Origin: Rhodanobacter sp. FDAARGOS 1247
Lineage (GTDB): Bacteria; Pseudomonadota; Gammaproteobacteria; Xanthomonadales; Rhodanobacteraceae
Direction of reading: 5' to 3'
Assembly (NCBI RefSeq): GCF_016889805.1
Contig: NZ_CP069535.1
Span: forward strand, 1,426,001-1,490,000
DNA: 64,000 nucleotides
Part shown: positions 1 through 64,000 of the stretch, in pieces
Layout of the letters: each line of letters begins with the position of its first letter
How positions within the stretch are numbered: position 1 is the first letter of the stretch
Notes under the pieces: model-generated
Database searches by the model: none
Told to the model about the DNA's origin: nothing
Seen by the model: only the letters and a program-made list of their open reading frames with translations
Position numbers and translations under genes: made by a program

Positions 1-19
1 CGACGACACCATGCTGTTG

Positions 20-135
20 CTCCCTCCCCTGCGTGCAGGGGAGGGTTGGGGAGGGGTAAGGCTTTTGATCTGGTTTTTGAGACGGAAGTCAAAAGCGTGA
101 CCCCCACCCAACCTCCCCCTGCAAGCAGGGGGAGG
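20..135. repeat. paired GC-rich palindromic repeats forming one long inverted repeat
   Basis: Two copies of a GC-rich palindrome (cccctgc-gt-gcagggg and ccccctgc-aa-gcaggggg) face each other. Between them lie perfect arms GCTTTTGA (61-68) and TCAAAAGC (89-96). The left arm from TGCAGGGG to GCTTTTGA matches the reverse complement of the right arm at most positions, so the whole unit can fold as one large hairpin with smaller hairpins at its base. It sits directly 3' of the metH N-half gene and belongs to the same family as the units near 18.95, 34.45 and 35.83 kb. It may also end transcription, but no T-tract is present. Confidence 0.8.
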
Positions 136-148
136 AGCGACGGTGCGT

Positions 149-1225
149 TCATGCGGCCTCCGCGTCACGCGCAGGCAACGTCCTTGGCGCGCAATCGCGC
201 ACAGCTTCGGCGATCGCCTTGATGTGCGCCGGCGTCGTCCCGCAACAGCCACCGACCAGGTTCAGCAAACCATCGCGGGCGAAGCTGCCGATCACGCCGG
301 CCATGTGTTCGGGTGTTTCGTCGTATTCGCCGAAGGCATTGGGCAGGCCGGCATTCGGGTGCGTGCTGACGTAGCTTTCGGCGAGGTTGGCCAGGGTCTG
401 CACATGCGGGCGCAGGTCCTCGGCGCCCAGTGCGCAGTTGAAGCCCACCGACAGCGGGCGCGCATGGCGCACCGAGTAGTAGAACGCTTCCGCAGTCTGA
501 CCCGAGAGCGTGCGACCGGAGCGGTCGGTGATGGTGCCGGAGATCATCACCGGCAGGCGCGCCCCGCGCTGGTGGAACAGTTCGGCGAGGGCGAACAGCG
601 CGGCTTTCGCATTCAGCGTGTCGAAGATCGTCTCGACCATGATCACGTCGGCGCCGCCGTCGATCAGGCCATTGGCGGACTCGGTGTAGTTCGCCGCCAG
701 TTCCTCGAAGGTGACGTTGCGGAAGCCGGGATCGTTGACGTCGGGCGACAGCGAGGCGGTGCGGCTGGTCGGGCCGAGTACGCCGATCACGAAGCGCGGC
801 TTGTCCGGGGTCTTCGCGGTCATCGCATCGCAGGCGGCGCGGGCCAGCTTGGCGCCTTCGAGATTCAATTCGCGCGCCAGGTGCTGCAGGTGATAGTCGG
901 CCTGGCTGATCCGGGTGGAGTTGAAGGTGTTGGTTTCGATCAGGTCGGCGCCGGCTTCGAGATAAGCGTCGTGCACGCCGCGGATGATGTCCGGCCGGGT
1001 CAGCGTGAGCAGGTCGTTGTTGCCCTTGAGGTCGCAACTGCCGGCGTGGTCGTGCGCGTGGCCATCGTGTCCGTGTTCGAAGCGTTCGCCGCGGAAGCCG
1101 CTTTCGTCCAGCTCGTGTGCCTGCAGCATGGTGCCCATGCCGCCGTCGAGGATCAGGATGCGCTGGCGCAGTGCGTGCTCCAGCAAGGCGACGCGTTCGG
1201 GGTGGAGCCAGGGGAGGGTGCTCAT
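149..1225 (-). CDS. metH: methionine synthase N-terminal half (homocysteine S-methyltransferase domain, split MetH)
   Basis: This 358-residue protein carries only the homocysteine-binding barrel of cobalamin-dependent methionine synthase, which transfers a methyl group to homocysteine. The LDGGMGTM start, [26 protein letters not shown] and the zinc ligands in VGFNCALG and VGGCCGTTP are all visible. The folate, cobalamin and reactivation domains are absent. In Xanthomonadales MetH is commonly split, so the C-terminal half should lie just left of this window (inference). A His-rich insertion ([10 protein letters not shown]) sits near residues 51-60, just before the conserved LKGNND. The start follows AAGGAAG, 17 bp after the regulator gene upstream, so the two form an operon. 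Confidence 0.93.
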
Positions 1226-1242
1226 CGAACTTCCTTGCAGGT

Positions 1243-2172
1243 TCAGGCCGGCTTGCGCGCCAGCAGGCTGATCACTTCGAAATGCGGCGCCTTGCGCTCG
1301 CGGCTGAGCCGGTTGCAGCTCAGCACGTCGAGCCTGGCGGCCCGGGCGTAGCCGTCCAGTTGATCGCTGCTGAAGCCGAGGTTGCGATGGTCGAACGGTT
1401 CGACCGCCTTGCCGTGGTCGTGCTTGCCCAGGGTGACGGCGAGCAGGCGGCCGCCCGGGCGCAGCAGGCGCGCGGCTTCCGCCACCGCCTTGGCGGGGTG
1501 TTCGGCATAGGTCAGCGCGTGCAGCATCAGCACCAGGTCGAAGCGCTGGTCGCCCAGCTCCAGCGCGTGCATGTCGCCCTGGATCACGCGCACGTTGGTG
1601 AAGGCCTGCAGGCGTTTCGCGGCGGCCTCGACCACGCGCTCGCTGGAATCCACGCAGACGATGGAGTGCGCGTGGGGCGCCAGCAATTCCGCGGTGATGC
1701 CGTCGCCGGAGGCGATGTCCAGCACGTCGCCGGTGCCCAGCAATTGCAGCAGCGAGCGGGCCAGGGTTTCCCAGGTGCGGCCGGGCGAGTAGTGGCGCTC
1801 CATGTCGCCGGCCACGGTGTCGGCCCAGCCTTCCTCGCGGGCTCGGTTGGCCAGCACGCCGGGCAGCCGGGCGGCATCCTCGCGCAGCAGGGCGTCGTCG
1901 ATGCTGGCGCGCAGCGAGGCGAGCAGGTCATGCTGCGCCCCGTCGCCTTCGTTGTTGGCGCGGTAATAGGCGGAGACGCCGGCGCGACGATCGCGCACCA
2001 GCCCGGCTTCCTTCAGCTTGGCCAGGTGGGTCGATACGCGCGGCTGGGCCAGGTGCAGCACGGCAGCCAGTTCGGCCACGGTGAGTTCCTCGTGTTCAAG
2101 CAGGGCCAGCAGGCGGACCCGGGTGGGGTCGGCCAGCAGGCGCAGCACGCTCGAAGCGGTCGCCAGATCCAT
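1243..2172 (-). CDS. ArsR-family regulator fused to a SAM-dependent methyltransferase-like domain (SahR-like)
   Basis: The N-terminal ~90 residues are an ArsR winged helix ([34 protein letters not shown]). Residues ~145-260 are a class I methyltransferase fold with the SAM-binding motif VLDIASGDG and an LRPGGRLL motif. This architecture matches SahR, which senses S-adenosylhomocysteine and controls methionine-cycle genes in Proteobacteria (known family); its position before metH fits. I chose the ATG at 2172 (MDLATASS) because AGGGA lies just upstream; an in-frame ATG at 2178 is possible. A further upstream start would overlap the palindromic operator and promoter. The ligand is inferred; the domain could also be enzymatically active. 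Confidence 0.85.
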
Positions 2173-2181
2173 AATCATCCC

Positions 2182-2195
2182 TGTATCGCGATACA
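2182..2195. promoter_or_regulatory. palindromic operator candidate for the SahR-like regulator
   Basis: TGTATCGCGATACA is a perfect 14-bp palindrome, 9 bp before the chosen start of the ArsR-methyltransferase gene and just downstream of its predicted promoter. ArsR regulators usually bind such dyads and repress themselves. It also lies in the shared intergenic region with the acyl-CoA dehydrogenase gene. Confidence 0.6.
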
Positions 2196-2204
2196 AAGAT
2201 GTGT

Positions 2205-2233
2205 AGGCTAGGCCCCGTTGAGGCAAGCGTCAA
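2205..2233 (-). promoter_or_regulatory. sigma70-type promoter candidate for the sahR-metH operon
   Basis: On the minus strand TTGACG (2233-2228) is followed by a 17-bp spacer and TAGCCT (2210-2205). The -35 is good and the -10 weak. Transcription would begin at about 2199, placing the palindrome at 2182-2195 right after +1, a typical repression site. Confidence 0.4.
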
Positions 2234-2289
2234 GCGCCCACGCGCCAAGTGGTTGCCGCGTCGCGCGCCCCGCCACCGGCCATCCCGGC

Positions 2290-2295
2290 TAAAAT
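2290..2295 (+). promoter_or_regulatory. -10 candidate for the acyl-CoA dehydrogenase gene
   Basis: TAAAAT lies 31 bp before the start codon. No clear -35 was seen. The stretch from here to the ATG resembles the gcdH leader (TACAAT at 25544): both continue with TTGCCGGAGCTT and end in an ATG preceded by C-rich sequence. The shared GGAG is the ribosome binding site. Confidence 0.35.
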
Positions 2296-2326
2296 GTCCG
2301 GCTTTCCCCGTTGCCGGAGCTTTCCC

Positions 2327-3742
<1,416 letters not shown>

Positions 3743-3744
<2 letters not shown>

Positions 3745-4237
3745 ACGGGTCGAGCGAAACCACGCAATCGATGCCCGCCCGAGCCATCTTCACATAGGGA
3801 CAGATGCGTTCGGTGTTGCGCACCAGCTCCTCGGCAATCGCCCGATCGACGTTCGGCAGGCAGATACGAATGTTCGCGGCAAGCATGAACAGGCCATCGA
3901 CGGGGTCCCTGCCGAAGGTGACTTGGGCGACGATTTCGGCGTCCGGAATCGCCACGTTTGCCCGCGTGGCGAGCAGGCTCAATGCGCCATGGAAGCAGGC
4001 GGCGAAACCGGCTGCGAACAATTGCTCCGGGTTGGCGCCGCCGCCTGGTCCGCCCAGTTCCGCGGGCATCCGCAGCCGCACGTCGAGGTTTCCGTCGTCG
4101 GAGCGAGCCACGCCCGATGCACGACCGTGCCGGGATTCACCGCCGTTGACTCGTACGGTCGCCGTGTACAGCGGAAGGAAATCCTGCCCGTAATGCTTGT
4201 CGAGCAGGGAAACAGATGGTGGTCGCAGTTTGGTCAT
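3743..4237 (-). CDS. Ohr/OsmC-type organic hydroperoxide resistance protein
   Basis: This 164-residue OsmC-family thiol peroxidase should reduce organic hydroperoxides in the cytoplasm. The two redox cysteines of the Ohr subfamily are present in NPEQLFAAGFAACFHGAL and in the RICPYVKM segment, and the length is close to the usual ~140-160. The start is taken at MTKLRPPSV (4237) by alignment with the family; a longer reading would run into the GST gene. The two outer bases of its stop codon come from the acyl-CoA dehydrogenase repeat, so the C-terminus may have been reset at that junction. It is the last gene of the SDR-GST-ohr operon, which fits a stress role. Confidence 0.85.
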
Positions 4238-4898
4238 GGCTGGACTCGTAGTGCTTCGGTGAATGAAAGCATGGGTCTGCTTCGGCAAGGGCGCCCTCTT
4301 CGGCATGGATCGCAGCCTGCACGCCGGGGTCCGCCTCCATGCGACGGGCAAAACGCATCAGGCGGTTCAGGCCATACAAACCGATATCCTTGCCGGCGGC
4401 CCAGCGCAGCAGCACGAGCAGATAAGGATCGGCGACCGAGCAGGTCCCCGCCAGCCAGTCGTGGCCGGCCAGCTGCGCGTCAATCTGCTCGAGGCAAGTG
4501 CGTATCTGCTGACGGGCGTTGACCGCCATCACGTCGGCTAGGCTTTCCTGCCGGAGAAAAAGCGGTGCCGCGAAGAGCGGCGTGAACGCCTCGCGCACAT
4601 CGGAGTCGAGGAAGCCCAGCCAGCGCATGACTTCGGCACGCCCGCGCGGCGTACCATCACCAAGCAACCCCGCTTCCGGATGGATATCGGCAAGGTAGCC
4701 GAGCATTGCGACGTTTCCGGTCAACCTGAAGTCGCCGTGTTCCAGCATGGGCAAAGTGTCCGCGGCATCGCGGGCCAGGCATGCCGGCGACTTCATGCCG
4801 TGCTGGCTCATCCTCACGGTCTGGTAGGGTGAGCCGATCCATTCGAGCACGATGTGCGCGGCCAGCGAACAGTCCCCTGGCAGGTAGTGGAGTTTCAC
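4137..4898 (-). CDS. glutathione S-transferase family protein with extended C-terminus
   Basis: The 253-residue product starts like a GST (VKLHYLPGDCSLAAHIVLEW) and has the C-terminal helical domain with DWLAGTCSVADPYLLVLLRWA. The GTG start at 4898 overlaps the stop of the SDR gene (GTGA), so translation is probably coupled. GSTs of this type normally end at about 200-210 residues; here the frame stays open for some 40 more residues and runs 101 bp into the ohr gene in another frame. The tail (after LAEADPCF) looks unlike a GST, suggesting a lost stop codon or a frameshift near 4260. It may conjugate or reduce electrophiles; the substrate is unknown. Confidence 0.8.
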   Translation of the reverse strand: MKLHYLPGDCSLAAHIVLEWIGSPYQTVRMSQHGMKSPACLARDAADTLPMLEHGDFRLTGNVAMLGYLADIHPEAGLLGDGTPRGRAEVMRWLGFLDSDVREAFTPLFAAPLFLRQESLADVMAVNARQQIRTCLEQIDAQLAGHDWLAGTCSVADPYLLVLLRWAAGKDIGLYGLNRLMRFARRMEADPGVQAAIHAEEGALAEADPCFHSPKHYESSHDQTATTICFPARQALRAGFPSAVHGDRTSQRR

Positions 4899-5671
4899 CT
4901 CGCCACTCCGCGGCGGGCGAATGCCGAGCGACCGAACCAGGTCTGGAAGTCCTGCGCGCCCAACCGCGCGTCGGCGCCCGGCAGCAAGGTATCCGGCTCC
5001 AGCACCGCGCCGAAGTAGGGGGCCTTCGGGTCCGCGACGACCTTGCGCGGATCTCCGGTGGCCTTGAGGAAACGCTGGACCAGTTCCGCCAGTGGGGCCT
5101 TCTCGGGCCCGGCGATTTCCACCGTGCCGTTGACTGCCGCGCCGAGCGCGTAATCGGTGACGGCATCGGCGACGTCGTCCGAGGCGATCGGCTGCATCAG
5201 CCCGCTCGAGAGATGGATATCCTGCTTCTGGCCACCATCGCCGGCGATGCCGTCGAGGAACTCGAAGAACTGGGTGGAGTGGACGATGGTGTACGGAATG
5301 CCGGCGGCACGTATCAGTTTCTCCTGGGCCATTTTGGCGCGGATGTAGCCGCTCGCCGCAAAAGCCGGACGACCGGTGCCCACGACCGACAGGGCCAGGT
5401 GATGCTTCACGCCGGCCTTCTTCTCCGCGGCGGCGAGATTGCGTCCTGACCTCTCGAAGAAGTCCAGCACGGCCTGATCCTCGAACGAGGGCGAGTTGGC
5501 CAGGTCGATCACGATGTCGGCGCCGGTCATGGCCTCGTCCAGGCCTTCGCCGGTGAGGGTGTTGACGCCCATGGATGGCGCGGCGGCAAGCACTTCGTGG
5601 CCGTGCTGGCGCAGGCGGTCGACGACCTTGCTGCCTATGAGCCCGGTGCCGCCGATGACGACGATTTTCAT
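4895..5671 (-). CDS. NAD(P)-binding SDR / NmrA-like oxidoreductase
   Basis: The 258-residue protein opens with a Rossmann nucleotide-binding loop (MKIVVIGGTGLIGSKV). It has the atypical-SDR pattern ALSVVGTGRP, YIRAKMAQEKLIRAAGIPYTIV and a late IASDDVADAV segment seen in NmrA-like and epimerase-type proteins. Such proteins may reduce small carbonyls or act as redox sensors. It leads the SDR-GST-ohr operon, preceded by a good purine-rich site (GGAGATCCCTC). The nearby carboxymuconolactone decarboxylase and ECF41 sigma gene make it the 'oxidoreductase/epimerase' partner of an ECF41 COE locus (inference). Confidence 0.85.
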   Translation of the reverse strand: MKIVVIGGTGLIGSKVVDRLRQHGHEVLAAAPSMGVNTLTGEGLDEAMTGADIVIDLANSPSFEDQAVLDFFERSGRNLAAAEKKAGVKHHLALSVVGTGRPAFAASGYIRAKMAQEKLIRAAGIPYTIVHSTQFFEFLDGIAGDGGQKQDIHLSSGLMQPIASDDVADAVTDYALGAAVNGTVEIAGPEKAPLAELVQRFLKATGDPRKVVADPKAPYFGAVLEPDTLLPGADARLGAQDFQTWFGRSAFARRGVAR

Positions 5672-5815
5672 GAGGGATCTCCTGCTCTGGATGGGTGCGT
5701 GGCACGTCGTGAGTTCATGCTAGGCATGGCCATCGGCGCCGGGTAGGCCCGTTGGCGTGCTCGCGGTGTTGCCCGTGACGCACCAATCGATGTCGTCGCA
5801 GGTGGGGCGGTGGTG

Positions 5816-6856
5816 TCAGACGATGTCCGCCACGGATGCCTTCATCGCTTCGCCCCTGATCGCGGACGGGATCGGAATCAGGCCGGTCGCGCACTCCAGG
5901 TCCAGCGCGCGCACCGCCGTGGTCATGTGGTCGATGAAGACGCGAATCCGCACCGGCAGTTGCTGCCGGCTCAGGTAACACAGGTAATGCCCCCGATCGT
6001 CGGGCGCGTATTGCGCCAGGCACGCCACCAGACGGCGGGCCCGCAGGTGTTCGCTGATCTGGTAACCCGCCATCTGCGCGACGCCCTGGCCGTCGAGTAC
6101 GGCCTGCAGGACCAACTCTTCGTCGTTGAACGTGCAGGTGGATGACGGCAGGAATTTCTGGATCCGGCCGCCGACCTTGAACTCCCATTCGAAGATCCTT
6201 CCCGACGCCATGCGGAAGTTGATGCAGGCGTGTCCGGCCAGATCCTCCACGTGGCGTGGCGACCCGTGCTCGCGCAGATACGCTGGCGACGCACAGACCA
6301 GCATCGGCATCGGGATCAGCTGCTTCGCGATGACCTGGCTGTCTTCCATGCGCCCGTCGCGAAAGGCCACGTCCACCCGGTCCGCGCTGAAATCCAGCGT
6401 GCGATCATCGAGCAACAGCTCGATGGCGATCTCCGGATAACGCGCGCGAAAGCCGTTGAGCAGAGGCGCCACGATGCGGTGCCCGAAGCCCACCGTCGCA
6501 CTGATCCGCAGCTGCCCGCGCGGCGGCCCTTCGCGCAGGTCGCGCATGTCCTCCAGCGCCTGGACGATCCGTTCCACGCCCGGATGGCAGTTTTGGTAGA
6601 ACAGTTCCCCCTCGCGGGTCAGCGACGTGCTGCGGGTGGTGCGCAGGAACAGCCGCGTGCCCAGCTGGGCCTCAAGCTTCTGCACGCTGCGGCTGACTGC
6701 CGAGCGATTGATGCCGAGGCGGTCGCCGGCGCGGGCGAAACTGCCCTCGGTGGCTACCGCGATGAACGCCACGACGCCGGCGTAACTTGCGGAAAAACTT
6801 GCGGCGAGAGCGTCGCTGCTCTCGCAATGGGGGCGCTCGGGGTTGTCGATGGTCAT
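5816..6856 (-). CDS. LysR-family transcriptional regulator
   Basis: The N-terminal helix-turn-helix (FIAVATEGSFARAGDRLGINRSAVSRSVQKLEAQLGTRLF, residues ~30-70) and the substrate-binding domain starting near GQLRISATVGFG are typical. The start is uncertain: MTIDNPERP (6856) gives 346 residues with about 25 before the helix-turn-helix, and an in-frame ATG at 6892 adds 12 more; neither has a strong ribosome binding site. It stands between the SDR-GST-ohr operon and the divergent decarboxylase gene and probably controls one or both. An ECF41-type promoter lies about 80 bp upstream of the chosen start. Confidence 0.85.
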   Translation of the reverse strand: MTIDNPERPHCESSDALAASFSASYAGVVAFIAVATEGSFARAGDRLGINRSAVSRSVQKLEAQLGTRLFLRTTRSTSLTREGELFYQNCHPGVERIVQALEDMRDLREGPPRGQLRISATVGFGHRIVAPLLNGFRARYPEIAIELLLDDRTLDFSADRVDVAFRDGRMEDSQVIAKQLIPMPMLVCASPAYLREHGSPRHVEDLAGHACINFRMASGRIFEWEFKVGGRIQKFLPSSTCTFNDEELVLQAVLDGQGVAQMAGYQISEHLRARRLVACLAQYAPDDRGHYLCYLSRQQLPVRIRVFIDHMTTAVRALDLECATGLIPIPSAIRGEAMKASVADIV

Positions 6857-6937
6857 CTGTCGGGTAACGGAAGTGGCGGCTTCGCGTGTCATGGCGAAGC
6901 GATGCGAACGCCGGCGTCAGCCGGCCCATGCCTGATA

Positions 6938-6964
6938 GACGTTTCAGCAACGACGTTTGTGACA
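6938..6964 (-). promoter_or_regulatory. ECF41-type promoter upstream of the LysR gene
   Basis: On the minus strand TGTCACA (6964-6958), 16 bp and CGTC (6941-6938) match the ECF41 sigma promoter motif as I recall it from work on this family. The sigma gene itself is 1.3 kb away. Transcription would start near 6932 and read into the LysR gene and perhaps through the SDR operon. Confidence 0.6.
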
Positions 6965-7029
6965 CCGGGGCGCATTGGTGCGTGCAGGGCAACACGGTGG
7001 GCACGGCGGCGCGTCTACCGGAGGTGCCA

Positions 7030-7054
7030 TGTCAAACCTACGCTGTGGCCCGTC
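7030..7054 (+). promoter_or_regulatory. weaker ECF41-like promoter candidate upstream of the decarboxylase gene
   Basis: TGTCAAA (7030-7036) and CGTC (7051-7054) lie 72 bp before the decarboxylase start. The -35 differs at one base from TGTCACA and the spacing is 14 bp, two shorter than in the minus-strand match, so this is only a candidate. Confidence 0.3.
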
Positions 7055-7125
7055 ACGCCATTGAGCGCGTTCGGGTACCTCAGCCGCTCTGAGGCATGGC
7101 CACACGCCTACGGAGGATTCCCACC

Positions 7126-7605
7126 ATGACCCAGCGAATCGACTATCAGAAGCAGGCGCCCGAGCTCTTCAACAAGCTCGCCGCCCTCAACATGGCGATA
7201 AACAAATCCAGCATCGAGGAGACCATCAACCACCTCGTCGAGATCCGCGCGTCGCAGATGAACGGATGCACCTTCTGCCTGGACATGCACATCAAGCAGG
7301 CCACGATCGGTGGCGAGCGTCCGCTGCGCATCCATCACCTGGCGGCATGGCGCGAATCCACGCTGTTCTCCCCCCGCGAGCGTGCCGCACTGGCGTGGAC
7401 CGAGGCGCTGACCCGGTTGCCGCCGCACGGCGTTTCCGACGAGGTCTACGAGCAAGTGCGCAACGAGTTCTCGGAGAAGGAAATCACCGACCTCACCTAC
7501 GCGGTGATGGCGATCAACGCCTGGAACCGCATCAACATCGCCTTCCGGGCCACCCCCGGTACGGCCGACAAGGCGTACGGACTGGACAAGGCCGGGCTCG
7601 CCTGA
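7126..7605 (+). CDS. carboxymuconolactone decarboxylase / AhpD-like alkylhydroperoxidase
   Basis: The 159-residue protein has the AhpD core: EIRASQMNGCTFCLDMHIKQA contains the CxxC redox pair and the following His. Most proteins of this kind are peroxidase-like rather than true decarboxylases. The start at 7126 (MTQRIDYQK) follows a strong GGAGG at 7112-7116. It is divergent from the LysR gene and followed by a cupin and an ECF41 sigma gene, the usual company of ECF41 factors. It is probably part of a peroxide or electrophile defence set with Ohr and GST. Confidence 0.9.
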   Translation: MTQRIDYQKQAPELFNKLAALNMAINKSSIEETINHLVEIRASQMNGCTFCLDMHIKQATIGGERPLRIHHLAAWRESTLFSPRERAALAWTEALTRLPPHGVSDEVYEQVRNEFSEKEITDLTYAVMAINAWNRINIAFRATPGTADKAYGLDKAGLA

Positions 7606-7688
7606 ATCCTGACGGCGCGGCTACGCCGCGCCCGCCGCTTCTTCGACGCCCGGCCCTCGTGGCGCGGGCTATCCATGAGGAAATACCC

Positions 7689-8114
7689 ATGCGCAAGTTC
7701 ACCACCTTCGGACTGCTGCTCCTGCTCGCCTGCGGTACGGCCGGCGCCCAGACGGCCGGGAAGGTTGCTCCCGCATCCACCCCGCCGATGGCCAAGGTCA
7801 GCGAGTTGATGACCAAGGCCCTCAAGGATTATCCCGGCAAGGAGGCCATGATGATCACCGTCGTCTATCCGCCGGGCTCCGTCGATCCGGTTCATCGCCA
7901 CCATGCCCATGCGTTCGTCTACGTGCTCGAAGGCTCCATCGTGATGGGCCTGAATGGCGGCAAGACCGTCACGCTGGGGCCTGGACAGACCTTCTACGAA
8001 GGGCCGGACGACGTGCATACGGTTGGTCGCAACGCCAGCAAGACCAAACCGGCCAAGTTCCTGGTGTTCCTGTTGAAGGACCGGGATGCCCCGGTGTTGA
8101 TCCCGGTTCACTGA
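7689..8114 (+). CDS. exported cupin-domain protein
   Basis: This 141-residue protein starts with a signal peptide (MRKFTTFGLLLLLACGTAGAQ, cleavage near residue 21) and then has one cupin barrel. PVHRHHAHAFVYVLEG supplies the metal-binding histidines, and GPGQTFYEGPDDVH the second motif. It is therefore a small periplasmic metal-binding cupin of unknown substrate. GAGGAA at 7677-7682 is the ribosome binding site. It follows the decarboxylase gene by 83 bp and is probably co-transcribed. Cupins of this type often accompany ECF41 sigma genes. Confidence 0.85.
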   Translation: MRKFTTFGLLLLLACGTAGAQTAGKVAPASTPPMAKVSELMTKALKDYPGKEAMMITVVYPPGSVDPVHRHHAHAFVYVLEGSIVMGLNGGKTVTLGPGQTFYEGPDDVHTVGRNASKTKPAKFLVFLLKDRDAPVLIPVH

Positions 8115-8278
8115 GTTTCCCGCTTCACCGCTTCCGGCCCGTCACCGCGGAGATGGCCTGTTCCGGGCGCTCTTCGTGGTGGCGGGCCGGACAGCGGCCT
8201 GCGGCGCAGGCATGGGTGCGTCGTGGCCAGGCCGGTCGGCGTAGACTGTCGTGACCACACCGGCACAAACGGCTTCCC

Positions 8279-8851
8279 ATGGATGCTGCCACCGCCACTT
8301 TCCACGATCTGCGCCCGAAACTGCAACGCATCGCCTGCCGCATGCTCGGCTCCGCATCCGAGTCCGAGGACATCGTGCAGGACGTCTGGCTGCGCTGGCA
8401 CGAGGTCGACAGGGAAAGCATCCACAACGCCGAGGCGTGGCTGGTGGCGACCACCACCCGGGTGTCGATCGATCGCCTGCGCTCGACCAGGGCTCGGCGA
8501 GAGTTGTACGTAGGCATCTGGCCGCCCGAGCCGATGCTCGCCGAGTGGCCCGCCACGCCCGAGGACATCGAGGAGCTCTCCAGCGAGGTCTCCATCGCCT
8601 TCCATACCGTGCTCGAATGCCTGGCCCCGGAAGTTCGCGCCACCTTTCTGCTGCGCGAAGTTTTTGACGTGGACTACGGTGAGGTCGCGGAGATGATCGG
8701 CAAGAGCGAAGCCGCCTGTCGCCAGATCGTGCACCGGGCCAAGACGCAGTTGCGCCAGAAGCGACCGCTACGCACGGTATCCAGCGAAGCCTGCCAGAAG
8801 CTGACGCGGCGGTTCACCGAGGCCCTCGCACAAGGCGACTTTGCCGGGTGA
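8279..8851 (+). CDS. ECF41-type RNA polymerase sigma factor, C-terminally truncated
   Basis: The 190-residue product contains sigma region 2 (residues ~8-70, SEDIVQDVWLRW and NAEAWLVATTTRVSIDRLRS) and region 4 (YGEVAEMIGKSEAACRQIVHRA). Between them is the linker YVGIWPPEP, equivalent to the WLPEP signature of ECF41. ECF41 proteins normally have about 290 residues with a SnoaL-like C-terminal domain that tunes activity. Here the frame stops right after RFTEALAQGDFAG, the junction to that domain, and a degraded piece of it follows in another frame. The neighbours (decarboxylase, SDR, cupin) fit the family. No strong ribosome binding site is seen. In ECF41 proteins the extent of C-terminal loss matters for activity, so function is uncertain. 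Confidence 0.85.
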   Translation: MDAATATFHDLRPKLQRIACRMLGSASESEDIVQDVWLRWHEVDRESIHNAEAWLVATTTRVSIDRLRSTRARRELYVGIWPPEPMLAEWPATPEDIEELSSEVSIAFHTVLECLAPEVRATFLLREVFDVDYGEVAEMIGKSEAACRQIVHRAKTQLRQKRPLRTVSSEACQKLTRRFTEALAQGDFAG

Positions 8852-9024
8852 GGTGGATACCGGTCGGCATCTGCAGAACCATGGACGGTGGCGGTCATGT
8901 CGCGAGCTCCACCAAGTCGATGGTCGGTGCCTGCATCTTGCCCATCGTCTTCGCCGCCAGTCGGCGTTGCAAAGTGGGTTCGAGCGTCATGCAACAACTG
9001 TCGTTTGATGCCTGGCGGTCATGA
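8852..9024 (+). pseudogene. remnant of the ECF41 SnoaL-like C-terminal domain
   Basis: In a frame different from the sigma gene, the stretch from 8881 to 9024 reads MDGGGHVASSTKSMVGACI and ends MQQLSFDAWRS. ECF41 C-terminal domains carry a DGGG(K/R) motif followed by a VGA segment, and later a QxLSFD-like strand, in this order. About 25 residues between the two pieces and the terminal NPDKL motif are missing. A frameshift near 8850 plus internal deletions explain it. The piece ends at the terminator of the converging efflux operon. Confidence 0.6.
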
Positions 9025-9052
9025 AAAACCCCGGCAGTTGCCTGCCGGGGTT
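9024..9052 (-). terminator. Rho-independent terminator of the RND efflux operon
   Basis: A perfect 11-bp stem (AACCCCGGCAG / CTGCCGGGGTT, loop of 4) is followed on the minus strand by TTTTT, 24 bp after the pump gene's stop. The sigma-factor remnant abuts it from the other side. Confidence 0.9.
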
Positions 9053-9075
9053 GGTTGAGCTCTGGTCGGCTCGGA

Positions 9076-12000
9076 TCACACGCCGCGGCGGGGATCCGAA
9101 TCGAACGATTGCATGCCATTGCCGCTGCGCACGGCGGCTGGGGTGTCGCCGTCCAGCTTGTCGCCGAGCAGGCGGCGCACCACCACGTAGAACACCGGGA
9201 TCAGCAAGACGCCGAGGAAGGTGGCGAACAGCATGCCGCCGATCACGCCGGTGCCGATCGCATGGCGTGCATTGGCGCCGGCGCCGCTGGAGATGAACAG
9301 CGGGAACACGCCCAGGATGAAGGCCAGCGAGGTCATCAGGATCGGCCGCAGGCGCAGGCGGGCCGCGTCGACGGTGGCCTCGCGCAGGGTGCGTCCGGCT
9401 TTCTGCTCGGCCACCGCGAACTCCACGATCAGGATCGCGTTCTTGGCCGCCAGGCCGATCACCGTGATCAGGCCGATCTTGAAGTAGATGTCGTCGGGCA
9501 GTCCGCGCAGCAGCGAGAACACCACCGCGCCGAGCAGGCCCAGCGGCACCACCAGCATCACCGACACCGGGATCGACCAGCTTTCGTACAACGCCGCCAG
9601 GGCCAGGAACACGATCACGATCGACAGCAGCATCAGCAGGGTGGCCGCGTTGCCGGACAGGATTTCCTGGTAGGACTGGCCGGTCCAGTCGAAGCCGAAG
9701 CCCTTGGGCAGATCGTTGTTGACGATCCGCTCCATCTCGCTCATGGCTTCGCCCGAGGCGTGTCCGGGCGCCGGGGAGCCGACGATCTCCACCGCCGAAT
9801 AGCCGTTGTAGCGGGTCAGCGAGGGCGAAGACACCTGCCACTGGCTGCGCACCACGGTGGACAGCGGGATCATCTCCGGCGCGGCGCCGGCGGCACCCAG
9901 GGTGCTGGGGGTGAAGATGTGCTGCAGTGCCTCCGGACCCATGCGATAGGGCGCGTCGGCCTGCATGATCACCCGCTTGATGCGGCCGCCATAGGTGAAG
10001 TCGTTGACGTAGACCGGCGCCAGCATCAGGCCGATCGCGTTGTAGATGTCACCGACCTGCAGGCCCATCGATTGCGCCTGCACGCGGTCCACGTCCAGGT
10101 GCAGCTGTGGCGAGTCTTCCAGTGCATTGGGGCGCACGCCGACCAGCGACTTGTCCTGGCTGGCCTTGCCCAGCAGCATGTTGCGGGCCTGGGTCAGCGC
10201 CTCGCGACCGGCGCCGCCGCGGTCCTGCAGGTACATGTCGAAACCGCCGAACTGGCCCAGTCCCTGCACCGTCGGAATGTTGGCCACGAAGATCCGCGCG
10301 TCGTGGATCTGCTGCATGGAGCCATTGGCACGCTGGATGAACTCGGCCGCCGTGTCGTCGCGCTTGGCCCAGTCCTTGAGCTTGATGAAGGCCATGCCGG
10401 CGTTCTCGCCCGAACCGATGAAGCTGAAGCCGGTGACCTGCAGCACGCCTTCGACGGCCGGGTCCTTGTTCAGGATCTCGCGCATCTGCGTCATCACCGC
10501 CGAGGTGCGCTGCTTGGTGGCGCCCGGTGGCAGCTGGATCACCGACAGCGCGTAGCCCTGGTCCTCCTCGGGCAGAAAGCTGCCGGGCAGGCGCGTGTAC
10601 AGGAAGCCGCCCAGCACGGCCAGCAGCACGAACACCAGCATCCAGCGTGGCGCGTGGCGCACGGCGCCGCCGATGTGGCCGGTATAGGTGTGCGTGGTCC
10701 AGTCGAACAGCTCGTTGAACTTGCGGAAGACGAGGTTCTTCTTCTTGTGGTGCTCCGGCTGCAGGAAGCTGGCGCACAGCGCCGGCGTGAACGACAGCGC
10801 CAGGAAGGCCGAGAAGCCCATCGACACCGCGATGGTCAGCGCGAACTGCTTGTAGATGATGCCCGAGGCGCCCGGCTGCAGCGACGAGGGCACGAACACG
10901 GCAGCCAGCACCACGGTGATCGCCACCACCGCGCCGGTGATCTGGCCCATCGCCTTGCGCGTCGCGTCCTTCGGCGACAGACCTTCCTCGGTCATGATGC
11001 GCTCGACGTTCTCGATCACCACGATCGCGTCGTCGACCACGATGCCGATCGCCAGCACCATGCCGAACAGGGTCAGCTGGTTGATGCTGAAGCCGAGCAC
11101 CAGCATGCCCAGGAAGGTGCCCAGCAGGGCCACCGGGATCACCAGGGTCGGGATGATGGTGGCGCGGATGTTCTGCAGGAACAGCAGCATCACCAGGAAC
11201 ACCAGGATGATCGCCTCGATCAGCGTATGCACCACCTCGTTGATCGAGATGGTGACGAAGGCGGTGCTGTCGTACGGGCTGAACCAGGTCACGCCCTGCG
11301 GGAAGCTCGGCGCCAGCTCGTCCATCTTGCCGCGCACCGCGGTGGCCACGTTGAGCGCATTGGCGCCGGGCAGCAGCTGGATCGCGAACGCACCGATCGG
11401 CTTGCCCTGGTACTGCGTGTCGAAACCGTAGCCGCCGGGACCGAAGCTGATCCGCGCCACGTCGCCCAGCTTGACGGTGGTGCCGTCGGGATCGGCACGC
11501 AGGATGATGTCGGCGAACTGTTCGGGCGTAGTGAAGCGCCCCTCGGTGGACACCGTGGCAGTGAAGCCGTGGCCGGGCAGGGCCGGGTCCGCGCCCAGCG
11601 AACCGGCCGCGAACTGCACGTTCTGCGCCTTGATCGCCGCCAGCACCTGGGTGGCCGACAGGCTGTAACCGTGCAGCTTGTCGGGGTTCAGCCAGATCCG
11701 CATGGCGTATTCGGAACCGAACTGCTGGGTGCTGCCGACGCCGGGCACGCGCGAGATCTGGTCGAGCACCTGCGAACCGACGATGTCGTTGAGACGGTCG
11801 CGGTCGATGTTCTTGTTGTCCGAGGTCAGCGCGACGACCATCAGGAAGCCGGCGTTGGCCTTGGCCACCACCACGCCCTGCTGGGTCACTTCGGACGGCA
11901 GTCGCGGCGTGGCCAGCGCCACCTTGTTCTGTACCTGCACCTGGGCGATGTCCGGGTCGGTGCCGGACTCGAAGGTCAGCGTGATGCTGGCGCGGCCGCT

Positions 12001-12252
12001 GGCGCTGGACGAGGAGTTGAAGTACAGCAGGTGGTCGATGCCGGTCAGTTGCTGCTCGATCACCTGGGTGACGGTTTTCTCGGTGGTTTCGGCGCTGGCG
12101 CCGGGGTAGGTCGCGCTGACCGTCACCGAGGGCGGCGCGATCGTCGGATATGACTCCACGCCCAGGTTGAGGATGGCCAGCACGCCACCCAGGGAAATCA
12201 GGATCGCCACCACCCAGGCGAAGATCGGGCGGTCAATGAAGAAACTCGGCAT
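9076..12252 (-). CDS. RND multidrug efflux transporter, inner-membrane subunit (AcrB/MexF type)
   Basis: At 1058 residues this is a full-length hydrophobe/amphiphile efflux pump. The N-terminus MPSFFIDRPIFAWVVAI is typical; GIVVDDAIVVIENVER near residue 400 holds the paired aspartates of the proton relay in helix 4. Two large periplasmic loops follow TM1 and TM7. It exports drugs or solvents across the envelope with the adaptor gene just upstream, 12 bp away. No outer-membrane channel gene follows, so the complex probably borrows one encoded elsewhere. A strong terminator lies directly after the stop. Confidence 0.95.
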   Translation of the reverse strand: MPSFFIDRPIFAWVVAILISLGGVLAILNLGVESYPTIAPPSVTVSATYPGASAETTEKTVTQVIEQQLTGIDHLLYFNSSSSASGRASITLTFESGTDPDIAQVQVQNKVALATPRLPSEVTQQGVVVAKANAGFLMVVALTSDNKNIDRDRLNDIVGSQVLDQISRVPGVGSTQQFGSEYAMRIWLNPDKLHGYSLSATQVLAAIKAQNVQFAAGSLGADPALPGHGFTATVSTEGRFTTPEQFADIILRADPDGTTVKLGDVARISFGPGGYGFDTQYQGKPIGAFAIQLLPGANALNVATAVRGKMDELAPSFPQGVTWFSPYDSTAFVTISINEVVHTLIEAIILVFLVMLLFLQNIRATIIPTLVIPVALLGTFLGMLVLGFSINQLTLFGMVLAIGIVVDDAIVVIENVERIMTEEGLSPKDATRKAMGQITGAVVAITVVLAAVFVPSSLQPGASGIIYKQFALTIAVSMGFSAFLALSFTPALCASFLQPEHHKKKNLVFRKFNELFDWTTHTYTGHIGGAVRHAPRWMLVFVLLAVLGGFLYTRLPGSFLPEEDQGYALSVIQLPPGATKQRTSAVMTQMREILNKDPAVEGVLQVTGFSFIGSGENAGMAFIKLKDWAKRDDTAAEFIQRANGSMQQIHDARIFVANIPTVQGLGQFGGFDMYLQDRGGAGREALTQARNMLLGKASQDKSLVGVRPNALEDSPQLHLDVDRVQAQSMGLQVGDIYNAIGLMLAPVYVNDFTYGGRIKRVIMQADAPYRMGPEALQHIFTPSTLGAAGAAPEMIPLSTVVRSQWQVSSPSLTRYNGYSAVEIVGSPAPGHASGEAMSEMERIVNNDLPKGFGFDWTGQSYQEILSGNAATLLMLLSIVIVFLALAALYESWSIPVSVMLVVPLGLLGAVVFSLLRGLPDDIYFKIGLITVIGLAAKNAILIVEFAVAEQKAGRTLREATVDAARLRLRPILMTSLAFILGVFPLFISSGAGANARHAIGTGVIGGMLFATFLGVLLIPVFYVVVRRLLGDKLDGDTPAAVRSGNGMQSFDSDPRRGV

Positions 12253-12264
12253 CGTCCGGCTCCG

Positions 12265-13443
12265 TTACTTGCCGCTGTGCGCGGCTGGCGGCTGGCTCGA
12301 TGACGAGCTGGCGGGTTTCCACGGGCTGGCCTTGGCCGGCGCACCGGCCTTCACGTTCTGGATGCCCGACACCACCACCTGGTCGCCGGCGGCGAGGCCG
12401 TCGTTGATGACCCACTTGCCGTCGACCATGTCGGCGGTGCTGACGTCCTTGCGCACGACCTTGCCGTCGGCACCGACGGTCATCACGTAGGCGCCCACGG
12501 TGTCGCGTTGCACGGCCTGTTGCGGCACCAGGAACACCTTGTGCTGCTGGCCGAGGTTCGCTTTCAGCGTCACGTACATGCCGGGCAGCAGGCTGCGTTT
12601 CGGGTTGGCCACCTTGGCACGCAGGTTGACCGAACCGGTGGACGGGTTGACCGTGGTGTCGGAGAAATCCAGCACGCCCGGCTCGGAATAGTCGCTGCCG
12701 TCAGGCAGGGTGATCTGCACGCTGGCCTTGTTCGGATCGGCCAGGGTGACGTTGCCGCTGCTCTGCGCGCGGCGCATCTGTTCCAGCGAGTCGACGCCCA
12801 TGGTGAAGTTCACGTACAGCGGGTCCATCTGGTCGACGGTGGTGAGCAGGGTGGCCTCGCCGTTGCCGACCAGGGCGCCTTCGGTGACCTGCTGCTGGCC
12901 GGCGCGACCATCGATCGGCGAGGTCACGTTGGCGTAGCCCAGGTTGATGCGGGCGGTCTCGACGTTGGCGCGGGCTGCCTGCACCGCGGCGGCGGCGCTG
13001 CGTTCGGCGGCCAGCGCATTGTCCAGGTCGGACTTCGACACATAGCCCTTCGGCGCCAGCTCGCGCACCCGCTGCGCGGTGACCTTGTTGTTGGTCCAGG
13101 TGGCCTGGGCCTGGGCCAGCGACGCCTGGGCCGCGCTCAACGAGGCCTTCAGCGGCGCCGGGTCGATCTGGAACAGCAGCTGTCCCTGCTTGACGTTGGT
13201 GCCTTCCTCATAGGTGCGCTTGAGCAGCACGCCGGCCACGCGGGCGCGGACATCGGCACTGCGATAGGCGGACAGGCGCCCGACCAGATCGCGGGTCAGT
13301 GGCGAGGTCTGCGGCTGGACCTTGATCACGCCCACGTCGGGGGGCGGCATCTGCGGCGGACCCTGTTCCTTGCCCTTGCCACAGGCGGTCAACGCCAGCA
13401 GGCCCAGGCACAACAATGGCGTGCGCAACAACGAGGAATTCAT
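12265..13443 (-). CDS. RND efflux periplasmic adaptor (membrane fusion lipoprotein)
   Basis: This 392-residue adaptor has a lipoprotein signal peptide (LLALTACGKG, lipidated Cys at residue ~21). The lipoyl and hairpin region contains GRLSAYRSADVRARVAGVLLKRTYEEG and an Ala-rich coiled coil. The beta-barrel part includes LLPGMYVTLKANLG. It links the AcrB-like pump to the outer-membrane channel. The C-terminus is a Pro/Ser/Ala-rich tail. It is the first gene of the two-gene operon; no TetR-type repressor gene is adjacent. Confidence 0.93.
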   Translation of the reverse strand: MNSSLLRTPLLCLGLLALTACGKGKEQGPPQMPPPDVGVIKVQPQTSPLTRDLVGRLSAYRSADVRARVAGVLLKRTYEEGTNVKQGQLLFQIDPAPLKASLSAAQASLAQAQATWTNNKVTAQRVRELAPKGYVSKSDLDNALAAERSAAAAVQAARANVETARINLGYANVTSPIDGRAGQQQVTEGALVGNGEATLLTTVDQMDPLYVNFTMGVDSLEQMRRAQSSGNVTLADPNKASVQITLPDGSDYSEPGVLDFSDTTVNPSTGSVNLRAKVANPKRSLLPGMYVTLKANLGQQHKVFLVPQQAVQRDTVGAYVMTVGADGKVVRKDVSTADMVDGKWVINDGLAAGDQVVVSGIQNVKAGAPAKASPWKPASSSSSQPPAAHSGK

Positions 13444-13971
13444 GGAAGCTCCAGAACTGGCTTGTACGGGGAGGGGGTGCCGACGCGCTCTGCGATGTCG
13501 TCAGAAACGGAATACCGCATCTTGCGTCACATGTCCTGTGTCAAAGGTTGCGGACGTGTCGGCCCGCATTTCAAACCCGCCGACACGGCGAGAAGCGCCA
13601 TGCGAAGCGCTTTGCCTACAAGACTATACCGGCGAGTTTACATTTTATCCGGGTCGCGAATCCAGTCATTGACAGTCGTTTCAAACCGTGGACAGCGCCA
13701 GCGCTGTTCCGCGCGGCGTCCATTCAAGAACGAGGACGGTCTGCGGCAGCGGCTGCGACGTGGCGAGCGACAGGTGCATCGCGTGCATCGACAGGTGCGT
13801 TGCACCGGCGTGCCGCGCCAGCTGTACCAGGGCTGACGACGAGCCCCGAACATGCGCCGCAGCATGGTCGGGCGGGCGCTGCGTGGGTGGATTCGCCCGG
13901 GTGCGCGGCGTATCCTTTCAAGGCTTTTTACCCGTGTTACCCACCATCGTCTCCACTGAACAGTAGATGCC
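13444..13971. other. 528-bp intergenic region between divergent adaptor and GDH genes
   Basis: No convincing gene is present: the open frames here are GC-driven and match nothing I recognise. It should hold both promoters. A minus-strand TATAGT (13628-13623) is a -10 candidate for the efflux operon, in a short AT-richer patch at 13615-13655 that stands out from the surroundings. A plus-strand TTGACA near 13670 has no clear partner. No repressor gene or obvious operator dyad was found. Confidence 0.5.
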
Positions 13972-16900
13972 ATGAATGCGACCCATGCGGCGAACGATCC
14001 TTCCCTTCCGTCAGTAGTGCTTGCAGAGCTGAAAATGGGCGGTTTCTCGCCCGAGCGCCTCGGTGAGGCGCAGGTTTTCTGCGAGGCTTTCTTTGCACGA
14101 GTGGGGGGCGGCGACGCGCATCTGCACACGCCCGTTCAATGGGCCGCACTGGTCGGCAGCCTGCTGGAGTTCATGCAGCAGCGGCAACGCGGCAGCGCCA
14201 GCGTGCGCGTGCTCAATCCCGTGGACGCGAATTCGGGCCGCAGCATGTTGCAGATCGTCACCGACGACATGCCGTTCCTGGTCGACACGGTCAGCATGAT
14301 CGTGTCGGCGAAGTTGCAGATCCACGCCGTGATCCATCCCGTGCTGAAGGTGACCCGCGATGCCTCGGGCAAGCTGCTGTCGCTGGGCGACGCGGCCGGC
14401 GAGGGCGAGTCGCTGATGCATTTCGAGATCGACCGGGTCGCCGATGCCGCCGAACAGGAGCAGCTGACCGCCCACGTCGAGGCCGCCCTGGATGACGTGC
14501 GCGCCGCGGTCAGCGACTGGTCGGCGATGCGCGACAAGGCGCTGGCGATCGCCAACGAGCTGCCGCAGCGCAAGCTGCCGATCGATGCCGCCTCGGTGCA
14601 GGAGGCCAGCGAGTTCATGAACTGGATCGCGGCCGACAACTTCACCTTCCTGGGTTACCGCGAATACGAAGTGGCCGACGCCGAAGGCGATCGCGTGCTG
14701 CGTGCCATCGATGCGTCCGGCCTGGGCATCCTGCGCGCCAACGAGCGCTCGATGGCGCCCCGCTCGCTGCGCACGCTGGCGGCCAGTGAGTTGCCGCAGT
14801 CCGGTTCCACCGATGCGATCATCCTGACCAAGACCAATGCCCGTTCGCACGTGCATCGCGCCGGCTACATGGATTACATCGGCGTGCTGCAGTTTGGTGC
14901 CGACGGTCGCGCCGTGGCCGAGCAGCGCTTCCTGGGCCTGTTCTCCTCCAATGCCTACATGGCCCGCCCGCAGGACGTGCCACTGGTGCGGCACAAGGTC
15001 GAGGCGGTGCTGGCGCGTTCGGGCCTCAAGCGCGATTCGTACTCGGGCAAGTCGCTGCGCCACATCCTCGAAACGCTGCCGCGCGAGGAACTGCTGCAGG
15101 GCACCGAGGACGAGCTGTTCGCCACTGCGATGGGCATCCTGGAGCTGCGCCAGCGCGCGCATACGCGCCTGTTCATGCGTCGCGACCGCTACGGCCGCTT
15201 CTTCACCTGCATGGTGTTCGTGCCGCGTGACCGCTTCAACACTTCGGTGCGCGAACGCATCGAGGCGCTGCTGGGTTCGGCGCTGCACGCCGAGCAGATC
15301 GATTCGTCGGTGCTGATGGGCGAGGCTGCCCTGGCGCGCCTGCACATCGTGCTGCGGCCGAAGATCGGCGACCAGCCGAACTACGATCTCGCCGAGCTGG
15401 AAAACGGCGTCGCCGGGATCGTGCGCAACTGGCACGACGAGGTGCGCGATGCGCTGGTGGCCCAGCGCGGCGAACACGAGGGCGTGGTGCTGGCCAACCG
15501 CTACGCGCGCTCGCTGCCCGCCGGTTACGTCGAGGACGTGAGCCCGGCCGTGGCCGCAGCGGACGTGCACCAGCTGTCCCTGCTGCAGGGCGACAACGCG
15601 TTGCGCATGTCGTTCTACCACCCGCCCGAGGAACCCGAGACGCTGCGCTTCAAGGTCTACCGCTCCGGTGGCGACATCGCGCTTTCCGAAGTGCTGCCGC
15701 AGCTGGAGAACCTTGGCCTGCGCGTGTTGACCGAGCACGTCTACGACATCACCGGGGAGGCTTCGCTGTCGATCCAGGACTTCGAAGTGCAGCCGGTCGG
15801 CAAGCTCACCTTCGGGGTGGAGCAGGTCGGTGTGCTGTTCGAGGAAGCCTTCGAGCAGATCTGGCGCGGCCACGCCGAGAACGACGGTTTCAACCGGCTG
15901 GTGCTGGGCGCCAAGCTGAGCTGGCGACAGGTGGCGATGCTGCGCGGCTACTGCAAGTACCTGTTGCAGACGGGCGCCACGTTCTCGCAGTCGTACATGG
16001 AGGAAACCCTCAACCGCTATCCGGCGATCGCCGGCCTGCTGGTCGAGCTGTTCCTGGCCAAGTTCGATCCGCGCCGCGAGGCGCTGAGCGCCGACGAACT
16101 GAAGGCCGCCGGTGCGACACTGGCCGCCGAGATGCACGCGCTGATTCCGGCCAACGTGCAGACCGCCCAGCCGGGCCTGATCGACGGCCTGGGCGCGGTG
16201 CTGTCGAAGCCGCGCGCCGACCAGGTGGCGATGGTGGAAAGCGCCATCCACGTGCTGCTGGAGAACGTCGCTAGCCTCGACGAAGACCGCATCCTGCGCA
16301 GCTTCGTCAACCTGATCCGTGCCACCTTGCGCACTAGCTTCTTCCAGCAATGGGAGGGCGCTTACCGCGACTACATCAGCTACAAGATTGATTCGCACAA
16401 GGTGCCCGAGCTGCCCAAGCCCGTGCCTTATCGCGAGATCTGGGTGTGCGCGCCGCGCGTCGAGGGCATCCACCTGCGCTTCGGCGCGGTGGCCCGCGGC
16501 GGCCTGCGCTGGTCGGATCGTCGCGAGGATTTCCGCACCGAGGTGCTGGGCCTGGTCAAGGCGCAGATGGTGAAGAACACGGTGATCGTGCCGGTCGGTT
16601 CCAAGGGCGGCTTCTTCGTCAAGAAGGCACCGGTGGGCGGCGACCGCGACGCGCAGCTGGCCGAGGGCATTGCCTGCTACAAGCTGTTCATCAACGGCCT
16701 GCTCGACATCACCGACAACCTGATCGAAGGCAAGGTGGTCAATCCGCATGACGTGGTGCGCCACGACGCGGACGACCCCTACCTGGTGGTGGCCGCCGAC
16801 AAGGGCACGGCGACCTTCTCCGACATCGCCAACGCGATCTCGATCGAGCACGACTACTGGCTGGGCGACGCGTTCGCCTCCGGCGGTTCGCACGGTTACG

Positions 16901-18897
16901 ACCACAAGGGCATGGGCATCACCGCCAAGGGCGCGTGGGAATCGGTCAAGCGCCACTTCCGCTCGCTCGGCCGCGACAGCCAGACGCAGGACTTCACCTG
17001 CGTCGGCATCGGCGACATGTCCGGCGACGTGTTCGGCAACGGCATGCTGCTGTCCGAGCACATCCGCCTGCTGGCCGCGTTCGACCATCGCCACGTGTTC
17101 CTCGACCCGAACCCGGACGCGGCGCGCACCTTCGTCGAGCGCCAGCGCCTGTTCAAGGTGCCGCGCTCGAGCTGGGACGACTACGACAAGTCGCTGATCT
17201 CCGCCGGTGGCGGCGTGTATCCGCGCAGCGCCAAGTCGATCCCGATCTCGCCCGAAGTGCGCACGGCGCTGGGCCTGAAGCCCGACGTCGAGCAGATGGC
17301 GCCCAGCGACCTGCTCAGCGCGATCCTGAAGGCGCCGGTCGACCTGCTGTGGAACGGCGGCATCGGCACCTACGTGAAGTCATCCGCCGAGACGCATGCC
17401 GACGTGGGCGATCGCGCCAACAACGCGCTGCGCGTCAACGGTGGCGACCTGCGCTGCAGGATCGTGGGCGAGGGCGGCAACCTCGGCTTCACCCAGAAGG
17501 GCCGCATCGAGGCGGCACAGAAGGGCGTGCTGCTGAACACCGACTTCATCGACAACTCGGCCGGCGTGGACACCTCCGACCACGAGGTGAACATCAAGAT
17601 CCTGCTGAACGATGCGGTGCAGCGTGGCGAACTGAGCTTCGATGCGCGCAACACCCAGCTCGCCGCGATGACCGACGAGGTGGGCGAGCTGGTGCTGTGG
17701 GACAACTACCGGCAGAACCAGGCGATCACCCTGATGGAACACCAGTCGGTGGGCCGCATCGGTTCGATGGCGCACTTCATCCGCACGCTGGAAGCCGAAG
17801 GCACGCTGGATCGCCAGGTCGAGAACCTGCCCTCCGAAGCCGAGCTGACCGAGCGCAAGAGCCGCGGCATCGGCATGACCCGGCCGGAACTGGCGGTCCT
17901 GCTGTCGTACGACAAGCTGCGCCTGTTCCAGCAGCTGCTCGACTCCGACGTGCCGGAAGATCCGTACCTGTCCAAGGAGCTGGTGCGCTACTTCCCGCTG
18001 CCGCTGCACGACAAGTATGCCGAGCACATGCAGCGCCACCGCCTGAAGCGCGAGATCATCGCCACCTCGGTGACCAACTCGACGATCAACCGCATGGGCG
18101 CCACCTTCATGATGCGCATGCAGGAAGACACCGGCCAGGGTCCGGCGGCCATCGCCAAGGCATACACCGCCGCGCGCGAGATTCTCGACGCGCGCGCGTT
18201 GTGGGCGCAGATCGAGGCGCTCGACACCAAGGTGGCCGAAGACACCCAGATCGACGCGATCAAGCAGATCTGGTCGCTGCTGCGGCACATGACGCGCTGG
18301 CTGCTCAACCGCCCGGGTGGTTCGCTGGACATCGCGGCCAACGTGGAGCGCTACCAGGCGGTGGTGTCGAACCTGCGCAATGCCTTGCCGCAGGTGCTGA
18401 CGCCGACCGGCCAGGGTGACTTCGCCTGCAATCGCGAAAAATGGGAAGGCCTGGGCCTGCCCGCCGACCTGGCGCTGCGCCTGGCCCGCATGCCGGTGCT
18501 GCGTGCCGCGCTGGACATGGTCGAGGTGGCCCAGCAGAGCGGCCAGCCGGTGGACAAGGTGGCCGGCGTGTTCTACGAGCTGGGTCAGGCGCTGGATCTG
18601 GAGTGGTTGCGCGACCAGATCGAGGCCTTGCCGGTGGAAGGTCACTGGCATGCCCAGGCGCGTGGCTCGCTGCTGGACGAACTCAACCACCAGCACCGGG
18701 CGCTGGCCTTGCAGGTGTTGAACCTCAGCGGCGCCAGCAAGGACGTTTCGCCGGTGCAGGCATGGCTGCAGCGCGACGACGCCACCCTGAAGTACACCCG
18801 CAGCATGCTGGCGGAAATCCTCACCCAGAACGCGGACTACCCGATCGCCTCGGTGGCGGTGCGGCGGTTGGCGCAGCTGGCGCAGGTGCCGGTTTGA
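13972..18897 (+). CDS. gdhB: NAD-specific glutamate dehydrogenase, large 180-kDa type
   Basis: At 1641 residues this is the giant bacterial NAD-GDH that deaminates glutamate to 2-oxoglutarate and ammonia. The N-terminal half carries ACT-like regulatory segments ([21 protein letters not shown]). The catalytic core starts near residue 780, with [24 protein letters not shown], the VPVGSKGGF glycine-rich lysine motif near residue 875, and [17 protein letters not shown]. The ATG at 13972 lacks a strong ribosome binding site. It is monocistronic, with a repeat cluster after its stop. The protein probably feeds amino-acid carbon into the TCA cycle. Confidence 0.97.
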
Positions 18898-18941
18898 GCT
18901 GCCCGCACTGAGGGTTCGGCGCGGCGTGGACCCCACCCCTT

Positions 18942-19057
18942 CCCTCCCCTGCCAGCAGGGGAGGGTGTCCCGGCACGATCCAGCTTCGCCTCTGTTTGGC
19001 TTTGCCCCCCCTGCTTGCCCCAAAGGGACTTCCTTCGGTCGCAGGGGGAGGTTGGGA
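18942..19057. repeat. palindromic repeat cluster between gdhB and nadK
   Basis: A perfect hairpin CCCTCCCCTGC-CA-GCAGGGGAGGG (18942-18965) is followed by a second, wider unit: CCCCCTGC (19007-19014) and GCAGGGGG (19041-19048), continuing AGGTTGGGAGGGGGT. The second unit's loop is enlarged by a 26-bp segment containing CCCCAAAGGGACTTCC. The same family occurs at 20-135, 34434-34469 and 35821-35857. Confidence 0.85.
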
Positions 19058-19135
19058 GGGGGTGCTCTTTGCGGAGAGTCACGAACTAGCCGCTCTGTCG
19101 TACTCTTGGGCTCTTTCCGCCACCTCGGGGTTTTC

Positions 19136-19897
19136 ATGCGCCTAGCTTTCGTTGCCAGTGATGCCGGCGTCGCGCAGCAGGCGCGGCGCAAGCTGGTGGA
19201 GCGTTATGGCGACGTGCCGCCGGAACAGGCCGAGCTGATCGTGGCGCTGGGTGGCGACGGTTTCATGCTGCGCACGCTGCATGACTGGCGCGAACTTGAA
19301 GTGCCGGTGTACGGCATGAAGCTGGGTCGGGTCGGTTTCCTGATGAACAAGCACAAGCTCGATGGCCTGCCCGAGCGGATCGCCCGTGCCCACACGGCGT
19401 CGCTGTTCCCGCTGCAGATGCAGGTCACCGACGGCGCCGGCAACGAACACGCGGCGCTTGCTTTCAATGAAGTCTCGCTGCTGCGCCAGAGCAATCAGGC
19501 GGCACACCTGGAAGTGCAGCTCAACGACATCGTCAAGCTGCCGAACCTGATCTGCGACGGCATCATGGTGGCCACGCCGGCCGGTTCCACCGCCTACAAC
19601 CTCTCGGCGCACGGCCCGATCCTGCCGCTGGATGCCAACGTGCTGGCGCTCACCCCGATCAGTCCGTTCCGCCCGCGTCGCTGGCGCGGCGCTATCCTTC
19701 CTCACCGCACCGCGGTCGTTCTGCGCGTGCTCGATCCGGGCAAGCGACCCGTCAGCGCCACCGCGGACTTCCACGAAGTGCGCGACGTGCGCACCGTTTC
19801 CATCCGCCAGTCGGGTGACCAGGGCGTACGACTGCTGTTCGACCCGGAACACAACCTGGAACAACGCATCCTCGATGAGCAGTTTGCGGCGGAGTGA
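19136..19897 (+). CDS. nadK: NAD kinase
   Basis: The 253-residue enzyme phosphorylates NAD to NADP in the cytoplasm. Hallmarks are the [10 protein letters not shown] nucleotide motif near residue 37, the NEV segment (AFNEVSLLR) and [24 protein letters not shown], the conserved GSTAY region. The start at 19136 gives MRLAFVASD, the usual N-terminus of this short Xanthomonadales form. The open frame extends upstream through the repeat cluster, but that part is not conserved. It stands alone after gdhB and before a 5'-nucleotidase gene on the same strand. Confidence 0.95.
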
Positions 19898-19969
19898 AGC
19901 TCTTGCTCCACCCCCAACCAGCCCACCTTTGCTAGATTCAATGCCATCTTCTGACCAGCTGCGGAACGC

Positions 19970-20899
19970 ATGATCACTCCCCCCGCCGATGCGCACGACC
20001 CGGCCGCCGTTGGCGACAACCGGCTCGTCGTGGCCATTTCCTCGCGCGCGCTGTTCGACCTCGGCGACAGCCATGCGCTGTTCGAGCGTGATGGCCTGGA
20101 CGCCTATCGCGCATTCCAGATCGATCACGAGAACGAGATCCTGCAGCCCGGCGTGGCGTTTCCGCTGGTGCAGAAGCTGCTCGGCCTCAACAAGCTTGCC
20201 GGCGACGTGCCGCCGGTCGAGGTGATCCTGCTGTCGCGCAACTCCGGCGACACCGGTTTGCGCATCTTCAACGCGATCCAGCACTACGGCCTGGAAATCA
20301 GCCGTGCCGCGTTCACCAGTGGCGCGCCCACCTCCGATTACATCGCGCCGTTCAAGGCCGATCTGTTCCTTTCCGCCAACGCCGAAGACGTCGGCCGCGC
20401 GCTCGCCGCCGGGGTGGCTGCGGCCACGATCCTGCCCAGCACCGCGCCGCCGCGCGCCAGCGAACAACTGCGCATCGCGTTCGATGGCGATGCCGTGCTG
20501 TTCGGCGACGAGGGCGAGCGGGTGTCACGCGAGGAAGGGCTGGAAGCCTTCCATCGCAGCGAGACCGAACACGCCGCCGAGCCGCTGTCGGTGGGCCCGT
20601 TCCGCGGTTTCCTCACCGCGCTGCATCGCCTGCAGGTCGCGTTTCCGGCCGAGAACTCGCCGATCCGCACCGCCCTGGTCACCGCGCGCTCCGCGCCCGC
20701 GCACAAGCGGGTGATCCTCACACTGCGGCGCTGGGGTGTGCGCATCGACGAGGCGCTGTTCCTCGGCGGCCGCGACAAGGGGCCGTTCCTCGATGCATTC
20801 GGCGCCGACATCTTCTTCGACGACTCGCCGGCCAACGTGGAATCCGCGCGCCGACATGTGGCGACGGGACACGTACCGCACGGCGTGAGCAATCGCTGA
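19970..20899 (+). CDS. cytosolic 5'-nucleotidase (NT5C1-like family)
   Basis: The 309-residue protein resembles the bacterial relatives of eukaryotic cytosolic 5'-nucleotidase I, HAD-type phosphatases acting on nucleoside monophosphates. Visible family segments are VVAISSRALFDLGDSHALFE, VEVILLSRNSGDTGLRIFNAIQHYG, LFLSANAEDV and TALVTARSAPAHKRVILTLRRWG, with the late acidic pair FFDDSPANV as metal ligands. The start is at 19970 with no clear ribosome binding site. A small hairpin (ACGGAA-aggc-TTCCGT, 20911-20926) lies between its stop and the convergent next gene. Confidence 0.9.
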   Translation: MITPPADAHDPAAVGDNRLVVAISSRALFDLGDSHALFERDGLDAYRAFQIDHENEILQPGVAFPLVQKLLGLNKLAGDVPPVEVILLSRNSGDTGLRIFNAIQHYGLEISRAAFTSGAPTSDYIAPFKADLFLSANAEDVGRALAAGVAAATILPSTAPPRASEQLRIAFDGDAVLFGDEGERVSREEGLEAFHRSETEHAAEPLSVGPFRGFLTALHRLQVAFPAENSPIRTALVTARSAPAHKRVILTLRRWGVRIDEALFLGGRDKGPFLDAFGADIFFDDSPANVESARRHVATGHVPHGVSNR

Positions 20900-20945
20900 T
20901 CGGGTTCGGTACGGAAAGGCTTCCGTCGGCACGAAGCGTCTCGTT

Positions 20946-21953
20946 TCAATGAACGTAATTGATCGCGATGGCCGGCGTGATCGTGGTCGTCGTGCGATGG
21001 CCGGTAATCACCCGCGTGCCGAACAGCACGCCCAGGTTGGCGCTCCAGCTGTACTCGATCGCCGGCGCAAAGCCGAACGCTTCGCTGGTCCCCGAGTGTC
21101 GATGGATGCGCGCATCGCCGTAGCCGGGCAGCATCACGCCGTTCACGCTGCTGCCGTGACTGCGGCGATAGGTGACGTCCAGTGCCAACACCCAGCGTTG
21201 GCTCAGGCTGTATTCCCAGGCGGCGTTGACGAAGAACGAGTTGCCAGGCCGGGCATTGCCGCGAAAGCCCTGGGCCGTGCCATAGACGCTTGCGTCCTCG
21301 ACGTGTGCATGGCCGGAAACGGACTGCGCAATGTTGAGACGCATGCGCAGGATGCGGCCGTTCGCAAGCCAGAAGTAAGTTTGCGTGTTGAGCTGCAAGG
21401 TCGTGGTATCGGCTCCGCTGCCGAGGCCATCGCCAGGCCGGTCGCCCAGCCGGTCATGCTTTCCGCTCGGCAGCGTCTGTTGCAATTGCAGCGAGATCGT
21501 CGGCAGGGAACTGCCTTCGTGGAATTCGGTGAGCCGGTATTGCGCCTGTACGCTCACGTCGCCCATTCGGACGCCCGAACTGTCGCCCGGGCCATCCAGC
21601 CGGGTGTAGCCCAGCACGGGAACCAGGCCCACCGTCAGCCGATCGGTGAGCCCATAGAGCATGTACGTCAGCGAGCCGAAACCATCCGAGTGGGGCGAGG
21701 ACACGTCGTAGACATAGGGCTCGATCAGGTAATGGCCACGCGGCAACGTCGCGGCCGAGTTCGCCAGCATCGGACCGGTCCACCACGCGTCGTCCAGCGA
21801 CTGTCGCGCAGGGGGCGAGGGCTGGGCTTCGGAGAGCGCCGCCGGATTTGCCGCGGCCTGGCCCCACGCGGCCGGCGACAGCATGATGCCGACGAGCATG
21901 CGGGACAGGGTGAAACATCGTCGTCGCGGCGATGGGGTTCTTGCCGACTTCAT
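20946..21953 (-). CDS. outer-membrane beta-barrel protein of the phenol-degradation MetA/transporter-like family
   Basis: The 335-residue protein has an N-terminal signal region (MKSARTPSP to AAWGQA, cleavage near residue 32) and then alternating amphipathic strands ending in a C-terminal INYVH, as expected for an outer-membrane barrel. LPRGHYLIEPYVYDV and LTYMLYGLTDRLTVGLVPVLGY match the family often annotated only as 'transporter'. The ATG at 21953 is preceded by GGAG. It lies 74 bp after the LysE exporter gene on the same strand, and the three genes NIPSNAP-LysE-barrel may form one unit. The substrate is unknown. Confidence 0.75.
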   Translation of the reverse strand: MKSARTPSPRRRCFTLSRMLVGIMLSPAAWGQAAANPAALSEAQPSPPARQSLDDAWWTGPMLANSAATLPRGHYLIEPYVYDVSSPHSDGFGSLTYMLYGLTDRLTVGLVPVLGYTRLDGPGDSSGVRMGDVSVQAQYRLTEFHEGSSLPTISLQLQQTLPSGKHDRLGDRPGDGLGSGADTTTLQLNTQTYFWLANGRILRMRLNIAQSVSGHAHVEDASVYGTAQGFRGNARPGNSFFVNAAWEYSLSQRWVLALDVTYRRSHGSSVNGVMLPGYGDARIHRHSGTSEAFGFAPAIEYSWSANLGVLFGTRVITGHRTTTTITPAIAINYVH

Positions 21954-22027
21954 CTTCAAGGTGCTCCGCTCTGCTGGTCGGGCCGTACGATCCGTTGTCT
22001 GTCTCGTCACCGCCATCCGTTTCTTGC

Positions 22028-22663
22028 TCAGATCCGCTGCCAGCCTTCGAATCCGGTCAGCATCGCCGCGGCAATCAGCAGGCCGCCCACGCAGCGGTTC
22101 GCCAGCATGCCGGCTGCCGGCCGGCCTTGCAGCCACCGTCGTGCCCGGTCGGCCATCACGGTCACGCCGCCGTAGATGAAGAACTGGTTGATCGCGATGA
22201 TCAGCCACATCAGCGTCGCCTGCAGCCAGATCAGGCCGTATTCGGGCCGCAGGAACTGCGGGAACACGGCGAGCATGAACAGGTAAGCCTTGGGGTTGAG
22301 CAGGCTGGTCAGCACGCCCTGGCGAAACGTCGCTGCGCGCGAACGCAGCGGGACGTCCGTGTGCAGGCCGAGGGAGGCCTCGCTGCGCAGCAGCGAGATG
22401 CCGATCCAGGCGATGTACAGCGCACCGGCCAGCAGCAGCGCGTTGAACGCGCCCGGAACCAGCTTGATCAGCACGCTGATGCCCAGCGCCGTCATCAGCA
22501 CATGGCAGACCCCGCCGGCGATGATGCCGGCCACCGCGGCGAAACCGCGGCTGCGCCCGCCGGCCAGGGTGCTGCCCATGACGAAGGCCATGTCCAGGCC
22601 CGGCAACACGATGATGCCGAAGACCAGGGCGAAGAACAGCCACAGTTGTTCGTAGTGGTTCAT
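22028..22663 (-). CDS. LysE/RhtB-family amino-acid exporter
   Basis: The 211-residue inner-membrane protein shows about six hydrophobic helices and the family signature FGIIVLPGLDMAFVMGSTLAGG at the N-terminus, and LLNPKAYLFMLAVFPQF in the middle. Members export amino acids or related metabolites. The start overlaps the stop of the upstream NIPSNAP gene by four bases (ATGA), so the two are translated together. The exported compound cannot be inferred. Confidence 0.92.
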   Translation of the reverse strand: MNHYEQLWLFFALVFGIIVLPGLDMAFVMGSTLAGGRSRGFAAVAGIIAGGVCHVLMTALGISVLIKLVPGAFNALLLAGALYIAWIGISLLRSEASLGLHTDVPLRSRAATFRQGVLTSLLNPKAYLFMLAVFPQFLRPEYGLIWLQATLMWLIIAINQFFIYGGVTVMADRARRWLQGRPAAGMLANRCVGGLLIAAAMLTGFEGWQRI

Positions 22664-23514
22664 GGCGCGCTCCCCGCGTTCGCATCGGGCAACCAGCGCA
22701 GGCGCGAGCGCGGGGTCGGGTCCATCACCACGCGTTCCGGCGTGCCGCTCAGCAGGCCGCTGGCGGCGAGCGACTGTTCAGCGGCCGCCAGCCGTGGCAT
22801 CAGTTGCTTGTCCAGCGTGGCGTTGTCGCGGACCACGCCCAGCCACACCAGGAACGGCCCGTCGCTGCGTATCGGCAGCTGCGGAAAGTTGTTCGGCACG
22901 TCCAGCGACACCAGCACGCCGGCCGGGTGCACGCCGTCGACACGGTAGGCGTCGAACGCCGCCTCGGCCTGTTTCGCGAAGGCTTCCTCGCTGCCTTTCT
23001 TCACCGCGAAGATCTGCGCGACCACGACACCCTGCGCGCCGCGTTCTTCGGTCACCGGGTCCACCGCGGGCAGCACGCTGACGCCCTGATCCGCATGCAG
23101 CGGGCGCAACAGCATCACGTTGTCGCTGTCCGGCAGGATCGCGTTGACCTTGACGCGATGTTCCTTCCACAGCGGGCCGTAGTAGAACGCGGCGTTGACG
23201 ATCGGCCGCGCGTTGATGTCGTGGAAGCCACGCAGCCAGGTGAAGCGGTTCGGATGCCCGCGCTCGGCGAACTGACCGAACACCATCGCGCCGAGTTGCT
23301 CGAACGCTTCCGGGAAGTACGCATCGAAGTACTTGACGAAGTGCGCCAGCTCGCCGTCGCTGGTGACGTAACGACGGAACTCGACGACCTGGTAATCCTG
23401 CAGATGCTGCACGCTTTCCATCGTGGGGGCCTCGTTCGTGGCGTGTGCCGACAGGGCGGTACCGAGCGCGATGGCCGCGACGGTGCCGGACAACAGTCGT
23501 TGGACGTGGTTCAT
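22660..23514 (-). CDS. exported NIPSNAP-family protein
   Basis: The 284-residue protein begins with a signal peptide (MNHVQRLLSGTVAAIALGTALSAHA, cleavage near residue 25). A NIPSNAP domain follows (VVEFRRYVTSDGELAHFVKYFDAYFPEAFEQLG), a ferredoxin-like fold of unknown chemistry; a second related half occurs at VVVAQIFAVKKGSEEAFAKQ. AGGA just upstream of 23514 supports the start. It heads an operon with LysE and is divergent from a WYL-domain regulator that probably controls it. Confidence 0.85.
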   Translation of the reverse strand: MNHVQRLLSGTVAAIALGTALSAHATNEAPTMESVQHLQDYQVVEFRRYVTSDGELAHFVKYFDAYFPEAFEQLGAMVFGQFAERGHPNRFTWLRGFHDINARPIVNAAFYYGPLWKEHRVKVNAILPDSDNVMLLRPLHADQGVSVLPAVDPVTEERGAQGVVVAQIFAVKKGSEEAFAKQAEAAFDAYRVDGVHPAGVLVSLDVPNNFPQLPIRSDGPFLVWLGVVRDNATLDKQLMPRLAAAEQSLAASGLLSGTPERVVMDPTPRSRLRWLPDANAGSAP

Positions 23515-23566
23515 GGGGATTCCTGGCTGTGCGCCGAGTCGCGCGAGACCTACGCTAAGGCACATA

Positions 23567-23585
23567 CAGGGCAATAATCGCCCTG
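23567..23585. promoter_or_regulatory. inverted repeat in the NIPSNAP/WYL divergent promoter region
   Basis: CAGGGC-N7-GCCCTG is a perfect 6-bp dyad within an 84-93 bp divergent intergenic region. The AT-rich centre (AATAAT) could double as a -10. It is a candidate site for the WYL regulator. Confidence 0.35.
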
Positions 23586-23607
23586 ATTTGCCGTTACCAT
23601 GGCGGCC

Positions 23608-24570
23608 ATGGCCAAACCCACCACCCGCGTGCTGGCGGTGCTCGACCTGCTGCAGAGCCACGGCCGCATGAGCGGGCCGGAACTGGCGCGCCGGGTCGGC
23701 GTCGACGTGCGCACGCTGCGGCGCTACATCGTGGCGCTGGAAGACCTCGGCATCCCGCTCACCACCGAGCGCGGCCGCGCCGGTGCCTACATGCTGGTCG
23801 CCGGCTTCAAGTTGCCGCCGATGATGTTCACCAACGACGAGGCGGTGGCGCTGTCGGTCGGCCTGGTGGCGGCGCGGGGGCTGGGCCTGGCCGAAGCGTC
23901 ACCGGCGGTGGAAAGCGTGCAGGCCAAGCTGGCGCGGGTGATGCCCGACAAGTTGAAGCGCCACGCGAATGCGATTGCAGACACGGTGAAGGTGGACTTG
24001 TTGCCGGCCTCGGGCACGCCGGGCAGCAACGCGGCGCTGATCGCGCTGGCGGGTGCGGCGCAGGCGCAGCGGCGCGTGCGGATGCATTACGAATCGGCCG
24101 CGGGCGTGCGCACCGAGCGCGAGTTCGATCCCTACGGCCTGGCCTGGCGGGCCGGTGCCTGGTACGCGCTGGGCATGTGCCACCTGCGTCATGGCCTGCG
24201 TTCGTTCCGGCTCGATCGCGTGGGCGAGGTGAGCCTGCTCGAACCGTCGTTCCGGCGACCGCCGGGTTTCGATGCGCTGGATCAGCTGCTGCAATCCATC
24301 GGCGCGATCGCTTACGCCCACCCGATCGAGGTGTTGCTGCACACGGACCTGCAGACGGCGCGCCGGGTGTTCTCGCTTGCCTTCGGCGTGCTTGAGCCGG
24401 TCGAAGGCGGCGTGCTCCTGCGCACCAGCGCCGATGATCTCGACTGGTTCGCCCGCCAGCTGGCCGGGCTGGCGTTCGACTTCGAGATCCGCACGCCCGC
24501 GAAGCTCCGTGTCGAACTGGCCCGTTGCGCGGCACGGCTGCAGCGTCTGGCCACGACAGCTGCCGGTTGA
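23608..24570 (+). CDS. YafY-type transcriptional regulator with WYL domain
   Basis: The 320-residue protein has an N-terminal helix-turn-helix (TRVLAVLDLLQSHGRMSGPELARRVGVDVRTLRRYIVAL) and a WYL domain around residue 150-220 (HYESAAGVRTEREFDPYGLAWRAGAWYALGMCH), a sensor fold that binds ligands or nucleic acids. The start could be 23599 (MAAMAKP) or 23608 (MAKPTT); I chose the second by family habit, as neither has a clear ribosome binding site. It is divergent from the NIPSNAP-LysE operon, its likely target. Confidence 0.9.
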   Translation: MAKPTTRVLAVLDLLQSHGRMSGPELARRVGVDVRTLRRYIVALEDLGIPLTTERGRAGAYMLVAGFKLPPMMFTNDEAVALSVGLVAARGLGLAEASPAVESVQAKLARVMPDKLKRHANAIADTVKVDLLPASGTPGSNAALIALAGAAQAQRRVRMHYESAAGVRTEREFDPYGLAWRAGAWYALGMCHLRHGLRSFRLDRVGEVSLLEPSFRRPPGFDALDQLLQSIGAIAYAHPIEVLLHTDLQTARRVFSLAFGVLEPVEGGVLLRTSADDLDWFARQLAGLAFDFEIRTPAKLRVELARCAARLQRLATTAAG

Positions 24571-24583
24571 GCTGCAGCGACCC

Positions 24584-25459
24584 TCACACCACCCGCGTGC
24601 GCTTCCACCAGCGCGTGACCTTGTCCTCGCGCACGAAGGTGAACAGGCCCGCGCCCAGGATGATCGCGATGCCGATCGCCATCGGCCAGTCCAGCGCGTC
24701 GTGGAACAGCACGTAGCCCAGCAGCACCGCCCACAGCATCTGGCTGTACTGGGTCGGCGCGACATGGTTGGCCGGCGCGCGCTGGGTGGCCAGCATCAGC
24801 AGCACCGAGGCCAGCGCGGCGAGCAGGCCGTAGCCGAGCAGGAACAGCCACTGCACCAGCCCGGGCCAGCGGAAGTCGGCCAGCATCATCAGCCCGGCGA
24901 ACAGCAGCGAGCCGATCATGCCGGCGCCGTACAGGGTGATGCGTTTCTCGTGGGGGCCGGCCATGCGCAGCGCGATCATCGAGATCGCGCCCGAAAGCCC
25001 GCAGATGATCGCGGCCAGGTGGCCGATGCCGAGCACCCGGAAGCCCGGTCGCAGCACCACCAGCACGCCGATGAAGCCGGCCACCACCGCCGACCAGCGG
25101 CGCCAGCCCACGTGCTCCTTCAGCACCAGCACCGACAGGATGGTGACGAAGATCGGCAGCAGGAAGATCAGCGCGAACGCCTCGGCCATCGGCAGCGCGG
25201 TGAACGCGACCACGGCGGAAATGCTGCCGATCGCGCTGGCCACCGCGCGCACCAGCCACAGGCCCTGGCGCTGCGCCCGCACCACGTCGCGCCAGCGATC
25301 GCCGCGACCCTTGATGAAGGGCAGGGCGGTCAGCCCCAGCACCGCGCCGAAGAACACCGCCTCGTAGGGCGGCAGCGAGCCGCGCAGCAGCTTCACGAAG
25401 GCATCGCTGAGGGCGAACGCGGCGAAGGCCATGAAGCCGAGCAAGACGCCTTTGAACAT
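24584..25459 (-). CDS. EamA/DMT-family transporter
   Basis: The 291-residue inner-membrane protein shows ten hydrophobic helices in two homologous halves, the EamA repeat. The first half opens with MFKGVLLGFMAFAAFALSDAFVKLL, the second has ICGLSGAISMIALRM and ends EDKVTRWWKRTRVV. It is probably a metabolite exporter. The start at 25459 is the first Met of the conserved N-terminus; the open frame continues upstream without meaning. It is divergent from gcdH, with a 121-bp shared promoter region. Confidence 0.9.
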   Translation of the reverse strand: MFKGVLLGFMAFAAFALSDAFVKLLRGSLPPYEAVFFGAVLGLTALPFIKGRGDRWRDVVRAQRQGLWLVRAVASAIGSISAVVAFTALPMAEAFALIFLLPIFVTILSVLVLKEHVGWRRWSAVVAGFIGVLVVLRPGFRVLGIGHLAAIICGLSGAISMIALRMAGPHEKRITLYGAGMIGSLLFAGLMMLADFRWPGLVQWLFLLGYGLLAALASVLLMLATQRAPANHVAPTQYSQMLWAVLLGYVLFHDALDWPMAIGIAIILGAGLFTFVREDKVTRWWKRTRVV

Positions 25460-25543
25460 GGGATTCCGGAGCGGCGGGGTGACCGGCGGGAATTGTACGC
25501 GCCGCAAGCCCGCTTTCGGCCTGCGGGGCAGGTCCGCCCGCGC

Positions 25544-25549
25544 TACAAT
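25544..25549 (+). promoter_or_regulatory. -10 candidate for gcdH
   Basis: TACAAT lies 31 bp before the start codon, the same distance as TAAAAT before the other acyl-CoA dehydrogenase gene. The downstream leaders are also alike (TTGCCGGAGCTT then the ATG). No clear -35 was seen. Confidence 0.35.
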
Positions 25550-25580
25550 GCCCGCTTTACGTGCCCTTGCCGGAGCTTCC

Positions 25581-26750
25581 ATGGCTGTCAGTCTGAATCC
25601 GCTCGATCTGTACGATGTCCGCTCGCTGCTCACCGACGAGGAGCGCATGGTGCAGGACTCCGTCGGCCGTTTCGTCGACGAGCGCGTGTTGCCGATCATC
25701 GGCGACTGCTTCGACCAGGGCCGCTTCCCGAAGGAGCTGATCCCCGAGATCGCCGGCCTCGGCCTGCTCGGCGCCACCATCCCCGAGGAATACGGCGGCG
25801 CCGGCATGAACGGCGTCAGCTACGGCCTGATCTGCCAGGAGCTGGAGCGCGGCGATTCGGGCCTGCGCAGCTTCGCCTCGGTGCAGAGCTCGCTGTGCAT
25901 GTACCCGATCTTCGCCTACGGCAGCGAGGAGCAGAAGAAGCACTACCTGCCGCAGATGTCGGCCGGCGAGGTGATCGGCTGCTTCGGCCTGACCGAACCG
26001 CACGGCGGCTCCGACCCGGCCAACATGAAGACCAACGCCAGGAAGGACGGCGGCGACTGGGTCATCAACGGCGCCAAGATGTGGATCACCAACGGCAACC
26101 TGGCGCATATCGCGATCGTGTGGGCGCAGACGGACGACGGCATCCAGGGCTTCGTGGTGCCGACCGACACGGCCGGCTTCAAGGCGCAGGAAATCCACAA
26201 GAAGATGAGCCTGCGCGCCTCGGTCACCAGCGCGCTGTTCTTCGACAACGTGCGCGTGCCGGACAGCGCGCGCCTGCCCAACGTGAAAGGCCTGAAGGGC
26301 CCGCTGGGCTGCCTGACCCAGGCGCGCTACGGCATCACCTGGGGCCCGATCGGCGCGGCGCAGGCCTGCCTCAAGGAAGTGCTCGACTACACGGCCGAGC
26401 GCATCCTGTTCGGCAAGCCGCTGGCCTCCAACCAGGCGGTGCAGCTGAAGATGGCCGACATGGCCAGGCGCATCACCACCGCCCAGCTGCTGTCGCTGCA
26501 GCTCGGTCGCCTGAAGGACGCGGGCAAGATGCAGCCGACCCAGGTCTCGCTGGCGAAGTGGAACAACTGCCGCATGGCCATCGACATCGCGCGCCAGTGC
26601 CGCGACATCCTCGGCGGCGCCGGCATCACCACCGAGCACGGCGCGATCCGCCATGCGCTGAACCTGGAATCGGTGATCACCTATGAAGGCACCGAGACCG
26701 TGCACGAGCTGGTGGTCGGCCGCGAACTGACCGGCATCAACGCGTTCTGA
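25581..26750 (+). CDS. gcdH: glutaryl-CoA dehydrogenase
   Basis: The 389-residue acyl-CoA dehydrogenase oxidises and decarboxylates glutaryl-CoA to crotonyl-CoA in lysine and tryptophan breakdown. The glutaryl-specific features are the N-terminal LNPLDLYDVRSLLTDEERMV and the C-terminal ITYEGTETVHELVVGRELTGINAF, where the Glu of YEGT is the catalytic base. EEYGGAGMNGVSYG and CFGLTEPHGGSDP line the flavin site. The length is normal. GGAG precedes the start. A GNAT gene follows 16 bp later on the same strand. Confidence 0.95.
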   Translation: MAVSLNPLDLYDVRSLLTDEERMVQDSVGRFVDERVLPIIGDCFDQGRFPKELIPEIAGLGLLGATIPEEYGGAGMNGVSYGLICQELERGDSGLRSFASVQSSLCMYPIFAYGSEEQKKHYLPQMSAGEVIGCFGLTEPHGGSDPANMKTNARKDGGDWVINGAKMWITNGNLAHIAIVWAQTDDGIQGFVVPTDTAGFKAQEIHKKMSLRASVTSALFFDNVRVPDSARLPNVKGLKGPLGCLTQARYGITWGPIGAAQACLKEVLDYTAERILFGKPLASNQAVQLKMADMARRITTAQLLSLQLGRLKDAGKMQPTQVSLAKWNNCRMAIDIARQCRDILGGAGITTEHGAIRHALNLESVITYEGTETVHELVVGRELTGINAF

Positions 26751-26766
26751 AAGGGGTTTGCCGCGC

Positions 26767-27309
26767 ATGGATTTCGATTCGCTGCGCATCGACACCGAAC
26801 GCCTGATCCTGCGTCCGCCGCGGGCAGAGGATTTCGACGCCTATGCCGTCAACATGGCCGATGCCGAAGCGGCCCGCTTCATCGGCGGGCAGCAGGCGCG
26901 TGCGGCCGCGTGGCGAGGTTTCCTGTCGCTGGCTGGTGCATGGATGATCCAGGGTTTCTCGATGTTTTCGGTGATCGAGAAAAGCAGCGGCCAGTGGATC
27001 GGCCGGCTCGGCCCCTGGCATCCGGAAGGCTGGCCCGGCACCGAGGTGGGCTGGGGCCTGGCCCGCAGCGCCTGGGGCAAGGGCTACGCGCTGGAAGGCT
27101 GCACCGCCGCGATTGACTGGACCTTCGACCAGCTTGGCTGGGACGAGATGATCCATTCCATCCACCCCGACAACCACGCCTCGCAGGCGCTGGCGCAGCG
27201 GCTGGGTTCGACCTGCCGCGGCCCCGGCAAGCTGCCCGCGCCGTATGAGGATTCGCCCACCGACATCTGGGCGCAGACGCGCGAGCAGTGGCGCCGGCGT
27301 CGCCGATGA
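26767..27309 (+). CDS. GNAT-family N-acetyltransferase (RimJ/RimL-like)
   Basis: The 180-residue protein starts with the RimJ-like IDTERLILRPPRAEDFDAY. It has the acetyl-CoA-binding stretch GWGLARSAWGKGYALEGCTAAIDWTFDQLG and NHASQALAQRLGS late in the fold. The acceptor is unknown. The ATG at 26767 follows AAGGGG at 26751-26756 by ten bases. It is in an operon after gcdH and overlaps the next gene by four bases. Confidence 0.88.
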   Translation: MDFDSLRIDTERLILRPPRAEDFDAYAVNMADAEAARFIGGQQARAAAWRGFLSLAGAWMIQGFSMFSVIEKSSGQWIGRLGPWHPEGWPGTEVGWGLARSAWGKGYALEGCTAAIDWTFDQLGWDEMIHSIHPDNHASQALAQRLGSTCRGPGKLPAPYEDSPTDIWAQTREQWRRRRR

Positions 27310-27812
27310 GCCACCTGTCGCCCGCGCTGTACGCCACCCTGGCCGAGATCGCGCCGGACCTGCACGTGCAGTGCGTCGATCCGTGGTGCGTGATCGGCAG
27401 CACCGCGGCGCTGCTGCTGGGCGCGCAGACCAGCGCGGCGGATGTGGATGTGTTGACCTCGCGGGCGGACGCGGAGCGTCTGATGGCGCACTGGGCAGCG
27501 CGCCGCGAGTCCGCGTTTGCGCCGCCCGACGACGATCGCTTCCGCTCGCATTTCGCCCGTTTCCGTTTTCCCGGCGCGCCGGTCGATGTGATGGGCGCGC
27601 TTGAACTCCATGTCGACGAATACTGGCAACCCGTGCTGCCGGGAAAGCTGGTGCTGGCCGGCGTGAATGGCCTGGCCGTGCCGGTGCCGTCGGTCGACGA
27701 CCAGATCCGGCTGCTTGAAAGCTTCGGTCGCGAAAAAGATGCGCCCCGCGTTGCCGCCTTGCGCGCCCTGGCCGCCCCGGCCTTCAGCGTGCCGGTCGTA
27801 TCCCTCCATTGA
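27306..27812 (+). CDS. nucleotidyltransferase-fold protein of unknown function
   Basis: This 168-residue protein has an N-terminal pattern resembling minimal nucleotidyltransferases (VIGSTAALLLGAQTSAADVDVLTS, a GS followed about ten residues later by DVD). A second acidic site comes at FRFPGAPVDVMGALELHVDEY. No other domain is recognisable. The start codon overlaps the GNAT stop (ATGA), so the two are co-translated. It may modify a small molecule or protein, but catalytic residues are only suggested, and a toxin-antitoxin role is not supported by any partner. Confidence 0.65.
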   Translation: MSHLSPALYATLAEIAPDLHVQCVDPWCVIGSTAALLLGAQTSAADVDVLTSRADAERLMAHWAARRESAFAPPDDDRFRSHFARFRFPGAPVDVMGALELHVDEYWQPVLPGKLVLAGVNGLAVPVPSVDDQIRLLESFGREKDAPRVAALRALAAPAFSVPVVSLH

Positions 27813-27852
27813 TGCCGCGTTGCGGCTGCCTGTCCACCCACACGAATTCGCC

Positions 27853-30129
27853 ATGACCGCCATTCCGTTTGCCATCAGCGCTCGCCACAAGGGTTTCAAC
27901 CGTGCCGAGGTCGTCGACCAGAACTTCACCGAGTTCGTGCAGCTGTGGAACGGCGAGGTGCGCGCCGCGCCGCGCGATGACGCCGCCGTGCTGCCGGGCA
28001 GTGCGCTGGACGCGCGCGGTTTCCGCGAGCTGCTGGAGTCCCAATTGATCTCGCGTCACCTCGACCTGATGGCGCGCGTGCTGCGGGTGCAGAACAAGGT
28101 GTTCTACACGATCGGTTCGTCCGGCCACGAAGGCAATGCAATGGTGGCGCGGCTGACCCGCCACACCGATCCGGCCTTCCTGCATTACCGCTCCGGCGGC
28201 TTCATGGCCGAGCGCTTCCGCAAGATTCCGGGCATGGATCCGGTGATGGATTCGGCGCTCAGCTTCGCCGCCAGCAAGGACGACCCGGCCTCCGGCGGCC
28301 GTCACAAGGTATGGGGCAGCAAGCCGTTGTGGGTGCTGCCGCAGACCTCGACGATCGCCTCGCACCTGCCCAAGGCGCTGGGCACCGCGGTGGCGATCGA
28401 GCAGGCGCGGCGGATCGGCCATCAGCTGCCGATTCCCGACGACAGCATCACGATCTGCTCGTTCGGCGACGCCTCCAGCAACCACGCCACTGCGCAGACC
28501 GCATTCAACACCGCGGCGTGGACGGCCTACCAGAAGCTGCCCGCGCCGGTGCTGTTCGTGTGCGAGGACAACGGCATCGGCATCTCGGTGAAGACGCCGT
28601 CGGGCTGGGTCGCCAACAACTACCAGCATCGCGCCAACCTCGACTATTTCTTCGCCGACGGCCTCGACGTGGCCGAAGGCTACGCCCAGGTACAGCGCGC
28701 GGTGGAGCATTGCCGCACGACGCGCCGGCCGACCTTCCTGCACCTGAAGACCACCCGCGTGATGGGTCACGCCGGCACCGATTTCGAGATCGAGTGGCGC
28801 AGCATCGAGGAGCTGTTTGCGGTCGAATGCTCCGACCCGCTGCTGCGCTCGGCCGGCATCGCGCTGGAATCCGGCCTGTATTCGAAGGACGCACTGCTGA
28901 ACCTGTACGAGGCCACCCGCAAGCGTTGCTTCGCTGCCGCCGAGGATGCGGACTCGCGTCATCGGCTGACCTCGCTGGACGACGTGATGGCCCCGTTGGC
29001 GCCATACACGCCGGCCGCGGTGAAGGCCGAGGCCACGCGCGCCGACTATGCCGACAAGCGCCTGGCGGTGTTCGGCGGCGAGGCGAAGCTGCCGGAGAAA
29101 CTGCCGCCACGGCACCTGGCGATCCAGATCGGCCAGGCCCTGCACGACCTGCTGGCGAAGTATCCCGAAGCGCTGTTGTTTGGCGAGGACGTGGCGCAGA
29201 AGGGTGGCGTCTACACGGTCACCAAGGGCCTCAACAAGACCTTCAAGGGCAGCCGCGTGTTCAACACGCTGCTGGACGAAACCATGATCCTGGGCCTGGC
29301 CCAGGGCTACGCCAACATGGGCATGCTGCCCATGCCGGAGATCCAGTACCTGGCGTACTTCCACAACGCCTGCGACCAGATCCGCGGCGAGGCGGCCTCG
29401 CTGCAGTTCTTCTCCAACAACCAGTACCGCAACCCGATGGTGATGCGCGTGGCCTCGCTGGGTTACCAGAAGGGTTTCGGCGGCCACTTCCACAACGACA
29501 ACTCGATCACCGCGCTGCGCGACATCCCCGGCCTGGTGGTCGGTTGCCCCAGCCGCGGCGACGACGCGGCGATGATGCTGCGCACGCTGATGGCGCTGGC
29601 GAAAGTTGATGGTCGCGTCTGCGCCTTCCTCGAACCGATCGCGCTGTACATGACCAAGGACCTTTACGAAGCCGGCGACGGCCAGTGGCAGTTCGACTAT
29701 CCCGCGCCCGATCAGGCGATGACGCTGGGCGAGGGCCGCGTATACAACGAGGCCGCGAACGATCTGGTGGTGTTCACCTTCGGCAACGGCGTGCCGATGG
29801 CGTTGCGCGCCGCGCGCACGATCGAAGCGGAACTCAAGTGGCAGGTGCGCGTGGTCGACCTGCGCTGGCTGGCGCCGCTCAACGATGCCTTCATCGCGGC
29901 GCAGGCGAAGAGCGCCAAACGCATCCTGGTGCTGGATGAAGGCCGCAAGAGCGCGGGCGTGGGCGAGGGCGTGATCACCGCGATCGTCGAAGGCGGCTGC
30001 GGCGCCACGCCACTGCATCGCGTGGTCGGCGCCGATACGTTCACGCCGCTGGCCGGTGCGGCGCTGCTGGTGTTGCCGGGCGAGGCCGACGTGGTGGCCG
30101 CGGCGAAGGAGCTGGCGGCAAGGTCCTGA
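27853..30129 (+). CDS. fused branched-chain 2-oxoacid dehydrogenase E1 (alpha + beta)
   Basis: This 758-residue thiamine diphosphate enzyme joins E1 alpha (residues ~1-400) and E1 beta (~415-758), normally separate chains. The ThDP motif GDASSN near residue 206 runs to CEDNGIGIS near 237. The alpha part also shows YRSGGFMAERFRK; the beta part shows LFGEDVAQKGGVYTVTKGL, PEIQYLAYFHNACDQIRGEAASL and VRVVDLRWLAPLND. It decarboxylates valine-, leucine- and isoleucine-derived 2-oxoacids and needs E2 and E3 subunits encoded elsewhere. Such fusions are often mislabelled as transporters. The start at 27853 gives MTAIPFAISARHKGF; the intergenic gap of 40 bp may still share the upstream transcript. Confidence 0.9.
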   Translation: MTAIPFAISARHKGFNRAEVVDQNFTEFVQLWNGEVRAAPRDDAAVLPGSALDARGFRELLESQLISRHLDLMARVLRVQNKVFYTIGSSGHEGNAMVARLTRHTDPAFLHYRSGGFMAERFRKIPGMDPVMDSALSFAASKDDPASGGRHKVWGSKPLWVLPQTSTIASHLPKALGTAVAIEQARRIGHQLPIPDDSITICSFGDASSNHATAQTAFNTAAWTAYQKLPAPVLFVCEDNGIGISVKTPSGWVANNYQHRANLDYFFADGLDVAEGYAQVQRAVEHCRTTRRPTFLHLKTTRVMGHAGTDFEIEWRSIEELFAVECSDPLLRSAGIALESGLYSKDALLNLYEATRKRCFAAAEDADSRHRLTSLDDVMAPLAPYTPAAVKAEATRADYADKRLAVFGGEAKLPEKLPPRHLAIQIGQALHDLLAKYPEALLFGEDVAQKGGVYTVTKGLNKTFKGSRVFNTLLDETMILGLAQGYANMGMLPMPEIQYLAYFHNACDQIRGEAASLQFFSNNQYRNPMVMRVASLGYQKGFGGHFHNDNSITALRDIPGLVVGCPSRGDDAAMMLRTLMALAKVDGRVCAFLEPIALYMTKDLYEAGDGQWQFDYPAPDQAMTLGEGRVYNEAANDLVVFTFGNGVPMALRAARTIEAELKWQVRVVDLRWLAPLNDAFIAAQAKSAKRILVLDEGRKSAGVGEGVITAIVEGGCGATPLHRVVGADTFTPLAGAALLVLPGEADVVAAAKELAARS

Positions 30130-30130
30130 C

Positions 30131-30174
30131 GAACGGCGCGGCGGGTTGGCCTACTTGTCAGATTCGCGCCGTTC
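30131..30174. repeat. inverted repeat at a convergent gene junction
   Basis: Perfect 10-bp arms GAACGGCGCG (30131-30140) and CGCGCCGTTC (30165-30174) are separated by 24 bp. The right arm codes for the end of the diguanylate cyclase. With no T-tract it is only a weak bidirectional terminator candidate. Confidence 0.4.
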
Positions 30175-31914
30175 CACGATATGCAGGCGCCGGCCCGGAG
30201 ACGGGTTGGCGCCGCGCAGCTCGCCATCGTCCTGGCGATACATGCAGACCCGGTTGCGTCCCTTGAGCTTGGCGTCATACATCGCCTGATCGGCACGTTC
30301 GACCAGCGATTCCACGTCGTCGTCGTGGTGGCGGATGGTGACGCCGATGCTGATGCTGAGCAGCGCCTCGGCATTCACCGGAATTTCCAGGCGATGGACG
30401 CGGCGGCACAGGCGGGTCGCCACGTGGATGGCCTGTTCCGGCCGGGTGTTGTCGAGCAGGGCGACGAATTCCTCGCCACCGTAGCGGCCGAACAGGTCGC
30501 CGGGCCGCAGCTCGGCGGTCAGCGCATTGGCCACCGCGACCAGGGCGCGGTCACCGGTGTTGTGGCCCTGGCGGTCATTCAGCAGCTTGAAATGATCGAG
30601 GTCCAGGAACAGCAGGGCCATCGGTTGCGTCGTGCCGGCCGACAACAGCGTGTTGACCCGTTCGGTCCAGCCGCGGCGGTTGAGCACGTTGGTCAGCGCG
30701 TCGCGGTCGGCCAGCACGCGCACCACGTCGCGGTCGTGGCGCAGGCGCAGCGCACGGTCGGCCAGTCCCAGCGACAACACCACCGCCTCGAACGCGCCGC
30801 CGGCCACGCTGGCGTCATTGAGCCAGTCCAGTTGCGGCAGGGCGCCGTTGACCTGGGCGCTGCTCAGTGCGGTGAGCAGCAGCAGCGGCGTCCACCCGAC
30901 CAGGAAGAACCACGCCTGCCGCGAACCGCGGGCGGCCGCCACGATGGCGGCTATCAGCAACAGCGCCGCGCCGATCATCAGCAGGGGGTTCAGCAGGATC
31001 TGCGCCACGTGCACCAGCAGCGGGACCTGGCTGCTGCGCATCAGCACCAGCTGGATCATGCCCACCGCCAGTGCGGTGATCGGCACCCGCAGCAAGGGCG
31101 CGTAACGCTGCAGCTCGCAGAATCGCGTCATGAACAGCGAGGCGAATGCCACCGACAGCGCGACCGCGGCAGAGCCGACCATCACCGCCATGCCCGACAG
31201 CCACTCCCATTCCAGCGGATGGAACACGAAGCCGGTCTGGATGCCCTGGATCAGGCAGTAGCAGAGGATGTAGCCGGCGTACCAGGCATAGGTGACGTCG
31301 CGCAGCATGCCGGCAAAGCACAGGGCCATCAGCACCATCGCCAGCATCACCGCGAAGCAGGCGCTGGCGAACACCAGCCATCGCGCGTCCTGCTGCACGT
31401 AGTCGCGCATGGGCTCGATCTGGAAGCGCACCGGGGCCACCAGGGTTGCCGAGGGCTCGAAGCGCAGCAGGATCGGCGTGGACGCCGCCATGCCGGCGGG
31501 AGCCTGCCATGCCAGCCGGCCATGACCGTGGAAGGGCGCACTGAAGTCGTCCAGCGCCAGCGTCGTCGGCGCACTCCCCGCGAACACGGTGACATTGGCC
31601 AGGGTAGGCGGATAGATCGTCAGTACGCGACCGCTGTTGTCCCAGGGCGGTTGCGGCGCGATGACCACCCAGCTGCCGGCACCGTCATGGGGAAAGCGCT
31701 GCAGCAGCGAGGGATCGAAACTCTTCAGCGCACCCTCGTGGTATTCCGCCATCACCGCGGCCGGCGTGTCGCCGGCGCGCACCTGGCGCCAGGCGCCATT
31801 CAACGGCGTGGCGGCGTGGGCGACCCCCAGGGTGAGCCAGAACAGGGCCGACAGCAGGGCGCGCCATGCAAGTGGCGGACGCCGTGGTGTCAGAAGTGTG
31901 AGCAGCCTCTCCAT
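30151..31914 (-). CDS. membrane diguanylate cyclase with 7TM-DISM sensor
   Basis: The 587-residue protein has a signal segment, a periplasmic jelly-roll-like domain (residues ~30-180), seven transmembrane helices (~195-405) and a C-terminal GGDEF domain. The active site GRYGGEEF near residue 480 is intact, and RPGD five residues before it is a product-inhibition I-site, so it should make c-di-GMP under feedback control. The layout is the 7TMR-DISM type, which senses an unknown external carbohydrate-like ligand. The start at 31914 follows GAGAGG. Function beyond c-di-GMP synthesis is not visible. Confidence 0.92.
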   Translation of the reverse strand: MERLLTLLTPRRPPLAWRALLSALFWLTLGVAHAATPLNGAWRQVRAGDTPAAVMAEYHEGALKSFDPSLLQRFPHDGAGSWVVIAPQPPWDNSGRVLTIYPPTLANVTVFAGSAPTTLALDDFSAPFHGHGRLAWQAPAGMAASTPILLRFEPSATLVAPVRFQIEPMRDYVQQDARWLVFASACFAVMLAMVLMALCFAGMLRDVTYAWYAGYILCYCLIQGIQTGFVFHPLEWEWLSGMAVMVGSAAVALSVAFASLFMTRFCELQRYAPLLRVPITALAVGMIQLVLMRSSQVPLLVHVAQILLNPLLMIGAALLLIAAIVAAARGSRQAWFFLVGWTPLLLLTALSSAQVNGALPQLDWLNDASVAGGAFEAVVLSLGLADRALRLRHDRDVVRVLADRDALTNVLNRRGWTERVNTLLSAGTTQPMALLFLDLDHFKLLNDRQGHNTGDRALVAVANALTAELRPGDLFGRYGGEEFVALLDNTRPEQAIHVATRLCRRVHRLEIPVNAEALLSISIGVTIRHHDDDVESLVERADQAMYDAKLKGRNRVCMYRQDDGELRGANPSPGRRLHIVERRESDK

Positions 31915-32238
31915 CTGCCTCTCTCCGCCCTGCCGAATTCCTGCGGGATTGCACGTGCTGGATCGTGTTGCCGGAAACATGGGCGAATGGGCACCGGCGC
32001 ATCCCATGCGCCGGCTGACGGGGCCCCGACCCGCCGTGCAGCATGCCCCCGGCGGGTTGACTATCCAACCTGCCGACCTTTGAGGCCAGTGTCAAGCATG
32101 CCCCGTGCCAGCGAATCGACGGCCAGCGCAAACCTCGGCCTGGCGGGGCCGGGGGCGCCCTGGCCCGATGGCACCCAGTACGACACGGGCGCTGGGGCGG
32201 GTCCAGTCCGGCCCCTGGGCGTCAGCGATGTGGCGCCA
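31915..32238. other. 324-bp gap between mfd and the diguanylate cyclase gene
   Basis: I see no gene, repeat of the local palindrome family or terminator with a T-tract here. It should contain the cyclase promoter and the mfd 3' end. Confidence 0.5.
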
Positions 32239-35200
32239 TCAGCCCGGTCGGCGCGCGCCCAGCAGCACCAGCACTTCCTGCGCGCTGCGGATGCGCTCGC
32301 TGGCGCCGGGCAGGTCGAGGACCACCTTCAGCTTGTCCTGGCCGTCCAGCTTGTACACGCGGGGCAGTTGCTGGATCAGCTTGATGATCGCCATCGGGTC
32401 GATCTCGGGTTTCTCGCGGAAGGTGATGCGACCGCCGTTGGTACCGAAATCCAGCTTGCGGATACCCAGCGGAGTGGCCATCAGCTTCAGGCTGGCCACC
32501 GCGAACAATTGCTTGGTGGCATCGGGCAGCAGGCCGAAGCGGTCGATCATCTCCACCTGCAGGTCGCGCAGGTCGTCCTCGCTGCGGGCGCTGGCGATGC
32601 GCTTGTACAGGGTCAGGCGGTGATGCACGTCGCCCAGGTAATCGTCGGGGATCAGCGCAGGCAGGTGCAGCTCGACTTCGGTCTCGTGCTCGGAGCTCAG
32701 GTCGAAATCCGGCACCTTGCCGGACTTCAGCGCGCGTACCGCCCGATCGAGCAGCTCGGTGTAGAGGCCGAAGCCGATCTCCTGGATCTGGCCGGACTGC
32801 TCGTCGCCGAGCAGTTCGCCGGCGCCGCGGATTTCCAGGTCGTGGGTGGCCAGGGTGAAACCGGCGCCGAGTTCCTCCAGCGAGGCGAGTGCTTCCAGCC
32901 GCTTCTGCGCATCGGCGGTGATCGACTTGCGGTCGGGCACCACCAGGTACGCATATGCGCGGTGATGCGAGCGACCCACGCGACCGCGCAGCTGATGCAG
33001 CTGGGCCAGGCCGAAGTGGTCGGCGCGGTTGATGATGATGGTGTTGGCGCTGGGGATGTCGATGCCGGTTTCGATGATCGTGGTGCACACCAGCACGTTG
33101 AAGCGCTGGCGGTGGAAATCCGCCATCACGCCTTCCAGTTCGCGCTCGGGCATCTGGCCGTGGGCGATGCGGATGCGCGCCTCGGGCACCAGTTCCTCCA
33201 GTTCGCGCACGATCCGCTCGATGCTCTGCACCTCGTTGTGCAGGAAGTACACCTGGCCGCCGCGCGACAGCTCGCGCTGCAGCGCCTCGCGGATCGTCGC
33301 CGGGTCCCACGCCGAGATGAAGGTGCGCACGGCGCTGCGATGCGCCGGTGGCGTGGCGATCAATGAAAGATCGCGCAGGCCGGCCATCGCCATGTTCAAG
33401 GTGCGTGGGATCGGCGTGGCGGTCATCGTCAGCAGGTCGACCTCGGCACGCAGCTTCTTCAGCTGCTCCTTCTGGCGCACGCCGAAACGCTGTTCTTCGT
33501 CGACGATCACCAGGCCCAGGTTCTTGAACCGAATGTCCGGCTGCAGCAGCTTGTGGGTGCCCACGATCACGTCGATCTGGCCGTCGGCGAGGCGCTTCAG
33601 CGCCTCGTTCACTTCCTTGGTCGACTTGAAGCGCGACAGCACGTCGACCCGCACCGGCCAGTCGGCGAAGCGGTCGGCGAAGTTGCGATAGTGCTGCTGG
33701 GCGAGCAGGGTGGTCGGCACCAGCACGGCGACCTGCTTGCCCGCGGTGGCGGTGGCGAACGCGGCGCGCAGGGCGACCTCGGTCTTGCCGAAACCCACGT
33801 CGCCGCAGATCACCCGGTCCATCGCGCGGGGCGCGGCCAGATCCTCCAGCACCGCCTCGATCGCGGTTTCCTGGTCGGGGGTTTCCTCGAACGGAAAGGT
33901 GCTGCCGAACTGTTCGACCATCTGCCGGTCGATCGGCATCGACTCGCCGCCACGGGCCTGGCGCTGGGCGTAGATCGCCAGCAGTTCGGCGGCCACGTCG
34001 CGCACTTTTTCCGCGGCCTTCCGGCGCGCGCGTTCCCACGCATCGCCGCCCAGCGAATGCAGCGGCGCCAGTTCCGGCGCGGTGCCGGAGTAGCGGCTGA
34101 CCAGGCCCAGCTGTGCGACGGGCACATAGAGCTTGTCGCCCTTGGCGTATTCGACGGTGAGGAACTCGCCATCCATGCCGCCCACGTCCATCGAGGCCAG
34201 GCCCTGGTAGCGGCCCACGCCGTGATCCACGTGCACGATCGGTGCGCCGATGGTGAGCTCGGTGAGGTCGCGGATGATGCTTTCCGGATCGCGCGCGGTG
34301 CCACGGCGGCGCTTGCGGTCGCGCTCGCTGCGCACCCGCTCGCCGTAGAGTTCGCGCTCGGTGAGCACGGCGAGCGCGGGCCTGGTCAGCGCAAAGCCCT
34401 GTTCCAGCGGCGCGATGGTGATCGCGAACTTGACTCCCTCCCCTGCTTGCAGGGGAGGGTTGGGGAGGAGAAAAGCGCCCCAGCCCTCGATGACTTCGGG
34501 CTTCAATCCCGCTGCTGCCAGCGTCTCGATCAGCGCCTCGCGTCGCCCCGCCGAATCCGCGGCGATCAGCACGCGGCCTGGATAGCTGGACAGGAAATGC
34601 CGCAGCGACGTGCCGGGTTCCTCACCCTTGCGATTGAGCGGCAGCTCCGGCGCCGGCTGGGTGCCGGTGTCGACGGCGTGCTCGTGGCTGGCTTCGACCA
34701 CTTCCACCCGCAGCCGCCTGTTGAGCTGTTCGCGCAGTTTCTCCGGCGGCAGGTAGAGCTCGGCCGGCGGCAGCACCGGGCGCTCGATGTCGTGCGCGCG
34801 CTGGTCGTAGCGTTCGGCGGTCTGCGTCCAGAACTGCTCGGCCGCTTCGCCGGCGCCTTCGCCCAGCACGAACAGCGCGTCGTCGGCGAGGTAGTCGAAC
34901 AGCGTGGCGGTTTGTTTGAAGAATAAAGGCAGGTAGTACTCGATGCCGCCGGGCGTGACGCCTTCCTTCATGTCCTGGTACAGCGGGCAGCGACGCACGT
35001 CGATCGGGAAGCGTTCGCGCAGGTTGCCCCGGAATTCCTTCGCCGCTTCGTCGGTCAGCGGAAATTCGCGCGCCGGCAGCAGCTCGACCTTGTCCACCTG
35101 CTGCTGCGAGCGCTGGGTTTCCGGATCGAAGCTGCGGATCGAATCCACCTCATCGTCGAACAGCTCGATGCGATACGGCTCGGCCGTGCCCATCGGGAAA

Positions 35201-35718
35201 ACGTCGAGCAGGGCGCCGCGCACGGCGAAGTCACCGGGCTCGGCCACCTGGGGCACGTGACGGTAACCGGAGGCCTCAAGTCGGCGCTGTTCGGCGGCCA
35301 GGTCGAACTTCTGGCCCCTGGACAGCACCAGCCCGGAACCGGTGATGTGTGAGCGCGGCGCGATCCGCTGCATCAGCGTGGCGATCGGCACCACCAGCAC
35401 GCCGCGCTTCACGCCGGGCAACTGGTACAAGGTGGCGATGCGCTGCGAGACGATCTCCGGATGCGGGCTGAACACGTCGTAGGGCAGTGTTTCCCAGTCC
35501 GGGAAATGCAGCACCGGCAGGCCGCCGGCGAAGATCTTCAGCTCCGATTCGAGCGCCTGGGCGCGCTGGGTGTCGCGGGTCACCGCCACCAGCAGGCCTT
35601 CGTGCGAACGCGCCGCTTCGGCAATCAGCAGCGCCCGGCCGGAGCCGTGGGGCGGCGTCCAGTAGCGGCGTTGCTTCGGGGTGGTCGGCAGGGGCGGGTG
35701 TTTGATCGGGCTGGTCAT
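32239..35718 (-). CDS. mfd: transcription-repair coupling factor Mfd
   Basis: This 1159-residue DNA translocase removes stalled RNA polymerase and recruits UvrA. The UvrB-like N-terminus (residues ~10-340) includes FPDWETLPYDVFSPHPE. The RNAP-interacting domain precedes the RecG-like motor, with GDVGFGKTEVALRAAF (Walker A), VDEEQRFGV (motif II) and LRGRVGRSHHRAYAYL (motif VI), then the TRCF C-terminal domain. The start at 35718 (MTSPIKHPP) is chosen by homology; the frame stays open far upstream only because of GC bias. Residues ~417-428 come from an inserted palindromic repeat (34434-34469). Confidence 0.96.
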   Translation of the reverse strand: MTSPIKHPPLPTTPKQRRYWTPPHGSGRALLIAEAARSHEGLLVAVTRDTQRAQALESELKIFAGGLPVLHFPDWETLPYDVFSPHPEIVSQRIATLYQLPGVKRGVLVVPIATLMQRIAPRSHITGSGLVLSRGQKFDLAAEQRRLEASGYRHVPQVAEPGDFAVRGALLDVFPMGTAEPYRIELFDDEVDSIRSFDPETQRSQQQVDKVELLPAREFPLTDEAAKEFRGNLRERFPIDVRRCPLYQDMKEGVTPGGIEYYLPLFFKQTATLFDYLADDALFVLGEGAGEAAEQFWTQTAERYDQRAHDIERPVLPPAELYLPPEKLREQLNRRLRVEVVEASHEHAVDTGTQPAPELPLNRKGEEPGTSLRHFLSSYPGRVLIAADSAGRREALIETLAAAGLKPEVIEGWGAFLLPNPPLQAGEGVKFAITIAPLEQGFALTRPALAVLTERELYGERVRSERDRKRRRGTARDPESIIRDLTELTIGAPIVHVDHGVGRYQGLASMDVGGMDGEFLTVEYAKGDKLYVPVAQLGLVSRYSGTAPELAPLHSLGGDAWERARRKAAEKVRDVAAELLAIYAQRQARGGESMPIDRQMVEQFGSTFPFEETPDQETAIEAVLEDLAAPRAMDRVICGDVGFGKTEVALRAAFATATAGKQVAVLVPTTLLAQQHYRNFADRFADWPVRVDVLSRFKSTKEVNEALKRLADGQIDVIVGTHKLLQPDIRFKNLGLVIVDEEQRFGVRQKEQLKKLRAEVDLLTMTATPIPRTLNMAMAGLRDLSLIATPPAHRSAVRTFISAWDPATIREALQRELSRGGQVYFLHNEVQSIERIVRELEELVPEARIRIAHGQMPERELEGVMADFHRQRFNVLVCTTIIETGIDIPSANTIIINRADHFGLAQLHQLRGRVGRSHHRAYAYLVVPDRKSITADAQKRLEALASLEELGAGFTLATHDLEIRGAGELLGDEQSGQIQEIGFGLYTELLDRAVRALKSGKVPDFDLSSEHETEVELHLPALIPDDYLGDVHHRLTLYKRIASARSEDDLRDLQVEMIDRFGLLPDATKQLFAVASLKLMATPLGIRKLDFGTNGGRITFREKPEIDPMAIIKLIQQLPRVYKLDGQDKLKVVLDLPGASERIRSAQEVLVLLGARRPG
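34434..34469 (-). repeat. palindromic repeat inserted in frame within mfd
   Basis: CCCTCCCCTGC-TT-GCAGGGGAGGG (34436-34459) plus the TTGGGGAGGAG tail is the same family as the intergenic repeats at 20, 18942 and 35821. Here it is 36 bp, so 12 codons. On the mfd strand it reads LLPNPPLQAGEGV between AFL and KFAIT, a stretch not expected in Mfd. The frame is kept on both sides. Confidence 0.9.
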
Positions 35719-35820
35719 GGGGACGCGTGTGCAGGGCGCCGCCAGAAGTGCCGCGCCGGGGAAAGCGGGCAAGTGTAACGCGATGTGTCCGAGCGTCCGT
35801 GGAGCGGCGCTGATGTCTTG

Positions 35821-35857
35821 CTCCCTCCCATGCAAGCAGGGGAGGGCCGGTGGGGTA
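35821..35857. repeat. palindromic repeat between mfd and a GNAT gene
   Basis: CCCTCCCATGC-AA-GCAGGGGAGGG (35823-35846) has one mismatch in its 11-bp stem, followed by CCGGTGGGGTAG. It lies 7 bp from the end of the GNAT gene and belongs to the window's repeat family. Confidence 0.85.
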
Positions 35858-35864
35858 GAGCCTT

Positions 35865-36470
35865 TCAGAGCTTCAGGGTGATCTGCGCCGTGCCCGGTTC
35901 GTCCGGCATCATCCGCTGGGTGAAGCCCAGCTCCCGGCACAGTTGCAGCATCGGCCGGTTCTCCAGCAGCACGTAGCCCCACAGCTCGGCGAGGCCGCGG
36001 CGGCGGCAGTCGTCGACCAGCCGCTGCATCAGCAGGGCGCCCAGGCCACGGCGGCTCCAGTCCTGCTCCACCAGCACCGAGAACTCGGCGCTGTCGGTGG
36101 CCTCGTCGACATAGATCCGGCCCACGCCACGCATCTCGGCCGGTTGCTCGGACTCGTCCATCAGCACGCAGGCGGTTTCGAGCGCGGGGTCGATGCGGCA
36201 CAGGCGCTGGGCCATCGGTGCGGGCAGCTCGGACATCGCATGCAGGAAGCGGCGGCGGATGTCTTCCGGCGACAGTCGGGTGAAGCAGCGCTGCATCGCG
36301 GCCACGTCGCCGGCCTCGATCGGGCGCAGTACCAGCTCCCGTCCATCCTGGGTATGCACCTGCTCGCCCCGTGGGGACGGCGCCACGCGGGGACGGGCGA
36401 AGCGTTCGCTGCTGCGCGGCGGCAGTGCGGCGTAGCGGGTGGGGGCGGCGAAGTCGATGGCAGGGATCAT
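35865..36470 (-). CDS. GNAT-family N-acetyltransferase
   Basis: The 201-residue protein has an extra N-terminal ~40 residues before the acetyltransferase fold (LVLRPIEAGDVAAMQRCFTRLSPEDIRRRF). The acetyl-CoA loop is VEQDWSRRGLGALLMQRLVDDCRRRGL. ENRPMLQLCRELGF closes the fold. This resembles the acetyltransferase domain of Pat-type protein acetylases, but no regulatory domain is present. GGAG precedes the ATG at 36470; TTGCAA-N17-CACAAT (36520-36492) is a weak promoter candidate. The substrate is unknown. Confidence 0.88.
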   Translation of the reverse strand: MIPAIDFAAPTRYAALPPRSSERFARPRVAPSPRGEQVHTQDGRELVLRPIEAGDVAAMQRCFTRLSPEDIRRRFLHAMSELPAPMAQRLCRIDPALETACVLMDESEQPAEMRGVGRIYVDEATDSAEFSVLVEQDWSRRGLGALLMQRLVDDCRRRGLAELWGYVLLENRPMLQLCRELGFTQRMMPDEPGTAQITLKL

Positions 36471-36657
36471 GGCAGCTCCATACTTTTGCGTATTGTGTGC
36501 ACCGCAGCATGAATTTGCAATGACGGGCGCTGCGGTGGGCTGTCACATGGCTCCGCGCCATGGCATCGACCGGCCTGCGGATGGTGCAGCACGGGAGATA
36601 CAGACAGAAACGCCGTGGCCCCGCACAATGCGGGTCGGAATTCCCCGGAGCGATGGC

Positions 36658-37059
36658 ATGGCCCGCAAACCCGTCCGCGGCCTCACGGCGGCCCAGCTGC
36701 AAGCGCTCTGCGGCCAGTGGCCGGGGGTCACCCGTGATACCAAATGGGGTGTCGACATGGTGTTCAGCGTGGGTGGCAAGATGTTTGCGGTGATGCCGTC
36801 CGATGGCAGCGGGGGCGGGCGGCTGTCGTTCAAGGTGGGCGACGATCGTTTCCTCGCGCTCACCGATCAACCCGGCATCATTCCGGCGCCGTACCTGGCG
36901 CGGGCGCACTGGATATCGATCACCGAACCGCAGCGCTTCGCCACCGCCGAGCTGGCGGCGTACATCCTCGACGCGTACACCCTGGTCCGCGCGAAACTCA
37001 CCAAAAAATTGCAGGCGGAGCTGGGGCCGCTGCCGACACTCAAGGCGGAAAAGGCATGA
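36658..37059 (+). CDS. MmcQ/YjbR-family protein
   Basis: The 133-residue protein has the YjbR double-wing pattern: GVTRDTKWGVDMVFSVGGKMFAVM, LSFKVGDDRFLALTDQPGIIPAPYLARAHWISI and a C-terminal helix. Relatives are called DNA-binding, but their role is poorly known. The start at 36658 follows CCGGAG at 36645-36650. Its stop overlaps the start of the VOC gene (ATGA), so both form a small operon. Confidence 0.85.
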   Translation: MARKPVRGLTAAQLQALCGQWPGVTRDTKWGVDMVFSVGGKMFAVMPSDGSGGGRLSFKVGDDRFLALTDQPGIIPAPYLARAHWISITEPQRFATAELAAYILDAYTLVRAKLTKKLQAELGPLPTLKAEKA

Positions 37060-37445
37060 AACAGCATCTGGGCGCCCTGGCGCTGCTGGTCGCCGATTAC
37101 GACGAAGCAATTGCCTGGTACACCCGCGCGCTGGGCTTCGAGCTGATCGAGGACACCGACATGGGCGGCGGCAAGCGCTGGGTATTGCTGGCGCCGCCGG
37201 GCTCGCACGAAACGCGCCTGCTGCTGGCGAAAGCGAACGGCGACGAACAGGTCTCGCGCATCGGCAACCAGACCGGTGGCCGCGTCTTCCTGCTGCTGCA
37301 CACCGACGACTTCCAGCGCGACTGGCAGCGCATGCGCGCCCAAGGCGTGCACTTCCGCGAGGAGCCGCGGCACGAGAGCTACGGCACGGTGGCGGTGTTC
37401 GAGGATCTGTACGGCAACGGCTGGGATCTGCTGCAGCTGGCATGA
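37056..37445 (+). CDS. VOC-family (glyoxalase/bleomycin resistance-like) protein
   Basis: The 129-residue protein carries a single vicinal-oxygen-chelate module: ALLVADYDEAIAWYTRALGFELIEDTDMG and later VFEDLYGNGWDLLQL, which contains the C-terminal metal-ligand glutamate region. The substrate cannot be inferred. It is translationally coupled to the MmcQ-like gene upstream. Confidence 0.88.
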   Translation: MKQHLGALALLVADYDEAIAWYTRALGFELIEDTDMGGGKRWVLLAPPGSHETRLLLAKANGDEQVSRIGNQTGGRVFLLLHTDDFQRDWQRMRAQGVHFREEPRHESYGTVAVFEDLYGNGWDLLQLA

Positions 37446-37500
37446 TCATGCTGCCGGCAGGCAGGGAGTGGCGGCGCGGGTTTCCATCGGAGGGAAGGGG

Positions 37501-38874
37501 ATGAGGTCTTGGGTGTTCTGGCCGGCGATCATCGCCGCATGCTTCGTGTCGATCAGCCTGAGCCAGGCCGAGCCGCACAACGTGGCCCAGGTGGCGGGCG
37601 CAGCCCTGGCCTGGATCGTTACCGTGAGCCTCGGCTGGACACGCTGGGTCGGCAGGCCCGCGACATGGCTTGGACAACTGGCTGCCGCGGCCGGGGCGAT
37701 CATCCTGGTCGCGCTCATCCATGACTGGCTGCCCAGGACCGACGTGTTCGTGATCTACCGGAGGAACTGCCCACCCCGGATGGGTTCGTTCTGGCCACTG
37801 TGCTTCGCCTGGGTCGGCGGGGCCGGACTGAAGACGTTTGCCCTGTGGGGCAGGCGGCTGCCCCTGAGGGGCACGGGAACCGCGCCGAGGTTGCGCGCCG
37901 TGGCGTGGTGGTCGCTGATGATCGCCTGGACGCTTGCCTGTGCCCTGGTGTTTGTACGCAACATCAATGCGGTGGCGCTCGGCGTGTCATTGCGCGGTGC
38001 TGCGGAGGTGCTGGGAATACTGTTGGGCGCGGGCGGCATTCTTGCCGGCCTCCTGTGGCTTTCGACGCGCTCCGAAAGCAAGGCGCGAAGGAAAGCCCTG
38101 GCCGACTACCAAGCGATCGGCGCGGCGACGCGAGCGGCACTGCTGACCTTGATCGACAGCCACGCCCGCCGGGGCACGTTCCGGCTGCTGTATCGCATCG
38201 CCAGCGAAAAGGGCGATGCTCATTCGCTTGCCCGCGTAGGTGGCGAACCCCTGGCGGGGCCAGACGAGATGTGGCCCCTCGACGACGAGGGACAGCTCGG
38301 CAAATTCCTGCTCCAGTTGCCGCTTGCGGGCGTGGCGCACCCGGCCTGGAACGACCGATGGTTGACGATTTATCTGGGGCAGCACGAGTTGCTCGTCAGA
38401 AGTTACCCCGGTGCGGTGGACCTGGTTGTCACCGCTGCTCCCGACGGCGTGACGAAACTCGCCGCCCGGGCACTGGAACCGCTGGCCATGCCGATCATGG
38501 AATCCCTCGGTGACGACGATGAGCGGGAGCACGGCGCGCTGGATGGCGCATGGTTGCTGGAGACCGTTCCGGGGCTCGGGAAAAGGCTGTCCGCGCTGAC
38601 CGCACAGCCGCTGCGCGTGCTGTCGATGCTGCTGGACGGGGACGACGCCATAGCCGACTTCGCGGTGGAAAACACCATCCTAGTGGGCGGCGAGCCCGAG
38701 TTGATCCAGGGGCCACACGAACCGCATTGCGAACTTTGCCAGGCGCCGATGCGGTTTCTTCTGCAGTTCTGCGACGTCACGGACAACGACGAGCTCGGTG
38801 ACTGCGGCGTCGGCTACGTCTATGGCTGCGATGCCCACCCGGAGCATTGCCGGGCGTTCGTGGATTGCTACTGA
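37501..38874 (+). CDS. multi-pass membrane protein with a C-terminal DUF1963-like domain
   Basis: The 457-residue protein has about six hydrophobic helices in residues 1-195. A soluble domain follows (residues ~225-457) that looks like DUF1963/YwqG: ARVGGEPLAGPDEMWPL, LGKFLLQLPLAG, APMRFLLQF and a final Cys/His-rich stretch (CELCQAP, CGVGYVYGCDAHPEHC, CY). The Cys-His pairs suggest a bound metal ion. The start at 37501 follows a strong GGAGGGAAGGGG. The membrane-plus-DUF1963 arrangement is unfamiliar to me and no function is known. Confidence 0.7.
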   Translation: MRSWVFWPAIIAACFVSISLSQAEPHNVAQVAGAALAWIVTVSLGWTRWVGRPATWLGQLAAAAGAIILVALIHDWLPRTDVFVIYRRNCPPRMGSFWPLCFAWVGGAGLKTFALWGRRLPLRGTGTAPRLRAVAWWSLMIAWTLACALVFVRNINAVALGVSLRGAAEVLGILLGAGGILAGLLWLSTRSESKARRKALADYQAIGAATRAALLTLIDSHARRGTFRLLYRIASEKGDAHSLARVGGEPLAGPDEMWPLDDEGQLGKFLLQLPLAGVAHPAWNDRWLTIYLGQHELLVRSYPGAVDLVVTAAPDGVTKLAARALEPLAMPIMESLGDDDEREHGALDGAWLLETVPGLGKRLSALTAQPLRVLSMLLDGDDAIADFAVENTILVGGEPELIQGPHEPHCELCQAPMRFLLQFCDVTDNDELGDCGVGYVYGCDAHPEHCRAFVDCY

Positions 38875-38905
38875 GAAAGCCGCGGTGCCGATGGCGACAG
38901 CAGCG

Positions 38906-39445
38906 CTACCAGATCAGGTCGTCCGGCACTTCGAACTGCTTGTAATACTCGTCGTCGGTGTCGTTGCCGGCCGTCGTCTCCGTGCGGCCGTGGTCGAGCA
39001 CGATCATCGCCGCGTCGCGTTCGCGGACCTTGTCGGCGGCCACGCGGGGCAGCAATTCGTAGCCCTCGCCGTGGCGCACGATCACCAGCGTGCCGGCGGC
39101 CAGCTGCGCGCGCAGCGGTTCGTTCACCAGCACGTCCCTGATCCGGTCGCCGTCGGTGAAGCGGTAGGCGATCTCGCCTTCGCGTTTCACCTTGTGCGCC
39201 TCGACGATCTGGCGCACCTGGGCGCGTGCCTCGTTGAGGCGCAGCTGCGCATTGCGCTCGGCGGCGATGGCCCGGTCGCGCTCGGCCTTTTCCGCCTGCA
39301 GGCGCTGCGCCTCGAGCTGTTCGGCGCTGGCGGCTGCGGGCGCCTTGCCCTTGTGCTTCTTTGCCTGTTCGCGCACGACCTGCGCGGCCTTGGCCTTGTT
39401 GACCAGGCCGGCCTTGAGCAGTTGTTCCTGCAGCGGATTGCGCAT
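38906..39445 (-). CDS. DUF2058-family protein (YaiL-like)
   Basis: The 179-residue protein begins MRNPLQEQLLKAGLVNKAKAAQVVREQ, the conserved DUF2058 start. It has a long charged helix (residues ~50-95) and then GEIAYRFTDGDRIRDVLVNEPLRAQLAAG and a C-terminal DDEYYKQFEVPDDLIW. E. coli YaiL is reported as nucleoprotein-like, with no clear role. No operon partner is on the same strand. Confidence 0.88.
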   Translation of the reverse strand: MRNPLQEQLLKAGLVNKAKAAQVVREQAKKHKGKAPAAASAEQLEAQRLQAEKAERDRAIAAERNAQLRLNEARAQVRQIVEAHKVKREGEIAYRFTDGDRIRDVLVNEPLRAQLAAGTLVIVRHGEGYELLPRVAADKVRERDAAMIVLDHGRTETTAGNDTDDEYYKQFEVPDDLIW

Positions 39446-39633
39446 GTTCGGGAGATCCCGGCTGTGCTGGGCCGGCCATTGTAGACCGCGCGGACTGCCG
39501 CGCGGCCTGGCCGGATTCGGCGGCTGGCCGCGGACGGCGCCGGAGCCTGCTCGTCGCCACGCCATCCGGCGCCTCGCCGCGCGTCCCGGATGCACGTTGG
39601 CGGACGGCCGTTGCCGACGGTCGGAAGGGAGGC

Positions 39634-39662
39634 TTTACAGCGCGATATCCGGTGTGCATACT
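39634..39662 (+). promoter_or_regulatory. promoter of the gntR-ABC operon, predicted leaderless
   Basis: TTTACA (39634-39639), a 17-bp spacer and CATACT (39657-39662) form a reasonable sigma70 promoter. The start of transcription, about 7 bp after the -10, falls on the A of the ATG at 39669. No ribosome binding site precedes that codon, which supports a leaderless mRNA. Confidence 0.6.
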
Positions 39663-39683
39663 GTGTATATGAAGTATACACAG
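39661..39683. promoter_or_regulatory. GntR (YtrA-type) operator over the start codon
   Basis: Perfect 9-bp arms CTGTGTATA (39661-39669) and TATACACAG (39675-39683) flank TGAAG. The dyad covers the end of the -10, the predicted transcription start and the gntR initiation codon, so binding would block RNA polymerase. Confidence 0.75.
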
Positions 39684-40091
39684 ATCGACCCCGAACTGCT
39701 TCTGTCGACCAGCGACAGCACGCCGATGTACCAGCAGATCGTCAACCAGATCACCACCAAGGTGATGGCCGGCGACTGGCCGGCGGGCCAGCCGTTGCCG
39801 TCGATCCGCGAGTTGGCCAGCGCCAGCCGGGTCAGCGTGATCACGGTCAAGCGCGCCTACGCGGAACTGGGTCAGGCCGGGGTGATCGTGACGCGGCACG
39901 GCATGGGTTCGTTCGTGGCCGAGTCGCCGAACCTTTCCAACAGCCTGTTGCACGCCGAGTTCACCCAGCACTTCGAGGCCATGCTGGCCTGCGCGCGACG
40001 GCTGGGCCTGTCGGCCGAAGACATCCGCCAATTGCTTGACGACGAACAGGCCGACTGGCCTGCCGAACCCACCAGGGGATCAACACCATGA
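39669..40091 (+). CDS. GntR-family regulator, YtrA subfamily
   Basis: The 140-residue repressor has the winged helix MYQQIVNQITTKVMAGDWPAGQPLPSIRELASASRVSVITVKRAYAELGQAGVI and only a short C-terminal helical tail, as YtrA regulators of ABC-transporter operons have. The start at 39669 gives MKYTQIDPELL, fitting the family. A perfect dyad overlaps this codon, implying autoregulation. It overlaps the next gene by four bases (ATGA), so regulator, ATPase and permease are one operon. Confidence 0.92.
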   Translation: MKYTQIDPELLLSTSDSTPMYQQIVNQITTKVMAGDWPAGQPLPSIRELASASRVSVITVKRAYAELGQAGVIVTRHGMGSFVAESPNLSNSLLHAEFTQHFEAMLACARRLGLSAEDIRQLLDDEQADWPAEPTRGSTP

Positions 40092-40972
40092 GCACCGCCT
40101 TCGCCCTGTCCGGGGTGACCAAACGCTACGAAAACTTTGCGCTGCGGGACATCGACCTCAGCATGCCCGAGGGGCAGGTGATGGGGCTGGTGGGCGTCAA
40201 TGGCGCCGGCAAGACCACCTTGCTGCGCATCCTCGGCGGCCTTGCGCTGGCCGACGCGGGCACGGTTGAAGTGCTTGGCCACGACATGCCGACGCAGCAG
40301 GTGGCCGCGAAGGCGGACCTGGGATTCGCCACGGAAGACATGCGCCTGTTCAGGACCCGCACGCTGCGCTGGCACATGGATTTCGTGCGTTCGATCTATC
40401 CGGGCTGGGACGAGGTCTACGCGGCCGAGTTGCTGCGCCGTTTCGACCTGCGCGCGGAGCAGAGGCTGGCCGGCTTCTCGCACGGGCAGCGGGTCAAGGC
40501 GCTGCTGATGCTCAATTTCGCCCGCCGACCAAAACTGCTGCTGCTCGACGAGCCCACCACGGGCCTGGACCCGGTCGCCCGCGACGAGGTGCTGGAAGCG
40601 CTTGCCGACGTATTGCGCGACGAGGCGCGCAGCGTGCTGTTCTCCTCGCACAACACCAAGGACATCGAGCAGATGGCCGACACCATCACCTTCGTTCACA
40701 ACGGCACGCTGCTCGCCTCGCGGGACAAGGAATCCTTCCTCGACGACTGGCGCCGTGTCATCTGCCACGGGTCGTGGGTGCCGGACAAGGCCGCGTGGCC
40801 GGAGATCGCCGCGGTGCGCCAGAACGGATCGATCGTGGAACTGAAGGTGCGCCAGTTCAGCGAGGGCCTGCTGCAGCGCATGCAGACGCAAGGCGCGGAC
40901 ATCCGCAGCGCCGATCCGATGAATCTCGAAGACATCTTCGTTACCACCGTACGCGCTGGAGGTGCGGCATGA
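40088..40972 (+). CDS. ABC transporter ATP-binding protein
   Basis: The 294-residue ATPase has Walker A GVNGAGKTTLLR (residue ~36), a weak signature motif FSHGQRVKAL in place of LSGGQ, Walker B LLLLDEPTTGLDP and the switch His in SSHNTKD. The unusual signature and ~60-residue C-terminal extension are seen in YtrB-like ATPases of GntR-controlled operons. It is co-translated with gntR and the permease gene. It may export a peptide or lipid-active compound, or respond to cell-wall stress (inference from the family). Confidence 0.93.
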   Translation: MSTAFALSGVTKRYENFALRDIDLSMPEGQVMGLVGVNGAGKTTLLRILGGLALADAGTVEVLGHDMPTQQVAAKADLGFATEDMRLFRTRTLRWHMDFVRSIYPGWDEVYAAELLRRFDLRAEQRLAGFSHGQRVKALLMLNFARRPKLLLLDEPTTGLDPVARDEVLEALADVLRDEARSVLFSSHNTKDIEQMADTITFVHNGTLLASRDKESFLDDWRRVICHGSWVPDKAAWPEIAAVRQNGSIVELKVRQFSEGLLQRMQTQGADIRSADPMNLEDIFVTTVRAGGAA

Positions 40973-41655
40973 ATCGTTCCCGACTCAACTGGCCGGTGAT
41001 CAGGCTGCTGGTGGCGAAGGACTGGCAACTGTTCCAGAAGCAGCTGGCTGCGTGCGTGCTCGGCGGCATCGTGGCGTTGTGCCTGATCGGCATGGCCACC
41101 GGCTGGAGTTTCTACCTGGGCTCGCTGCTGCTGATCATCATGCTGGTGTGCACCTCGTGCTTCTCGATTTCGAATTCGTTGCTGGTCGAGCGCAAGGAGC
41201 ACACGCTGGCCTTCGTGATGAGCCTGCCGGTGACGCCGCTGGATTACTACCTGTCGAAGCTGGTCGGCAACCTGGTCACCTTCCTCGTGCCGTTCCTGGC
41301 GATGCTGGCCGGAACCGTGCTGGTGATCCTGTACACGCCGCTGCCGGACGGGTTGGTCGTGCTGTCCTTGCTGATCTTCGGACACGTGTTGCTGGCTTAT
41401 GCCGTGTCCCTGAGCGTGGCCATGGCGGTGGAGTCCGAGGGCTGGAACATCTTCGCGATGATCGGCAGCATGCTGCTGATCAATCCCCTGATCATGCTGT
41501 TGGGGCAGATCCCGGCGATCAATGATCACGTCAAGGCCGACACGATTTATTTCGCTCCCGTCGCGGTGGCGATCCTGCTGGCCCAGGCGACGCTGAGCGT
41601 GGTTGTGCTGGCGGCAACCGGCTGGGTGCACTGCCGGAAGAAATCCTTCTACTGA
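40969..41655 (+). CDS. ABC transporter permease (ABC-2 type)
   Basis: The 228-residue protein has about six hydrophobic helices, with the motif SLLVERKEHTLAFVMSLPVTPLDYYLSKLVGN between TM2 and TM3, typical of ABC-2 permeases. It pairs with the ATPase upstream (ATGA overlap). The transported compound is unknown. Confidence 0.88.
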   Translation: MNRSRLNWPVIRLLVAKDWQLFQKQLAACVLGGIVALCLIGMATGWSFYLGSLLLIIMLVCTSCFSISNSLLVERKEHTLAFVMSLPVTPLDYYLSKLVGNLVTFLVPFLAMLAGTVLVILYTPLPDGLVVLSLLIFGHVLLAYAVSLSVAMAVESEGWNIFAMIGSMLLINPLIMLLGQIPAINDHVKADTIYFAPVAVAILLAQATLSVVVLAATGWVHCRKKSFY

Positions 41656-41672
41656 GCTGATCCACCGTTCCC

Positions 41673-41708
41673 GCTGAGCGCAGCCCGCGCAGCGGGCGGA
41701 GTCGAAGC
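41673..41708. repeat. GC-rich intergenic repeat with hairpin
   Basis: A GCCCGC-gca-GCGGGC hairpin (41683-41697) lies in GCTGAGCGCAGCC...GGAGTCGAAGC, a motif I have seen scattered in genomes of this group. It lies downstream of the ABC operon and could act as a terminator, but there is no T-tract. Confidence 0.5.
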
Positions 41709-41810
41709 GCCTTCGCGTCCCTGGCCTTCCTGGAATCCGGCCAGGGAAAAGGCGGGGCGCAGGGCAAGAACCCACTCGTCAGTCCGACAGATCCGTTCGG
41801 GGGTTTCGCC

Positions 41811-42962
41811 ATGCACGACACCGTGCGTTTTCACTACATGGACAACCTGCGCGCGCTGGCGATGCTGGCCGGGGTGGTCTTCCACGCCGCGCTGGCCTAC
41901 AGCCCGCTGCTGCACCCGTATTTCCCCACGGCCGATCGCGCGCAGTCGCCGGCCGTCGACCTGGTCATCTGGTTGCTGCACCTGTTCCGCATGCCGCTGT
42001 TCTTCGTGGTCGCCGGCTTCTTCGCCGCGATGCTGCTGAACAAGCGCGGGATGGGTGGCCTGATTCTCAATCGGCTCAGGCGCATCGGGTTGCCGCTGGT
42101 GATCTTCTGCCCGCTGGTGATCGCCGCGATGAGCTACAGCACGCTGCAAGCCGCGGCGTACGTGCAGAACCCGTCGCCGGTCCTGCTGATGATCCGGCAG
42201 TTCTCGCAGATGGCGAACCCGCCAGCGCCGCCACCGGGCACCGGGCATCTGTGGTTCCTCTACTACCTGCTGTTCTTCTACGTGCTGACCTGGGTGGCCC
42301 GAAGCCTGGAGCTGGGCAAGCCGGGCAACTTCGTGCGCGGCTTGAATCCCGCGTGGCAACTGCTGCTGTTTCCGGTGCTGCTGGTGCCGGCGCTGGCTTC
42401 GGTGAGCGCGCCGCATCCGGCACCGGAAAGCCTGTTTCCCCAGTTCTGGGCATTCGGCTTCTACGGGCCGTTCTTCGTTTTCGGCTACCTGCTGTCTGGC
42501 CACGAAGCTTTGATCGACCGGTTCCGTCGTTTCGCGCCGTGGCTGCTGCTGGCCAGCGTCGCGCTTTACGGTGCGTTCCTGTATCTGCTCAAGCGCCACG
42601 TGCCCACCGCCGCGGATCCGTCCGCCAGCGTGCCCATCGCGGTGATCGAGGCGTGCATCAGCGTCTGGATGACCTGCGTGTGCCTGGTCGCCGGCCGCTC
42701 ACTGCTGAACCGCAGCAACCGCCTGTTGCGCTACCTGTCCGACGCATCGTACTGGGTCTACATCGTCCATCTGCCGATCCTGTTCGTGATCCAGTATCGG
42801 CTGATGGACATGGCGTGGGGGTGGGGTGCGAAGTTCGCGATCTCCGTCGTTGCGACCTTCGCGATCTGCCTGCTCAGCTACCACCTGCTGGTGCGCAAGA
42901 CCGTGGTCGGCCGACTGCTCGGTGCCCGACTGCCGGTGGCGGGAAGGGCCGCGGGGGCGTGA
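41811..42962 (+). CDS. acyltransferase-3 family membrane protein
   Basis: The 383-residue protein has about ten hydrophobic helices and the acyltransferase-3 N-terminus (RFHYMDNLRALAMLAGVVFHAALAY, with the conserved Arg and His) and FRMPLFFVVAGFFAAMLL. A late SDASYWVYIVHLPILFVIQYRL is typical. Members O-acylate surface glycans or export acylated molecules. It is similar to the MdoC/OpgC succinyltransferase type by size, but the substrate is unknown. It stands alone between the ABC operon and the convergent CDF gene. Confidence 0.9.
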   Translation: MHDTVRFHYMDNLRALAMLAGVVFHAALAYSPLLHPYFPTADRAQSPAVDLVIWLLHLFRMPLFFVVAGFFAAMLLNKRGMGGLILNRLRRIGLPLVIFCPLVIAAMSYSTLQAAAYVQNPSPVLLMIRQFSQMANPPAPPPGTGHLWFLYYLLFFYVLTWVARSLELGKPGNFVRGLNPAWQLLLFPVLLVPALASVSAPHPAPESLFPQFWAFGFYGPFFVFGYLLSGHEALIDRFRRFAPWLLLASVALYGAFLYLLKRHVPTAADPSASVPIAVIEACISVWMTCVCLVAGRSLLNRSNRLLRYLSDASYWVYIVHLPILFVIQYRLMDMAWGWGAKFAISVVATFAICLLSYHLLVRKTVVGRLLGARLPVAGRAAGA

Positions 42963-42992
42963 TTGGCGTCGACGCCGTTCGGGCGCAACCGG

Positions 42993-43904
42993 TCAATCCG
43001 CGTTGTCCGGCTCGAAGAAGCTCCAGCGTATGTCGGTGAATTCCGCCTTCATCGCGGCCTCGACGGTGTTGATCGCGGCGATCAGTTCGGGGTTGCCGGC
43101 GGTGGGCTGCATCCGCGCCTTCACCGCGACCATCACGTCGGGGCCCATCTGCAGGGTGATCAGGTTCAGCACGTCGGCGACTTCGGGGCGGTTTTTCAGG
43201 AAGCCCATCAGCTCGTCGCGACGGCGGGGTTCCACGCCCTGGCCGATCAGCAGGGCCTTCACCTCGATCGCCACCAGCACCGCCACCACGATCAGCAGCA
43301 GGCCGATCGCGATGGTGCCGGCGGCGTCGAACATCAGGTTGCCGGTGAGCATGGTGGCGCCGACGGCGACGGCGGCCAGGCACAGGCCGACCAAGGCGGC
43401 CAAGTCCTCGCCGAAGATCACCAGCAGTTCGCTGGAACGGGTCTGGCGGAACCATGTCCACAGGTCCTGCCCGCCGCGGGCCTTGTTCACTTCCTCAAGG
43501 CAGCCGCGCATCGAGATGCCTTCGACGACGATGCCGAACACCAGCACGCCCAGCGCCAGCCACGGCCACTTCAGCGGTTCCGGATGGGTGAGCTTGTGCA
43601 CGCCCTCGTAGATCGAGAACATGCCGCCCACGCTGAACAGCAGGATCGCGACCAGGAACGACCAGAAATACAGGGCGCGGCCCCAGCCCAGCGGGAATTC
43701 GTCCGACGGCGGTCGTTTGGTCTGGCGGATGCCGAGCAGCAGCAGGCCCTGGTTGCCGCAGTCGGCCAGCGAGTGCACGGCTTCGGCCATCATCGCGCCG
43801 GAACCAGTGACGATGGCGGCGACGAGCTTGGCCACGAAGATGGCGAAGTTGGCACCCAGTGCGAGCAGGATGGCCTTGATCGGGTTGGCGTGGCCGGAAG
43901 ACAT
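42993..43904 (-). CDS. cation diffusion facilitator (CDF) transporter
   Basis: The 303-residue protein has six helices and the CDF ion site in AMMAEAVHSLADCGNQGLLLLG (HxxxD). A second pair sits in SSELLVIFGEDLAALVG, where ED replaces the usual HxxxD, which suggests a metal other than Zn (Fe/Mn/Co group) or altered selectivity. A C-terminal ferredoxin-like domain follows (residues ~215-303). It probably exports divalent metal from the cytoplasm. The upstream interval is only 65 bp to the slp gene. Confidence 0.9.
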   Translation of the reverse strand: MSSGHANPIKAILLALGANFAIFVAKLVAAIVTGSGAMMAEAVHSLADCGNQGLLLLGIRQTKRPPSDEFPLGWGRALYFWSFLVAILLFSVGGMFSIYEGVHKLTHPEPLKWPWLALGVLVFGIVVEGISMRGCLEEVNKARGGQDLWTWFRQTRSSELLVIFGEDLAALVGLCLAAVAVGATMLTGNLMFDAAGTIAIGLLLIVVAVLVAIEVKALLIGQGVEPRRRDELMGFLKNRPEVADVLNLITLQMGPDVMVAVKARMQPTAGNPELIAAINTVEAAMKAEFTDIRWSFFEPDNAD

Positions 43905-43969
43905 GCAGCTTCAATCCATGGAATGAGGCTGCCCAGTTTACCGGTGGCGCAGAATTTTGCGCAGGGAGA

Positions 43970-44485
43970 TCAGTGGATGCCCACGCCCACGCCCAGGCCG
44001 AAGCGGATGTTGTTGCGGCCCTTGTTCATTTCCTCGGCGGTCCACACGTGCGAGTGCATCACGCTGACCAGCGGGAACACGTAATCCGCTTCGCCGACCT
44101 TGCCGGCACGACTGCCGTCGAGCTTGCCGTCGACCGTCATCATCGCGCCGGCGGGATAGTCCAGCGGCTCCACGTAGCCCGGTATCACCGCGACGAAGCG
44201 GCCACTGCCGCTGTCGTTCGCCTTCGGCCGCTGCGAGGAGTCGAGCGGGTAGGCCAGCAGCTCGATCTCGCTGTGGTCGGCGAACACCTTGACCTGCACG
44301 ATGCGGCCCCCCCAGACCACCTCGTTGCCGCTGAACTTCTCGGGCGTCTGGGCCACTTCGAACGGCGCGGCGGTGACGGTGCCGGCGCTGGTCTTGTAGA
44401 TCGGTGCCGGCGCGCAGGCGGCCAGCATCAGCAGGGCGGCGGGCATGGCGAGGCGGGTCAGCAGGGAAGCAGGACGGATGCGCAT
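43970..44485 (-). CDS. Slp-family outer-membrane lipoprotein
   Basis: The 171-residue protein has a lipobox (LLMLAACAPAP, lipidated Cys near residue 24) and the Slp pattern GNEVVWGGRIVQVKVFADHSEIELLAYPL and VSVMHSHVWTAEE. Slp is a starvation- or stress-induced lipoprotein of unclear role. It is followed by the CDF gene on the same strand. Confidence 0.88.
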   Translation of the reverse strand: MRIRPASLLTRLAMPAALLMLAACAPAPIYKTSAGTVTAAPFEVAQTPEKFSGNEVVWGGRIVQVKVFADHSEIELLAYPLDSSQRPKANDSGSGRFVAVIPGYVEPLDYPAGAMMTVDGKLDGSRAGKVGEADYVFPLVSVMHSHVWTAEEMNKGRNNIRFGLGVGVGIH

Positions 44486-44528
44486 GGACGTGCTCCTGGA
44501 GGAAGCCGGATGGGTGGATGCACCGAGC

Positions 44529-45443
44529 TTAGCGGCGGCCCGGCGGCCGCGGTAGTCGCGAGGCGGGCAGCGGGCTGGGGACGTTCAGCTGGCTGCCGGC
44601 TTCGTCCAGCAGCCAGTCGAGTTTCACTTCGGCCGGACGCTCCTGCGACAGCAGGCTGGCCAGCACGCGCAGCGGTTCGCGCAAGCTGTCGTCGAGGTTC
44701 CACGGCGCGTTGAGGATGACCATGCCCGAGCCGTTGAGGCGCAGCGGCGAATCGTCCGGGTGCACCAGCAATTCGGCGCGCAGGATGCGCTTGACGCCGC
44801 TGTGCTGCAGCTTGCGCAGGAACGGCTGCACCTGGCTGCGCAGCTTGATCGGATACCACACCGCATACACGCCGGTGGGCCAGCGCAGCAGGGCGGTCTT
44901 CAACGCCTGCTCGATCAGCTTGTATTCGGCTTCCTGCGCCTCGTAGGGCGGATCGATCAGCACCAGGCCGCGCTTCTCCTTCGGCGGCAGCAGCGCCTTC
45001 AGCGCCTCGTAGCCGTCGCGCTGGTGCACGTGCACCTGGGGATTGCCGCGGAACAGGTCGCGCAGCTTGGACGCTTCCTCGGTGTGCAGTTCGCACAACT
45101 GGGCGCTGTCGTCCGGGCGCAGCAGGCGGGCGACCTGCAGCGGCGAACCGGGGTACTGCTTCAGTCCCTGCTCGTTGCCCTCGCCACCCAGGATGCTGGC
45201 CCGCCAGCGCTGCAGCAGCGCCGGCACCTTCTCGGCCGGATGCAGGCGGGAGATGCCGTCCTTGTGCTCGCCGGTCTTCTTCGCCTCGAAACCGTCCAGC
45301 GGATAGTTGCCGCTGCCGGCGTGGGTGTCGATGTAGCAGAACGGCGCGGGCTTGGCCTGCATCGCCTCGATCAGGGCGAGCAGCACGGTGTGTTTCAGGA
45401 CATCGGCGAAATTGCCGGCGTGATAGGCGTGGCGGTAATTCAT
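44529..45443 (-). CDS. rlmJ: 23S rRNA (adenine2030-N6)-methyltransferase RlmJ
   Basis: The 304-residue enzyme starts MNYRHAYHAGNFADVLKH, the conserved RlmJ N-terminus. The catalytic DPPY motif is in GLVLIDPPYEAQEAEY, and the SAM site is FCYIDTHAGSGNYPL. It methylates adenine 2030 of 23S rRNA. The start at 45443 is chosen by homology; the frame continues upstream without conservation. It is divergent from the copper operon with a 128-bp gap. Confidence 0.95.
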   Translation of the reverse strand: MNYRHAYHAGNFADVLKHTVLLALIEAMQAKPAPFCYIDTHAGSGNYPLDGFEAKKTGEHKDGISRLHPAEKVPALLQRWRASILGGEGNEQGLKQYPGSPLQVARLLRPDDSAQLCELHTEEASKLRDLFRGNPQVHVHQRDGYEALKALLPPKEKRGLVLIDPPYEAQEAEYKLIEQALKTALLRWPTGVYAVWYPIKLRSQVQPFLRKLQHSGVKRILRAELLVHPDDSPLRLNGSGMVILNAPWNLDDSLREPLRVLASLLSQERPAEVKLDWLLDEAGSQLNVPSPLPASRLPRPPGRR

Positions 45444-45571
45444 GGCGGTCACGGCGGGCGGGGTGGCCGAGTATAGAGCGCCCGGCGCGATGTTCCCCGT
45501 GATCGACGGGCAGCCCGGGCGGAGCCTGCTCCAGAGTTGAGCTCGTCCGCAGCAGTCCGTAAGCTGCCGTG

Positions 45572-45964
45572 ATGAGTTTTCCCCGGCGCCAGCTGTCGCA
45601 TTCCCGGCCCTGCCTTGCACTGGCCTGGCTGGCCTGGCTGCTCCTGCTGGCCAGCCCGCTGCAGGCTGCACCGATGGCCATGGCTGCCGGTGTTGCGCAT
45701 GGTGGCCATGCGGCGATGGCGCAGCATGGCGAGCTTGCCGCCGATGCCGGGATGGCGGACGACTGCTGTGCGGCGCAACCGCTTCCGGCGGGTGATGTCG
45801 CGCAGCACGCCTGTCACTGCGCCGCATGGTGCGGCAGCGCCCTGCCGGCATGGGCGCTGCCGATGCCCGATCGCGTCGCCATGCAGACGCCGCGGGCGAC
45901 GCCGCGAAGCTCGTTCATGCCACACGGCGTGCACATGCGATTGCTGCGGCCACCCGCCGCCTGA
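45572..45964 (+). CDS. copL: CopL-like Met/His/Cys-rich protein, first gene of the copper operon
   Basis: The 130-residue protein has a hydrophobic signal-like N-terminus (LALAWLAWLLLLASPLQAAP), then Met/His-rich (MAMAAGVAHGGHAAMAQHGE) and Cys-rich (DDCCAA, HACHCAAWCG) stretches that could bind copper. In Xanthomonas an unrelated-looking, similarly rich CopL precedes copA and is needed for copper-induced expression; the position here is the same. A GTG three bases upstream of the ATG is also possible. The identity rests on context and composition rather than conserved motifs. Confidence 0.6.
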   Translation: MSFPRRQLSHSRPCLALAWLAWLLLLASPLQAAPMAMAAGVAHGGHAAMAQHGELAADAGMADDCCAAQPLPAGDVAQHACHCAAWCGSALPAWALPMPDRVAMQTPRATPRSSFMPHGVHMRLLRPPAA

Positions 45965-46068
45965 CTTTCCTGCGTGTCCCCGACCCCGGTGACGACTCGA
46001 GCTGTCGAGGCGAGCGTGCCGGGCAACCGTGACCGGCGTCGCGCGTCGACGTCGTGCTGGAGAGTTCC

Positions 46069-47814
46069 ATGAAACCTCTTTCTTCCCGCCCCGATCTGTC
46101 GCGGCGGCGTTTCGTGCAGGGCGTCGCGCTGGGCAGCGTGGCTGCCGGCGCGGGACTGCTGCGGCCTTCCGACGCCTGGGCGCTGAACAGTCCCGGGCAA
46201 CCGGTGGTGTTGAGCGGCACCGACTTCGCGCTGGACATCGTCGAGCGCAGCGTCAACTTCACCGGCGCGGCGCGGCCGGCGATCACCGTCAACGGCGGCG
46301 TGCCCGGTCCCCTGCTGCGCATGCGCGAAGGCAGCACGGTGAGCCTGCGCGTGAGCAACCGCCTGCGCGTGCCCACCTCGATCCACTGGCACGGCATCGT
46401 GCTGCCGTTCCGGATGGATGGCGTGCCCGGCCTCAGTTTCGACGGCATCGCGCCGGGCGAAACTTTCCTCTACCGCTTCCAGCTCCGTCAGAGCGGCACC
46501 TACTGGTATCACTCGCACTCGGGTTTCCAGGAACAGAACGCGCTGTACGGCCCGCTGGTGATCGAGCCGGCCGGCCCCGAGCGCCATCCGATCGACCGCG
46601 ACTACGTGGTGATGCTCAACGACTGGACCGACGAGGACCCCGAGCGCATCTACGCCAGGCTCAAGAAGCAGAGCGACTACTACAACTTCGCCCAGCCGAC
46701 CGCGGCGGATTTTTTCCGCGACATGCGCGAGAAGGGATTGTCCCGCGCGCTGTCGATGCGCCGGATGTGGAACGAGATGCGCATGAACCCGACCGACCTC
46801 GGCGACGTCTCCGGTCACACCTACACCTACCTGATGAACGGAGCGGCCCCCGCGCAGAACTGGACCGGCCTGTTCCGGCCAGGCGAGAAGCTGCGCCTGC
46901 GCTTCATCAACGGCTCGGCGTCCACGTTCTTCGACGTGCGCATACCCGGACTGAAGATGACCGTGATCGCCGCCGACGGGCAGGACGTCGAACCGGTGCC
47001 GGTCGACGAGTTCCGCATCGCGGTGGCCGAAACCTATGACGTGATTGTCGAGCCGCAGGAGGAGCGCGCATACACGGTGTTTGCCCAGTCGATCGATCGC
47101 GGCGGTTACGCGCGCGGAACGCTGGCGCCGCGTGCAGGGATGACGGCGGAGGTGCCGCCGGTGGACCGGCGCGTGTGGCTGGACATGCGCGACATGATGG
47201 GCGCCATGCCGCACGCCGGGCACGACGGTGGCCATGCCGCGATGCCCGGCATGGATCATGGCCGCATGGATCACGGCAGCATGGCCGCCGCACCGGCCGT
47301 GCACCACGCTCGCAGCGAATACGGTCCCGGCGTGGACATGCGCGTCGACACGCCGCGCAGCAACCTCGACGACCCGGGCGTCGGCCTGCGCGACAACGGT
47401 CGCCGCGTGTTGACCTATGCGTATCTGCACACGGTCGGCGGTCCGCTCGACGCGCGCGAGCCAGGCCGCGAGATCGAGCTTCACCTGACCGGCAACATGG
47501 AGCGCTTCATGTGGTCGTTCGACGGCATCCAGTACCCCGACGCCACGCCCATCCATTTCAACACCGGCGAGCGCCTGCGCATCGTGCTGGTCAACGACAC
47601 CATGATGAACCACCCGATCCACCTGCACGGCATGTGGAGCGAGCTGGAAAATCCGGATGGCCGGTTCCAGGTGCGCAAGCACACGGTCAACGTGCAGCCG
47701 GCGCAGCGGATCAGCTACGCGGTGACCGCCGACGCGCCGGGCCGCTGGGCCTGGCACTGCCATCTGCTGTACCACATGGAGGCGGGGATGATGCGCGAGG
47801 TGGTGGTGTCATGA
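46069..47814 (+). CDS. copA: copper resistance multicopper oxidase CopA
   Basis: The 581-residue periplasmic oxidase has a twin-arginine signal (DLSRRRFVQGVALG). The copper ligands are in HWHGI (~106), HSHSG (~149), HPIHLHGMW (~515) and HCHLLYHMEAGM (~563), so all type 1, 2 and 3 sites appear intact. A Met/His-rich loop (GMDHGRMDHGSM, ~393) probably binds extra Cu(I). It oxidises toxic Cu(I). GGAG precedes the ATG, and its stop overlaps the copB start. Confidence 0.95.
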   Translation: MKPLSSRPDLSRRRFVQGVALGSVAAGAGLLRPSDAWALNSPGQPVVLSGTDFALDIVERSVNFTGAARPAITVNGGVPGPLLRMREGSTVSLRVSNRLRVPTSIHWHGIVLPFRMDGVPGLSFDGIAPGETFLYRFQLRQSGTYWYHSHSGFQEQNALYGPLVIEPAGPERHPIDRDYVVMLNDWTDEDPERIYARLKKQSDYYNFAQPTAADFFRDMREKGLSRALSMRRMWNEMRMNPTDLGDVSGHTYTYLMNGAAPAQNWTGLFRPGEKLRLRFINGSASTFFDVRIPGLKMTVIAADGQDVEPVPVDEFRIAVAETYDVIVEPQEERAYTVFAQSIDRGGYARGTLAPRAGMTAEVPPVDRRVWLDMRDMMGAMPHAGHDGGHAAMPGMDHGRMDHGSMAAAPAVHHARSEYGPGVDMRVDTPRSNLDDPGVGLRDNGRRVLTYAYLHTVGGPLDAREPGREIELHLTGNMERFMWSFDGIQYPDATPIHFNTGERLRIVLVNDTMMNHPIHLHGMWSELENPDGRFQVRKHTVNVQPAQRISYAVTADAPGRWAWHCHLLYHMEAGMMREVVVS

Positions 47815-48800
47815 CCATCCATCGTCGCGAACACTGGCTCATTCCATCGCGCTCGGCATGGCTGATCGCGCTGTTGCTGGCGCTGCCGCCGGCGGTCGAG
47901 GCGCAGAGCGCACCCGCTGCGTCGAGCAGCACGGCGCCCATGGCCATGCCGGCGATGCCCGGGATGGATCACGGCGAGATGCCGGGGATGGATCACCCTG
48001 CGGCGCCCATCGCTCCGACGGCACCCGACATGCCGGCGCTGGAGCCGCCGCCGACGTCGGGCATGCCCATGGCGCCGATGCAGGGCGGCCGCCCGCCTGC
48101 GGACGCACGCAGCGGCGATTACTCCGACGGCATCGCCGCCAGCCCGATGCACGCGATGCCCGTGCACGGACGCGCAGCGTCCGGCCTGCTGCGGATCGAT
48201 CAGCTGGAGGCCTTCCATGGCGACGAAGACAACGGCCAGCGCTGGGATATCCGGGGCTGGTACGGCAACGACAGCGACAAGCTGTGGCTGCGCAGCGAAG
48301 GCGTACGCAGCGGCGGCAAGCTCGAGGACGGCGAACTGGAGCTGCTCTGGAACCACGCCACCAGCAGCTACTGGAGCCGCCAGCTGGGTGTCCGCCACGA
48401 TATCGGCAACGGTCCGGCACGCAGTTGGATCGCCGTTGGCGTGCAGGGGCTCGCGCCGTACTGGTTCGAGCTGGAGGCGACCGCTTACGCCGGGGCCGGC
48501 GGACGGACAGCCGCGCGCCTGCGCGTGGACTACGAGTTGCTGTTGACCCAGCGGCTGGTGCTGCAGCCGGAGCTGGAGGTGAACCTGTACGGCCGGCGCG
48601 ATCCGCAGCGCCGCTTGGGTGAGGGCGTATCCGACATCCAGTTCGGCCTGCGTTTGCGCTACGAGATCCGGCGGGAGTTTGCGCCCTATGTCGGAGTGGA
48701 CTGGACACGTCGGGTCGGCGCGACCGCCGATTATGCACGGGACGATCAGCGGGCGGTGCGGGAGCGGCAATGGCTGGCCGGGGTACGGTTCTGGTTCTGA
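47811..48800 (+). CDS. copB: copper resistance outer-membrane protein CopB
   Basis: The 329-residue protein has a signal peptide and then a Met/His/Pro-rich segment (MPGMDHGEMPGMDH, residues ~50-65) that can bind copper. A C-terminal beta-barrel follows, starting near GLLRIDQLEAFHGDEDNGQRWDIRGWYG and ending in FWF, a typical outer-membrane insertion signal. It acts with CopA in copper sequestration or export. It overlaps copA by four bases. No copCD genes follow. Confidence 0.93.
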   Translation: MTIHRREHWLIPSRSAWLIALLLALPPAVEAQSAPAASSSTAPMAMPAMPGMDHGEMPGMDHPAAPIAPTAPDMPALEPPPTSGMPMAPMQGGRPPADARSGDYSDGIAASPMHAMPVHGRAASGLLRIDQLEAFHGDEDNGQRWDIRGWYGNDSDKLWLRSEGVRSGGKLEDGELELLWNHATSSYWSRQLGVRHDIGNGPARSWIAVGVQGLAPYWFELEATAYAGAGGRTAARLRVDYELLLTQRLVLQPELEVNLYGRRDPQRRLGEGVSDIQFGLRLRYEIRREFAPYVGVDWTRRVGATADYARDDQRAVRERQWLAGVRFWF

Positions 48801-48909
48801 GATCGCGTATCGTCAGGGTGAGTCGACCCTTGTGGGCCGGTTGACGTATAACGGCATGGCACGCGTGGCGTGCCCTCGACGAACCCAACGGCAGGCGAGC
48901 TTGCAACTG

Positions 48910-51843
48910 ATGCGACGGAGACGGACCTCACCGGGGTGGAGCCAACGCTGCGTGCTGCTGCTGGTGGCCGCGCTGCTGTCGCTGTTCGGCCTGTCCGCGT
49001 CGGCCCAGCAGTATTCGCTGACCACCTACGACCGCAAGTCGGGCCTGGAAAGCCAGGCGATCAACGTGTTGCTGCAGGACCAGCGCGGCTTCGTCTGGGC
49101 CGGCACCGAGATGGGCCTGTACCGCTTCGACGGCGGCAGCTTCGAGCGCATGGGTGCGGCGCAGGGCTTTGCCCGGGGCGAGTACGTCACCGCGATGGTG
49201 CAGAACCCGCGCATCGGCCAGCTGTGGGTGGCCACCCAGTCCGGCCTGCGCGTCGGCGACGGCCTGCACTTCAGCAAGGTGGAGCCGGCGGGACAACCGC
49301 TGGTGGTCGACGTGGGCCGGCAGATGGTCGCGCTGGATGACGGACGGCTGCTGCTGGTGAAGAACGACCGGCTGATGGTGCTTTCCGGCGGACATGGCGG
49401 GCAGGGCTGGCAGCTGCGGCCGATGTTCGACGAGGCGCAACTCGCCGCCGTGCCGCAGCTGCGCCGGATCACCGTGATCCACGCCACGCCCGGTCGCCTG
49501 TGGATCGGCTGCGATGGCTCGCTGTGCAGCGTCGATGACGCGGGCAAGGTGACGGTGCACGGAGAGGCCGAGGGCGTGCCTCGCGACAGCTGGACCGGCC
49601 TGCTGCTGGACAGCCACGGCAGCCTGTGGCTGCGCGGGGTGCATCACCTGCGCGAGCTGCCGGCCGGCGCCACCCGCTTCGTTCCGCGCGACCTGCCGGC
49701 AGGCGACATGGGCGTGGTGAGCGACAACGAAATCCTGGTGGAGGATGCGCAAGGCCGCGTGCTGACGCCGACCAATCGCGGCCTGGCGCGCTGGGAGGGC
49801 GCGGGCTGGACCTTGATGGACAGTACCAACGGCCTGCCCGACATCGAGATCACCGCCTTGCTGTTCGACAGCCATGGCACGCTGTGGCTGGGAACCTACG
49901 GTCGCGGCATCTCGCGCTGGAACGGTTACGGACTGGTCCAGGGCTGGGGCCGCGGGCAGGGTTTCGAGAGCGTGCCGAACTGGTCGATCCTGCGCTTCGA
50001 TGCGCAGCACATCTGGTTCGCCAATGAGCTCGGCGGCAGCGTGCTGGCCGACGGCCAGACTCGCCTGCAGCCGTGGCCGATCCGCTTCGATCCGGCGCCG
50101 CGACAGATCCTCAGCCTTGCCCGCGCCAACGACGGCGCGATCTGGGCCGGCCTGTACGACCGCCGCGTGCTGCGCTACGACCCGGCCAGCCAGCGCACCA
50201 CGCTGGCGGCCGAACTGCCCGCGTTCGTGAAGTTCCTGCATTTCGATCGGCAGGGTCGGCTGTGGATAGCCACCGTCAACGGCATCTACCGCATCGATCA
50301 CGTCGACGCGCCTGCCGTGCGCATTCCGGCGACGCAGACCACCGACCAGCAGTGCTCGGACATCGCCGAGACCGCTGACGGAACCTTGTGGTTTGCCTGC
50401 AACGCCGGACTGCTACGCTTTGCCGGCGGGCAGTGGACGCGCATGGACACCGGCAGCACGAGCATCGCCTCGGGCTTCAGCGCGGTGGCGGTGGGCACCG
50501 ATGGCAGCCTGTGGCTGGGCGCGAACGAGCCCGGGTTGTTCCACGCCGCGGTGAGCGGCAACCGGCTGTCGCTCACGCGCATCGTCGACACCTGGCTGGA
50601 CAACACGCTGGTGTACTTCGTGCGCCGCGACCATCGGGGCTGGATCTGGGTGGGCGGCAGCGGCGGCGTGGATGTGTACGACGGCGCACGCTGGACCCAC
50701 TTGTCGCAAGCCGATGGCCTGCTGTGGGACGAGACCAGCCAGAACGGATTCTTCGAGGATCGCGATGGCTCGATCTGGATCGCCACGGCGATCGGCGCCA
50801 GCCACATCCTGCAGCCGCAGGCCATGCTGGCCTATCAGCCCGGCAAGGTCCTGATCACCTCGGTGATGCAGGGATCGGCGCCGGTGAAGTCCGGTGACAG
50901 CATCCGTCTCGGCGGCCGGCACGCCGCGTTGACCGTGCATTACGCGCTGCTGGGGAAATCCTCGGGCGGACAGCCGCGCTACCGGTATCGACTGCAGGAT
51001 TCGGAGTGGATCGAAACCGGCGCGAACGTGATCAATCTCGCCGGCCTGCCGTCCGGCGACTACCGCCTCGAGATCGAGGCGATCGACGACGACCACCGGA
51101 CCGTCTCGCCGCCGGCCCAATTCGATTTCGGCGTGCCGCCGCCGTGGTGGCTGAGCTGGTGGGTCGGCCTGCTGGCGGTCTCGCTGCTGGCCTTGCTGAT
51201 GGCGCTCAGCTGGCGCTGGCGTTCGCGCCGCCTGCGTCGGCACAACCGCCGACTGGAAGCGATGGTCGCCGATCGCACCGTCGAGCTCACCGAGGAGAAG
51301 CGTGAGCTGGAACGGGCCCGGGCCGAGCTGTACCACCAGGCCACCCATGACAGCCTCACCGGCATGCACAACCGGCGGGCGATTCTCGACCAGCTGGCGG
51401 CGCTGCTGGAACCGGGCCAGCGTCCGCTGCCCGGGCTCGCCGTGGGGCTGATCGATGCGGATCACTTCAAGCGCATCAACGATACCCTGGGCCACCAGGC
51501 CGGCGACGCCGCGTTGCTGGCGATCGCCCGTCACCTGCAGCTGCACGTGCGCGACGGCGACCGGTTGGGACGCTACGGTGGCGAGGAGATCCTGCTGCTG
51601 TTGCCCGGCATCGATCGCCCGCATGCCGAGCAGCGCATGCGCGACATCCAGACGGCGGTGAGCGCGGTGCCGCACCACTGGAACGGGCATGCGTTTGCGG
51701 TGACGCTCAGCATCGGCATGGTCTGGATCGGTGCCGAGGCGACTTCGGTCGAGGACCTGATCCGGCGCGCCGATGCGGCGCTGTACCAGGCCAAGAGCGG
51801 CGGTCGCGATCGCGTCGTGGTCGAGGCAGCGGGCGCCGACTGA
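48910..51843 (+). CDS. beta-propeller sensor diguanylate cyclase (Reg_prop, Y_Y_Y, GGDEF)
   Basis: This 977-residue protein has a signal peptide (ending ASAQQYS), many propeller repeats with the W-a-G-T/L-x-x-G-L pattern (e.g. WAGTEMGLYRFDG, WLGTYGRGISRWNG, WVGGSGGVDVYDG), a Y_Y_Y domain (YRYRLQDSEW...DYRLEIEA, ~690-740), one transmembrane helix (~750-770), a short coiled coil and a GGDEF domain with intact GRYGGEE near residue 890 and an RDGD inhibition site. It should sense a periplasmic signal and make c-di-GMP. The start at 48910 is chosen for MRRRRTSP and its signal peptide; 48856 is possible. Confidence 0.9.
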   Translation: MRRRRTSPGWSQRCVLLLVAALLSLFGLSASAQQYSLTTYDRKSGLESQAINVLLQDQRGFVWAGTEMGLYRFDGGSFERMGAAQGFARGEYVTAMVQNPRIGQLWVATQSGLRVGDGLHFSKVEPAGQPLVVDVGRQMVALDDGRLLLVKNDRLMVLSGGHGGQGWQLRPMFDEAQLAAVPQLRRITVIHATPGRLWIGCDGSLCSVDDAGKVTVHGEAEGVPRDSWTGLLLDSHGSLWLRGVHHLRELPAGATRFVPRDLPAGDMGVVSDNEILVEDAQGRVLTPTNRGLARWEGAGWTLMDSTNGLPDIEITALLFDSHGTLWLGTYGRGISRWNGYGLVQGWGRGQGFESVPNWSILRFDAQHIWFANELGGSVLADGQTRLQPWPIRFDPAPRQILSLARANDGAIWAGLYDRRVLRYDPASQRTTLAAELPAFVKFLHFDRQGRLWIATVNGIYRIDHVDAPAVRIPATQTTDQQCSDIAETADGTLWFACNAGLLRFAGGQWTRMDTGSTSIASGFSAVAVGTDGSLWLGANEPGLFHAAVSGNRLSLTRIVDTWLDNTLVYFVRRDHRGWIWVGGSGGVDVYDGARWTHLSQADGLLWDETSQNGFFEDRDGSIWIATAIGASHILQPQAMLAYQPGKVLITSVMQGSAPVKSGDSIRLGGRHAALTVHYALLGKSSGGQPRYRYRLQDSEWIETGANVINLAGLPSGDYRLEIEAIDDDHRTVSPPAQFDFGVPPPWWLSWWVGLLAVSLLALLMALSWRWRSRRLRRHNRRLEAMVADRTVELTEEKRELERARAELYHQATHDSLTGMHNRRAILDQLAALLEPGQRPLPGLAVGLIDADHFKRINDTLGHQAGDAALLAIARHLQLHVRDGDRLGRYGGEEILLLLPGIDRPHAEQRMRDIQTAVSAVPHHWNGHAFAVTLSIGMVWIGAEATSVEDLIRRADAALYQAKSGGRDRVVVEAAGAD

Positions 51844-51846
51844 CGG

Positions 51847-52776
51847 TCAGTCGATGATGTTGTGGCTTTCGGTGGTGCCCAACAGCTCGGCCTGTTCCGG
51901 CATGCGCCGGCGCCGATGCAGCAGCGGGTGCATGAACACCGCAGCCAGGATCACCGCCACGCCCGCGTAAAACCACTGATCCAGCTCGTGCTGCTCGCCC
52001 AGCAGCACGATCGCCAGCACGATCGCGTAGACCGGTTCCAGGTTGGTCACCATCTGCGTGCCGAACGCGCTCATGTGGCGCAGCGCCACCAGCGCCAGCG
52101 CGAACGGCAGCAGGGTGCAGCCGAACGACAGCGCCAGCAACAGCAGCGCGTCGTGCGGGCCCGGCAGCACGAAGGCGGCCCCGACGTGCGGCAGCAGGGG
52201 CGCCAGCAGGGCGAGGAACACGGTGCCGGTGCCCAGCTCGATGAAGGTCACCGTGAGCGGATCGCCGTGTTCGACCAGGCGCTTGTTGAGCGAACCGAAG
52301 AACGCCACGAACAGCGCCGACAGCACGCCCACCGCGATGCCCAGACGCATGTCGTGGGGCACGCCGCCCACCACCATCACCACGCCCGGCACCACCGCCA
52401 CGCCGATCAGCAGTTCGCGGGCGTCGAACCTGCGCCGGGCGACCCATGGCTCGATGAAGGCCAGGAACACCGGACCCAGCGCGATGCAGGTGGCGCCGAC
52501 CGAGGCGTTCGACAGCTTGATCGCCGCGTAGAAACTGAGCCAGTGCAGCGACACCAGCACGCCGATGCCGGCATACGCCCAGATCAGCCGCGCAGGCATC
52601 GCACGCAAGCCGCGCCAGACCCGCGGCACCAGCAGCAGCGCCAGCGTGACCAGGGCCATCCGCCACAACACCAGCGGCAGGGCCGGCAAGGTGATCAGCT
52701 TGCCCAGGATCGCGGTGAAGCCCCACAGCAACACGCAGAAATGAATCTGCAGACGGGCCTGGTTGACGGCTTGCAT
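51847..52776 (-). CDS. EamA/DMT-family transporter
   Basis: The 309-residue inner-membrane protein has ten helices in two EamA halves (FCVLLWGFTAILGKLITLPALPLV near the N-terminus; FGSLNKRLVEHGDPLTVTFIELGTGTVF in the second half). It is probably a metabolite exporter. Start 52776 (MQAVNQARLQIH) is preferred; an in-frame ATG at 52806 adds ten residues. It is convergent with the propeller-GGDEF gene, 3 bp from its stop. Confidence 0.9.
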   Translation of the reverse strand: MQAVNQARLQIHFCVLLWGFTAILGKLITLPALPLVLWRMALVTLALLLVPRVWRGLRAMPARLIWAYAGIGVLVSLHWLSFYAAIKLSNASVGATCIALGPVFLAFIEPWVARRRFDARELLIGVAVVPGVVMVVGGVPHDMRLGIAVGVLSALFVAFFGSLNKRLVEHGDPLTVTFIELGTGTVFLALLAPLLPHVGAAFVLPGPHDALLLLALSFGCTLLPFALALVALRHMSAFGTQMVTNLEPVYAIVLAIVLLGEQHELDQWFYAGVAVILAAVFMHPLLHRRRRMPEQAELLGTTESHNIID

Positions 52777-52946
52777 GGGTATTCGCAGGGAAGGGCGGTG
52801 CGACATTCTAGCGTCCGCATCGGGGCAGGCGGATTCTTACAAGGCGTGTGCAATGGCCGGTTTGGCCGGGCCTGTCGCTGCATCGTGGTTTGAGTTTGCC
52901 TGCGGCTGTGGCAGATTGCCCGGACTGTCCTGCGCCGGGGAATCGC

Positions 52947-53741
52947 ATGTCACGTAACCGTTGTGCCTGGATGGCGCTGTTGCTGCTGGGAGTGCTGCAG
53001 CTTCTCGCCGGATGCTCGAAGAAGCAGGAAGTCTCGCCGGCACCGATCAGCGGGGAAAGGTCGAAGGCCGGCGCGATGCTGGCCTACGAACATGTGCTGC
53101 GGATCAGGTTGCCCGGCGCCGAGATCGCCGGTCGCCTGGCGGCGGCCCGGCAGGCCTGTGAGACGGCCCGCTTCGGCGCCTGCAATGTGTTGCGCATCGA
53201 GCAGGCCGAACACGATGCCGAACTTGTCGTGCGGATCGTTCCGGACGGCGTCGAGCCGATGGCGAAGCTGGCCGCACAGGGCGGCGCGGTCGGATTCCGG
53301 CAGACCACGGCGGAGGATCTCGCTGATGCCGTCAACGACAACCAGCGTCAGCGCGAACTGCTCGAGAAGCATGGACAGCACCTGGCGGAACTGGCGGCAC
53401 GCAAGGACATCGCCGTTGCCGATCTGATTGCGCTCAGCCACGAGCAGGCTTCGGTGGAGAGCCAGCTGCAATCGCTGCAGGCGGTGGCCGCCAACCAGCA
53501 ACGCCGGCTGGATACCAATCGGCTCGAACTGCATTTCCGCGATGCCGGCACCTACTCGCGCAGCGGTCGTATGGGCGATGGTTTTTCCAGCCTGCTCGAC
53601 GAAGCCACCGAGGGCGTGACCGATGCCCTGGGCTTGCTGGGCTATGGCCTGCCATTCCTGCTGCTGGCCTTCCCGCTGGCGCTGCTGTGGCGTCGGTTGT
53701 GGCGACGGTTTACCCGCCGCGGATCAACGCAGGAGCGTTGA
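52947..53741 (+). CDS. DUF4349-like lipoprotein
   Basis: The 264-residue protein has a lipobox (LLAGCSKKQE, lipidated Cys ~24). The body is a DUF4349-like module: AQGGAVGFRQTTAEDLADAVNDNQRQRELLEKHGQHLAEL and ALSHEQASVESQLQSLQAVAANQQRRLDTNRLELHF, including a coiled coil at ~125-190. One C-terminal helix (LGYGLPFLLLAFPLALLW) precedes a basic tail. It would be envelope-located. No function is known. Confidence 0.8.
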   Translation: MSRNRCAWMALLLLGVLQLLAGCSKKQEVSPAPISGERSKAGAMLAYEHVLRIRLPGAEIAGRLAAARQACETARFGACNVLRIEQAEHDAELVVRIVPDGVEPMAKLAAQGGAVGFRQTTAEDLADAVNDNQRQRELLEKHGQHLAELAARKDIAVADLIALSHEQASVESQLQSLQAVAANQQRRLDTNRLELHFRDAGTYSRSGRMGDGFSSLLDEATEGVTDALGLLGYGLPFLLLAFPLALLWRRLWRRFTRRGSTQER

Positions 53742-53782
53742 CGAGGCGTCGCCTGACCATTGGCGCCGGGCCGACGCAGCGC

Positions 53783-55945
53783 TTACTTCTTGGCCGCCGA
53801 CTTGCCCGCCGGCATCATCTTGCCCGAGCTGCGCAACTGCTGCAGCACGGTGCGGCAGGTGTTCTCGCCGTCGTCGTCATGGCTGGGCGCGACCAGGGCG
53901 AGCAGGGCGGCGGCCGGCGCCGCGACCACGCTCAACGCCACCGCGCCGGCGCCGCGGGCGATCAGCGGGCCGGGATGCACGCCGACGTTGGGGTTCTTCA
54001 GCGTGCCGTTGACGTACAGCGGCGAGCGCAGCGAGAACACGCGGAAGCCCTTGGTGTGGGGCGTCAGGTCCAGGTCGAGTTTCTCGCTGGCCAGGTTCAC
54101 CGTGCCGGTCACGTTGATCACCGCGTCGTCGGTGTCGAACACGAACAGGCGCATGTCGAACAGTCCGTCGCTGGCAGCCATGTCGGTGGCGGCGCAGTTG
54201 ATCTCCACGGTCTTGTCGCCGAACAGCTTGCCGATGACTATGTTGCCCACGTTGAGGCCGGCGGTTTCCAGCAGGGTCTTGCTGATCGCGCCGTCGTTCA
54301 TCAGCAGCTTCAGTTCGCCGTCCGCGCTGCCGAGCAGGGCGGCGATGGAATTGCCCTGGGCGCTGAGGTCGGCGTCGCCGTTGATCTCGCCGAAGCTGGT
54401 GTGCATCGGCTCGAAGGTGGGGAACAACTGCTTGAGCTTGAGGTGGCGCGCGTTGAGTTTCAGCAGGCCGCGCATCGGCGTGCGGCTGCCGTCCAGCGTG
54501 ATGTTGCTGCGCACCTTGCCGCCGGCCACGCCGAAGCTGAGCGGGTCCAGGTAGAGCGCGCCGTTGTTCATCACCAGGTGGGTGGCCAGCGAGTCGATCG
54601 GCAGCGCCTCGCCATGCACGATGCGCTCGCTGCTGAAGCTCACGTCGGCGTCCATCGCCTGCCAGCGTTCGGTGCGGAACGGTGCGACCGGCAGCAGTTT
54701 GTCGGCCGGCTGGGCGGGGCGATCATCGGCGGGCGCGGCCTTCGAGCTGCCGCCGATCAGCGGCGCGAGGTCGGCGAACTGCAGCAGCTTCGAATGCAGC
54801 TTGCCGGTGAGTTTGGGGCGCTTGCCGCCGGTGACGAACAACAGGTCGCCGGACAGGTCGCTGCCGCCGACCCGGCCGCGGAAATCCTGGTAGTGATAGC
54901 GGCTGCCGTTGCGGCGCAGCTCGGCGCTGAGATGGCCTTCGGTCGCGTACGGCGGGGTGTCCGGCAGGGTGACGCCGGTGAGCGGATACAGCTTGGCCAT
55001 GCTGGAGCCGGAGAACCACAGCTGCACGTCCAGCGCGCCCAGGTGCAGCGGATCGGTCAGGGTGCCGACCAGCGCGATGTGCGTGTCGCCCAGGTTCACG
55101 TCGGCCTGCAGGGGGAACGGCCGACGGGCGTCCTGCAGGGCGAGCATGGCGCCGGTCTTGCCGTGGCCCTTCAGCGGATTGCCCTGGTAGCTGCCCTCGG
55201 CGGTCCAGCCGAACTGGTAGGTGATCGCATTGTCCGGCCGATGCTGCCTGTCGGCGGCTGCGTTGTTTGCGCTGTCCGGCAAAGCCTTGTTCGTGCTCTC
55301 GGGCAAAGCCTTGCCCACGGCCTTGCTGGCCTGCTCGCGGGCGTCGGCGGTCTGCTGCGCCACGATCTGGTCGTAGGGAATCGCTCCCTGCAGCGGTTCG
55401 ATGGTGGCCTTGAGCCGGGTGCGGCTCGGCGCGTCGTCAAGGCTCAGCTGGCCCCGGTCGAAGCCGACCATGCCCACGTCCAGCGTCCAGCTCGACGGTG
55501 GCTCGTTCCGGGGGAAACTGAAATCCCAGCTGGCGCGGCCCTGCTTGTCGCGCTCCAGGTCCACGCTGGGCTGCACCAGTTGCAGCGACGGCACCTCGAT
55601 GCGATGGGCGATCAGCGGCAGCGGCGAAAGCCGGAAGCGCAGCGCCTGCAGTCGGGCGAACTGCGGTTGCTGCGCCCACGGGGGATTGGCGATGCTGATG
55701 TCGCGTGCGGTGAACTCGGGCCACGGCAGCAGCGAGGCCAGCCAGCTGCCATTGCGGTCGCGCCGCCAGTCGACGGTAAGGTCGCCGTTGATCGCGAATG
55801 GCCGTCCGATCGCCTTGCTCACCTTGTCGCTGATGAACGGGCGCATCCGGTTCCAGTCGAAGGTGGCGATCACCACGACCAGGATCAGCAGCACCGCCAG
55901 CATGACTCCCACGATCCATGCGAGGACTTTGCGGCTGCGCTTCAT
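53783..55945 (-). CDS. AsmA-family protein
   Basis: The 720-residue protein has one N-terminal transmembrane helix (MKRSRKVLAWIVGVMLAVLLILVVVI) and a long periplasmic AsmA body: IGRPFAINGDLTVDWRR, ARDISIANPPWA, and the C-terminal half GEINGDADLSAQGNSIAALLGSADGELKLLMNDGAISKTLLE. AsmA-like proteins are thought to move phospholipids between membranes. It is monocistronic; the C-terminus (GKMMPAGKSAAKK) is lysine-rich. Confidence 0.9.
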   Translation of the reverse strand: MKRSRKVLAWIVGVMLAVLLILVVVIATFDWNRMRPFISDKVSKAIGRPFAINGDLTVDWRRDRNGSWLASLLPWPEFTARDISIANPPWAQQPQFARLQALRFRLSPLPLIAHRIEVPSLQLVQPSVDLERDKQGRASWDFSFPRNEPPSSWTLDVGMVGFDRGQLSLDDAPSRTRLKATIEPLQGAIPYDQIVAQQTADAREQASKAVGKALPESTNKALPDSANNAAADRQHRPDNAITYQFGWTAEGSYQGNPLKGHGKTGAMLALQDARRPFPLQADVNLGDTHIALVGTLTDPLHLGALDVQLWFSGSSMAKLYPLTGVTLPDTPPYATEGHLSAELRRNGSRYHYQDFRGRVGGSDLSGDLLFVTGGKRPKLTGKLHSKLLQFADLAPLIGGSSKAAPADDRPAQPADKLLPVAPFRTERWQAMDADVSFSSERIVHGEALPIDSLATHLVMNNGALYLDPLSFGVAGGKVRSNITLDGSRTPMRGLLKLNARHLKLKQLFPTFEPMHTSFGEINGDADLSAQGNSIAALLGSADGELKLLMNDGAISKTLLETAGLNVGNIVIGKLFGDKTVEINCAATDMAASDGLFDMRLFVFDTDDAVINVTGTVNLASEKLDLDLTPHTKGFRVFSLRSPLYVNGTLKNPNVGVHPGPLIARGAGAVALSVVAAPAAALLALVAPSHDDDGENTCRTVLQQLRSSGKMMPAGKSAAKK

Positions 55946-56074
55946 GCTGGTCTCCTGTCACGGGGTCGCGAAGTCCATGCATAGCCCCCCGCGTGACAAG
56001 ATTTCGTGGTGAAGTCCCTGCTGGCGTCAGCGGGGATTCATCCCCGCAGCGGCCGCGGGTGCGCCCGCCCGGCT

Positions 56075-57010
56075 TCAGTGCACCGGTTTGGCGTCGCGCA
56101 CCGGCGCGCTGAGGCTGCACAGGCCGACCTTGCCGACCGGCTCGGGATAGAACGCGTTGTGGCCGTGGCGGCTGGCGTCGATCAGGGCGGCGAAGCTGGC
56201 GCTGTCGGTGCGCAGCACCTCGATCGCCGGACGCTCCTGCGCCGGCATGTCGGCGGCCAGGCGCACCGACTCGATGCGGGTGCGGCGGGCGGGATCGGCA
56301 TAGAAGCCCATCGGCTCGGGTCCGCGCGGCAGGCCGGACAGCAGGGGCATGCCTTCCAGCACGCGGCCGGCGACGGCGAGGTTGTGATCCAGTTTCCGCG
56401 CCTGGCCGATCACCGCGTACAGCGAGCTGCCGCTGCCGCTGTCCGGCGCCACGTCGCGCGCCACGCCGACCGTGCCATAGCAGTGCGCCACCCACTCCTG
56501 GCCGCTGGCCGGATCGCGGCCCACCGGGAAGCCCCCGCTGAAACCGACTTCGGGTGCGTAGACGTCGCCATCCGGCAGTGGCGTCCACGGCTGCTTCGCA
56601 GCGATCGCGCGGCTGAACTCCGGCGGCAGGGTCTTGCTGGCCTTGCCCAGCGAACGGATCTTGTCCTTGTCGCCGTTCTCGTCGTCGTTCGGATCGCCCC
56701 ACTGGGTGACGAAGTTGTCCTGCACGCGGATGATCGCCAGCCCGTCGAAGTAGTGCTGGCGCACCAGGGTGCGAATGTTCGCCGCATGCAGCGGGGTGAA
56801 ATCCTGGGCCAGCTCGATCACCACGCGCCCCGTCGGCAGCTGCATCACCAGCAGGTTCTGCGGATCGGGCCTGCGCCATTCGGCGGGCGCGGATTTCGCC
56901 AGGATTTCCTTCGTCGTCGGCGTGGGCTTGCCCTGCTCGGCAGCGAGGGCCGGCAACGCGGTCAGACTGCTGGCCAGCGCGAGACCGGCGATGAGATGGC
57001 GACGACGCAT
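56075..57010 (-). CDS. exported cyclophilin-type peptidylprolyl isomerase
   Basis: The 311-residue protein has a signal peptide (ending LPALAAEQG) and a cyclophilin domain: VMQLPTGRVVIELAQDFTPLHAANIRTLVRQHYFDGLAIIRVQDNFVTQWGDP and SLYAVIGQARKLDHNLAVAGRVLEGM. Long inserts and a divergent active site set it apart from PpiA. It acts in the periplasm. The start at 57010 gives MRRRHLIAGLALA. Confidence 0.88.
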   Translation of the reverse strand: MRRRHLIAGLALASSLTALPALAAEQGKPTPTTKEILAKSAPAEWRRPDPQNLLVMQLPTGRVVIELAQDFTPLHAANIRTLVRQHYFDGLAIIRVQDNFVTQWGDPNDDENGDKDKIRSLGKASKTLPPEFSRAIAAKQPWTPLPDGDVYAPEVGFSGGFPVGRDPASGQEWVAHCYGTVGVARDVAPDSGSGSSLYAVIGQARKLDHNLAVAGRVLEGMPLLSGLPRGPEPMGFYADPARRTRIESVRLAADMPAQERPAIEVLRTDSASFAALIDASRHGHNAFYPEPVGKVGLCSLSAPVRDAKPVH

Positions 57011-57102
57011 GGCATTCCCCTTGGGTGACCGATAGGCGAGGGCTGCAACTTAGCAGAGTGCCGCGGCCAGTTGATCGCAGGCATGACTTCAGGCCCATGT
57101 AC

Positions 57103-57121
57103 TAGTGTCAAGTTAATACTA
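57103..57121. promoter_or_regulatory. operator candidate for the PadR regulator
   Basis: TAGTGTCAAGTTAATACTA is a 19-bp dyad with 7 of 9 arm bases paired, in an AT-rich patch 40 bp before padR. It includes a minus-strand TTGACA that could serve the divergent cyclophilin gene. PadR proteins usually bind such sites and repress themselves. Confidence 0.5.
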
Positions 57122-57160
57122 TGATTCACCTCAGTCTAAGCGGCAGTGCGGGTGAGCGGG

Positions 57161-57526
57161 ATGGACGACAGCGTCAGCCAGTTGAAGAAGTTCCAGAAGG
57201 AGCTTTCCAGCGGCACCGTGTCGCTGGTGCTGCTGGCGGTGTTGGGGCAGTCGCGCCAGCCGATGTACGGCTACCAGATCGCCAAGCGGCTGGAAGAGGT
57301 GGGCGAGGGCGTGCTGGCCGGCAAGCAGAGCGCGCTGTATCCGGTGTTGCGCAATCTCGAAGCCGCCGGCCTGCTGGGCAGCGAAGTCGAGCCGTCCGTC
57401 AGCGGGCCGCCGCGCCGCTATTACCGCATCACCAAGCCGGGGCGCGAAGTCCTGCGCGAGTGGATCGCCGCGTGGAACGCCACCCGCGATTCCGTCGATA
57501 ACGTCTTGCAAGGAGGGGTGTCATGA
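57161..57526 (+). CDS. PadR-family transcriptional regulator
   Basis: The 121-residue protein has the PadR winged helix: SLVLLAVLGQSRQPMYGYQIAKRLEEVGEGVLAGKQSALYPVLRNLEAAGLLGSEVE and RRYYRITKPGREVLREWIAAWNA. A GTG at 57146 would add five residues. It overlaps the next gene by four bases (ATGA). The arrangement PadR plus HAAS/sensor membrane protein is common and autoregulated. Confidence 0.93.
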   Translation: MDDSVSQLKKFQKELSSGTVSLVLLAVLGQSRQPMYGYQIAKRLEEVGEGVLAGKQSALYPVLRNLEAAGLLGSEVEPSVSGPPRRYYRITKPGREVLREWIAAWNATRDSVDNVLQGGVS

Positions 57527-58446
57527 ACGCGCCACGCAGCATCGCCGAGTATCTTGAACAACTGCGCGCCGCCCTGCGTGGCGCGGACCCCGCCCTGATC
57601 CAGGATGCGTTGTACGACGCCGAGGAACACCTGCGTTCGGAACTGGCCGAGCAGCCCGAACGCGGCGAAGCGGCGATGCTGGAGCACGTGGTGGGCAGCT
57701 ACGGCGCGCCGGACGAGGTGGCCGAGATCTATCGTGATCAGGAAATCCGCATCCAGCGCGCACTGCGCCCGCCGCCGCTGCCGAAGCGGCGTTCGCTGGC
57801 GGGGCGCTTCTTCGGCGTGGCGGCCGATCCGCGCACCTACGGCGCGCTGTTCTACATGCTGCTGTCGCTGGCCACGGGCATCTTCTACTTCACCTGGGCC
57901 GTCACCGGACTGTCGCTGTCGGCAGGTCTGTCGGTGCTGATCATCGGCCTGCCGTTCATCGTGCTGTTCTTCGGCAGCGTGCGCGTGCTGTCGCTGGTCG
58001 AGGGGCGCATCGTGGAGGCGATGCTGGGCATGCGCATGCCGCGGCGGCCGGTGTATCCCACCCAGGGCATGAGTCTGATGCGGCGCATCGGTCGCATGTT
58101 CACCGACGTGCACACCTGGACCACACTCTGCTACATGTGGCTGATGCTGCCGCTGGGTATCGTGTACTTCACGCTCGCGGTGACCTTGCTCAGCGTATCC
58201 GTCGCCTTCATCGGCGCGCCATTGGCGATGATGTTCCACAACGACTGGATGACCGGGCTGTACGTGAACCACCAGGTTCTGGTGGACTGGGGCTTCGGCG
58301 CGCACGCGCCGGGTTGGGGCGACGCGATCGCGATGTGCGTGATCGGCATCGTGCTGCTGTTCGCCACCCTGCATCTGGCGCGCGGCCTGGGCCGGCTGCA
58401 CGGCTACATCGCCAAGCACATGCTGGTGCCGCGCACGGCCGACTGA
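57523..58446 (+). CDS. membrane protein with HAAS domain and putative sensor domain
   Basis: The 307-residue protein has an N-terminal HAAS-like helical domain (IAEYLEQLRAALRGADPALIQDALYDAEEHLRSEL, residues ~5-70) and then two hydrophobic blocks (residues ~110-160 and ~200-240) with a last helix at ~270-290, the 'sensor' fold that follows PadR genes. It probably detects membrane or metabolite state and works with PadR. AAGGAGG precedes its start. The signal is unknown. Confidence 0.85.
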   Translation: MNAPRSIAEYLEQLRAALRGADPALIQDALYDAEEHLRSELAEQPERGEAAMLEHVVGSYGAPDEVAEIYRDQEIRIQRALRPPPLPKRRSLAGRFFGVAADPRTYGALFYMLLSLATGIFYFTWAVTGLSLSAGLSVLIIGLPFIVLFFGSVRVLSLVEGRIVEAMLGMRMPRRPVYPTQGMSLMRRIGRMFTDVHTWTTLCYMWLMLPLGIVYFTLAVTLLSVSVAFIGAPLAMMFHNDWMTGLYVNHQVLVDWGFGAHAPGWGDAIAMCVIGIVLLFATLHLARGLGRLHGYIAKHMLVPRTAD

Positions 58447-58461
58447 ACGCGCGAACTTCGC

Positions 58462-59667
58462 TCAGACCAGTTGCAGGTCGCGCGGCCGTGCCTGCGGGAA
58501 GACGCTCTGCAACTGCTTGTTCGACAGCTCCCAGGTTCGCGCCAGCAAGCCTCCCAGGACGTCGCGGTAGTTGTTGAGCACCGGGTAGTCGCGGTTCTGC
58601 AGCAGGCCGGCGGCGTTCACCACCGCCTGTTCGCCGGCGATGCGGCCGCCGTTGACCTTGCCGCCCAGCACCCAGTGCACGGTGCCGTGGCCATGGTCGG
58701 TGCCCTTGTCGCCATTCTCGCGGAAGGTGCGGCCGAACTCGGACAGCACCACCACGGTGGTGTTGTTCCATTCGTCGCCCAGCGCCTCGGCATAGGCGGC
58801 CAGGCCTTCGCCCAGGTTGCGCAGGTTGTTGGCCAGGCCGCCGCTGACGCTGCCCTGGTTGACGTGGGTGTCCCAGCCGCCGACGTCGACGAAACCCAGG
58901 CGGTACTGGTCGCGCATCAGGGTGGCGATGCGCCGTGTCTCGCTGGCGAAACTGCGGGCGCTGGGCGCGCCGCCGCTGGCCTTGACCATCTCGTTGCGCA
59001 AGTCCTCGGAGATCGATGCCGGCAGCGCGAGCCCGTCGGCGGTGGCGGCGGCCAGCGGCGTGCCCTTGTACATGTCGCCGAGGATCGCCGACTGCCGCGC
59101 ATTGAAGCGGGCCTTCGGATCGGCCTTCATCGAGATGTTGGGGATGTCCTTGCCGGCGCCCTGGAAACTCAGCGGCAGGTTTTTGGTGAAGGCGATCGCG
59201 GGCACGCCGCTGAGCTGGCCGGACAATCGCGCCAGGAAGCCCGAACGGAAACTGCCCCGGTGCGCGGTGGGCTGGCCCGATTCGATATTGTTCTGGGTCT
59301 CGAAGTGGCTGCGCGACAGGTCGTCGGTGCCGGCGAACGGCACGAAGGCGAGCTGCTTGCGCTGCCACAGCGGCAGCAGCGATTCGCGCAAGACCGGATT
59401 CAGTCCCCACTGCGCATCCAGCGCGATCGCGCTGGCGGGATTGGCAGGATCGGGCCTGGCGATCGCCAGGGTGGGGCGTGATTCGTAATAGAAATCGCTG
59501 GCGTACGGCACCAGCAGGTTGTTGCAGTCGTAGCCGCCGCGCAGGAACACCAGCAGGAAGCGCGGCGAGCTGGCTGGCGCGGCGAACAGGCTGCCGCTGA
59601 AGGACAGGGCGGGCAGGGCCGCCGCGGCGGAGGCGGCGGCCAGCAGGAATTGGCGACGGTTCATCAT
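58462..59667 (-). CDS. exported DUF1501 protein
   Basis: The 401-residue protein has a Tat-like signal (MMNRRQFLLAAASAAAALPAL) and the DUF1501 body: FLLVFLRGGYDCNNLLVPYA, SRSHFETQNNIESG, VDVGGWDTHVNQGS and VVVLSEFGRTFRENGDKGTDHGHG, which resembles the alkaline phosphatase/sulfatase fold with metal-binding Asp and His. It follows the DUF1800 gene by 15 bp; the pair is conserved in many bacteria but has no assigned function. Confidence 0.92.
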   Translation of the reverse strand: MMNRRQFLLAAASAAAALPALSFSGSLFAAPASSPRFLLVFLRGGYDCNNLLVPYASDFYYESRPTLAIARPDPANPASAIALDAQWGLNPVLRESLLPLWQRKQLAFVPFAGTDDLSRSHFETQNNIESGQPTAHRGSFRSGFLARLSGQLSGVPAIAFTKNLPLSFQGAGKDIPNISMKADPKARFNARQSAILGDMYKGTPLAAATADGLALPASISEDLRNEMVKASGGAPSARSFASETRRIATLMRDQYRLGFVDVGGWDTHVNQGSVSGGLANNLRNLGEGLAAYAEALGDEWNNTTVVVLSEFGRTFRENGDKGTDHGHGTVHWVLGGKVNGGRIAGEQAVVNAAGLLQNRDYPVLNNYRDVLGGLLARTWELSNKQLQSVFPQARPRDLQLV

Positions 59668-59682
59668 GGCTTTGCGGAAACC

Positions 59683-61278
59683 TCAGCGGTAATTGAAATC
59701 CGGCGACGACAGCAGGTAGGTATTCCATTCCGCTGCCGAAGTCGCCTTGCCCAGGGCCGTCCGGGTGGCTTGCGACAGGCGCGGTTCGACCACGGCGCGG
59801 TAGAGCGGCGAGTCCAGCGCGGGCACGGCCGGGCGTGCCCGCGGCGTGGCCTGGTTCCGCTCGTCGGTGTCGGTCATGAACAGCTTGTTGCGGCCACTGC
59901 CGATCGCGCGGGCCACTTCGAATCGGGTCGCCATCTGGCCCGAGCCCGACCAGCTGGCGCTGTCCAGCGGCCAGCCGTCGGGCGTGACCCGGCCGAACAC
60001 CGGCTCGCCCATCTGGTTGAGCCAGTTGACCAGCGGCTGCGCGTTGCTGATCGGCTGGCCGTCGTAGGCAAGCTTCATCGCGGAAACCAGGAAACGGGTG
60101 GGGTCCTTGAACTTCTTCGCCTCGCCGCCGGTCAGCTCCGGCGAATCGAACATCGTGCGCAGTACCGCGGCGATGTCGCCGTCGCTGCGCTGGAAGGTTT
60201 TCGCCATCGCTTCGATCAGGGCCGGTGGCGGCTGGTCGGCCACGAAATACTCGGCCAGCTGGCGCGAGACGAAACGGGCGCAGGCCGGCTGCCGGGTGAT
60301 CAGGTCCACCGCCTGCTCGATCTCGCGATAGCCGCTGCCGTGGAGGCGCTGGCCGAGCAGGGTCTTGTCGCTGAAGTCGTGCCGGTCCGGATTGAACACG
60401 AACAGGCCGTCGCGCACGAAGCCCGGCCGTGTGCGGCCGAAGCGACCGGTGCGGGCTCGCCTGGCCGGCTTGGGCGACGCGATGCCCGCGCCGGTAAGGA
60501 TCAGCGCCAGCTGCTGCACGTCCTGCTGGGTGTAGCCGGAGCCGACGCCCAGGGCGTGCAGCTCCATCAGTTCGCGGGCGTAGTTCTCGTTAGTCTTGCC
60601 CTTCACGTTCTTCGCGTTGTCGAGGTATTCCAGCATCGCCGGGCTTTTCAGCGTGGCCAGCAGCAGGTCACGGAACTTGCCCAATGCATGGGGCCGGATC
60701 GCGTGTTCCTCATAGTCGGCCGCGAACAGGCGCACGCGGCCCTTGGCGCCGTACACGCTGAAGTGGTTGAGCCAGAACCATACGACCTGCTCCTTCAACG
60801 GGTTGCTGCCGTAGATTGCACGCAGCAGTTCGGCCTGTTGCGCCTGCTGGGCCAGTTCGCGAGCCTGTTTTTGCAGGTTCTTCTTCGCGGCGACCTTGGC
60901 GTCGCCCTCAGGCATCGACTTCAGCTGGCGCCGCGCTTCGGCGGCCTGGGCCAGCAGTTCCTGCGGCGGCGTGCTGATTGCGGGGTAGCTGGCGATCAGG
61001 TTGGCGATGGCCGGCGGCAGCCTGTCGTTGCGGCCGGCCAGCTGGACATCGAGCCAGCGCCGGCGGCCGAGCTGGCGGTAGCTGGCCAGGCTGGCCGAGT
61101 CGATGCCGAAAGTTGCCCGCTGCAGCCATTGCACGTCGGACGGAGCCAGCGGTCGGCCCGCGGAGTCCGGCGCATGCGCCGAGGCGGCGACAGACAGCAG
61201 CAAGGCCGCGGTGAACGGGAGCAGGCGGCGATGGAGCCTGCCGTGCCGAGCTTCAAACCGGGCGGTAGAGGGTTGCAT
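59683..61278 (-). CDS. exported DUF1800 protein
   Basis: The 531-residue protein has a signal peptide (ending ASAHAPDSA) and DUF1800 motifs: VQWLQRATFGI, LKEQVVWFWLNHFSVYGAKG, NENYARELMELHALGVGSGYTQQDVQQLA and FVFNPDRHDFSDKTLLG. It is the first gene of a pair with DUF1501. A repeated Gln/Ala-rich helix (residues ~115-145) is a local oddity. The start at 61278 is preceded by AAGG; the frame remains open upstream without conservation. Confidence 0.92.
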   Translation of the reverse strand: MQPSTARFEARHGRLHRRLLPFTAALLLSVAASAHAPDSAGRPLAPSDVQWLQRATFGIDSASLASYRQLGRRRWLDVQLAGRNDRLPPAIANLIASYPAISTPPQELLAQAAEARRQLKSMPEGDAKVAAKKNLQKQARELAQQAQQAELLRAIYGSNPLKEQVVWFWLNHFSVYGAKGRVRLFAADYEEHAIRPHALGKFRDLLLATLKSPAMLEYLDNAKNVKGKTNENYARELMELHALGVGSGYTQQDVQQLALILTGAGIASPKPARRARTGRFGRTRPGFVRDGLFVFNPDRHDFSDKTLLGQRLHGSGYREIEQAVDLITRQPACARFVSRQLAEYFVADQPPPALIEAMAKTFQRSDGDIAAVLRTMFDSPELTGGEAKKFKDPTRFLVSAMKLAYDGQPISNAQPLVNWLNQMGEPVFGRVTPDGWPLDSASWSGSGQMATRFEVARAIGSGRNKLFMTDTDERNQATPRARPAVPALDSPLYRAVVEPRLSQATRTALGKATSAAEWNTYLLSSPDFNYR

Positions 61279-61376
61279 GGCGGAACCTTGGCTGGGAGGC
61301 GCTGTGCGTCGCGGCACCACACAAGGCTTCAACGCCGTGTCCGCCCAACGGATGACATGGGCGTGGTTCCCGCCGT

Positions 61377-61664
61377 TCAGAACTCGTCCACGAACTCGAT
61401 GCCGGCAGCCGCTTCGCCGGCCGCCTCCTCGGCGCGGGCGCGCACGTCGTCCGCGACGTCGTCGTCGGGCGTGTCCACTTCGATGCGGTAGACGTGGCCC
61501 TCGCTGTCGCTCACCGAGTCGCTGGAGCTGGAGTCGTCGCGCATCCCGGAGACCAGGTCGTCGATTTCCTCGACGTGCTCTATGCGATCGAGGCCGTGCA
61601 GGGTCGCGATGACGGCATCGGCGTCGGCGCGGCTGCCGATCAGGCGGAAGCGGACCATGGGCAT
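61377..61664 (-). CDS. small acidic hypothetical protein
   Basis: The 95-residue protein is very acidic. An N-terminal beta-alpha unit (MVRFRLIGSRADADAVIATLHGLDRIEHVEEIDDL) is joined by a Ser/Asp linker (DDSSSSDSVSDSEG) to a second strand-helix pair (VYRIEVDTPDDDVADDVRARAEEAAGEAAA). It looks like a small ferredoxin-like fold. GGAG lies upstream of the ATG at 61664. I do not recognise a function; its neighbours do not suggest one. Confidence 0.7.
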   Translation of the reverse strand: MPMVRFRLIGSRADADAVIATLHGLDRIEHVEEIDDLVSGMRDDSSSSDSVSDSEGHVYRIEVDTPDDDVADDVRARAEEAAGEAAAGIEFVDEF

Positions 61665-61801
61665 GGGATTCTCCTCGGGGCGGCGATGGAAGCTGGCGGC
61701 GATGCTGGCATCGGCAGCGCATGCAGAAAGTGATGCCGCATCCGGATCGGCGGGTCGGGCGGGATACCATGGACGCTGCCCACGTTTGCCCGGACCTCCG
61801 C

Positions 61802-62410
61802 ATGACCAAGACCTACGACCGCGCCTATTTCGACAAGTGGTACCGCGATCCGCGACATTCCGTGGCGTCGGCGGCCGAACTGCGGCGCAAGGTGGCGATG
61901 GTGGTGGCGCAGGCCGAGTATTACCTGGGGCGTCCGATCCGCAACGTGCTCGACGTGGGCTGCGGCGAGGCGACCTGGCGCGCGCCGCTGCGCGCGTTGC
62001 GGCCGGGGATCACCTACCGCGGCCTGGACGCCAGCGAGTACGTGGTGGCGCGCTACGGCCGCAGCCGCAACATCGGCCTGGCCCGCTTCGGCCAGTTGGA
62101 ATACCTGCGCTTCGACGAGCGTTTCGACCTGGTCGTGTGCACCGACGTGCTGCATTACCTGAAGCCGGCGGAAATCCGCGCCGGCCTGCAAGGCATCGGC
62201 GAGATGCTCGAGGGCGTGGCCTTCCTCGAAGTGTTCACCAGTCGCGACGACGTGGCCGGCGACCACCAGGGTTTCGTCTCGCGCGCGCCGGCCTGGTACT
62301 TGCGCGAGTTCGGCGAAGTCGGCCTGCTGCCATGCGGCTCGCACTGCTATCTGGGGCCGCGGCTGGAACGGCACATCGCGGCGCTGGAGCGGGCGCAGTT
62401 GGCGGGGTGA
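61802..62410 (+). CDS. class I SAM-dependent methyltransferase
   Basis: The 202-residue protein starts MTKTYDRAYFDKWYRDPRH and has the SAM motif NVLDVGCGEATWRAPL, GLDASEYVVARYG and DLVVCTDVLHYL. The substrate is unknown. The start at 61802 is chosen by family fit; an upstream Met at 61721 would add 27 residues of doubtful coding. It is convergent with nth. Confidence 0.9.
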   Translation: MTKTYDRAYFDKWYRDPRHSVASAAELRRKVAMVVAQAEYYLGRPIRNVLDVGCGEATWRAPLRALRPGITYRGLDASEYVVARYGRSRNIGLARFGQLEYLRFDERFDLVVCTDVLHYLKPAEIRAGLQGIGEMLEGVAFLEVFTSRDDVAGDHQGFVSRAPAWYLREFGEVGLLPCGSHCYLGPRLERHIAALERAQLAG

Positions 62411-62434
62411 CTAGCGAAGAACGGGGTTCTTTCC

Positions 62435-63070
62435 TCACTCCACCGTCTTGTCCCTGTACCGGCACAAGTCGCGGATCACGCAGTGCGGGCAATCGGGCTT
62501 GCGCGCCTTGCACACGTAGCGGCCATGCAGGATCAGCCAGTGATGGGCGTCCTGCTTGAACTCGGCCGGCACCACTTTCTCCAGCTTGTCCTCGACCGCG
62601 CGCACGTCCTTGCCCGGCGCCAGGCCGGTCCGGTTGGAGACGCGGAAGATGTGCGTGTCCACCGCGATGGTCGGCACGCCGAAGGCGGTGTTGAGCACTA
62701 CGTTGGCGGTCTTGCGGCCCACGCCGGGCAGCGCTTCCAGCGCCTCGCGGGTGCGCGGCACCTCGCCGTCATGCTGCTCGATCAGCAGGCGGCACAGCGC
62801 GATCACGTTCTTCGCCTTGGCGTTGAACAGGCCGATGGTGCTGATGTAGCGCTTCAGCCCTTCCTCGCCCAGGGCCAGGATGGCCTGCGGCGTGTTCGCC
62901 ACGGGGTAGAGTTTGCGGGTGGCCTTGTTGACGCCGACGTCGGTGGCCTGCGCCGACAGCACCACCGCCACCAACAGTTCGAACGGCGTGGTGTACGCCA
63001 GTTCGGTGGTGGGATGCGGGTCCAGTTCGCGCAGCCGCGAGAACAGCTCGATCACCTCGGCGCGCTTCAC
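62435..63070 (-). CDS. nth: endonuclease III
   Basis: The 211-residue DNA glycosylase/AP lyase removes oxidised pyrimidines. The helix-hairpin-helix [14 protein letters not shown] holds the catalytic Lys, [11 protein letters not shown] the catalytic Asp, and the C-terminal [17 protein letters not shown] binds a 4Fe-4S cluster. It overlaps the upstream rnfB-like gene by four bases, so they are one operon. The pairing of nth with rnf genes is also seen in E. coli. Confidence 0.96.
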
Positions 63071-63687
63071 GGTTTCGACTCCTGCTGCTTCGCCCTGGCG
63101 CGGGCCAGCGCGGCCTGCACCGGGTTGACCGGTCCGGCCGCCGCTTCCACGGCAAGCTTGCGCGCCGCCAGTTCGGCCTCGCGTTCGGCGCGCTGGCGTT
63201 CGAGGCGCGATTCACGGCGCTGGAAGTGTTCGCGCGCCGCATCGGCATGGGCGACATCGATCTGCGCGGGCGGCATCGGTTCGAGCACGATGCAGTCGAC
63301 CGGGCAGGCCGGCACGCACAGTTCGCAACCGGTGCAGTCGTCCGCCACCACGGTGTGCATCAGCTTCGAGGCGCCGATGATGGCGTCGACCGGGCAAGCC
63401 TGGATGCATTTGGTGCAGCCGATGCAGTCGGCCTCGACGATGCGCGCCAGCATGCGCGGATGTTCGATGCCGCAGTCGGGATCGAGTGGCAGTGCGGGGC
63501 GATCGAGCAGGGTGGCCAGTTTTTCGATGCCGGCGGTACCGCCTGGCGGGCACCGGTTGATCGGCGCCTGGTTGCGGGCGATCGCCTCCGCATACGGCCG
63601 GCAGCCGTGATAGCCGCATTGCTCGCATTGGGTCTGCGGCAGCACGGCGTCGATGCGGTCGGCGAGAAGGGTGACGGGATCACTCAT
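63067..63687 (-). CDS. RnfB-like electron transport iron-sulfur protein, no membrane anchor
   Basis: The 206-residue protein has the RnfB 4Fe-4S domain ([16 protein letters not shown]...CPPGG) and two ferredoxin clusters ([16 protein letters not shown] and [16 protein letters not shown]). Canonical RnfB begins with a membrane helix; this one starts directly at [18 protein letters not shown], so it is soluble. The C-terminal 45 residues are a charged helix. No other rnf genes are nearby. It may donate electrons to, or service the cluster of, endonuclease III (inference). The start at 63687 is chosen by family fit. Confidence 0.88.
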
Positions 63688-63755
63688 GCGCGATGGCGGG
63701 GCGGGCGATAATCGGCGCCCATTGTCCCGCAATTGCCGCCGGTTGGAGTGTTGCC

Positions 63756-64000
63756 ATGAAATCGTCGTTTCTCGCCTCGTTGTTGCTTACCGCCGTGCTG
63801 GGTGCCGGTGGTGCGATCGTGCTGACCCATGCCACCCCCGCGCAGGCGTCGTCGTCCGAAGTCCCGGGCGACACGGTGACCGTGTTCGTCGATGCCACCC
63901 TGGGTTTCCGCAAGAAGCACATGGCGAACCAGCTCACCAAGTCGCACGCCGACTACGCCGCGCGTGGCTACCGCTACGTGGACATGGCGCCGTACAACGA
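63756..64000 (+). CDS. exported protein of unknown function (partial, cut by window end)
   Basis: The first 81 codons are visible. A signal peptide ([31 protein letters not shown], cleavage near residue 31) is followed by a mature part [45 protein letters not shown] precedes the ATG at 63756; GATAAT (63707-63712) is a possible -10. I do not recognise the family. Confidence 0.75.

Follow-up and report, generated by a model that had tools for sequence, protein, structure and literature searches.

Rickettsia palindromic elements (RPEs) are palindromic repeats that are kept in frame inside functional proteins. RPEs are among the systems cited in the study of GTAG and CGTC REPs by Di Nocera, De Gregorio and Rocco (2013; PMC3733652), which, in the parts of it available, describes such repeats inside genes, more than half of them as dimers or groups, with many of the intragenic copies in DNA synthesis and repair genes. 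The same parts report that recB of X. campestris and recB of X. oryzae hold different REPs at about the same site, suggest loops and linkers as tolerated places, and speculate on mutators arising via REPs in repair genes. Mfd is absent from the available main text, Additional file 3 of that paper may list an mfd case, and our literature search, covering titles and abstracts, found no paper on REP insertion in Mfd or its loop.

Here we follow a palindromic repeat in the mfd gene of one Rhodanobacter genome through the genus, the bacterial family and beyond. Our reading, to which we assign a probability of about 0.77, is that a loop in domain D3 of Mfd in Rhodanobacteraceae is a tolerant and recurrent REP landing site, seeded by two-unit elements that are then trimmed with the frame kept.

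Results

A palindromic repeat in frame in mfd

The window is the whole stretch of DNA that was analysed, 64,000 nucleotides long; its genome is referred to as G000, and 'family C' is a label coined here for its repeat. The features concerned are as follows.

32239 to 35718, minus strand: mfd, transcription-repair coupling factor, 1159 aa (translation, homology and profile matches)
34348 to 34596, minus strand: Mfd domain D3, holding the insertion loop (Pfam PF21132 match, residues 375-457; coordinates from codon positions)
34432 to 34470, minus strand: REP-derived 39 nt of family C, one unit and the probable edge of a lost partner, encoding LLPNPPLQAGEGV, residues 417-429
20 to 62, plus strand: family C unit whose tail reads GTTGGGGAGGGG, no coding signal across
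18941 to 18966, minus strand (from the tail): family C core copy, no coding signal across
35821 to 35863, plus strand: degraded family C copy, lying between the start of mfd (35718) and the ORF that follows (35865-36470, minus strand)

The window Mfd matches the E. coli Mfd structures (phmmer; E reported as 0), the NCBIfam transcription-repair coupling factor above its cut-off, and the Pfam families TRCF, UvrB_inter, MFD_D3, CarD_TRCF_RID, DEAD and Helicase_C. Read on the minus strand from 34470 to 34432, the repeat is CTCCTCCCCAACCCTCCCCTGCAAGCAGGGGAGGGAGTC. A first-pass annotation had proposed an in-frame palindromic repeat at this place in mfd, tolerated as peptide, and the window coordinates and the translation bear this out. 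Its in-frame unit also stands, but not the size of 36 bp or about 12 residues, the true repeat-derived stretch being 39 nt (13 codons). The insert had also been placed in a linker of the repair motor; it is not between domains but inside MFD_D3, at E. coli Mfd residues about 415-424 (counted manually from the alignment). The variability of the loop, its alignment to E. coli Mfd and a statement on D3 in PMC7864632 together suggest that it is exposed. A known structured RNA element was ruled out for window 34300-34600, where Rfam gave two sub-threshold matches only and nothing above the gathering score.

The three further places in the window to which the same palindrome family had been assigned were recovered, with the core at 21-46, 18941-18966 and 35822-35847; no coding signal runs across the first two. 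Over the 26-nt core, identity to the copy at 21-46 is 96% for the Mfd copy, 92% for 18941-18966 and 85% for 35822-35847. Elsewhere in the window, at 3400-3825, a 142-nt unit is present in three tandem copies (100, 98 and 66% identity to the first).

Across the 3.92-Mb genome the palindromic core, searched with up to 2 mismatches allowed, gave 49 forward and 50 reverse matches, that is about 50 places for a palindrome, and the reversed-pattern control gave 0. Read by eye from 56 rows, in which one place occurs twice, the unit is about GCTCCCTCCCCTGCNNGCAGGGGAGGGTTGGGGTGGGGTCGCTCTTGATC and carries an asymmetric tail. Coding signal was found on both sides of 3 of the 56 cores in the fetched stretches: in mfd, in a lipoyl-domain dihydrolipoyl dehydrogenase and in a polyphosphate kinase 2 frame. 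The last of these precedes the kinase domain (residues 98-318 of the frame), and the gene probably starts downstream of it; the remaining cores are called intergenic from absent coding signal, not from annotation. Family C is thus of the REP/BIME type: a short imperfect palindrome in tens of copies, mostly between genes, some of them inverted pairs (in G000 at L034, L042, L048 and L060, and in the Mfd of the sister genome G042), the window mfd copy being single. Neither an unpaired GTAG nor an unpaired CGTC motif at the hairpin end is present in its consensus, GCTCCCTCCCCTGCNNGCAGGGGAGGGTTGGGGTGGGGTCGCTC, which places it outside both of those REP superfamilies. Its alignment to a CGTC insert is no better than chance (141/300 shuffles reach the score) and the score of its alignment to GTAG repeats is reached by 235/300.

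The window copy as a probable remnant of a two-unit element

In sister G042 (Mfd listed under Rhodanobacter spathiphylli), two C-type units separated by a spacer occupy the same place in Mfd. Deletion of 72 nt between the two copies of a 7-nt direct repeat, CCTCCCC, in the G042 form reproduces the window sequence, 42 nt being compared with a single mismatch. The architecture of the G042 insert matches the family C pairs elsewhere in the G000 genome, and pairs of the same design are present in the Mfd of several other species. Judged from these alignments, the window repeat is probably the leftover of a two-unit element, and the wide spread of the pair points to a loss in the window lineage rather than a gain in the sister. 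The capture of a 36-bp unit by this single gene, as first proposed, has to be given up: with the full pair kept in the sister and other palindrome families filling the same place in many other species, a lone 36-bp insertion is ruled out.

A decay series can be laid out among 120 Mfd proteins (the best listed of 1859 hits; 2 of the 120 loops failed the parser), running from pairs through single units and footprints to drifted forms such as LPQEAAEGIK, the latter by reading. The window peptide is not a conserved feature of Mfd proteins that lack the repeat family: insert-free short loops are unlike it, and peptides that resemble it in other Mfd read, by eye, as decayed forms of the same insert.

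An assembly artefact, or a chance resemblance to a repeat, has a practically negligible probability. Contigs do end at or near the site in G010, G099 and perhaps G125, but the same loop recurs in P0002 and P0003, two further Mfd proteins listed from different contigs, the sister carries the pair, and the single-contig genome G044 carries an insert; the further proteins together with G044 rule out the artefact that the first-pass annotation had allowed for. The zero count of the reversed-pattern control argues against chance resemblance. As an observation apart, assemblies break at the Mfd loop itself (G010 contigs C25 and C109; G099 contig C33), so that the repeat may cause Mfd to appear as two partial genes in draft genomes.

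Loop content across Rhodanobacter

All 45 genomes of the genus set matched the Mfd query and 42 loops were readable, the others being G036, G037 (residues 1-200 only) and G041 (best match, by reading, a RecG-like helicase). Clear palindromic repeats occupy 18 of the 42 loops, and 3 more are decayed (G011, G019, G032); the rest are 12 loops of 7-8 residues and 9 unclassed loops of 10-27 residues. Sorted by eye, the 18 clear inserts fall into four families.

Family C in the Mfd loop: 7 genomes (G000, G042, G003, G002, G044, G008, G010)
GTAG REPs in the Mfd loop: 4 genomes (G012, G016, G017, G021), peptide such as VGAASAATG...AAEAAPT
CGTC REPs in the Mfd loop: 4 genomes (G014, G015, G028, G043), peptide such as RHPGESRDP...FRRNDE
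Family D (our own label), CCTCTCCCCCG...CGGGGGAGAGG, in the Mfd loop: 3 genomes (G013, G020, G031)

These are three unrelated kinds, C and D being alike (their alignment score is reached by 0/300 shuffles). Most clear inserts consist of two inverted REP units. A palindrome with a GTAG-type end was found in the inserts of G012, G016, G017, G021 and G122; the ends read GTAGGAGC...GCTCCTAC in G012, G016 and G122, with the 3' end of G016 decayed to GCTCCTATA, and GTGGGAGC in G021, and the end is altered in G017. The four of these that belong to the genus, G012, G016, G017 and G021, have many genomic copies of GTAG repeats. CGTC-type ends and palindromes are found in G014, G015, G028, G043 and others as CGTCATCCCGGCGAAAGCCGGGAT-type units with a ...GGAATGACG partner, and genomic copies are present, with a control of 0. 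In one further Mfd loop (L089, G053) tandem RHP(D/G)H(G/D) units (RHPDHGRHPGHDRHPGHDRHPGEGRDP) are seen, which looks like an in-frame duplication of a piece of a CGTC repeat.

Where the insert is clear, loop length ranges from 14 to 60 residues in the genus and reaches 74 in another genus; insert-free loops measure 7-8 residues in the genus and 6-11 in most other genera. The fold energy of all 18 clear inserts lies below that of dinucleotide shuffles (z from -2.6 to -9.9). Nine of the decayed or unclassed loops had sufficient length for folding; eight of these are at z +1.1 to -1.2, and G011 is at -2.6. In an alignment of 28 Rhodanobacter and Frateuria Mfd proteins the D3 loop is the main internal length variation; only one other is large, with 0 to 19 residues added around residue 267, and two small ones, of 3-5 columns, are at about 465 and 1103. 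No mfd broken at the loop was seen, split matches having both pieces in one open frame except where contigs end. Away from the loop, the Mfd of L082 (G011) comes in two pieces in different frames, with the break at residues about 676-709, either a frameshift or an assembly error.

Loop content beyond the genus

Of the 55 loops read from other genera of the bacterial family, 14 hold a clear insert and 5 a decayed one; since the 60 genomes fetched, of 127, were enriched for split or long matches with some normal ones added, 19/55 is not a frequency. The five fetched genomes left out, for parsing or contig ends, are G099, G125, G152, G110 and G068. At the level of the order, repeat-like inserts are present in G183, G250, G258 and G262, all of another bacterial family, among 20 genomes fetched of 141 searched; these 20 were picked in the same manner, and 14 of them did not pass the parser and were judged by eye only. 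At the level of the class, 131 of 143 genomes matched Mfd and no REP-like split was seen, partial matches such as those of G290, G346, G361 and G430 being left aside. In the only class-level genome with two Mfd pieces, G411, these lie on separate contigs, and the 20 class-level loops that were read are all short. In this sample the site seems confined to Xanthomonadales.

Turnover of the loop on gene trees

Two trees were used, one of mfd without the loop for 42 members of the genus, in which 13 of 39 branches are open, and one of the Mfd protein for 97 species of the bacterial family. Because C and D proved related, changes were recounted with the two merged. The loop states need 17 changes on the genus tree, and likewise with C and D merged. 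On the 97-species tree the loop content needs 35 changes with C and D apart and 34 with them merged; the figure falls to 29 once eight decayed inserts, together with the single unit in G059, are scored as none. Well-supported branches alone force at least 8 gains or losses for CGTC, 7 for C/D and 2 for GTAG. Sister pairs can be unlike: G012 has a GTAG insert and G014 a CGTC insert (support 99), and G008 has C and G043 has CGTC (support 97). The filled state is clustered on the tree (0/500 shuffles as low), and some lineages are therefore prone to filled loops. The identity of the family is hardly clustered, with 34 changes against a shuffle mean of 36.7 and a value as low in 24/200.

With 2 copies subtracted from each carrier, Mfd carriers are richer in their own family genome-wide (one-sided p, kinship ignored: C 0.0002, GTAG 0.001, CGTC 0.009); carriers of family D are not richer in D copies once the Mfd copies are subtracted (p 0.21). 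Empty loops also occur in species that have many C copies (43 in G006, 29 in G007), so copy number alone does not decide filling.

The counts of changes are blind to gain versus loss, some apparent gains could be pieces of mfd acquired by horizontal transfer, and the flanks common to several CGTC or C inserts suggest that some of these are one old insertion kept or lost. Taken further, this becomes an alternative in which a few old insertions were spread among species by homologous recombination of mfd, so that the changes on the trees are transfers and the loops a mosaic made by allele exchange. It draws on the 3' flank letters common to the CGTC inserts of G014, G015 and G043, on the common frame, order and edge of family C inserts in several genera, and on the partly weak branches of the genus tree. 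However, three unrelated repeat kinds imply no fewer than three insertions, the tree was built from mfd itself, with sequence directly adjoining the loop, and exchange alone would not make carriers of C, GTAG and CGTC rich in their own family elsewhere. We regard this alternative as possible, if unlikely.

Because no target-site duplication was recognised (flanks of the printed loops, by eye) and no empty/filled pair was found within one species, insertion itself is an event that we infer. The repeated use of one place in many species might also reflect a mobilising enzyme that recognises a DNA motif in mfd, in which case target preference and not tolerance would be the cause. Nevertheless, the exact codon of entry between the WxxF and FAIT motifs varies slightly among families with different ends, no common flanking letters were seen in the printed loops (by eye), and a linker in a second protein is filled as well; target preference is in our judgement very unlikely.

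Other sites with repeat-like inserts

That second protein is the dihydrolipoyl dehydrogenase, whose lipoyl linker in G000 carries a family C unit. It and a second site within Mfd are located as follows.

L036 2128 to 3954 (G000:C1 about 583127 to 584953), plus strand; genus loci L289 to L318: dihydrolipoyl dehydrogenase, lipoyl domain and E3
Mfd residue about 267, loci for example L071, L077, L079, L024 and L027, and in another genus L090, L098, L102, L105 and L107: second in-frame insert

In the E3 linkers of 30 genus loci (the best 30 of 44 matched genomes), 17 are repeat-like by eye (5 of family C, 4 and 8 of two other types) and 13 are Ala/Pro-rich. The median fold z is -2.6, -5.2 and -5.3 for the repeat-like types and -0.5 for the Ala/Pro-rich linkers; the exceptions are G018, one of the 17, with no pattern match and z -1.5, and two of the 13, at z -2.1 and -2.9. 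The insert at Mfd residue about 267 adds 15-19 residues such as PVKSPHMDVRGVAEDPHTGT in several species and is absent in others. Its DNA is palindromic (AGTCCGCACATGGATGTGCGGGG...) and its repeat is the low-copy AGTCCGCACATGGATGTGCGGGGTGTTGCGGAGGATCCGCA, which, when up to 2 mismatches are allowed, is matched one to three times in each of 23 genomes out of 45 (control 0); the only match in G013 and one of those in G043 are the Mfd copies themselves.

These sites bear on whether the inserts are selected. The length or disorder of the D3 loop might tune Mfd release, loading or UvrA recruitment, or a hairpin in the mRNA or DNA might lower mfd expression. Recurrence at one small loop is striking, the second palindromic insert at residue about 267 is in the same protein, and the available parts of PMC3733652 put many intragenic REPs in replication and repair genes. 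Yet a lipoyl linker, in a protein without a repair role, is filled in a similar manner (17/30 loci), the Mfd inserts are diverse in family, sequence and length and are absent from many species. Selection for the inserts is thus rather improbable. Because the E3 linker is filled in this way, our evidence points to a general tolerance of exposed linkers rather than a repair-specific effect. A bolder version, in which REPs are a standing supply of in-frame linker cassettes (Mfd D3, residue about 267, lipoyl-E3) that are rewritten by whichever family is active, and in which changes of the loop alter the repair motor and are selected, is a speculation that we hold to be doubtful.

RAYT-like genes

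Dispersal, pairs and turnover suggest that the repeats would enter by transposition. We read 16 RAYT-like (PF01797) loci in 14 genomes. GTAG repeats lie on both sides of the gene in three of them (G003, G016 and G031; L269, L275 and L286), with 9 to 13 matches in about 5 kb; in G012 a GTAG pair lies on one side, and 12 of the 16 are without any tested repeat. The only PF01797 gene found in G000 (L270, G000:C1:165752-166075) matches Pfam Y1_Tnp above the cut-off and NCBIfam REP_Tyr_transpos below it (69.6 vs 80), and none of the tested repeats occurs within the 6-kb stretch around it. For families C and CGTC, no transposase was tied to the repeats in the loci read.

Discussion

Recurrent landing and trimming of REPs in a tolerant D3 loop can be put as a sequence of steps. 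A two-unit element, i.e., two hairpins in opposite orientation, would land in the loop from the current repeat stock of the genome. Only events that keep the frame and are free of stops would survive, Mfd being under selection. Deletions between short direct repeats would then trim the pair to one unit and the unit to footprints, which would drift until unrecognisable as repeats, and another family could fill the loop later. The window copy would represent the trimmed stage. Neutral tolerance would be the reason that inserts persist, and the order of the last two steps, trimming and refilling, is the one we infer.

The locus offers a comparative system, with one loop, many close species, several repeat families and intermediates of gain and decay. 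The natural empty, filled and decayed alleles of Mfd can be used to ask whether the inserts are neutral or alter transcription-coupled repair. They also trace a concrete route from mobile non-coding repeats to ordinary-looking protein sequence: in the Mfd of Rhodanobacter's bacterial family, which are soil bacteria, dispersed repeats are raw material for protein loops. A practical warning follows for GC-rich bacteria, in which length-variable, low-complexity linkers may be decayed repeats.

The likeness to RPEs, drawn by the first-pass annotation, is one of behaviour and not of sequence. It holds insofar as a palindrome in frame inside a gene is tolerated as peptide, and fails for a lone 36-bp capture, since several families fill the loop; unlike RPEs, the repeats are in other taxa, and what recurs here is the place of insertion, the repeat family at that place changing. 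REPINs and BIMEs share with most clear Mfd inserts the two inverted REP units, and the GTAG repeats that flank RAYT-like genes in G003, G016 and G031 resemble the RAYT systems, whereas the window copy is single and no RAYT link was found for family C in the 16 loci read. The intragenic GTAG and CGTC REPs are, in the available parts of PMC3733652, likewise short palindromic repeats in genes, including repair genes, that often occur as dimers and, in recB, recur at about the same site. The present case differs from those in that a single loop hosts several families over many genera, in that its content turns over between sister species and shows a series of decay, and in that family C has neither a GTAG nor a CGTC end. 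REPs in repair genes are a known kind; the recurrent, multi-family and decaying form in a single protein loop is the new part.
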